From contig DWYL01000135.1 of NCBI GenBank assembly GCA_019118685.1, forward strand, positions 1 through 36,511: DNA of 36,511 bases, read 5' to 3'. Position 1 is the stretch's first letter. The number at the start of each line of letters is the position of its first letter. The notes beneath the pieces were generated by a model. It was not told the DNA's origin. It did not search any database and worked only from the letters and a program-made list of their open reading frames with translations. Below are positions 1 to 36,511 of this stretch, one piece after another. The translations under genes were made by a program, and so were the position numbers. This DNA is from Candidatus Blautia merdipullorum (GTDB taxonomy: Bacteria; Bacillota; Clostridia; Lachnospirales; Lachnospiraceae).

Positions 1-1
1 A

Positions 2-292
2 AAGGATAAATATTATGAGGATCTGACAGAGGAAGAAAAACAGGAGGAAAATCTGAATATCCGTAATGGATTAAATTTTGCCAGAAAAGTGCTGATTACA
101 GAAGAATGTGAGATGCTGATTCTGGATGAAATCCTAAGCGCTTTGGAGCTGGGAATCGTTTCAGAGGAAGAGGTGAAAGGACTGATAAAAGCAAAAGATG
201 ATGAGACAGAGCTGATTCTGACAGGCAATATGGTCACAGAGGCATTGAAAGAAGCAGCTGACAGAGTTGTTTCTCTGGAGATCATCAAATAG
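2..292 (+). CDS. Cob(I)alamin/cob(I)yrinic acid a,c-diamide adenosyltransferase-like protein, C-terminal part (5' end outside window)
   Basis: Frame open from the window edge: KDKYYEDLTEEEKQEENLNIRNGLNFARKVLITEECEMLILDEILSALELGIVSEEEVKGLI...ELILTGNMVTEALKEAADRVVSLEIIK. The 'MLILDEI' and 'ELILTG...ADRV' motifs are typical of the CobO/BtuR family. Confidence 0.7.
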   Translation, partial: KDKYYEDLTEEEKQEENLNIRNGLNFARKVLITEECEMLILDEILSALELGIVSEEEVKGLIKAKDDETELILTGNMVTEALKEAADRVVSLEIIK

Positions 293-342
293 CTTTTCAT
301 ACAGTGAAAAAACGTAAGAGAACAGCAGAAGGAGGAAGATAT

Positions 343-1233
343 ATGGCTATTTTTAAAGGTGCAGGTGTAGCAATCGTAACACCGATGAAGGAAAATGGAG
401 ATGTAAATTTTGAAAAGCTCGGGGAAATCCTGGAAGAGCAGATCGCAGAGGGAACGGATGCGGTCATTATCTGTGGAACAACGGGAGAATCTTCTACCCT
501 TTCACATGAAGAGCACATGGAGACTATCCGTTATACCATTGATAAAGTAAATAAAAGAATTCCCGTAGTGGCAGGTACAGGCTCCAACTGCACAGAAACT
601 GCCATTATGATGTCCCAGGAAGCAGAGCGGATGGGAGCTGACGGCCTTCTGCTTGTGAGTCCGTATTATAATAAGGCTACACAGAAAGGCCTGATCGCTC
701 ACTATACAGCTATCGCGAATTCTGTAAAACTTCCTATTATACTGTATAATATTGCAGGCCGTACAGGAATTAATATTGAACCTAAGACGCTGCTTTATCT
801 GGCAGAAAATGTAGAAAATATTGTGGCTGTGAAAGAAGCTTCCGGAAATATTTCACAGATCGCGGATATTGCGGCTATGACCAGGGGTAAACTGGATATC
901 TATTCTGGAAATGATGATCAGATCACACCGATCATGGCTTTAGGCGGAATCGGAGTAATCTCGGTGCTGTCTAATATTGCCCCAAGATATACCCATGATC
1001 TGGCTATGAGCTATCTGGAAGGCGATGTGCAGAAGAGCTGTGAAATGCAGCTGAAGGCTCTCCCGCTGGTACGGGCATTATTCTCAGAAGTAAATCCGAT
1101 CCCGGTAAAAGCCGCTATGAACCTTATGGGCAAAGAGGTAGGACCTCTTCGTATGCCTCTCACAGAAATGGAAGAAGGACATAAAGAGGCCTTAAAGCAG
1201 GCAATGATTGATTTTGGACTGAAACTGGCATAA
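343..1233 (+). CDS. dapA: 4-hydroxy-tetrahydrodipicolinate synthase
   Basis: MAIFKGAGVAIVTPMKENG...VIICGTTGESSTLSHEEH...VSPYYNKATQKGL...LYNIAGRTGINI...VKEASGNISQ. Start placed at 343 (AGGAGGAAGATAT RBS) rather than 304. Confidence 0.96.
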   Translation: MAIFKGAGVAIVTPMKENGDVNFEKLGEILEEQIAEGTDAVIICGTTGESSTLSHEEHMETIRYTIDKVNKRIPVVAGTGSNCTETAIMMSQEAERMGADGLLLVSPYYNKATQKGLIAHYTAIANSVKLPIILYNIAGRTGINIEPKTLLYLAENVENIVAVKEASGNISQIADIAAMTRGKLDIYSGNDDQITPIMALGGIGVISVLSNIAPRYTHDLAMSYLEGDVQKSCEMQLKALPLVRALFSEVNPIPVKAAMNLMGKEVGPLRMPLTEMEEGHKEALKQAMIDFGLKLA

Positions 1234-1273
1234 TAGATAGAAAATAGAAGATACAGAAGAAAAGAGGAAAAAA

Positions 1274-2038
1274 ATGGTCAGAATTATTATGAACGGCTGC
1301 AACGGACATATGGGCCAGGTAATTTACGGGCTGGCTGCCCAGGATCCTGAGGCTGAGATAGTGGCCGGAGTAGATCTGGAAGATAAAGGCTTATGCGCAT
1401 GTCCTGTTTTTACTGAACTGGAAAAATGTGATGTGCCGGCTGATGTTTTGATTGATTTTTCGTCAGCAAAGGCTACAGACAGTGTGCTGGAATACTGCGG
1501 AAGCAGAAAGCTGCCTCTGGTATTGTGCACTACAGGTCTGTCTGAGGAACAGCTGAAGAAAGTAGAGGAGACAGCAAAGGAGACAGCGGTGCTGCGCTCT
1601 GCAAATATGTCTCTGGGTATCAATACTCTGCTGAAGCTGATCCAGGAGGCTGCCAAGGTTCTTGCGGCTGCAGGCTTTGATATGGAGATCGTAGAACGCC
1701 ATCACAACTTAAAAGTGGACGCTCCCAGCGGTACAGCTCTTGCTCTGGCAGATAGTCTGAATGAGGCTATGGATCATGAATATCATTACGTCTATGATAG
1801 GAGCCAGAGACGGGAAAAGAGGGATCCGAAAGAAATTGGCATTTCAGCAGTAAGAGGCGGGACAATCGTGGGCGACCACGAAATTATTTTCGCAGGTCCT
1901 GATGAAGTGATAGAATTCAAGCATACTGCGTATTCTAAAACGGTATTTGCAAAAGGCGCAGTTGAGGCTGCAAAATTCCTGAAGGGAAAAACTGCAGGAA
2001 TGTATAATATGAGCCATGTGATCAACGGCGAAAAATAA
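1274..2038 (+). CDS. dapB: 4-hydroxy-tetrahydrodipicolinate reductase
   Basis: MVRIIMNGCNGHMGQ...IDFSSAKATD...VERHHNLKVDAPSGTAL...GDHEIIFAGPDEVIEFKHTAYSK motifs; directly downstream of dapA. Confidence 0.96.
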   Translation: MVRIIMNGCNGHMGQVIYGLAAQDPEAEIVAGVDLEDKGLCACPVFTELEKCDVPADVLIDFSSAKATDSVLEYCGSRKLPLVLCTTGLSEEQLKKVEETAKETAVLRSANMSLGINTLLKLIQEAAKVLAAAGFDMEIVERHHNLKVDAPSGTALALADSLNEAMDHEYHYVYDRSQRREKRDPKEIGISAVRGGTIVGDHEIIFAGPDEVIEFKHTAYSKTVFAKGAVEAAKFLKGKTAGMYNMSHVINGEK

Positions 2039-2055
2039 AAAGGTATATAGAAATA

Positions 2056-2113
2056 AAAAACAGGCCTTGTGGGACACCGGAAACGCCGGAATGTTTCATA
2101 AGGCTGTTTTTGT
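2056..2113 (+). terminator. Rho-independent terminator after dapB
   Basis: ACAGGCCTTGTG...CCGG-aaacg-CCGG...CATAAGGCTGTTTTTGT hairpin with T-run. Confidence 0.75.
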
Positions 2114-2172
2114 ATAAAAAATAGGATGGATGCGCATATTAACAGCAGACTAAAAGAAAAGGAGAAAATGTT

Positions 2173-2442
2173 ATGAAAGCGAAAGATATGAAAAAATTAG
2201 TCCTTTGCCTGATAGCTGCTGCTGTTCTGACAGGCGGCGCTGCATGTGGAAATGATAATAATACGGAGAACGACAGAGGCACATCTACGGAAAATTCTAT
2301 GACAGATGACGGTGTGGCAGGAGATGCAGGAGAGGCTCTGAAAGACGGTACGGAAGATCTGGGAGAGGATATAAAAAATGGAGTAGAGGATGCCGGAGAT
2401 TCTATAAAAGAGAATGCTGAGAGAGCAACTGAAAATCGATAA
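2173..2442 (+). CDS. Small acidic secreted/lipoprotein-like protein of unknown function
   Basis: N-terminal signal peptide ending near a Cys (KKLVLCLIAAAVLTGGAACGND), then an acidic repetitive tail (EALKDGTEDLGEDIKNGVEDAGDSIKENAERATENR). Confidence 0.7.
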   Translation: MKAKDMKKLVLCLIAAAVLTGGAACGNDNNTENDRGTSTENSMTDDGVAGDAGEALKDGTEDLGEDIKNGVEDAGDSIKENAERATENR

Positions 2443-2472
2443 ACAGAAGTTCAGTTTGCTTTTTAGCGCGGG

Positions 2473-2531
2473 GGAGAATACAGATAGAGAAATAAAATCA
2501 GAGAAAATGGTGAATTTTATCTGTATTCTCC
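2473..2531 (+). terminator. Long intergenic hairpin, possible terminator
   Basis: Perfect 14-bp stem GGAGAATACAGATA (2473-2486) / TATCTGTATTCTCC (2518-2531); weak T-tract follows. Confidence 0.5.
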
Positions 2532-2590
2532 ATACAATTTTTCTGCTATATCTATAAACATAGAAATCCCTTAAAATTTTCTAAAAACGG

Positions 2591-2619
2591 TTGAACTGGA
2601 AATATGATATTGGTATAAT
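2591..2619 (+). promoter_or_regulatory. Sigma-70-type promoter for hpf
   Basis: TTGAAC (2591-2596), 17-nt spacer, TATAAT (2614-2619). Confidence 0.75.
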
Positions 2620-2674
2620 AATGGTACATTACAAGATGAAGTCTTGTAAAATATACGTAAAGGGGTTGGACATA

Positions 2675-3208
2675 ATGAAGTTTGTAATTAGCGGAAAAAA
2701 TATTGATGTTACAGAAGGCCTGAAAAAAGCAGTAGAGGACAAACTTGGAAAACTGGAAAGATACTTCACGTCTGACACAGAGATCATTGTTACGCTGAGT
2801 GTAGAAAAAGAGAGACAGAAAATCGAGGTTACGATTCCTGTAAAAGGCAATATTATCCGGTCTGAGCAGGTAAGCAGCGATATGTATGTTTCTATTGACT
2901 TAGTGGAAGAAATCATTGAAAGACAGCTGAGAAAGTACAAAAATAAGATTATTGATAAAAAGCAGAGCGGTACAGGATTCCAGCCTGAATTTGTGGATCA
3001 GGATTATGAAGACGATACAAATGAGATCAAGATCATCCGTACGAAAAAATTCGGATTCAAGCCGATGTATCCGGAAGACGCATGTGTACAGATGGAATTG
3101 CTGGGCCATAACTTCTTCGTATTCTTAAATGCGGAAACAGAAGAGGTAAATGTTGTTTACAAAAGAAAAGGAAATACTTACGGACTGATCGAGCCGGATT
3201 TCGGCTGA
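2675..3208 (+). CDS. hpf: Ribosome hibernation-promoting factor, long form (HPF/RaiA family)
   Basis: MKFVISGKNIDVTEGLKKAVEDKLGKLERYF... with C-terminal RTKKFGFKPMYPEDACVQMELLGHNFFVFLNAETEEVNVVYKRKGNTYGLIEP. The track start at 2591 lies on the -35 box, so ATG 2675 is preferred. Confidence 0.95.
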   Translation: MKFVISGKNIDVTEGLKKAVEDKLGKLERYFTSDTEIIVTLSVEKERQKIEVTIPVKGNIIRSEQVSSDMYVSIDLVEEIIERQLRKYKNKIIDKKQSGTGFQPEFVDQDYEDDTNEIKIIRTKKFGFKPMYPEDACVQMELLGHNFFVFLNAETEEVNVVYKRKGNTYGLIEPDFG

Positions 3209-3243
3209 TGCCTGTAACTGAAATGACAGAAGGATAAAGAGTG

Positions 3244-3290
3244 AAAAGGAGTCTCTCCACAGAGCAGATGCTTTGAGAGACTCCTTTTTT
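3244..3290 (+). terminator. Rho-independent terminator after hpf
   Basis: AAAAGGAGTCTCTC...GAGAGACTCCTTTTTT hairpin with T-run. Confidence 0.85.
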
Positions 3291-3411
3291 GAGCTTTTGC
3301 CCGAAAGCAAAAATTGTTCAAAAAGCCCTAAAAATTCTTCTTTCGTTTCTGTAAAAGGAAAGGTAGAATAGAAATTAGTAAAAATATATCACCTAAAAAG
3401 GAGGAAAATTT

Positions 3412-5679
3412 ATGCGAAATGTTATCAGCCTGAATCAGGACTGGAAATTTATTCAGCAGGATGCAGGGCTTCCGGAAACTCTGCCGGCGGACTGGCAGAC
3501 TGTACAGCTGCCTCACACATGGAATGCCATTGACGGACAGGACGGCAACGGATCATATGACAGAGGAAGATACTGGTACGCAAAAACTTTTGAGACACCA
3601 AAGCAGCCTTTGCCGGGAGGAAAAGTATTTGTGGAAATCCTGGCGGCAGGACAGCAGGCTACCGTATATGTAAACGGCACAGAAGTGACCTATCATGAAG
3701 GCGGATATTCCACTTTCCGTGGGGATATCACTTCTCTGTGCAAAGAAGAAGGAGAGAATCTTCTGGTGATCGCCTGCAGCAATGAATATAAGGACAGCGT
3801 ATATCCACAGTCAGCAGACTTTACCTTCTACGGCGGACTTTACAGGGGCGTGAATCTGATCAGTGTGCCGGAAGCACATTTTGATCTGGAATATTATGGA
3901 GGTCCGGGTATCCAGGTGACACCGAAGCCTTGTGACTGCGGCGGCGCGACTTTTGAAATTGTTTCCTACGTTAAAAATATAGATGAAAACTTTACAGTAC
4001 TGTATTCTGTTCTTGATGCAGAGGGCAAAGAAGTAGCCAGTGGCTGCCGCCCGGCTGATAGTACAGGAATCACTCTTTATGTACCAGATGCACAGAGATG
4101 GGAGATCGACAGCCCATATTTGTACACTGTAAAAGCAACTCTTCAGAGAAGAAATGAGGCATATGATGAGATTTCTGCCAGAGTGGGCGTGCGCAGCTTT
4201 TCCTGTGATCCAAACAAAGGATTTATCATCAACGGAAAAGAGACACCTCTCCGGGGTGTGAGCCGTCATCAGGATATGCTTTACAAAGGAAATGCATTGA
4301 CAAAAGAAGACCATTACAGAGACGCGGCGCTGATCAAAGAGCTGGGAGCCAATACCATCCGTCTGGCCCATTATCAGCATTCACAGGACTTCTATGATGC
4401 CTGTGACGAGATGGGCTTTATCGTATGGGCTGAGATTCCCTTTATCAGTGTATTCAACAAGGATCCGGAAGCTCATCAGAACTGTATCAGCCAGTTAAAA
4501 GAGCTGATCATCCAGAATTATAACCATCCATCTATCTGCTTCTGGGGCATCTCCAATGAGATCCTGATCGGCGGCATTTCCGAGAAGCTGGTGGAAAATC
4601 ATAAAGAACTGAACGCTTTGGCAAAAGAACTGGATCCAACCCGTCTCACAACCATTGCCCATGTGACCATGACTCCGGTAGAAAGCCCAATGCATGGCAT
4701 CACTGATGTAGAGAGCTACAATCACTACTTTGGGTGGTACGGGGGAAAGATGGAAGACAACGGTCCATGGTTCGACAACTTCCATAAGGTTCATCCGGAC
4801 ATCTGCGTAGGTGTTTCTGAATACGGCTGTGAAGGTATTATCACCTATCACGGACCAAATCCTGCCTGCAAGGACTATAGTGAAGAGTATCAGGCGCTGT
4901 ATCATGAGCATATGGCAAAAGTCCTGGACGAGCGTCCATGGCTTTGGTCCAGTCATGTATGGAACATGTTCGATTTCGGCTGTGCTGCCAGAAACGAAGG
5001 CGGCGTGGCAGGACGTAACAACAAGGGCCTGATGACCATTGACAGAAAGACAAAGAAAGACAGCTATTATATTTATAAAGCATACTGGAACAAAGAGTCT
5101 ATGGTACATCTCTGTGGAAAACGCTACGCTCAGAGAGCTGGAGAGACTACTCAGATCCGTGTATATTCCAATCTTCCTACAGTTACCTTGTATCTGAATG
5201 GAGAAAAAGTGGGAGAGCAGAGCGCTGAAAAGGTATTTGTATTTGAGGTGGCTCTGGCTGAGGGATTCAATACTATCGTGGCAGAGGCAGGAGACCTGAA
5301 AGATGCCATGACTTTGGAAAAAGTAGAGAAAGAGCCTTCTATTTATGTGCTGCCGGAAGTAAACGAAAGAGCAGAAGGAGTTGCCAACTGGTTTAAGGCT
5401 GTGGGGGATCTGGATCTGAAGGCGCCTATGGAATTCCCGGAGGGTATGTACAGCATTAAAGATACTATGGAAGAACTGGCAAAGAATGAAGAAGCGGTTA
5501 AAATCGCCGCTACAGCCTTTAAACTAACTATGAATATGACTGTTAAGCCGGGAGAAGGCATGTGGGATATGATGAAATCCATGACTCTGGAAAAGGTGGG
5601 TGAAATGGCTGGCTCCCTTGCTCCTGAAGGGTTTATGGAAAGTATCAATGCTAAGTTGAACCAGATTAAAAAAGATTAA
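3412..5679 (+). CDS. Glycoside hydrolase family 2 protein, likely beta-galactosidase, with an extra C-terminal helical segment
   Basis: LNQDWKFIQQD...LPHTWNAIDGQDGNGSYDRGRYWY...GVSRHQD...ANTIRLAHYQHSQDFYDACDEMGFIVWAEIP...CFWGISNEI...VGVSEYGCEG...WNMFDFG motifs. Confidence 0.92.
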   Translation: MRNVISLNQDWKFIQQDAGLPETLPADWQTVQLPHTWNAIDGQDGNGSYDRGRYWYAKTFETPKQPLPGGKVFVEILAAGQQATVYVNGTEVTYHEGGYSTFRGDITSLCKEEGENLLVIACSNEYKDSVYPQSADFTFYGGLYRGVNLISVPEAHFDLEYYGGPGIQVTPKPCDCGGATFEIVSYVKNIDENFTVLYSVLDAEGKEVASGCRPADSTGITLYVPDAQRWEIDSPYLYTVKATLQRRNEAYDEISARVGVRSFSCDPNKGFIINGKETPLRGVSRHQDMLYKGNALTKEDHYRDAALIKELGANTIRLAHYQHSQDFYDACDEMGFIVWAEIPFISVFNKDPEAHQNCISQLKELIIQNYNHPSICFWGISNEILIGGISEKLVENHKELNALAKELDPTRLTTIAHVTMTPVESPMHGITDVESYNHYFGWYGGKMEDNGPWFDNFHKVHPDICVGVSEYGCEGIITYHGPNPACKDYSEEYQALYHEHMAKVLDERPWLWSSHVWNMFDFGCAARNEGGVAGRNNKGLMTIDRKTKKDSYYIYKAYWNKESMVHLCGKRYAQRAGETTQIRVYSNLPTVTLYLNGEKVGEQSAEKVFVFEVALAEGFNTIVAEAGDLKDAMTLEKVEKEPSIYVLPEVNERAEGVANWFKAVGDLDLKAPMEFPEGMYSIKDTMEELAKNEEAVKIAATAFKLTMNMTVKPGEGMWDMMKSMTLEKVGEMAGSLAPEGFMESINAKLNQIKKD

Positions 5680-5734
5680 ATAGTAAAACTTCTTTGAGAA
5701 TTGTTTTAACAGGCGGTTTTTAAAGGACATTCCT

Positions 5735-5784
5735 CCAGGGATATCTCAGCAGAATAAAAGAATGCGGGATATCCCTGCTTTTTG
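5735..5784 (+). terminator. Terminator after GH2 gene
   Basis: CAGGGATATC (5736-5745) / GATATCCCTG (5768-5777) followed by CTTTTTG. Confidence 0.75.
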
Positions 5785-5807
5785 TTGCCGTGAAAAGCTC
5801 TTTGTTC

Positions 5808-5836
5808 TTGTGTTCATACAGGGAAAGTGTTACAAT
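5808..5836 (+). promoter_or_regulatory. Candidate secA promoter
   Basis: TTGTGT (5808-5813), 17-nt spacer, TACAAT (5831-5836), 45 nt upstream of the secA ATG. Confidence 0.5.
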
Positions 5837-5881
5837 AAACGTTGACAGTTTAAAAATTGGATAGTTATAGGAGTGCAATGC

Positions 5882-8455
5882 ATGAATGTAATTGAGAAAG
5901 TGTTTGGAACCCACAGTGAGAGAGAATTGAAAAGAATTAAAACCACTGTGGATAAAATCGAGTCTCTCCGGCCTCAGATGCAGGCCTTAAGCGATGAAGA
6001 GCTGAGAGGAAAGACCAGAGAATATAAAAACCGTCTGCAGGAAGGTGAAACTTTAGATAATATTCTCCCTGAGGCGTTTGCTACAGTCCGTGAAGCGGCA
6101 AAACGTGTTCTGGGAATGGAACATTATAGAGTACAGCTGATCGGCGGCATTATTCTCCATCAGGGACGTATTGCAGAGATGAAAACCGGTGAGGGAAAAA
6201 CCCTGGTATCAACTCTGCCGGCTTATTTGAACGCCCTGGAAGGAAAAGGCGTGCATATTGTAACCGTTAATGATTACCTGGCAAACCGTGATGCGGAATG
6301 GATGGGAAAAGTCCATGAGTTCCTGGGGCTAACCGTAGGGGTGGTCCTCAATTCTATGAAGAATGATGAGAGAAGGGCCCAGTATGCCTGCGACATTACC
6401 TATGTGACCAACAACGAGCTGGGATTTGACTACCTTCGTGATAACATGGTGATCTATAAAGAACAGCTGGTGCAGAGAGATCTTCATTATGCCATTATCG
6501 ATGAGGTGGATTCTGTATTGATCGATGAGGCCCGTACTCCGCTGATCATTTCCGGACAGAGCGGTAAGTCTACGAAGCTTTATGAGGTCTGCGATATCCT
6601 GGCAAGACAGCTGGAAAGAGGAGAGGCCAGCGGGGAAGTTACCAAGATGACGGCCATTATGGGTGAAGAGATCACAGAAACAGGCGATTTCATCGTTAAT
6701 GAAAAGGACAAGATCGTAAACCTGACAGAACAAGGTGTTCATAAAGTGGAGGAATTTTTCCACATTGATAATCTGGCTGACCCGGAGAACCTGGAGATCC
6801 AGCATAATATCATCCTGGCTCTCAGGGCTCATAATCTGATGTTCAGAGATCAGGATTATGTGGTAAAGGACGATGAAGTTCTGATCGTAGACGAGTTTAC
6901 GGGACGTATCATGCCCGGCCGGAGGTATTCCGACGGTCTTCATCAGGCTATTGAAGCCAAAGAGCATGTGAAGGTACGCAGAGAAAGCAAGACTCTAGCT
7001 ACTATTACTTTCCAGAATTTCTTTAATAAATATAATAAGAAAGCCGGTATGACCGGTACAGCTCTTACCGAGGAAAAAGAATTCAGAGATATTTATGGAA
7101 TGGATGTTATTGAGATCCCGACCAACAAACCTATCGCCCGTATAGATCTGGAAGATGCTGTTTATATGACAAAGAAGGAAAAATTCCGGGCTGTAGTGGA
7201 AGCGGTAAAGGAAGCCCATGCAAAACAGCAGCCGGTTCTGGTAGGTACTATCACTATAGAGACTTCCGAACTTCTAAGCCGTATGCTGAAAAGAGAGGGG
7301 ATCCTTCATCAGGTGCTGAACGCCAAGTTCCATGAGAAAGAGGCGGAGATCGTGGCTCATGCCGGCGAGGCTGGCAATGTGACTATTGCCACCAACATGG
7401 CCGGCCGTGGTACGGATATTAAACTGGATGAGGTAGCCAGAGCTGCCGGGGGCTTAAAGATCATCGGCACAGAACGTCATGAGTCCAGACGTATCGATAA
7501 TCAGCTGAGAGGACGTTCCGGACGTCAGGGCGATCCGGGAGAATCCAGATTTTATCTGTCTCTTGAAGATGATCTTATGCGGCTTTTCGGCTCCGAAAAA
7601 CTGATGAATATGTTTAAGTCACTTGGGGTGGCGGAGAATGAGCAGATCGAACATAAAATGCTTTCCAGTGCGATTGAGAAAGCACAGAAGAAGATCGAAA
7701 GCAACAACTACGGTATCCGTAAGAATCTGCTGGAATATGATCAGGTAAATAATGAGCAGAGAGAGATCATCTATAAAGAACGTCGGAGAGTTTTGGACGG
7801 CGAAAATATGCGGGATGCTATTTATAAGATGATCACAGACACTGTGGAACACGCTGTGGATATGGTATTTTCTGATGATGTAGACCAGGAAGAATGGGAT
7901 ATGAATGAAATCAATTCTGTTCTTCGTCCGATCATTCCTTTGAAGCCAATCACCCGTGAAGACATTAAGGGAATGCGGAAAAACCAGGTGAAGCAGAAGC
8001 TGAAGGAAGAAGCTGTAAAACTCTATGAAGAGAAGGAAGCAGAATTTCCGGAGGCAGAACAGCTTCGTGAGCTGGAGCGGGTGATTCTTCTGAAGGTTAT
8101 CGATCAGAAGTGGATGGATCATATTGATGATATGGATCAGCTCCGTCAGGGTATCGGCCTTCAGGCTTACGGACAGAGAGACCCTAAGGTAGAGTATAAG
8201 CTGCAGGCCTATGAAATGTTTGACAGTATGATCGCAGCTATTCAGGAGACCACTTTAAGGCTTCTGTATCATGTACGTTTGGAGCAGAAGGTGGAAAGAG
8301 AGCAGGTGGCTCAGGTTACGGGAACCAACAAGGACGAGTCCGGACCGAGAAAACCTGTTCAGAAGACGGAGAAAAAGATATATCCGAATGATCCCTGCCC
8401 CTGCGGCAGCGGAAAGAAATACAAACAGTGCTGCGGCAGAAAGAAGATCAGCTGA
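5882..8455 (+). CDS. secA: Preprotein translocase ATPase subunit SecA
   Basis: [19 protein letters not shown]...[25 protein letters not shown]...[12 protein letters not shown]...[20 protein letters not shown]...[11 protein letters not shown]...[13 protein letters not shown], and a C-terminal zinc motif [16 protein letters not shown]. Confidence 0.98.
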
Positions 8456-8489
8456 TACCGGGCTAAGGGATAAATATTGTAAAAGACGC

Positions 8490-8531
8490 AAAACTGCTGT
8501 AGGTATAGGAAACTGTAACTGCAGCAGTTTG
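8490..8531 (+). terminator. Hairpin downstream of secA
   Basis: AAACTGCTG (8491-8499) / CAGCAGTTT (8522-8530); no strong T-run. Confidence 0.4.
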
Positions 8532-8582
8532 TCAGTTAAAAATATATAAGATATGATAAAGCCGCAGAGAGGAGGATGGATT

Positions 8583-8822
8583 ATGGGACAGATGGTGGAT
8601 TTTACCATGGAGAGGGAAGGACTGGTCAAGTCTGGAGACCGGGTAGAACTGAAGGAAGATCAGGCGGTCACTATGTCAGGAGTCATGTATTATTATACCA
8701 TAAAGCCTGCAGTTGCCATGTCCAGTAATCTGAAGAAACCTCTGGCGAAACTTACAGGAACGGTGAGAAAGGTAGAGCCTCAGGTAAGTATTTATATGGT
8801 GACTGTGGAGATTGATCAATAA
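8583..8822 (+). CDS. Small hypothetical protein between secA and prfB
   Basis: 79-aa ORF MGQMVDFTMEREGLVKSGDRVELKEDQAVTMSGVMYYYTIKPAVAMSSNLKKPLAKLTGTVRKVEPQVSIYMVTVEIDQ with AGGAGG-type RBS, in tight array with prfB. Confidence 0.75.
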   Translation: MGQMVDFTMEREGLVKSGDRVELKEDQAVTMSGVMYYYTIKPAVAMSSNLKKPLAKLTGTVRKVEPQVSIYMVTVEIDQ

Positions 8823-8842
8823 GAAAGAAGGAGGAAATAAGA

Positions 8843-9961
8843 GTGGTCGAATTAGATAGCTTTAAGACCAGGCTGAACGGATACACCCTGCCCCTGGAAG
8901 AAGTGAGGGAGTCTCTTGATCTGGAGAATAAAGAACAGAGAGTGGAGGAGCTGGAGAGAGAGATGGAAGCTCCCGGCTTCTGGGATAATGCAGAACGCTC
9001 CCAGAAGATGATGAAAGAATTAAGCGCCCTGAAAAGCGATATGGAGGTTTATCATAAGCTTCAGAACCAGAAGGAAGAAATTGAACTGATGATCGATATG
9101 GGATATGAGGAAAACGATCCTTCTGTGATCCCGGATATTGAGGAAATGCTGAAAGAATTTGAAGAAGAGTTTGAAACTATCCGAATCAAAACCCTTCTCT
9201 CAGGAGAGTACGACAAGTGCAGCGCTATTGTGACTCTTCATGCAGGAGCCGGGGGAACGGAATCCTGTGACTGGGCCAGTATGCTTTACAGGATGTATCT
9301 GAGATGGGCAGACCGGCACGGATTTTCCACAGAGGTCCTGGACTATCTGGACGGAGAGGAAGCCGGGATCAAATCTGTGACCTTTCAGGTTAACGGAGAA
9401 AATGCCTATGGATATCTGAAATCGGAAAAAGGAGTTCACCGCCTGGTGCGTATTTCTCCCTTTAATGCGGCGGGAAAGAGACAGACTTCCTTTGTTTCCT
9501 GCGATGTGATGCCGGATATTGAGGAGGATGTGGATGTGGAGATCAATCCGGATGATCTGAAGATTGATACTTACCGTTCCAGCGGCGCCGGAGGTCAGCA
9601 TATCAATAAGACCTCTTCAGCTGTACGTATTACCCATATTCCTACGGGAATCGTGGTGCAGTGTCAGAACGAACGTTCCCAGTTCCAGAATAAGGACAAA
9701 GCCATGCAGATGCTGAAGGCGAAGCTGTATATGCTGAAGCAGCAGGAAAATGAGAAGAAGCTTTCCGGCATCCAGGGCGAGCTGACAGAGATCGGCTGGG
9801 GAAATCAGATCCGCTCTTATGTCATGCAGCCATATACCATGGTGAAAGATCACAGGACCAATGAGGAAACGGGAAACGTAGACGCAGTAATGAACGGAAA
9901 TATTGATAACTTTATCAATGCTTATCTAAAGTGGTCAGCTTTAGGAAAAAAGGAAAAATAG
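8843..9961 (+). CDS. prfB: Peptide chain release factor 2 (no internal frameshift)
   Basis: GTG start with AGGAGG RBS; HAGAGGTESCDWASMLYRMY, YRSSGAGGQHINKTSSAVRITHIPTGIVV (GGQ motif), and RF2-type N-terminus in one continuous frame. Confidence 0.96.
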   Translation: MVELDSFKTRLNGYTLPLEEVRESLDLENKEQRVEELEREMEAPGFWDNAERSQKMMKELSALKSDMEVYHKLQNQKEEIELMIDMGYEENDPSVIPDIEEMLKEFEEEFETIRIKTLLSGEYDKCSAIVTLHAGAGGTESCDWASMLYRMYLRWADRHGFSTEVLDYLDGEEAGIKSVTFQVNGENAYGYLKSEKGVHRLVRISPFNAAGKRQTSFVSCDVMPDIEEDVDVEINPDDLKIDTYRSSGAGGQHINKTSSAVRITHIPTGIVVQCQNERSQFQNKDKAMQMLKAKLYMLKQQENEKKLSGIQGELTEIGWGNQIRSYVMQPYTMVKDHRTNEETGNVDAVMNGNIDNFINAYLKWSALGKKEK

Positions 9962-10039
9962 TTGCCTAAAAGGATAAAGTATGGTACTATCTTTTGAGGA
10001 CGCACAAATGTATTTTTGGAAAGAACAAAGGTGAACCTT

Positions 10040-10483
10040 ATGACTGATCACAACAAGTATTATGTAGTAACAGAAAAGGCGGTGCCAGATGTCCTTCTGA
10101 AAGTAGTGGAGGCCAAAAAACTTTTGGATACTCAAAAGCTGGATACCGTACAGGAGGCAGTAGATGCGGTGGGGATAAGCAGAAGCTCCTTTTATAAATA
10201 TAAAGATGATATTTTTCCATTTAAGGAGAAAACCAAAGGGGAAAACATTACTTTTATCCTTCAGATGGATGACGAGCCCGGACTGCTTTCAGCGGTACTG
10301 GCGGCTATCGCCCAGTTTCACGGAAACATCCTGACCATTCATCAGAGTATTCCTATGAATGGTGTGGCTGGTCTTACTTTAAGTGTGGCGATTCTTCCTG
10401 CAGAGGGGGATGCCGCAGCCATGGTGGATAATATTGAGCATATTAAAGGTGTGCATTATCTGAAAATATTAGGCAGAGAATAG
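10040..10483 (+). CDS. ACT domain-containing protein, PheB/UPF0735-like
   Basis: MTDHNKYYVVTEKAVPDVLLKVVEAKKLLDT...AVGISRSSFYKYKDDIFPF...ITFILQMDDEPGLLSAVLAAIAQFHGNILTIHQSIPMNGVAGLTLSV; precedes hom. Confidence 0.88.
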   Translation: MTDHNKYYVVTEKAVPDVLLKVVEAKKLLDTQKLDTVQEAVDAVGISRSSFYKYKDDIFPFKEKTKGENITFILQMDDEPGLLSAVLAAIAQFHGNILTIHQSIPMNGVAGLTLSVAILPAEGDAAAMVDNIEHIKGVHYLKILGRE

Positions 10484-10498
10484 GCAGAGGAGAAGATT

Positions 10499-11716
10499 AT
10501 GATTCAAATTGCAGTGTTAGGATATGGAACCGTAGGTTCCGGTGTAGTGGAAGTATTGGATACCAACAAAGAGAGCATTAAAAAAAGAGCAGGAGAGGAG
10601 ATCCATATCAAATATGTGCTGGATCTCAGGGATTTCCCGGGAAGTCCTATAGAGAAGATCCTGGTCCATGATTTTGAGACAATCATGAAAGATCCGGAAG
10701 TGAAGATCGTGGTAGAAGTAATGGGCGGAGTGGAGCCGGCCTATACTTTCTCAAAAAGAGCCTTAGAGGCAGGAAAGTCTGTATGCACCTCTAATAAGGA
10801 ATTGGTTGCCAGACATGGACTGGAGCTTATTGAGATCGCCAAGGCTCACAAGGTAAACTATATGTTTGAGGCAAGCTGCGGAGGAGGAATTCCCATTATC
10901 CGTCCGCTGAATTCTTCGCTTACTGCAGATGAGATCGACGAGATCACAGGTATTTTAAATGGAACTACCAATTATATCCTTACGGAAATGGGAGACAGAT
11001 ATGCAGATTTCGAGGCAGTATTAAAAGAAGCTCAGGAAAAAGGTTATGCAGAGCGGAATCCGGAGGCAGACGTGGAAGGATTTGATGCCTGCAGGAAGAT
11101 TGCCATTCTTTCTTCTCTGGCCTATGGAGCTCATGTAAATTATGAGAGCATTTATACCGAGGGAATTACAAAAATCACTGCTGAGGATATGAAATATGCC
11201 AGCCTTCTGGGAATGAAGGTGAAGCTGCTGGCTACCAGTAAGAGAAAGGGCGAGAAATTCTATGCGATGGTGTGTCCGGAACTGGTGGGAAAGAACAGTC
11301 CTCTTTACAGTGTAAACGGCGTATTTAACGCCATTTTTGTCCATGGAAATGTACTCGGAGATGCGATGTTCTACGGCAGCGGCGCAGGCAAACTGCCTAC
11401 GGCCAGCGCTGTAGTGGGAGATGTGGTGGACTGCGCTAAACACCAGGGCAAGACGGTAGTGACTTATTGGAGCAGCAAGGTTCTGGATCAGGTTGATATT
11501 AAAGATGTAGAACATAAATTCTTTGTGAGAGTAAAGGGAAATCTTCAGGAAGACAAAGAAAAAATAGAAGTGCTTTTTGGAAAAGCAGAGTTTATTTCTG
11601 TTCCTGGACTGGACGATGAGTTTGGATTTGTCACAGAAATGATGAGTGAGGGAACGTTTGACGAGAAAGCGGCTGCTTGTCCGGAAATCCTGGGCAGGAT
11701 CCGTATCAGAGCATAA
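10499..11716 (+). CDS. hom: Homoserine dehydrogenase
   Basis: IQIAVLGYGTVGSGVVEVL...VEVMGGVEPAYTFSKRALEAGKSVCTSNKELVA...EASCGGGIPIIRPLNSSL...ILNGTTNYILTEM...NPEADVEGFDACRKIAILSSLAYG. Confidence 0.96.
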   Translation: MIQIAVLGYGTVGSGVVEVLDTNKESIKKRAGEEIHIKYVLDLRDFPGSPIEKILVHDFETIMKDPEVKIVVEVMGGVEPAYTFSKRALEAGKSVCTSNKELVARHGLELIEIAKAHKVNYMFEASCGGGIPIIRPLNSSLTADEIDEITGILNGTTNYILTEMGDRYADFEAVLKEAQEKGYAERNPEADVEGFDACRKIAILSSLAYGAHVNYESIYTEGITKITAEDMKYASLLGMKVKLLATSKRKGEKFYAMVCPELVGKNSPLYSVNGVFNAIFVHGNVLGDAMFYGSGAGKLPTASAVVGDVVDCAKHQGKTVVTYWSSKVLDQVDIKDVEHKFFVRVKGNLQEDKEKIEVLFGKAEFISVPGLDDEFGFVTEMMSEGTFDEKAAACPEILGRIRIRA

Positions 11717-11732
11717 TAAGAGGTAGAAGAAC

Positions 11733-12938
11733 ATGAAGTATATTGTGGTTTTAGGAGACGGTATGGCAGATGAACCCCTGGAGGAGCTGGGGGGCAAGAC
11801 TCCTCTGGCATATGCAGACACTCCTGTAATGGATAGCCTGGCCAGCCAGGGAGAAATGGGAATGGTAAAGAATGTCCCCAAAGGGATGGCGCCGGGAAGC
11901 GATACGGCAAATCTTTCTGTGCTGGGATACGATCCGGAAATTTACTATTCCGGCCGATCTCCTCTGGAGGCCCTGAATATAGGGGTTGATATGAAAGAAG
12001 GAGATGTGGCGATTCGGGCCAACCTGGTAACTCTGTCTCAGGAAGAGGAGAATTATGAGGAGAAGCGGATCCTGGATCACAGTGCAGATGAGATTACTAC
12101 AGAAGAATCCGAAGTCCTGCTGGAAGCAGTAAAAAAAGAGCTGGAAAATGAAACTTTTCAGTTTTATTCCGGAACCAGCTATAGGCATTGCCTGATATGG
12201 AAGAAGGGAATGACAGTACCTCTTACGCCCCCTCATGATATCCGGGGGAAAAGGATCCGGGAGTATCTGCCCGATGAACCGGCACTTCTGGAAATGCAGA
12301 AGAAGAGCTATGAGATTCTGAAAGATCACCCGGTAAACCGGGCCAGGATAGAAAAAGGTCTGAATCCGGGAAACAGCCTGTGGTTCTGGGGGGCAGGCAC
12401 AAAGCCGTCCCTGGATTCTTTTGAAGAGAAATTCCACAAAAAAGGGGCTATGATTTCTGCTGTGGATCTTTTAAAAGGAATTGCCGTGGGAACCAGCATG
12501 AAAAACATTTATGTGGAAGGCGCCAACGGCGGTCTGGATACCAATTATGAGGGAAAGGCAGACGCAGCTTTGAAAGCGCTGCTGGAGGATGGCTGCGACT
12601 TTGTTTATGTTCATGTAGAGGCACCCGATGAGATGGGACATCAGGGAAGCATAGAAAAGAAGATCAAGGCCATTGAATATCTGGATAAAAGAGTGGTGGC
12701 AAGGATAAAAGAAGGCATGGACGCTTCCGGGGAAAATTACCGGATGCTGGTACTTCCGGATCATCCGACCCCCATTTGTGTGAAAACTCACACTTCCGAT
12801 CCTGTTCCCTATGTGCTCTACGACAGCAGAAACAAGGAAGAGAAGGGAGGCTTCTGCTACAATGAGGCAGAGGCCCAAAAGACAGGAAAACTGCTGGAAA
12901 AGGGACACGAACTGATCTGGCATTTGTTAGAAGAATAG
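11733..12938 (+). CDS. Cofactor-independent phosphoglycerate mutase family protein (ApgM-like), putative homoserine kinase
   Basis: MKYIVVLGDGMADEPLEELGGKTPLAYADTPVMDSLA...APGSDTANLSVLGYDP...YSGRSPLEA...HVEAPDEMGHQG...LPDHPTPICVKTHTSDPVPYVLYD; immediately follows hom. Confidence 0.9.
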   Translation: MKYIVVLGDGMADEPLEELGGKTPLAYADTPVMDSLASQGEMGMVKNVPKGMAPGSDTANLSVLGYDPEIYYSGRSPLEALNIGVDMKEGDVAIRANLVTLSQEEENYEEKRILDHSADEITTEESEVLLEAVKKELENETFQFYSGTSYRHCLIWKKGMTVPLTPPHDIRGKRIREYLPDEPALLEMQKKSYEILKDHPVNRARIEKGLNPGNSLWFWGAGTKPSLDSFEEKFHKKGAMISAVDLLKGIAVGTSMKNIYVEGANGGLDTNYEGKADAALKALLEDGCDFVYVHVEAPDEMGHQGSIEKKIKAIEYLDKRVVARIKEGMDASGENYRMLVLPDHPTPICVKTHTSDPVPYVLYDSRNKEEKGGFCYNEAEAQKTGKLLEKGHELIWHLLEE

Positions 12939-12947
12939 ATAAGAGAA

Positions 12948-13024
12948 GAGGGGCTGTCGCATTAGTTCATATTTCAGCAATAAAATGTATAAATATTCTC
13001 GATTTTGATTTGCGACGGCCCCTC
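12948..13024. repeat. Palindromic intergenic element E0 (coreless form), probable bidirectional terminator
   Basis: GAGGGGCTGTCGCA...TGCGACGGCCCCTC inverted repeat between convergent genes. The interior shares 35 nt exactly (inverted) with the element at 17672-17826. Confidence 0.85.
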
Positions 13025-13868
13025 ATTTGCAGTTCACGGATATCCTGGTAAGATATTCTTCCTCTTTTGCAGAAAGTTCATCCAGGACCGCCTCTTTATA
13101 TACGAACTCTCCGGGGGCAAGCCGGTGCTTGTCCAGATAAGCAAGAAGCTTTCGGAAGGCTTCTTCTGATTTGTAGTAATTTCCCCTCAGATATATAGCA
13201 GCGTAGGTACCTGCTTTTTTTATGCAGGTTTTTATGGAAGAAGGGATTTTTTCCGGAGACTGGCAGGTTTCTGTAAAGAAATATCCGTAAGTCTCCCAGT
13301 CCTGAGCCCGGAGTCCGGACAGGGGAAGCATGGCCCCGTAGGGGTAGCCGGAATTTAGCCGGTAATGACTGCATTGGGCGATATGTTCGCAGAGTGCAGA
13401 GAAGATCCGGTCATGATCATCAGAAAAAATAGGGGCGCTCAGGACCAGAAGCTGCTCCTCCTCCTGGGTTTCCAGAAACACGGAGGAGAGATCCGTGACG
13501 TTCTGGAGTTCTCTGGCTCTGTGAAGGAGAGAAAGTTTTGTATGGATCACAGTCTGTATGCGGCGGAGCTGTTCAAGCTCCGCCGCTACTTTTGTCTGCT
13601 GGATTTCCAGAAGCTCCTCTATGGCAGAGGGGCTTTGATGGGAGATATATTCTTTTATTTCCTTTAAAGGCATCCCCAGTTCTTTCAGACAGGTAATGGT
13701 AAAGAATACGTCGCATTGACTTTCGCTGTAATACCGATAGCCTTTCTCATCAGTGGAAGCCGGAGAAAAAAGGCCGATCTCATCATAGTGGAAAAGGGTT
13801 CTTTTATTTGTTCCGCATAATTTGGCAAATTCTCCGGTTTTTATGCATGGGATATTTAATTTTTGCAT
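13023..13868 (-). CDS. MerR family transcriptional regulator with C-terminal effector-binding domain
   Basis: MQKLNIPCIKTGEFAKLCGTNKRTLFHYDEIGLFSPASTDEKGYRYYSESQCDVFFTITCLKELGMPLKEIKEYI: MerR HTH; C-terminal ~130 aa resembles GyrI-like ligand domains. Confidence 0.92.
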   Translation of the reverse strand: MQKLNIPCIKTGEFAKLCGTNKRTLFHYDEIGLFSPASTDEKGYRYYSESQCDVFFTITCLKELGMPLKEIKEYISHQSPSAIEELLEIQQTKVAAELEQLRRIQTVIHTKLSLLHRARELQNVTDLSSVFLETQEEEQLLVLSAPIFSDDHDRIFSALCEHIAQCSHYRLNSGYPYGAMLPLSGLRAQDWETYGYFFTETCQSPEKIPSSIKTCIKKAGTYAAIYLRGNYYKSEEAFRKLLAYLDKHRLAPGEFVYKEAVLDELSAKEEEYLTRISVNCK

Positions 13869-13884
13869 AAATATACATTTCTCC

Positions 13885-13915
13885 TTGACTATACCGTAAC
13901 GTTATACTTTATTAT
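13885..13915 (+). promoter_or_regulatory. MerR-type promoter facing the aminotransferase operon, with 19-nt spacer and dyad
   Basis: TTGACT (13885-13890), 19-nt spacer ATACCGTAACGTTATACTT, TATTAT (13910-13915). Imperfect dyad TATACCGTAACGTTATA in and around the spacer. Confidence 0.7.
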
Positions 13916-13939
13916 ATAAAAACGTCCAAGTGACGTCAA
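13911..13939 (-). promoter_or_regulatory. Sigma-70-type promoter for the merR gene
   Basis: On the minus strand: TTGACG (13939-13934), 17-nt spacer, TATAAT (13916-13911). Confidence 0.75.
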
Positions 13940-14051
13940 TAGAAGGAAAATTTAAAGATTATACATAGTCCGCCCAGGCTGTCCTAAGAAAAAGGATCTG
14001 GGGCGCAGATGGAGAGCGGATGATAAAAAAGACAGAGGAGGATGTATAATT

Positions 14052-15230
14052 ATGCCAGAGCTAAGTCAGCGGGTAGGAACTTTTACAGATTCTGTGATCC
14101 GGCGGATGACCAGGATCAGCGATGAATATGGAGCTATTAATCTTTCTCAGGGCTTTCCGGATTTTGATCCCCCAAAAGAGATTATGGATGCCCTGGCCCA
14201 GGCCGCCTATAAAGGCCCTCACCAGTATTCAGTGACCTTTGGAGCTGAGAACTTCAGAGAAGCTCTTGCCAGAAAACAGGGAAAAGCCATTGGAAGAGCC
14301 ATTGACCCGGAAACTGAGATCGTAGTGACCTGCGGAGGCACAGAGGCCATGATGTGTGCTATGATGACTATCTGTAATCCGGGAGACAAGGTTATGGTAT
14401 TTTCTCCTTTTTATGAAAATTACGGAGCGGATGCGATTTTGTCCGGAGCAGAACCCATCTATATTCCGCTGGTCCCTCCGGAATACAAGTTTGATATCAA
14501 TCTGGTGGAAGAAGGATTCAAAGAGGGAGCAAAAGCCATTATCGTCTGCAATCCCTCCAACCCCTGTGGAAAAGTGTTCTCCAGGGAAGAACTGATGGGA
14601 ATCGGAGAACTGGCCCTGAAATATGATGCTTTTGTGGTTACTGATGAAGTTTACGAGCATATGGTCTATGCCCCCTATCATCATACCTGCATGGCTTCTC
14701 TTCCGGGAATGTATGACCATACCATCACCTGCAATTCCCTGTCTAAGACCTATTCTATTACAGGATGGAGACTGGGCTATCTGATCGGCCCGGAGAATGT
14801 CATCGAGGCCGCCAAAAAGGTCCATGATTTTCTTACAGTAGGAGCCGCGGCTCCTCTCCAGGAAGCAGCGGTAACAGGACTGAACTTCCCGGATTCTTAT
14901 TATGAGAATCTGCTGAAGACCTATACGGAGAAAAGGGATTATTTCTTGAAAGGGCTGGATGAGATCGGCCTGAAACATAATGTGCCTCAGGGTACCTATT
15001 TTGTACTCATTGATATTCAGGAGTTTCTGGATTTGCCTATGTTTGATGGATATACAGATCTGGAATTCTGTGAGTGGATGATCAAAAATATCAAGGTGGC
15101 GGCAGTGCCGGGATCCAGCTTCTTTAAAGAAGAAGTCAATAATCTGATCCGTCTGCATTTTGCCAGAGAGAAAGATACTATTGATGAGGCCCTTCGCCGT
15201 CTGAAAAAATTAAAGGAGCTGAAAGGATGA
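14052..15230 (+). CDS. PLP-dependent class I/II aminotransferase
   Basis: INLSQGFPDFDPPKEIMDAL...HQYSVTFGAENFREALARK...NPSNPCGKVFSREEL...VTDEVYEHMVYAPYHHTCMASLPGM...CNSLSKTYSITGWRLGYLIGP (PLP lysine in SKTYSITGWR). Confidence 0.94.
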   Translation: MPELSQRVGTFTDSVIRRMTRISDEYGAINLSQGFPDFDPPKEIMDALAQAAYKGPHQYSVTFGAENFREALARKQGKAIGRAIDPETEIVVTCGGTEAMMCAMMTICNPGDKVMVFSPFYENYGADAILSGAEPIYIPLVPPEYKFDINLVEEGFKEGAKAIIVCNPSNPCGKVFSREELMGIGELALKYDAFVVTDEVYEHMVYAPYHHTCMASLPGMYDHTITCNSLSKTYSITGWRLGYLIGPENVIEAAKKVHDFLTVGAAAPLQEAAVTGLNFPDSYYENLLKTYTEKRDYFLKGLDEIGLKHNVPQGTYFVLIDIQEFLDLPMFDGYTDLEFCEWMIKNIKVAAVPGSSFFKEEVNNLIRLHFAREKDTIDEALRRLKKLKELKG

Positions 15231-16303
15231 AGTCATATTCTGTATATTTCGCAAATTATACCATAGGAGAAGACGCCTATGAAAACGTTCCCCAGGTCTG
15301 CGGACACTATGGAAAACGGATCCTCCTTATCGGAGGGGAAAAGGCTATGGAAGCCGGACTGGGAATCCTTGAAAAAGCGATCCAGGGTACAGAGCTGGAG
15401 ATTGTGGATAAAGTGGTTTTCGGAGAGGATTGTACGCCGGGGACTATAAAGCGCTGGGCAGATCATGCCCGGGAATGTGAGGCTGACATGATTTTTGGAA
15501 TGGGCGGCGGAAAGGCCCTGGATACTGCAAAAGGAGCAGCAGACCAGACAGGCCTTCCGGTCTTTACTTTTCCCACAATAGCGGCCACCTGTGCGGCGAC
15601 AACTGCCTTATCTGTAGTATATAAAGAAGATGGAAATTTTGACCGTTTTTACTTTTTTGACAAGCCGGCCCGGCACTGCTTTATCAATACCCGGGTCATT
15701 GCAGATGCGCCATGGCGGTATCTGCGTGCGGGCATGGGAGATACTATGGGAAAATTTTTCGAGTGCCATTTTGCTGCCAGAGGAGATAAACTGGACCACA
15801 GCTCTTCTCTGGGAAGAGAAATCAGTAACCTGTGTTATGGGCCTTTGCTGGAACATGGGGTTCAGGCCCTGAAGGACTGCAAAGCGCGTAAAGCCTCTTT
15901 TGATCTCCAACAGGCAGTGCTGGCTAATATCGTGAGCACGGGAATGGTTTCCCTGATGGTGCTGGATGACTATAACTGCGCTATTGCTCATTCTGTATAT
16001 TATGGTCTGGTAATTCTGCCGGGATTTGAAGAGAAATATCTCCACGGCGACGTGGTGGCTTACGGAGTGCTGGTTCAGCTGGCAGTGGATCATGATATGG
16101 AAAGACTGCCGGAGGCAAAAAAATTCCTGAAAGATCTGGGAATCCCATCTACTTTAAAAGAAATGGAAGTGCCCCTGGACCGGGAATATCTGAAGGATGT
16201 TTTACGAGAAACAGTAACAGGACCGGATATGGAACATATTCCTTATCCGGTAACTGAGGATATGATCTACCAGGCTATGGAAATCGTAGAGGGATTGGAG
16301 TAA
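15227..16303 (+). CDS. Iron-containing alcohol dehydrogenase/GldA-HcxA-like oxidoreductase
   Basis: GKRILLIGGEKAMEAG...IFGMGGGKALDTAKGAADQTGLPVFTFPTIAATCAATTALSVVY...GMGDTMGKFFE...NCAIAHSVYYGL...EEKYLHGDVVAYGVLVQL; ATGA overlap with upstream gene. Confidence 0.88.
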   Translation: MKSYSVYFANYTIGEDAYENVPQVCGHYGKRILLIGGEKAMEAGLGILEKAIQGTELEIVDKVVFGEDCTPGTIKRWADHARECEADMIFGMGGGKALDTAKGAADQTGLPVFTFPTIAATCAATTALSVVYKEDGNFDRFYFFDKPARHCFINTRVIADAPWRYLRAGMGDTMGKFFECHFAARGDKLDHSSSLGREISNLCYGPLLEHGVQALKDCKARKASFDLQQAVLANIVSTGMVSLMVLDDYNCAIAHSVYYGLVILPGFEEKYLHGDVVAYGVLVQLAVDHDMERLPEAKKFLKDLGIPSTLKEMEVPLDREYLKDVLRETVTGPDMEHIPYPVTEDMIYQAMEIVEGLE

Positions 16304-16306
16304 GAG

Positions 16307-17668
16307 ATGGAAAAGAAGATAGAGAATACCTATGTGAATAAGAAAAATCTGATAAAGTTTATTATTGGCTCTGCTTTCGGTGTATTGATGTTTTTGGTGC
16401 CTATTCCCTATGAGTCTTCTTTTACCACACTCCTTGACTTTGTAAAGATGTGGATCCAGGGACTGCTGGGCGGCAGTCTGATCTACATTGTTACGGCTCT
16501 GCTGGTGGTCTCTGCAGTGGTCAGTCTGGTGGATTTTCTGGTAAAACCTGATCTCATCAGGAAGAACCGGTATCTGAGCAAAGCTTTCTGCACAACGCCT
16601 TTGTATCTGGTATCCAAGATCATCGGAGCTGTGGTAGGGGTCATGGTGCTTTTCCAGACAGGACCGGCAGTTGTGATCTCCCCGGATACAGGCGGGACCA
16701 TTATCGATCTGTGCGGAACTCTTTTCTGCATTCTGATCGCTTTTAGCTTCATACTTCCTTTTCTTACAGACTGCGGGATCATGGAGTTTCTGGGAGTCAT
16801 TGCAAGACCGGTGGTACGGCCTTTATTCCATGTACCCGGCCGGGCGTCCGTAGATCTGATCGCCTCCTGGTTCGGTGCGGCCAATGCAGCGGTGATCCTT
16901 ACCAGAGAGCAGTATATGAAAGGATTTTATACAAAACGGGAAGCTGGGTACATCATGACCAATTTTTCCCTGGTATCTGTGCCCTTTTGCCTTATGGTAG
17001 CAGAAACTCTGGGCCTGTCCGGAGATTTCCCTGTTTTTTATCTCTGCGTCTGTATCGTGGGGATTATTCTGGCAGTCATCATTTCCAGGATACCGCCGAT
17101 CCGCACCATTCCCAATACCTATCGGGAAGCTACGGGGAAACAGGTGGCGGAGGATCTTCCCCAGGAGAAAGGTGTTCTTTCCTATGCTCTGGAATCCAGC
17201 TGTAAGAGAGCCAATGAATTTCATGTAGACACAGTGCTGGTAAGCGGCCTTGAGGTAATGATGGGAACACTTTTTGACCTGATCCCCATTGTGGCCTCCT
17301 GGGGCGTGGTGGCTCTGGCTATTGCCACTTATACACCTTTCTTTGACTGGATCTCCTATCCAATGGGACTGTATCTCCAGCTTTTTGGAGTAGAGGACGC
17401 CTTTGCTGTGGCGCCGGCCACTTTAGTAGGATTTACAGATATGTTTATTCCTGCCCTGCTCCTTGCGGGTTCGGATATAGCGGTAAAGACCACTTTCATT
17501 ATCGGAGCGCTGTCTCTGGTACAGATCATTTATCTGACAGAGGTGGGAACCGTAGTGATCAAAAGTGAAGTCCCTCTGGGATTCTGGAAGCTGCTGATTT
17601 TATTCCTTGAAAGGACGCTGATCGCCATTCCCATTCTGGTGCTGCTGGCAAATCTTATATACGGGTAA
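16307..17668 (+). CDS. YjiH-like nucleoside-recognition (Gate) domain membrane protein
   Basis: Multiple hydrophobic segments; VVISPDTGGTIIDLCGTLFCILIAFSFILPFLTDCGIMEFLGVIARPVVRPLFHVPGRASVDLIASWFGAANAAVILTREQYMKGFYTKREAGYIMTNFSLVSVPF; 3 nt after the previous stop. Confidence 0.85.
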   Translation: MEKKIENTYVNKKNLIKFIIGSAFGVLMFLVPIPYESSFTTLLDFVKMWIQGLLGGSLIYIVTALLVVSAVVSLVDFLVKPDLIRKNRYLSKAFCTTPLYLVSKIIGAVVGVMVLFQTGPAVVISPDTGGTIIDLCGTLFCILIAFSFILPFLTDCGIMEFLGVIARPVVRPLFHVPGRASVDLIASWFGAANAAVILTREQYMKGFYTKREAGYIMTNFSLVSVPFCLMVAETLGLSGDFPVFYLCVCIVGIILAVIISRIPPIRTIPNTYREATGKQVAEDLPQEKGVLSYALESSCKRANEFHVDTVLVSGLEVMMGTLFDLIPIVASWGVVALAIATYTPFFDWISYPMGLYLQLFGVEDAFAVAPATLVGFTDMFIPALLLAGSDIAVKTTFIIGALSLVQIIYLTEVGTVVIKSEVPLGFWKLLILFLERTLIAIPILVLLANLIYG

Positions 17669-17671
17669 AAC

Positions 17672-17826
17672 AAAGGGGCTGTCGCATTTAATCAAAATCG
17701 AGAATATTTATACATTTTATTGCTCAGTCTGTGCCGCTTTGAGCCTATGGTCTCAAAGCTATGCTCGACAAATTCGCATAAAATGTATAAATATTCCTGA
17801 CATATGACTAATGCGACAGCCCCTTT
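17672..17826. repeat. Palindromic intergenic element E1 with conserved core
   Basis: Terminal inverted repeat AAAGGGGCTGTCGCAT (17672-17687) / ATGCGACAGCCCCTTT (17811-17826). Inner AT-rich stem AATATTTATACATTTTAT/ATAAAATGTATAAATATT. Core 17720-17778 TTGCTCAGTCTGTGCCGCTTTGAGCCTATGGTCTCAAAGCTATGCTCGACAAATTCGCA. Confidence 0.9.
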
Positions 17827-17835
17827 TTATATGAT

Positions 17836-18588
17836 TTATTGTTCAGAAAAAGAAGTTTCAGCAGCGCCTTCAGGTTTAGGGCGGGGATGATCCAGTTCAC
17901 CGGTGACATCCATATAAAAATGGGCGAAGGTGTTCTGGACATAAGGTTCCAGCCAGAGATAACCAATGTAGCATGTGAAAATACAGATGATCTCCAGGGG
18001 AATAAAGCTTAGATTGATATAGAAGTATCTGCCCTTGTTTCCCTTCATCAGACGGCAGCTTGTTTTCATTGCTTCTATAGCCCCCATCTCAGGATTATCC
18101 AGCAGCAGATAGTTGGACAGCCCGAAGAACAAAGACAAAAGAAGATTTACTAAAGACTGGATCAGAGCCGCCCCCAGACTGAAACCGAGAGACTCCAGTC
18201 CGTCGGTCCGGTAGCTTAAAATATTAAGAGGAAGGGACAAAACTACTTCCCCAAGGAGAAGGATCAGGTTTAAGGTCAGGAACCTGTCCGGCTGCATGGT
18301 AAAGGGCTGAACCAGATTTTTCAGATCATAGGGCTCTTTTCTGCTGAGGTTCAGGTGCATTTTCATATAACCTGCCTGCAGGACGGAAACAAAGAGCGAC
18401 ATAATATACAGCATGATCTGGCAGGTGATGATACTGAGCATACTGTAGGGGTTCAGCAGTGCGGTGATCACCATAGTCAATATAATAGAACAGATAAAAA
18501 TAAGGAGGCAGGCGCCGATCGGAAGCCCCCACTGCCTGATTAAGGTCTCTCTGGAGAGAGCTTTTAAATCTGATGATGAACGTTTCAT
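17836..18588 (-). CDS. DUF975-like integral membrane protein
   Basis: MKRSSSDLKALSRETLIRQWGLPIGACLLIFICSIILTMVITALL...GAIEAMKTSCRLMKGNKGRYFYINLSFIPLEIICIFTCYIGYLWLEPYVQNTFAHFYMD. Confidence 0.8.
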   Translation of the reverse strand: MKRSSSDLKALSRETLIRQWGLPIGACLLIFICSIILTMVITALLNPYSMLSIITCQIMLYIMSLFVSVLQAGYMKMHLNLSRKEPYDLKNLVQPFTMQPDRFLTLNLILLLGEVVLSLPLNILSYRTDGLESLGFSLGAALIQSLVNLLLSLFFGLSNYLLLDNPEMGAIEAMKTSCRLMKGNKGRYFYINLSFIPLEIICIFTCYIGYLWLEPYVQNTFAHFYMDVTGELDHPRPKPEGAAETSFSEQ

Positions 18589-18659
18589 AAAGATGTCTCC
18601 AATCTGAAAAGAATGTATACCGGAAAATCCGGCGGTGTTTTTCTTAAGGAATGTAAATA

Positions 18660-18688
18660 TTTACTTTCCAATAGTTCCGTTGTATAAT
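18660..18688 (+). promoter_or_regulatory. Promoter of the DUF2752-like gene
   Basis: TTTACT (18660-18665), 17-nt spacer, TATAAT (18683-18688). The perfect palindrome GTAAATATTTAC (18653-18664) overlaps the -35. Confidence 0.6.
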
Positions 18689-18724
18689 TTTCTATAAATT
18701 TTCGTGACAAGAGAGGCGAAAAAA

Positions 18725-19150
18725 ATGGGACAGCCCAAAAATCCACATCTGGAAAAAGGAATTTATCTTTGCGGACTGATCTTCCTGGGACTGGTGATGT
18801 TCTGGGCGGCAGCAGAATATTTTCTGAAACTGGAATTTAACCGCCCTCCCTGTTTGTTTCACCGTCTGACCGGTCTGTACTGTCCGGGCTGCGGAGGCAC
18901 AAGAGCAGTCAGACTTCTTCTCACAGGGCATATATGGAAATCTTTTTTACACCATCCGGGAGTCCTTTTTGCAGCGGCTTTGTATCTGTGGTTTATGGTT
19001 TCACAAACCATAGAACGTCTTTCAAAAGGAAAACTGGAAGTGGGACTTCCTTATTCGGATAGATTTCTTTATTGGGAAATAGTGGTTATCCTCATCCAAT
19101 GCCTTATAAAAAATCTTGTCAAAATCTTTTGGGGGATCGGGATTCTGTGA
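18725..19150 (+). CDS. DUF2752-like membrane protein
   Basis: LFHRLTGLYCPGCGGTRAVRLLLTGHIWKSFLHHPGVLFAAALYLWFMV: the CPGCGGTRA motif is characteristic. Confidence 0.88.
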   Translation: MGQPKNPHLEKGIYLCGLIFLGLVMFWAAAEYFLKLEFNRPPCLFHRLTGLYCPGCGGTRAVRLLLTGHIWKSFLHHPGVLFAAALYLWFMVSQTIERLSKGKLEVGLPYSDRFLYWEIVVILIQCLIKNLVKIFWGIGIL

Positions 19151-19153
19151 CCT

Positions 19154-19780
19154 TTAAATATAATTGTTTCCCGCTCCGGGATCTGTCTCCTCATAGTCTC
19201 CGGAGAAGCCTCCGTCATCTGGATAAGAATAACCGGGATACCCCTCTCCTCCGTTAAAATAATCATAATAATCATTGAAAAAGTCTTCATAAGCCTCTTC
19301 CCCGCCGTTGTAGTCAGGAAGGCCGGATGAGGAAGAGCCTGAATCAAACTGGGAGAATCCATCGGCATATTTCTGGATAAATTCATAAATATCCTGTTCA
19401 GTGAGAGTATCTGATGTGATCAGATCCATATAATCCCGGATCATACTCTGCCCTGTTGGGGAAGCAAGCACCCAGACAGAGACCGCAACTACGATTGCGG
19501 TAAGAACAGCAAGGAGGGCAGCGGAAATTCCCATTCCTGCTTTCGCTGTCCCGGGACGGGAAAATTTCCCTTTAGAAAGACAGGAAAAAAGGATTCCAAG
19601 TCCTGCAAGGGGAATGGATATAAAGGGAAAACAGCATAAAGATACCAGCGCCAGAATTCCCATAACAAGAGAAGCTGTAGCAAAGCCTTCATTTCCGTTA
19701 TAATACTGGGGCGGAGGGGCTGGCACAGGATCTTCCGGGTTATATGGCTGATAATAATTGCCTTCTGTTGGATTGTCCAT
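19154..19780 (-). CDS. DUF4190-like membrane protein with a Gly/Tyr/Asp-rich C-terminal tail
   Basis: Pro/Tyr-rich N-terminus, then GFATASLVMGILALVSLCCFPFISIPLAGLGILFSCLSKGKFSRPGTAKAGMGISAALLAVLTAIVVAVSVWVL (DUF4190-type double TM). Confidence 0.8.
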   Translation of the reverse strand: MDNPTEGNYYQPYNPEDPVPAPPPQYYNGNEGFATASLVMGILALVSLCCFPFISIPLAGLGILFSCLSKGKFSRPGTAKAGMGISAALLAVLTAIVVAVSVWVLASPTGQSMIRDYMDLITSDTLTEQDIYEFIQKYADGFSQFDSGSSSSGLPDYNGGEEAYEDFFNDYYDYFNGGEGYPGYSYPDDGGFSGDYEETDPGAGNNYI

Positions 19781-19954
19781 AAGTAAGAACCTCATTTCTG
19801 TAGTGTTTTCCCTATTTTAGCATGTATGGGCGAAGGGGGCAAGTCATTGAAGGAAGAATTGAAAATACTGGAAGGCCTCCTTGATTTTTAAGAAAATACA
19901 TGATAGAGTTTTATGGGCTGAAGAATTATAAATATAGGAAGGAACAATAATTAT

Positions 19955-22108
19955 ATGGATATTATTCAGAAAATCACCCAGGAATTAAAAGTAGAAAAAT
20001 GGCAGGTAGAAGCTGCCGTCAAATTAATAGACGAGGGAAATACCATTCCTTTTATTTCCAGATACCGTAAGGAAGCCACCGGAGCTTTAAATGATGAACA
20101 GCTCCGGAATCTTTTTGAGAGACTGAACTATCTGCGAAATCTGGAAGATAAGAAAAATCAGGTCCTTTCCAGCATTGAAGAACAGGGAAAACTGACAGAA
20201 GAGCTGAAAAAACAGATTCTGGAGGCAGAGACCTTGGTGGTAGTAGAAGATCTTTACCGCCCCTATCGCCCGAAGAGAAGGACAAGAGCAACGATCGCCA
20301 AGGAGAAAGGCCTGGAGCCTCTGGCGAATATTCTGCTTTTACAGATGACGGAAAAAAGTCTGGAAGAGGAGGCTGCGGCTTTTGTCTCTCAGGAGAAAGA
20401 GGTGAACACTCCCCAGGAGGCTCTGGCAGGGGCTATGGATATTGTGGCAGAAAGTATTTCAGATGAAGCGGACTATCGTATTCGTATCCGAAAGATGACT
20501 ATGAAATCCGGGCTTCTTGTATCTGCCGCAAAAAAACCGGAGGAATCTACAGTATACGACATGTACTATGATTATGTGGAGCCGGTTTCTAAAGTGGCAG
20601 GCCATAGGATTCTGGCCATTAACCGGGGAGAAAAGGAAAAAATCCTGACTGTAAAGATCCAGGCTCCGGAGGAAGATATTCTTCGTTATCTGGAAAAGCA
20701 GGTGATCAAAAGGGATAACCCTAATACCACCGGAACTTTAAAAGCAGCGGTGGAGGACAGCTACCGCCGCCTGATCGCTCCGGCTATCGAACGAGAGATC
20801 CGCAGTGATCTGACGGAAAAAGCAGAGGACGGGGCGATTAAGGTATTTAAGAAAAATCTGGAACAGCTTCTTATGCAGCCGCCTATTGAAGGACAGGTGG
20901 TCCTGGGCTGGGATCCTGCCTTCCGTACCGGATGTAAACTGGCCGTGGTGGATCCTACAGGAAAGGTTCTGGATACCACTGTTATCTATCCCACAGCGCC
21001 GACTACTTCGGCTAAGATCGCAGCGGCAAAAGAGACCCTGAAAAAGCTGATCAAAAAATACCACGTTACTTTGTTCTCTGTAGGAAACGGAACAGCCAGC
21101 AGAGAATCAGAGCAGATCATTGTAGAACTTTTGAAGGAGATTCCGGAGAAGGTCCAGTATGTGATCACAAACGAGGCAGGAGCTTCCGTGTATTCTGCCA
21201 GCAAGCTGGCTACAGAAGAGTTCCCTAACTTTGATGTGGGGCAGAGAAGTGCGGCTTCCATTGCCAGGAGACTTCAGGATCCTTTGGCGGAGCTGGTAAA
21301 GATCGATCCAAAGTCCATTGGAGTAGGCCAGTATCAGCATGACATGAATCAGAAGAAACTGGGCGAGGCTCTTTCCGGAGTGGTGGAAGACTGCGTAAAC
21401 CGGGTAGGAGTGGATCTGAACACTGCCTCGGTTTCCCTTCTGGAGTATGTGTCCGGTATTTCTAAAGCCATTGCTAAAAATATTGTGACCTACAGAGAAG
21501 AAAACGGACGTTTTGAGGACAGAAAAGAACTTCTGAAAGTGGCTAAACTGGGACCGAAAGCTTTTGAGCAGTGCGCCGGTTTCCTTCGTATCCGGGGAGG
21601 AAAGAATCCTCTGGACGGTACCAGCGTACATCCGGAGTCCTATGAAGCTGCAGAAAAATTTCTGTCCCAGATGGGAATGAAACCGGAAGATATTTTTAAC
21701 GGAACAGGAGTATATTATGTAAAAGATTACGGTCAGATGGCTAAGAAGCTGGGAATCGGCGAGATGACACTCCGGGATATTGTGAAAGAGCTGACAAAGC
21801 CTGGAAGAGACCCAAGAGAAGAAATGCCAAGACCGATTCTTCGTACGGATGTTCTGGAAATGAAAGATCTGAAAGAGGGAATGATTCTTAAAGGGACCGT
21901 GCGGAATGTGATTGATTTTGGAGCCTTTGTGGATATCGGAGTTCACCAGGATGGACTGGTGCATATTTCTCAGATGACAGACCGGTATATTAAGCACCCT
22001 TTAGAGGCAGTCAGTGTAGGAGACATTGTAGAGGTTAAAGTGCTAGGGGTAGATATGAAGAAAAAGAGAATCTCTCTCACCATGAAGGGAATCCATGAAA
22101 GAGGATAA
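19955..22108 (+). CDS. tex: Tex-like RNA-binding transcriptional accessory protein (S1 domain)
   Basis: IIQKITQELKVEKWQVEAAVKLIDEGNTIPFISRYRKEATGALND...GWDPAFRTGCKLAVVD...SIARRLQDPLAELVKIDPKSIGVGQYQHDMNQKKL...LKGTVRNVIDFGAFVDIGVHQDGLVHISQM. Confidence 0.97.
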   Translation: MDIIQKITQELKVEKWQVEAAVKLIDEGNTIPFISRYRKEATGALNDEQLRNLFERLNYLRNLEDKKNQVLSSIEEQGKLTEELKKQILEAETLVVVEDLYRPYRPKRRTRATIAKEKGLEPLANILLLQMTEKSLEEEAAAFVSQEKEVNTPQEALAGAMDIVAESISDEADYRIRIRKMTMKSGLLVSAAKKPEESTVYDMYYDYVEPVSKVAGHRILAINRGEKEKILTVKIQAPEEDILRYLEKQVIKRDNPNTTGTLKAAVEDSYRRLIAPAIEREIRSDLTEKAEDGAIKVFKKNLEQLLMQPPIEGQVVLGWDPAFRTGCKLAVVDPTGKVLDTTVIYPTAPTTSAKIAAAKETLKKLIKKYHVTLFSVGNGTASRESEQIIVELLKEIPEKVQYVITNEAGASVYSASKLATEEFPNFDVGQRSAASIARRLQDPLAELVKIDPKSIGVGQYQHDMNQKKLGEALSGVVEDCVNRVGVDLNTASVSLLEYVSGISKAIAKNIVTYREENGRFEDRKELLKVAKLGPKAFEQCAGFLRIRGGKNPLDGTSVHPESYEAAEKFLSQMGMKPEDIFNGTGVYYVKDYGQMAKKLGIGEMTLRDIVKELTKPGRDPREEMPRPILRTDVLEMKDLKEGMILKGTVRNVIDFGAFVDIGVHQDGLVHISQMTDRYIKHPLEAVSVGDIVEVKVLGVDMKKKRISLTMKGIHERG

Positions 22109-22170
22109 CGGCTTTATTCTGAGAGATTTCTATAGATAATTTACTTTAGAAGAGAAAGGAAGAGCTTAAA

Positions 22171-23979
22171 ATGAATGTAAATCAGGAAAGAATTGTAAAA
22201 CTGCAGCAGGAAATGAAGGCGGCAGGGATAGATCTGTACCTGGTGCCTACTGCAGATTTTCATCAGTCTGAGTATGTAGGAGATTACTTTAAGGCGAGAG
22301 CCTGGCTTTCAGGATTTACCGGTTCCGCAGGAACTTTGATCGTAACCCAAGATCAGGCCTGCCTTTGGACAGACGGCAGATATTTCATCCAGGCGGCAAA
22401 GCAGCTTTCCGATACCGGGGTGACTCTTATGAAAATGGGGGAAGAAGGAGTGCCTACAGTAGAAGAATTTATTGAGAAAAATCTTCCCCGAAAAGGCTGC
22501 CTGGGCTGCGATGGGAGAACAGTCAGCGTGGCGGAAGGAAAGAAATACGAAGAACTTTTAAATAAGAAGGAGGCCACTTTAAAGTGTCAGGATGACCTGG
22601 CAGGAAAGATATGGGCAGACCGCCCCCAGATGTCTAAGGAGCCGGTTTATCTTCTTGATGTGAAATATGCGGGAGAAACCCGGGAAGATAAGATTGCCAG
22701 AGTCCGTAAAGAGATGGAAAAGGCAGGGGCTCAGGTCCATGTCCTCTCCAGTCTGGATGATATTGTATGGCTGCTGAATATCAGGGGAAATGATATTGAG
22801 TACAATCCGGTAGTGCTTTCTTATGTAATACTGACCATGGATCAGCTTCATTTTTATGTACAGGAAGAGGCTGTGCCGGATCAGGTCAGAGAAGAACTGC
22901 AAAAAGCAGGAGTAGTGCTTCATCCATATTTTAAGGTTTATGAGGATGTGAAAAAACTGGATCCTGCTGATAAGGTAATGCTGGAAGAGCAATGTACAAA
23001 CTATACTCTTTATAAAAATATTCCGGAAGGCACAGAAGTTATTTTCCAGCCTAATCCTGCAGCCGTTTTCAAAGGAAATAAAAACCCTGTAGAAATGGAA
23101 AACCTGAAAATAGCCCATATAAAAGACGCCAGAGCTATGTGCAGGTTTATCTACTGGCTGAAAAAGAATGTGCCTGGCGGGGAGGTTACAGAATACAGTG
23201 CTTCAATGGAAAGCAGGAAATTCCGTATGGAAGATCCGGATTGCCTGGATCTCAGCTTTGAGACGATCTGTGCTTACGGCCCTAATGCGGCTATGTGCCA
23301 CTATGCGCCTACGGAAACAGACTTTGCAAAAGTAGAGCCGAGAGGATTTTTCCTTATTGATTCCGGCGGACAGTATTGGCAGGGAACTACAGATATCACC
23401 AGGACCATTGCAGTAGGGGAGCTGACCCGGGAGCAGAAAGAACACTTTACGCTTGTACTTCAGGGACATATCCGTCTGGCAATGGCAAAATTCCAACAGG
23501 GCTGCAGCGGAGCTAATCTGGATATTCTGGTAAGAGGTCCTCTTTGGGCCAGAGGCCTGGATTTTAACCATGGAACAGGTCACGGAGTAGGATATCTCCT
23601 TAATGTCCATGAAGGACCTCAGAATATTAACTGGAAAATTCGTGTAAACGGGAGCAGAAGAGGAAATGCGACTCCTTTGGAGGAGGGAATGCTTACTTCT
23701 GACGAACCGGGATTGTATCTGGAAGGTAAATACGGTATCCGTACAGAAAACTTGCTTCTCTGCAAAAAAGCGGAGAGAAATGAATATGGCCAGTTTATGG
23801 AATTTGAGACGGTTACCCTGGTACCTTATGAGAGAGAAGCAGTTCTTCCGGAAATGCTGACCAGGGAGGAACTGGAATGGCTGAACCGTTACCACAAAAA
23901 GGTGTATGAAACTATAGGACCTATGCTTACTGAAGAGGAAAGAAGATGGCTGAAAGAGGCTACTGCTGAAATTGGCTGA
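22171..23979 (+). CDS. Xaa-Pro aminopeptidase (M24B family)
   Basis: DLYLVPTADFHQSEYVGDYFKARAWLSGFTGSAGTLIVTQDQACLWTDGRYF...LIDSGGQYWQGTTDITRTIAVG...NHGTGHGVGYLLNVHEGPQNI...SDEPGLYLEGKYGIRTENL. Confidence 0.96.
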   Translation: MNVNQERIVKLQQEMKAAGIDLYLVPTADFHQSEYVGDYFKARAWLSGFTGSAGTLIVTQDQACLWTDGRYFIQAAKQLSDTGVTLMKMGEEGVPTVEEFIEKNLPRKGCLGCDGRTVSVAEGKKYEELLNKKEATLKCQDDLAGKIWADRPQMSKEPVYLLDVKYAGETREDKIARVRKEMEKAGAQVHVLSSLDDIVWLLNIRGNDIEYNPVVLSYVILTMDQLHFYVQEEAVPDQVREELQKAGVVLHPYFKVYEDVKKLDPADKVMLEEQCTNYTLYKNIPEGTEVIFQPNPAAVFKGNKNPVEMENLKIAHIKDARAMCRFIYWLKKNVPGGEVTEYSASMESRKFRMEDPDCLDLSFETICAYGPNAAMCHYAPTETDFAKVEPRGFFLIDSGGQYWQGTTDITRTIAVGELTREQKEHFTLVLQGHIRLAMAKFQQGCSGANLDILVRGPLWARGLDFNHGTGHGVGYLLNVHEGPQNINWKIRVNGSRRGNATPLEEGMLTSDEPGLYLEGKYGIRTENLLLCKKAERNEYGQFMEFETVTLVPYEREAVLPEMLTREELEWLNRYHKKVYETIGPMLTEEERRWLKEATAEIG

Positions 23980-24002
23980 AAGCAGACATGATAGAAACAG
24001 CA

Positions 24003-24067
24003 AAACGGAGCCGCCCGAAAATGAAAGAACAGGTGAAAACAGGACTGGGGCGGTTCTGTTTTTTTGA
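24003..24067 (+). terminator. Terminator after the aminopeptidase gene
   Basis: AACGGAGCCGCCC...GGGGCGGTTCTGTTTTTTT. Confidence 0.75.
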
Positions 24068-24112
24068 CTAAAAGCTGTGGGGATAAGTTCTTTTTTTTCA
24101 TATTTTTGTGCA

Positions 24113-24182
24113 TTGACAGTATGAGAACAGGGGCCTTATAATAGTATTAGTTCGGAAACGAACTATTTGGAAACCGAACTAA
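24113..24182 (+). promoter_or_regulatory. Promoter and MarR-type operator array for the marR-ABC operon
   Basis: TTGACA (24113-24118), 18-nt spacer, TATAAT (24137-24142). Then TAGTTCG-gaaa-CGAACTA (24148-24165) and a third half-site CCGAACTAA (24174-24182). Confidence 0.8.
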
Positions 24183-24199
24183 TTCAGTGAGGTGAGAGC

Positions 24200-24703
24200 A
24201 TGGAAAAAAAGGAGTTGATTCAGGGCAGCCCCAAAAAAGAAGAGGATGCGGGAAGAATCATCAATATCGTATCCCATCAACTGAAACGGACAATTTTTTT
24301 CTACACATGGAAGGACTGTGGGCTGACTACCATGCAGAACCGTGTTCTGCATTATATTCTCGCCAGATCCCTGGAAAATCCCGTATACCAGAAGGATATT
24401 GAGAAAGAATTTAAAGTCAGCAAGTCTACGGTAACAGAAATCCTCCAGCTTATGGAAAAGAATGGCTTCATTATCAGAAAGTCATCGAAACGTGACGGCA
24501 GGATGAAAAGAATCCTGCCTACAGAAAAGGCTATCACTATTCAAAAAGAAGTGATGGACAATATCAGGACCGTAGAGGAAAAGCTTCGGGCAGGAATAAG
24601 TGAAGAAGATTACAGAACCTGCCTCAGAGTCCTAAAAAAGATGTCCGAAAATTTAGCCAAAGAAGAAGATTATATGAAAGGAAGGGAAGAGATGTATGAA
24701 TAG
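24200..24703 (+). CDS. MarR family transcriptional regulator
   Basis: LTTMQNRVLHYILARSLENPVYQKDIEKEFKVSKSTVTEILQLMEKNGFIIRKSSKRDGRMKRILPTEKA: winged HTH; overlaps the downstream ABC gene by 8 nt. Confidence 0.93.
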   Translation: MEKKELIQGSPKKEEDAGRIINIVSHQLKRTIFFYTWKDCGLTTMQNRVLHYILARSLENPVYQKDIEKEFKVSKSTVTEILQLMEKNGFIIRKSSKRDGRMKRILPTEKAITIQKEVMDNIRTVEEKLRAGISEEDYRTCLRVLKKMSENLAKEEDYMKGREEMYE

Positions 24704-26429
24704 GAAACTGCTTCGATCTGTACGGGAATACAAAAAGGAATCTATTATGACACCGATTCTCGTAATCTTTGAAGTGTTTATGGAAGTGCTGATCCCGCTT
24801 CTGATGGCCCAGATTATCGACGTAGGAATCGCTAACGGAGATATGGGGTACATACTGCGTATAGGAGTGCTTCTGGTAGTCATGGCAATTGTGTCTCTGT
24901 TTTTTGGCGCTATGGCAGGAAGAACGGGAGCAATCGCATCTTCAGGTTATGCCAAAAATCTGAGGCATGATATATTTTATAAAATACAGGAATTTTCATT
25001 TAAGAATATTGATCATTTTTCAACATCCAGTCTGGTGACTAGGCTGACCACAGATATCACTAACATTCAGATGGCATACATGATGACTATCCGTATGCTG
25101 GTAAGAGCGCCGATCATGATCGTGCTGTCTCTTATCATGACCCTGACGATCAATGCAGATATTGCCCTGATGTTGCTGATTACAGTACCGATCCTGGGGG
25201 GAGCGCTGATCTTTATCGCGAAGAAAGCCCATCCTCACTTTATCCAGGTATTTGATGAATATGATGTGCTGAATAATACCGTACAGGAGAACGTGAATGC
25301 AGCCAGAGTGGTAAAGGCATATGTAAGGGCTGAATATGAAAATCAGAAATTTCATAAGATTTCAGGAATCGTCTATAAACTGTTTACCACCGCTGAGAAG
25401 ATCGTAGCCTGGAACAATCCGGTGATGATGTTTACTATGTATCTGGTAGTTCTTTGCATGGTTTATATCGGCGGCCAGAGTATTGTTTTCGGAACTATGG
25501 AGACCGGCGAGCTTACCAGCGTGATCGTTTATGCGATCCAGATCCTCAGTTCTCTGATGATCGTTTCCTTTGTTTTTGTACTGATCATGATCGCTCAGGC
25601 GTCTACAGACCGTATTACAGAGGTTATGGATGAAGTGCCGGAAATGTCTGACAAAGAGGACGCAAAGACAGAAGTGAAGAACGGTGACATTGATTTTGAA
25701 AACGTAGATTTCAGCTATGCCGGAGAGGGCGGAAATCTTTCTTTGAAAAATGTTAATCTTCATATTAAATCAGGACAGATGATCGGTGTGATCGGCGGCA
25801 CCGGAAGCGCAAAGTCTACCTTGGTACAGCTGATTCCCAGACTTTATGACGTAACGAAAGGTACTGTAAAAGTAGGAGATGTGGATGTACGGGATTACAA
25901 ACTGGAATCTCTCCGCGATCAGGTTTCTGTGGTACTCCAGAAAAATGTGCTGTTTACAGGATCGATTTACGACAACATCCGCTGGGGCGATGAGAACGCC
26001 ACAGATGAGGAAGTCCAAAGAGTCTGTAAGCTGGCTCAGGCTGACAGCTTTATCCAGGAATTCCCGGATAAGTATGACACCATGATCGTGGAAGGGGGAA
26101 ATAACGTTTCCGGCGGTCAGAAACAGAGACTTTGTATTGCAAGAGCTCTGCTGAAAAAACCCAAGGTACTGATCCTGGACGATTCTACCAGTGCGGTAGA
26201 TACCAAGACAGACGCTATGATCCGTAAAGCCTTCAGAGAAGAGATACCGGATACTACCAAGATCATCATTGCACAGAGGATCTCTTCTGTAGAAGATGCG
26301 GATATGATCATTGTTATGGAAAATGGTGAGATCAACGGCGTAGGAACTTCAGAAGAACTGCTGAAGAACAACGCTATTTATCGTGAAATCTATGAATCAC
26401 AGATTAAAGGAGGTGGAGAGGATGAGTAA
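24696..26429 (+). CDS. ABC exporter half-transporter (TMD-NBD), degenerate nucleotide-binding site subunit
   Basis: TMD plus NBD: GGTGSAKSTL (Walker A), VSGGQKQR, LILDDSTSAVDT (D in place of the catalytic E), IIIAQRISS (Q in place of the switch H). Confidence 0.95.
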   Translation: MNRKLLRSVREYKKESIMTPILVIFEVFMEVLIPLLMAQIIDVGIANGDMGYILRIGVLLVVMAIVSLFFGAMAGRTGAIASSGYAKNLRHDIFYKIQEFSFKNIDHFSTSSLVTRLTTDITNIQMAYMMTIRMLVRAPIMIVLSLIMTLTINADIALMLLITVPILGGALIFIAKKAHPHFIQVFDEYDVLNNTVQENVNAARVVKAYVRAEYENQKFHKISGIVYKLFTTAEKIVAWNNPVMMFTMYLVVLCMVYIGGQSIVFGTMETGELTSVIVYAIQILSSLMIVSFVFVLIMIAQASTDRITEVMDEVPEMSDKEDAKTEVKNGDIDFENVDFSYAGEGGNLSLKNVNLHIKSGQMIGVIGGTGSAKSTLVQLIPRLYDVTKGTVKVGDVDVRDYKLESLRDQVSVVLQKNVLFTGSIYDNIRWGDENATDEEVQRVCKLAQADSFIQEFPDKYDTMIVEGGNNVSGGQKQRLCIARALLKKPKVLILDDSTSAVDTKTDAMIRKAFREEIPDTTKIIIAQRISSVEDADMIIVMENGEINGVGTSEELLKNNAIYREIYESQIKGGGEDE

Positions 26430-28314
26430 ACCAAATGATAAGCCAAAGGTAAGCGCAGGTACCCTTAAGACAGCAGGAAGACTTATGAAATATGTGACAG
26501 GTCCTTATAAGGTACAGTTTATCATTGTATTGATTTGTATACTTATGACCTCCATATCATCTATCGCGGTATCCCTTTCCTTGAGATTTTTATTGGACGA
26601 TTATATCCTGCCTCTGGTGGGACAGCAGGATCCGAATTTCTCTGAACTGTATAAAGCTATGGCGGTTCTGGCCTGCATTTTTATACTGGGTGTCATTGCC
26701 AGTTTTATATACAACCGTATGATGGTTGTGATCGGCCAGGGCGTGCTGAAGAAGGTCAGAGATGAAATGTTTGAACATATGCAGACCCTTCCGATCCGCT
26801 ACTTTGATCAGAATACCAACGGCTCTATCATGAGTCTTTACACAAATGATACTGATACTCTGAGGCAGATGATCAACCAGTCCATCCCTCAGGTCCTTAT
26901 GTCTAGTTTTACTATTGTAGTAACTTTTATTTCTATGCTGCTTTTGAGTCCGATACTTACAGCACTGGCTGTTCTGGTGATTCTGCTTATGATAGTAGTG
27001 GCCAGATATGTAGGCGGAAACAGCGGCAAGTATTTTATCCGCCAGCAGATTGACCTGGCAGATGTGACCGGATATGTAGAAGAGCATATGAACGGTCAGA
27101 GGGTTATCAAGGTCTTCAACCATGAAAGAAAGACAGAAGAAGAATTTGATAAATTAAATGAGCGCCTTTATGAAAGCGCTTCTTCTGCTCATACTTTTGC
27201 AAGTATGATGGGACCTATCATCGGTAATATGGGAAACCTGCAGTTCGTGCTCACAGCCATCTTCGGCGGCGTTCTTTCCGTAGCAGGAGTCGGCGGCATC
27301 ACACTGGGAGTTATGGCTTCTTATCTTCAGTTTACCAGAAGTTTTACACAGCCGTTTATGCAGATTGCCCAGCAGTTTAACTCTATCATCATGGCTCTGG
27401 CAGGTGCAGAACGTATCTTCCATATGATCGATGAGGAGCCGGAGGTAGACGACGGATATGTAACTCTTGTAAATGCCAGAAAGAATGCCGACGGAAGCCT
27501 TACTGAATGTAAGGAGCGTACAGGAGTATGGGCCTGGAAGCATCCTCATCAGGCTGACGGCAGCGTAACTTATACAGAATTAAAAGGTGACGTTAGATTC
27601 TTTGATATGTCTTTCGGATATACCGATGATCATATGGTACTCCATGATCTGACCCTTTACGCAAAGCCGGGGCAGAAGGTTGCCTTCGTAGGTTCTACCG
27701 GTGCAGGTAAAACCACGATTACAAACCTGATCAATCGTTTCTATGATGTGCAGGATGGTAAGATCCGCTACGACGGAATCAACATCAACAAGATCAAAAA
27801 GGCAGATCTCCGTCATTCTCTGGGAATCGTACTTCAGGATACCCACTTGTTTACCGGAACCATTATGGAAAACATCCGGTACGGAAAGCTGGATGCCACG
27901 GACGAAGAAGTCTATGCTGCAGCCAGACTGGCCCATGCGGATCAGTTTATCAATATGCTTCCAAAGGGATATGATACAGTACTTACCGGTGACGGTGAAG
28001 AACTGTCTCAGGGACAGCGTCAGCTGCTGGCTATTGCCAGAGCCGCCATCGCAGACCCGCCGGTATTGATTCTGGACGAGGCAACTTCCAGCATCGATAC
28101 CCGTACAGAGCGTATCGTGCAGCAGGGTATGGATAACCTGATGAAGGGACGTACTGTATTCGTTATTGCTCACAGACTGTCCACTATCCGGAATAGTGAT
28201 GCCATCATGGTTCTGGAACACGGACGGATCATCGAGAGAGGTACCCATAAAGAGCTGCTGGCTATGAAGGGAACCTACTATCAGTTGTATACTGGAAAAC
28301 TGGAACTGTCATAG
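26422..28314 (+). CDS. ABC exporter half-transporter (TMD-NBD), canonical catalytic subunit
   Basis: GSTGAGKTTITNLI (Walker A), LSQGQRQLLAIARA, LILDEATSSIDT, VIAHRLST. ATG 26422 overlaps the preceding gene. Confidence 0.95.
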   Translation: MSKPNDKPKVSAGTLKTAGRLMKYVTGPYKVQFIIVLICILMTSISSIAVSLSLRFLLDDYILPLVGQQDPNFSELYKAMAVLACIFILGVIASFIYNRMMVVIGQGVLKKVRDEMFEHMQTLPIRYFDQNTNGSIMSLYTNDTDTLRQMINQSIPQVLMSSFTIVVTFISMLLLSPILTALAVLVILLMIVVARYVGGNSGKYFIRQQIDLADVTGYVEEHMNGQRVIKVFNHERKTEEEFDKLNERLYESASSAHTFASMMGPIIGNMGNLQFVLTAIFGGVLSVAGVGGITLGVMASYLQFTRSFTQPFMQIAQQFNSIIMALAGAERIFHMIDEEPEVDDGYVTLVNARKNADGSLTECKERTGVWAWKHPHQADGSVTYTELKGDVRFFDMSFGYTDDHMVLHDLTLYAKPGQKVAFVGSTGAGKTTITNLINRFYDVQDGKIRYDGININKIKKADLRHSLGIVLQDTHLFTGTIMENIRYGKLDATDEEVYAAARLAHADQFINMLPKGYDTVLTGDGEELSQGQRQLLAIARAAIADPPVLILDEATSSIDTRTERIVQQGMDNLMKGRTVFVIAHRLSTIRNSDAIMVLEHGRIIERGTHKELLAMKGTYYQLYTGKLELS

Positions 28315-28333
28315 TTATTTATAGACGGGATGG

Positions 28334-28426
28334 AAGCCCCCTGTGTTTTCTTGCTCAGTCTGCGCTGGTTTGATTCTGAGGTCTCAAACCATGCTCGACA
28401 AATTCGCAGAAAACACAGGGGGCTTT
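28334..28426. repeat. Palindromic intergenic element E2 with conserved core, probable terminator
   Basis: Arms AAGCCCCCTGTGTTTTC / GAAAACACAGGGGGCTT around core 28351-28408 TTGCTCAGTCTGCGCTGGTTTGATTCTGAGGTCTCAAACCATGCTCGACAAATTCGCA, nearly identical to the core of E1. Confidence 0.9.
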
Positions 28427-28529
28427 CTGCGTGTATAGAAAATGTGAGGTGGAGTCTGGGCTGGCTTGAGAAAATTCTGCTGGAATTGGGAGGGGTGATG
28501 GGATATACTTAGGGGAAAGAGGTGAGTGC

Positions 28530-28796
28530 ATGAGGTTTAAACCATTGCCTATTGGCGTAGATGATTTTGAAAAGATCAGAGAACAGGGATATTATTATGC
28601 AGATAAGACGCTGTTGATCAAGGAGCTTCTGGAAAATATTTATACTGCTGGGGAGGCCCCGAAGGTCGTAAATATAGAGGAACAGCTTTGCAGTTTTAAA
28701 TGGAAACGGGTCTTCGAGATGGAAAGGAAACGGCAGTATAAAAGCAGAGTTGGAAAAATGCCTTGGAATGTGATCTGCCTGAAAAGAGAAGGATGA
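28530..28796 (+). pseudogene. Truncated N-terminal remnant of an AAA-ATPase-like/PD-(D/E)XK family protein
   Basis: MRFKPLPIGVDDFEKIREQGYYYADKTLLIKELLEN matches the family N-terminus, but the P-loop segment normally expected next ('RPRRFGKT'-like) is absent and the frame continues into unrelated sequence. Confidence 0.6.
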
Positions 28797-28825
28797 AACG
28801 GAAAAGACAGATGAGGAGAACTACC

Positions 28826-30640
28826 ATGACGGGAAGATTTCGAAACTGGCTGGATGATCGCCTTAACAATCTAAAGATCAAAAAAAAATTGTTTTTGCTG
28901 TATTTTTACTGTATGATACTTCCATTGGTATTGACGGATGCAGTGATCATCGGGTTGATCGTCAAAAGAGAATATGATACGAAACAGGAAACAAGCAGAG
29001 GCATCGTCAGCGCTGTGAAATATAGTTTAAACAGCGCTGCGGAGGAGACGGTCATGCTTTCCAAGAATATTTACTTTAACAAGTATATCAATGAGTTTCT
29101 GAATACAGAATTTCAATCGACGCTGGATTATTATAATCAGTATCAGGAACTGCTGAAAGACTCTCTTTTTGACAGCTCGCTGGGAACCAGCAATTCCATT
29201 ATCCGGATGTATGCAGATAACGGCACCATCGTCAACGGCGGACGCTTCTGGCGTATGGAATCTGTGGAAGAGGAAAAATGGTATCGGGATTTTATGGATT
29301 CCGGACAGAACATGCAGATGTATTTTTACTATGAGGATGCAGGGCCGACCAACCCAAGTCCGGTGAAAAAGCTGTCTTTTGTACGGAAACTGGACCGATA
29401 TAAGCGGGATAAGTACAATAAGCTCCTGAGAATAGATCTGGATTATAATGCCATCAACCAGGGAATGACAATGGCGAATTATGGAGGTGATGTGTACGTC
29501 TGCTCCGAAACGGGACAGATTCTGCTATCCAATACCGGATTGGGCAACAGCAGTCAGAATTATTCTTATATCAGCAGCGTGGGGTATAGAAGCGGGGAAT
29601 ATACGGAAAGAATGGCGTTTTACGGACAGGAACTGACTATCTATGTGATGCCTTACAGCAGCGGTGTGGGAGAGGTTATGATTAAAAGCTTTCCGATTCT
29701 GGTACTGATGCTTCTGATAAATGTATTGTTTCCATGGATTTTTATGAATGCGCTTCGGAGAAATTTTGTGGAACGCATCGGCTTTCTGAGCCGGATTTTC
29801 AACTACAGCGTGGAAGGACGTCTGGAAGAAATTAAAAGTATCCATGGAACGGATGAAATTGCCTCTCTTATGCGTAATTACAATATTATGGCCCAAAAGA
29901 CCAATTCCCTGATCGAAACAGTTTATAAGAGCAGGCTGAAACAGCAGGAGATGAATATTGCAAGACAGAAAGCGGAACTGCTGGCCCTCCATGGGCAGAT
30001 AAATCCTCATTTCCTTTTTAATGTACTGGAGAATATCCGGATGCGCAGCGTATTGAAACAAGAGTATGAGACTGCAGATATGATCGAGCAGCTTGCTGTT
30101 ATGGAACGACAGTATGTAGAGTGGGGAACGGATATGGTAACTATAGGAGAAGAAAAGAAATTTGTAGAAGCTTATCTGAGATTGCAGAAATATCGTTTTG
30201 GAGACCGCCTTTCCTATTCCATAGAAATCCAGGAGGAATGTGCAGGCTATAAAATTCCGAAACTTTCTCTTGTGACTTTCGCAGAAAATTCCTGTGTACA
30301 CGGGATTGAAGATAAGGCGGCGAAATGCTGGATTTTTGTGAAAGCATATCGGCAGGAAGAAAAGCTTTACTTGGAAGTGGAAGATACAGGAAGCGGTATG
30401 CCGGAGTCCTATCTCTATTATCTGCGTGAGAGAATGGAAAACGCAAATATTGAGATGCTTCGGGAAAAAGGAAGAGTAGGTGTGATCAACGCATGCCTGA
30501 GGCTGAAGATGCAGACAGAGGGGAATATTCATTTTTCACTGGAAAGCGAGAAAATGGTGGGAACCATTGTGACAATATCAGCGCCTGTGAAATATTTTAG
30601 GGAGGGGGATAAAGATGCTGAAGGTACTGTTAGTAGATGA
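28826..30640 (+). CDS. YesM-like sensor histidine kinase (His_kinase/HATPase)
   Basis: Two TM segments, HAMP-like region, LALHGQINPHFLFNVLENIRM (H-box), VTFAENSCVHGIEDK (N-box), VEDTGSGMP. Confidence 0.93.
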   Translation: MTGRFRNWLDDRLNNLKIKKKLFLLYFYCMILPLVLTDAVIIGLIVKREYDTKQETSRGIVSAVKYSLNSAAEETVMLSKNIYFNKYINEFLNTEFQSTLDYYNQYQELLKDSLFDSSLGTSNSIIRMYADNGTIVNGGRFWRMESVEEEKWYRDFMDSGQNMQMYFYYEDAGPTNPSPVKKLSFVRKLDRYKRDKYNKLLRIDLDYNAINQGMTMANYGGDVYVCSETGQILLSNTGLGNSSQNYSYISSVGYRSGEYTERMAFYGQELTIYVMPYSSGVGEVMIKSFPILVLMLLINVLFPWIFMNALRRNFVERIGFLSRIFNYSVEGRLEEIKSIHGTDEIASLMRNYNIMAQKTNSLIETVYKSRLKQQEMNIARQKAELLALHGQINPHFLFNVLENIRMRSVLKQEYETADMIEQLAVMERQYVEWGTDMVTIGEEKKFVEAYLRLQKYRFGDRLSYSIEIQEECAGYKIPKLSLVTFAENSCVHGIEDKAAKCWIFVKAYRQEEKLYLEVEDTGSGMPESYLYYLRERMENANIEMLREKGRVGVINACLRLKMQTEGNIHFSLESEKMVGTIVTISAPVKYFREGDKDAEGTVSR

Positions 30641-32204
30641 TGAGCCTTTTATCGCACAGGGGCTTTCTGTGCTGATAGACTGGGAAAAGTGGGGATATGA
30701 AATTGCAGGAATGGTTTATAATGGAAAAGAAGCTCTGGATTTTCTGAAAACCAATGAAGTAGATCTGATCCTGGCAGATGTTAAGATGCCGGTGATGGAT
30801 GGTATCACGCTTTTGAAAAAAATCAGAGAAGAGAGTGTGTCGGAGGCATTTTTTGTGATCGTCAGCGGCTATGGAGAGTTTTCCTATGCTCAGCAGGCAA
30901 TCAAATATAAATGTACAGATTATATTTTAAAGCCGGTGCAGAAAGAACAGCTTTCGGAACTTCTGGAGAGGGTGAACCAGCTGTATAACAAAAGAGAGAA
31001 TGAGAGATCTCAGGAAGAAAAAATGAAACAGGCATATTTTGCACGGTATATGCAGTCCATTCTCCTGGGAAGAGGAGACAGGGAAGCCGTAGAGTACATA
31101 TCCCAGAAAGTAGAAGCGCCTGAAGGGCTTCGCTATGTCTGCCTGGCATTGGAAAGCGGAGAAAAGATTATGGAACCGCAGACCATCAGGTGTGCGCAGA
31201 AAGGTGTTTATGCCAGATGCAGACAATACCTGGGAGATGCAGACGGCTATTTTGTTTTTATGGATCTGGCAGGAAGAGAAGAATGGTATGATGTTGGTAT
31301 GCTTTATGATGTGCATCAGGCCGGGAAAGCAAATATGACAGAAGAAACATTTTTGCGGGCTCTTTTGAATCATGTACAGGACGGGATTGAGATACCTGTC
31401 ACCGCTTATGTAGGCGATAAAGTAGAGAAAGTTGAAGATATCTACCGCTCTTTTCATACGGCGATAATGGCTCTCAGTTTTCAAAACTTTGATGCAGCTG
31501 AGCGCATCCGGTATTATTCAGAGAGAACAACGGAGAAAAGCGGTAAGATCATAAGCGAAGAGATTATAGAAGAACTGCTGAAAGCAGTTGAGGAAAACCA
31601 TAGGGATAGGATAAAGGGAATTGTAGAAACGGTTTTCCATGAAATAAATGGAGCGGATATGGAACCGGGAATGATACGGATCAATATGAATTATCTTCTT
31701 GTGCGGCTGACTCATTTGGGACTGGCCCAGGATGACAGCGTGGATCAAAACGAGATTATTTCTTATATCAGGGAAAATTCCTTTGATACCAAAATGGTAC
31801 GTGGAAGCCGGGAAAATTTTGAAACGTTTATGCTGGAGTATGCAGACTATCTCAGCGAATTGCGAAGAAATACGCAGGGAAGCGTGCTGGCGAAGGTGGA
31901 GAAAGAGATCAGGGAGAATTACTATGAGAATATTACCTTGAAGGAATTGAGTAAAAAATATTATGTAAACAGCGCTTATCTGGGACAGATGTTCCGAAAG
32001 CAGTATGGGATCCCCTTTAAAGAATATCTGAACAATTATCGGATTGAAAAAGCAGCGGAGTATCTCCTGCGGACAGAAGATAAGATCTATGCGGTGGCGG
32101 AACAGGTAGGATACCGGGATCTGGACTATTTTATCAACCGCTTTATTTCTGTGAAGGGGTGTACTCCCACAAGCTATCGAAAAAAGTTCCGGAATCATAC
32201 ATAA
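30615..32204 (+). CDS. YesN-like response regulator, AraC-type DNA-binding domain
   Basis: LKVLLVDDEPFIAQGLSVLIDW...LILADVKMPVMDG...DYILKPVQK; C-terminal AraC HTH ITLKELSKKYYVNSAYLGQMFRKQYGIPFKEYLNNYRIEKAAEYL. Overlaps the kinase gene by 26 nt. Confidence 0.95.
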   Translation: MLKVLLVDDEPFIAQGLSVLIDWEKWGYEIAGMVYNGKEALDFLKTNEVDLILADVKMPVMDGITLLKKIREESVSEAFFVIVSGYGEFSYAQQAIKYKCTDYILKPVQKEQLSELLERVNQLYNKRENERSQEEKMKQAYFARYMQSILLGRGDREAVEYISQKVEAPEGLRYVCLALESGEKIMEPQTIRCAQKGVYARCRQYLGDADGYFVFMDLAGREEWYDVGMLYDVHQAGKANMTEETFLRALLNHVQDGIEIPVTAYVGDKVEKVEDIYRSFHTAIMALSFQNFDAAERIRYYSERTTEKSGKIISEEIIEELLKAVEENHRDRIKGIVETVFHEINGADMEPGMIRINMNYLLVRLTHLGLAQDDSVDQNEIISYIRENSFDTKMVRGSRENFETFMLEYADYLSELRRNTQGSVLAKVEKEIRENYYENITLKELSKKYYVNSAYLGQMFRKQYGIPFKEYLNNYRIEKAAEYLLRTEDKIYAVAEQVGYRDLDYFINRFISVKGCTPTSYRKKFRNHT

Positions 32205-32217
32205 TCGCGGAAAATCT

Positions 32218-32270
32218 AAAGACAGGATATGGTTTAGTGAAAAAAACTAAACTTTGTCCTGTCTTTTTTC
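32218..32270 (+). terminator. Terminator after response regulator
   Basis: AAGACAGGA...TTTAGT-gaaaaa-AACTAAA...TCCTGTCTTTTTTC. Confidence 0.85.
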
Positions 32271-32342
32271 TATTTTTGTCAGGTTGTAACAAAAAGAAGA
32301 AATAGATAGAATAATAATATCAAAATTGAAGGAGGAAGCGAG

Positions 32343-34013
32343 ATGAAGAAAAAGCAGATGCTGGCAGCTCTTATGGGAGTTGCAATGCTCTCCACGCTTT
32401 TAGCTGGCTGTGGCGGCGGGGACAAAGAGGGCAGTTCTGAGGAGGGAGGAGTAAAAGAATTTACAGCCTTTTTTGCTGTGCCCGGAACGGAGATAAATGA
32501 TGACAATGAGATTCAACAGAAAATTGCAGAAATTACTGGTGCAAAGTGCAAGGAAACATGGCTGACCGGACAGACGGCAGAAGAGGCTGTGGGAACTATG
32601 ATCGCCGGGGGAGAATATCCGGATTTTATTGACGGTGGAGACGGTATGGCACAGCTATATGATGCAGGCGCATTGGTAGCTTTAGATGATTATATTGACG
32701 ATTATCCGAATATCAAGGAATACTTGACTGATCAGGAATGGGATAAGCTTCGTCAGGAGGACGGGCATATTTATTGGATCAATCAGTTCCAGAACATTTA
32801 CGGAGAGGAAAAGGCGACGACTCATAATGACGAAGCGTTCTGGATCCAGACCAGAGTCCTGGAGTGGGCTGGCTATCCGGAAGTAAAGACTATGGATCAG
32901 TATTTTGATCTGATCGAAGCCTATCAGGAAGCAAATCCGACCATGGAAGATGGTACTGAGAATATTCCATATACCATACTTTGTGAGGACTGGAGATATT
33001 TCTGTCTGGAGAATGCACCTCAGTTCCTGGACGGTTATCCAAATGACGGATCAGTTATCGTAGATCCTGAGGAATTAAAGGTGATCGATTATAATACGAC
33101 ACCTACGGCAGTGAAATACTTCCAGAAGCTGAATGAAGAATATCATAAAGGCATTGTAGATCCGGAATCCTTTACACAGACCTATGATGAGTATATCGCA
33201 AAACTTTCCACAGGACGTGTACTGGGCATGATCGACCAGTGGTGGAACTTTGCCTATAATGTAAATGATTCCTTAAAGCAGCAGGGACTGGACGAGCAGG
33301 GCTGCGATTATGTTCCTCTTCCAATCACTATTGAGGAAGGGATCCAGAATAAGTGGCACTGCTCCGGCAGTGTGTTGAATGAGGCCAGCGGTCTTGCAAT
33401 CACAACAAGCTGTGAGGATGTGGAGGGTGCCCTTCAGTTTATTAACGACCTTCTGAGCCAGGAGGTTCATGATCTGCGTTACTGGGGTGTAGAAGGAGAA
33501 GATTACGAGGTAGATGAAAACGGACTTTTCTACCGGACAGAAGAACAGAGACTTGAGGCATCTGATACTGCTTATAAGGCATCGCACCTGTGTACATATT
33601 CCTATTTTCCACAGTATGCAGGAACCAGCAGGGACGGTATTAACGCTATGCAGCCACAGTATCAGCCTACAGAATTTTTCGATGGATTAAGCGATGATGT
33701 AAAAAAATGCTTTGAAGCCTATGGCGCAGAAACCTACGTGGATATGCTGGGGACCAGCGAGGCACCGGGCCCATGGTATCCGATGTATTCTTATTCCAAT
33801 AATATGACTACCAGTACTCCTGGAGGTATGGCGCTGACAAAAATGGGAGAAATCAAGCATGAATATCTTCCAAAAGTTGTTATGGCAGAAGATTTTGATG
33901 CAGCCTGGGATGAATATATGGAGGCATATGAAAGCTGTGATCCCCAGGCATTCTTAGATGAGATGCAGGAGGAATTAGACAGAAGAATGGAAGAGGCTGC
34001 GAAGTATCAGTAA
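32343..34013 (+). CDS. Extracellular solute-binding lipoprotein (LplA-like ABC transporter component)
   Basis: Signal with lipobox LLAGCGGG; FTAFFAVPGTEINDDNEIQQKIAEITG...GGEYPDFIDGG...GALVALDDYIDDYPNIKEYL. Confidence 0.92.
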   Translation: MKKKQMLAALMGVAMLSTLLAGCGGGDKEGSSEEGGVKEFTAFFAVPGTEINDDNEIQQKIAEITGAKCKETWLTGQTAEEAVGTMIAGGEYPDFIDGGDGMAQLYDAGALVALDDYIDDYPNIKEYLTDQEWDKLRQEDGHIYWINQFQNIYGEEKATTHNDEAFWIQTRVLEWAGYPEVKTMDQYFDLIEAYQEANPTMEDGTENIPYTILCEDWRYFCLENAPQFLDGYPNDGSVIVDPEELKVIDYNTTPTAVKYFQKLNEEYHKGIVDPESFTQTYDEYIAKLSTGRVLGMIDQWWNFAYNVNDSLKQQGLDEQGCDYVPLPITIEEGIQNKWHCSGSVLNEASGLAITTSCEDVEGALQFINDLLSQEVHDLRYWGVEGEDYEVDENGLFYRTEEQRLEASDTAYKASHLCTYSYFPQYAGTSRDGINAMQPQYQPTEFFDGLSDDVKKCFEAYGAETYVDMLGTSEAPGPWYPMYSYSNNMTTSTPGGMALTKMGEIKHEYLPKVVMAEDFDAAWDEYMEAYESCDPQAFLDEMQEELDRRMEEAAKYQ

Positions 34014-34036
34014 AGTGTAAAATTCTGAAAGAAATG

Positions 34037-34079
34037 GGCAGATGTCAGAGAAAGAAAAACAGGGCATCTGCCTGTTTTA
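34037..34079 (+). terminator. Intercistronic hairpin after binding-protein gene (attenuator/3'-end stabiliser)
   Basis: GGCAGATG (34037-34044) / CATCTGCC (34065-34072) followed by TGTTTTA, inside the ABC operon. Confidence 0.65.
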
Positions 34080-34097
34080 TAGAAAAGGAGTGAGATT

Positions 34098-35057
34098 ATG
34101 GCTTCTATGGCGAAAAGGAGAAGAAAAGAAAATGTAGCGGAACCAACACCGAAGATTACGTGGAAGGAGATCAAAAGGCAGAAGGTTCTGATCTTCTGGT
34201 CATTGATCATCGTGATCTATGGGATTATTTTCTATTACCTCCCGCTGGGCGGCTGGGTGATGGCCTTTGAGGATTACAAACCTAAGGACGGGCTATTCCA
34301 CTCCGCTTTTGTGGGACTTGCAAATTTTAAACAGCTGTTTTCTGATGTGACCTTTGTCCGGGTTATCAGAAATACTCTGGCAATGGGTGTGATCAACCTG
34401 GCGGCAACCTTTATCATGGCGATTGTGTTTGCTATTCTTTTAAATGAGGTACAGTCAAAAGGAGGTAAGAAAGTCGTTCAGACAATTTCCTACTTACCCC
34501 ATTTCCTTTCCTGGATCATTGTAACAGGTATTCTGCATGATGCCCTGTCGGGATCTGGTATTATTAATGAACTTTTGGTAGGATTGCATCTGATTGATGA
34601 ACCTATAAATTTCTTTGCTCATACAAAGTATTTCTGGCCTATCGTAGCGTTTGCCAATGTGTGGAAAGAGACTGGCTGGAATGCGATTATTTATCTGGCG
34701 GCTATCACATCTATTGATCCATCTCTCTATGAAGCGGCCAGTATGGACGGTGCCGGCCGCTGGGCCAAGATTAAACATGTAACTTTACCGGGTATTAAGC
34801 CTACAATCATTATCCTGCTTCTTATGAATGTGGGAAATGTATTAAATGCGGGCTTCGAGATCCAGTATCTGCTTGGAAATGGTTTGGTACAGAGTGTATC
34901 CCAGACGATTGACATTTATGTGCTGAAATGGGGCATCAGTCAGGGCGATTATGCGATCGGTACTGCCGCAGGTATTTTCAAGAGCTTTGTAAGTATTGTT
35001 CTGATCGTCATTGCTAATCAGATTGCGAAGCGTAATGGCGAAGAGAGGCTGTTTTAG
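34098..35057 (+). CDS. ABC transporter permease, LplB-like
   Basis: GGWVMAFEDYKPKDGLFHSAFVGLANFKQLF...EAASMDGAGRWAKIKHVTLPGIKPTIIILLLMNVG (EAA loop). Confidence 0.93.
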   Translation: MASMAKRRRKENVAEPTPKITWKEIKRQKVLIFWSLIIVIYGIIFYYLPLGGWVMAFEDYKPKDGLFHSAFVGLANFKQLFSDVTFVRVIRNTLAMGVINLAATFIMAIVFAILLNEVQSKGGKKVVQTISYLPHFLSWIIVTGILHDALSGSGIINELLVGLHLIDEPINFFAHTKYFWPIVAFANVWKETGWNAIIYLAAITSIDPSLYEAASMDGAGRWAKIKHVTLPGIKPTIIILLLMNVGNVLNAGFEIQYLLGNGLVQSVSQTIDIYVLKWGISQGDYAIGTAAGIFKSFVSIVLIVIANQIAKRNGEERLF

Positions 35058-35069
35058 GAGGTGCCGAAA

Positions 35070-35978
35070 ATGAAAGAAGTAAAACAGAAAAAATCGAAAG
35101 CCCAGAAATCTGTGCCAGATAAGATTTTTGTTGTATTAAATACGCTGTTTATGATCGCATTTGTGGTCATTACCTTATATCCAGTGCTGAATACATTGGC
35201 GATTTCACTGAATGATGGTACAGATGCTCTCCGGGGAGGCATTTATCTGCTGCCGAGAAAATTTACACTGAAGAACTATATTACAGTTCTTCAGAAAAAT
35301 AATCTGCTTACCGGCGCTTATATAACGGTACTGCGAACTATATTCGGAACGGTTACAGCATTGTTTGCTAATGCAATCCTGGCTTTTATTGTCAGCAGAA
35401 AGCGCTTCTTATTTAAACGATCCTTATCGCTATTCTGGGTTATTACCATGTATGTGAACGGTGGTATGATTCCGGTATTCTTGCTGTATAAGAACCTGGG
35501 ACTTACCAATAGTTTTTGGGTTTATGTGATCCCAGGAATGGTAAGTGCTTTTAATATGCTGGTTATCCGTACTTATATGGCAGGAATCCCAGACAGTCTG
35601 GAGGAATCTGCCCAGCTGGACGGTGCGGGATATATGACGATTTTTCTGAAGATCATATCTCCGCTGTGCAAGCCAGTATATGCTACAGTAGCCCTGTTTG
35701 TGGCGGTAGGACAGTGGAACTCCTGGTTCGATGCTATGCTGTACAACCGTATGAGTCCTGAATTTACAACCCTTCAGTATGAACTGATGAAACTGCTGTC
35801 TTCTGTGACAAACCAGGGAAGTTCTGCTGAGGCAATGAAAAATGCCATTGGAAGTGTTACGCCTACATCAGTCCGTGCGGCAGCAACGATTCTGACTATG
35901 CTGCCAATTATCTGTCTGTATCCATTCCTTCAGAGATATTTTGTGACAGGCCTGACTATTGGCGGGGTAAAAGAATAA
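35070..35978 (+). CDS. ABC transporter permease, LplC/YtcP-like
   Basis: TLYPVLNTLAISLNDGTDALRGGIYLLPRKFTLKNY...ESAQLDGAGYMTIFLKIISPLCKPVYATVALFVAVGQWNSWFDAMLY (EAA loop). ATG 35070 after AGGAGG preferred over GTG 35061. Confidence 0.93.
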   Translation: MKEVKQKKSKAQKSVPDKIFVVLNTLFMIAFVVITLYPVLNTLAISLNDGTDALRGGIYLLPRKFTLKNYITVLQKNNLLTGAYITVLRTIFGTVTALFANAILAFIVSRKRFLFKRSLSLFWVITMYVNGGMIPVFLLYKNLGLTNSFWVYVIPGMVSAFNMLVIRTYMAGIPDSLEESAQLDGAGYMTIFLKIISPLCKPVYATVALFVAVGQWNSWFDAMLYNRMSPEFTTLQYELMKLLSSVTNQGSSAEAMKNAIGSVTPTSVRAAATILTMLPIICLYPFLQRYFVTGLTIGGVKE

Positions 35979-35994
35979 GCAGTAAGTCTATAAT

Positions 35995-36063
35995 AAACTG
36001 CTGCGTTAAGCTGATATTGAGAACAGACAGATTCTTTGTCATGCTTAATGCGGCAGTTTTATA
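35995..36063 (+). terminator. Long hairpin between permease and GH8 genes
   Basis: AAACTGCTGCGTTAAGC (35995-36011) / GCTTAATGCGGCAGTTT (36043-36059), then TTA. Confidence 0.7.
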
Positions 36064-36115
36064 TTACTCTGGATCAGGAGGAGTATCCGGAAAAACAGAA
36101 AGGAGATAAAGAAAA

Positions 36116-36511
36116 GTGGAAGGAGCATTTTATACAGGAAAATATCGGAATTTTTTTGAAGAACAGGGATATGACAGGCAGGAGATCGACAGCCGACTTG
36201 AGAGAATCTTCCAAACAATATTTTATGGTCCGGAAGATGAAAGGTTTTATCAGGAATCAGGATCAGATATGGGATACCTGGAGGACACAGGAAATCATGA
36301 TGTGCGTACAGAGGGAATGTCTTATGGCATGATGGTCTGTGTGCAGATGGATAAACAGGAAGAGTTTGACAGACTGTGGAAATGGGTATGCACTTATATG
36401 CGGATTCAGGAAGGACCTGGAAAAAATTATTTTATATGGTCTTGCGGTACAGATGGAACGCCTAATGCTGATGGTCCGGCGCCAGATGGGGAAGAATTTT
36501 TTGCAATGGCT
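36116..36511 (+). CDS. Glycoside hydrolase family 8, reducing-end xylose-releasing exo-oligoxylanase-like (3' end outside window)
   Basis: GTG start after AAAGGAGATAAAGAAAA; (V/M)EGAFYTGKYRNFFEEQGYDRQEIDSRLERIFQTIFYGPEDERFYQESGSDMGYLEDTGNHDVRTEGMSYGMMVCVQMDKQEEFDRLWKWVCTYM...GTPNADGPAPDGEEFFAMA stays open to the window end. Confidence 0.9.
   Translation, partial: MEGAFYTGKYRNFFEEQGYDRQEIDSRLERIFQTIFYGPEDERFYQESGSDMGYLEDTGNHDVRTEGMSYGMMVCVQMDKQEEFDRLWKWVCTYMRIQEGPGKNYFIWSCGTDGTPNADGPAPDGEEFFAMA

Follow-up and report, generated by a model that had tools for sequence, protein, structure and literature searches.

A gene-less palindromic repeat of Blautia with IS1182-type ends and a conserved apical core

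The insertion sequences IS1272 and TnSha1 use DNA hairpins as targets, and their insertion is accompanied by a blunt deletion of the hairpin tip and by no target duplication (PMC4923244). Short palindromic repeats also occur in bacterial intergenic regions, where nesting has been described for BOX, RUP and SPRITE and inversion for Correia elements (PMC10969869). Here we describe a repeat found in a 36,511-nucleotide contig of Candidatus Blautia merdipullorum (DWYL01000135.1, hereafter the window).

An initial annotation had placed two related cores, E1 and E2, at positions 17720-17778 and 28351-28408, and both read as it described. When up to three mismatches were allowed, ATGCTCGACAAATTCGCA was found in the window at just these two cores (0.04 matches expected). 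The compensatory change reported between their apical hairpins is real, and one among several. The E1 core consists of TGC/GCA, an internal loop TCA/AAATTC, GTC/GAC, GYGC/RTGC and the apical hairpin GCTTTGAG/CTCAAAGC. The E1 palindrome reaches further out than had been described, to the ends of a unit located between convergent genes (Table 1). The ends of this unit are GGGGCTGTCGCATT on the left and AATGCGACAGCCCC on the right, and its host flanks are A-rich on the left (..aaaacaaa) and T-rich on the right (tttttat). Downstream of E2, a short ORF (28530-28796) aligns with PF09820 (AAA-ATPase_like) over just its first 30 positions and is probably a gene fragment.

Table 1 Features of the repeat family in the window.
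Feature	Positions	Strand	Remarks
E1 full unit	17675..17823	+	149 bp; IS1182-type MITE; terminal repeat is that of IS1182-family IS
E1 left inner arm	17702..17719	+	GAATATTTATACATTTTA; bulged T at 17720
E1 apical core	17721..17778	+	
E1 right inner arm	17779..17796	+	TAAAATGTATAAATATTC
E2 left arm	28333..28350	+	GAAGCCCCCTGTGTTTTC; bulged T at 28351; outside it no IS1182-type ends
E2 apical core	28352..28408	+	
E2 right arm	28409..28426	+	GAAAACACAGGGGGCTTT; T-tract poor
Half-core	28454..28470	+	GTCTGGGCTGGCTTGAG; tandem-copy remnant; the ortholog L046/L204 has two copies and a third partial one
Core-less relict of E1-type unit	12950..13022	.	73 bp; retains the two ends and a portion of the right arm

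By its own terms, the initial annotation would have been refuted if these were the only two copies in any genome, with no covariation. This is false, as the right strand of E1 and E2 has 29 matches in its own genome (up to two mismatches; none for the reversed control) and the arms covary. Most core-bearing Blautia genomes, including those of Blautia sp. An81, Ca. B. avicola, Ca. B. pullistercoris and Ca. B. stercorigallinarum, gave 10-45 matches to the core, and the copy number is ~30 per genome. A covariance model (R1) searched against 200 genomes of the family found matches outside Blautia in one other Lachnospiraceae genus, g102, with three copies in genome G120. An order-wide search of 392 genomes gave strong matches in Blautia alone and borderline ones in two further genera (E about 6e-4). 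A pattern filter yielded 119 distinct cores, in which the internal loop is near-invariant (TCA in 116 and AAATTC in 111).

No Rfam family matched the window at the gathering score, and relaxed thresholds, applied to E2 alone, returned sub-threshold matches, mostly miRNA-type, of which nothing was credible. Plasmids and phages gave no match to the core; two matches in viral contigs were due to chance, the core structure being absent from both. A search of the open-access literature for the core strings found none. None of the families tested accounts for the apical core.

E1 and most other copies terminate in GGRGCTGTCGCATTA. We collected 77 distinct units with both ends, which are short, gene-less, multicopy and of fixed length (median 148 bp, range 143-165). 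IS1182-family elements of Blautia genomes G004 and G007 and of G120 end in GGGGCTGTCGC or GGGGCTGTCGG, and comparison of GGRGCTGTCGCATTA with GGGGCTGTCGC at four loci (L359, L358, L363 and L376) showed that the unit shares its terminal repeat with autonomous IS. The transposases of the G004 and G007 elements, that of L359 included, match NF033551 above the cut-off (E=1.2e-98 and 6.6e-92). In G004 and in G007, which has six copies, they lie between GGGGCTGTCGC/G repeats, and the G120 element has a DUF772 transposase domain between repeats of the same kind. As the ends of the unit are IS1182 terminal repeats, an IS1182 transposase might act on it in trans. No transposase of this type was detected by PF13751 or PF05598 in the genome of the window, and in genome G016 PF13751 found none and PF05598 gave one weak fragmentary match, so that mobilization in trans, which we infer, may be a past event. 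The core was not found in the IS1182 elements examined. In L359, each end of the G004 element (1-based 242-276 and about 2083-2127) is a small palindrome that resembles the outer stem of the MITE.

As far as the open-access literature searched shows, the unit is a previously undescribed MITE family whose ends are of the IS1182 type and whose mode of insertion is known. Of the refuting observations named initially, a direct match to a known IS or MITE end holds for the outer ends of E1 and fails for the core and for E2. The description as a small mobile hairpin suits most copies, which are multicopy 148-bp units with IS1182-type ends, one of them nested in the core of another copy.

The insertion mode was read from flanks and comparison sites. 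Host flanks outside the unit are complementary over a mean run of 1.92, against 0.68 ± 0.12 for shuffled flanks (maximum 1.18 in 2000 shuffles). At three pairs of loci (L234/L269, L109/L319 and L168/L300), the unit-free relative has an ordinary hairpin that is replaced or truncated where the unit is present, and in a tyrS leader (L227) a unit sits in the core of an older copy, replacing its apical hairpin. These sites agree with insertion into a hairpin with loss of the tip and without target duplication, the exception being L237/L248, where the unit-free site has no hairpin. Tip replacement of this kind leaves host stem on both sides of the unit, as the flank statistics and comparison sites show. 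Landing in a pre-existing host hairpin, which accounts for the outer stem, together with inner arms kept complementary through paired change, explains the palindromes better than the earlier suggestion that the flank is copied in inverted form. Not all unit-free sites are pre-insertion states: L077/L312, L051/L249 and L017/L100 are deletions, and L150/L266 is compatible with a deletion between CCTGG repeats. Comparison sites are 80-95% identical and many absent sites are deletions, so that the polarity of the change is not certain everywhere. Core-less relicts of the unit are frequent and deletion derivatives common. Relative to the genome of the window, G016 has about 1.25 kb of extra DNA beside the element (L012 and L162).

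We therefore favor, with a probability of about 0.68, the reading that E1 and most copies are an IS1182-type MITE residing in hairpins, mostly terminators, and that E2-type copies are old ones lacking the IS ends. A gene-less palindromic unit of ~148 bp would be mobilized in trans by an IS1182 transposase and land in DNA hairpins, mostly intrinsic terminators, whose tip it would replace without duplicating the target. The inserted unit would then become the new terminator stem, probably a bidirectional one. The unit contains the 18-bp inner arm, which the ~59-nt core caps.

The outer arms had been called unrelated, which is wrong within Blautia, where they share one 18-bp frame and are distinguished by substitutions that come in pairs. 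Their length is 18 bp in nearly all cases, and they usually read roughly GAA..........TTTTA/C before the bulged T; arms unlike those of E1 were seen in 12 of 131 distinct copies. In an alignment of 29 copies (A2), 95.8% of the cells are paired, a percentage favored by the choice of rows for arm diversity among intact-arm copies. That choice does not favor two-sided changes, which occur at 20 of the 36 pairs and in 143 cells, against 35.8 in shuffled alignments. The covariation of this alignment is 0.42; shuffling lowers it to 0.13 and sliding to no more than 0.08. At single loci (ABC exporter locus B, tyrS and metS), several arm positions vary between species, and nearly every such difference is compensated. 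The arms that looked unrelated are thus mostly arms that drifted in step. In G120, three cores sit on long, mutually unrelated arms, without IS1182 ends, that cannot be aligned with the Blautia arms, so separate origins are possible there. Among 107 near-identical, near-canonical copies, 36 arm changes were paired, some of them shared by descent, and 52 were unpaired. Since independent mutations would hardly ever coincide at such low divergence, this result points to hairpin-templated correction or to selection on both strands, and in old copies the arms would change in step by one of these two routes.

E2 is a member of the core hairpin family only and not of the IS1182 MITE, as no GGRGCTGTCGC ends lie around 28333-28426. 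Its hairpin is shared with G016, G006 and G015 (in tandem there), ordinary terminators follow the same exporter gene in G019, G014 and G005, and no copy was seen at the site in G013 and G017. The sequence downstream of the E2 site differs among the genomes where it was seen. E2 may be an old copy whose ends were lost, or its core may have lacked them from the start, and the same would apply to a few other loci. The core cannot be regarded just as the central part of the MITE, since it occurs without IS1182-type ends at E2, at loci B and D, in L225 and in the three g102 copies. It might be a hairpin-tip module separate from IS1182, with sequence and structure conserved in two genera while its arms are free to change, that was captured by the IS1182 MITE, spread to ~30 copies per genome and is recognized by a factor acting on extruded DNA, or else on RNA from either strand, a possibility that we hold tentatively and consider rather unlikely.

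Old copies, some tandem or nested, lie at metS (L145, L150 and L180) and tyrS (L036, L059 and L227) between a T-box-like terminator, recognized by eye, and the start of the aminoacyl-tRNA synthetase gene. In two genera, homologous ABC ATPase genes also have a core copy upstream (L073 in G120; L022/L062/L185), which could reflect an ancient shared position or chance. An association with ABC transporters or T-box leaders was considered as a function and is suggestive only, with few loci and mixed orientation. For a second Blautia intergenic repeat (...GACCCTTGCGGCAGTCGCCAAATGGACATGCAAGCATGCCCGCTTGGCTCGTTGCTCGCAGGAATAA...), 1.58 Mb of G016 together with the window gave six matches; this repeat sometimes adjoins the hairpin units (L126, L232, L238, L242, L256, L257, L283, L289 and L299).

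Cores on three unrelated arms in G120, the lack of IS1182 ends at E2, B and D, the tandem and half copies at old loci, and an inner part that can face either way within the outer frame would all suit a core hairpin that is itself an independent mobile module, recognized as folded single-stranded DNA, which entered several hairpins including one IS1182 MITE and was then amplified as its passenger. We regard this as improbable, because the Blautia arms fit one frame and drift by paired change, so that their differences need no separate insertions, and because no transposase was found to recur beside the cores. Y1/RAYT transposases, considered as the driver, were rejected, as they are not co-distributed with the cores.

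The strong covariation and the near-invariant asymmetric internal loop might instead indicate a structured RNA motif, as proposed initially, that acts as a cis-regulator or 3′-end element in neighboring transcripts, with the arms as selected RNA stems and the spread secondary. Copies long retained next to ABC exporter genes and in the leaders of metS and tyrS, as well as core pair 13/43, near-fixed as G.U on the core strand, would fit such a motif. However, L039 and L173 carry the core in inverted orientation at the L024 locus, between flanks about 95% identical. A one-strand RNA should also favor G.U over A.C, and the arms have 164 unique contexts of each (13 and 16, respectively, in near-identical copies), which argues against a strand-specific RNA. 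Two pairs of the core are G.U or U.G in many or nearly all copies; the other pairs show no excess of G.U. Among cores next to co-directional genes, 28 had one orientation and 24 the other (47 lay between convergent and 12 between divergent genes), and folding z scores (-7.6 to -8.2) were about equal for both strands. A strand-specific RNA role of the core is unlikely given the inverted orthologous core, the arms with G.U not above A.C and an orientation independent of transcription; with no Rfam match and a range limited to two genera in addition, the strand-specific form of the initial proposal is not supported, and we consider the RNA motif as a whole quite improbable. Ordinary REP/BIME-like palindromes moved by a RAYT or IS200/IS605 Y1 transposase would likewise be intergenic, hairpin-shaped and of high copy number, but they can hardly account for a unit whose ends match IS1182 and not REP hairpins, with PF01797 undetected in six core-bearing genomes (G009, G012, G014, G015, G016 and G018) and present only as a fragment in the genome of the window.

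Returning to the IS1182-type MITE, the asymmetric loop of the core would be a putative recognition site. That the unpaired loop is among the least variable parts of the core despite the turnover of the arms asks for a sequence-specific partner, most likely a factor acting on the extruded hairpin, either related to transposition or a host protein. The conserved apical core is thereby a testable candidate site. Hairpin-directed insertion by IS1182-type elements, described for the staphylococcal IS1272 and TnSha1 (PMC4923244), can also be studied in this family on a large number of natural examples, as can the rewriting of gut bacterial terminators by such insertions. The family calls for caution as well: very strong covariation is usually taken to mark a functional RNA, yet a DNA repeat that shows no G.U bias can have it too, probably because palindromes are corrected from a template.

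Among known systems, Correia elements, ERIC, RUP, BOX and SPRITE are likewise short palindromic intergenic repeats with tens of copies or more (PMC10969869), but they differ from the unit in sequence, ends and lineage, and the arms of the unit covary around an almost invariant core. REP/BIME sequences with RAYT are extragenic palindromes like the unit, which differs from them by its IS1182-type ends and the lack of Y1 co-distribution. With the IS1182 family (IS1272 and TnSha1), the unit shares the GGGGCTGTCGC terminal repeat of the Blautia and G120 members and the insertion into hairpins or terminators with tip loss and no duplication (PMC4923244). It differs from this family in being 148 bp long without a transposase gene and in its apical core, which is present in no IS1182 element examined and stays conserved in another genus even though IS ends are lacking there.
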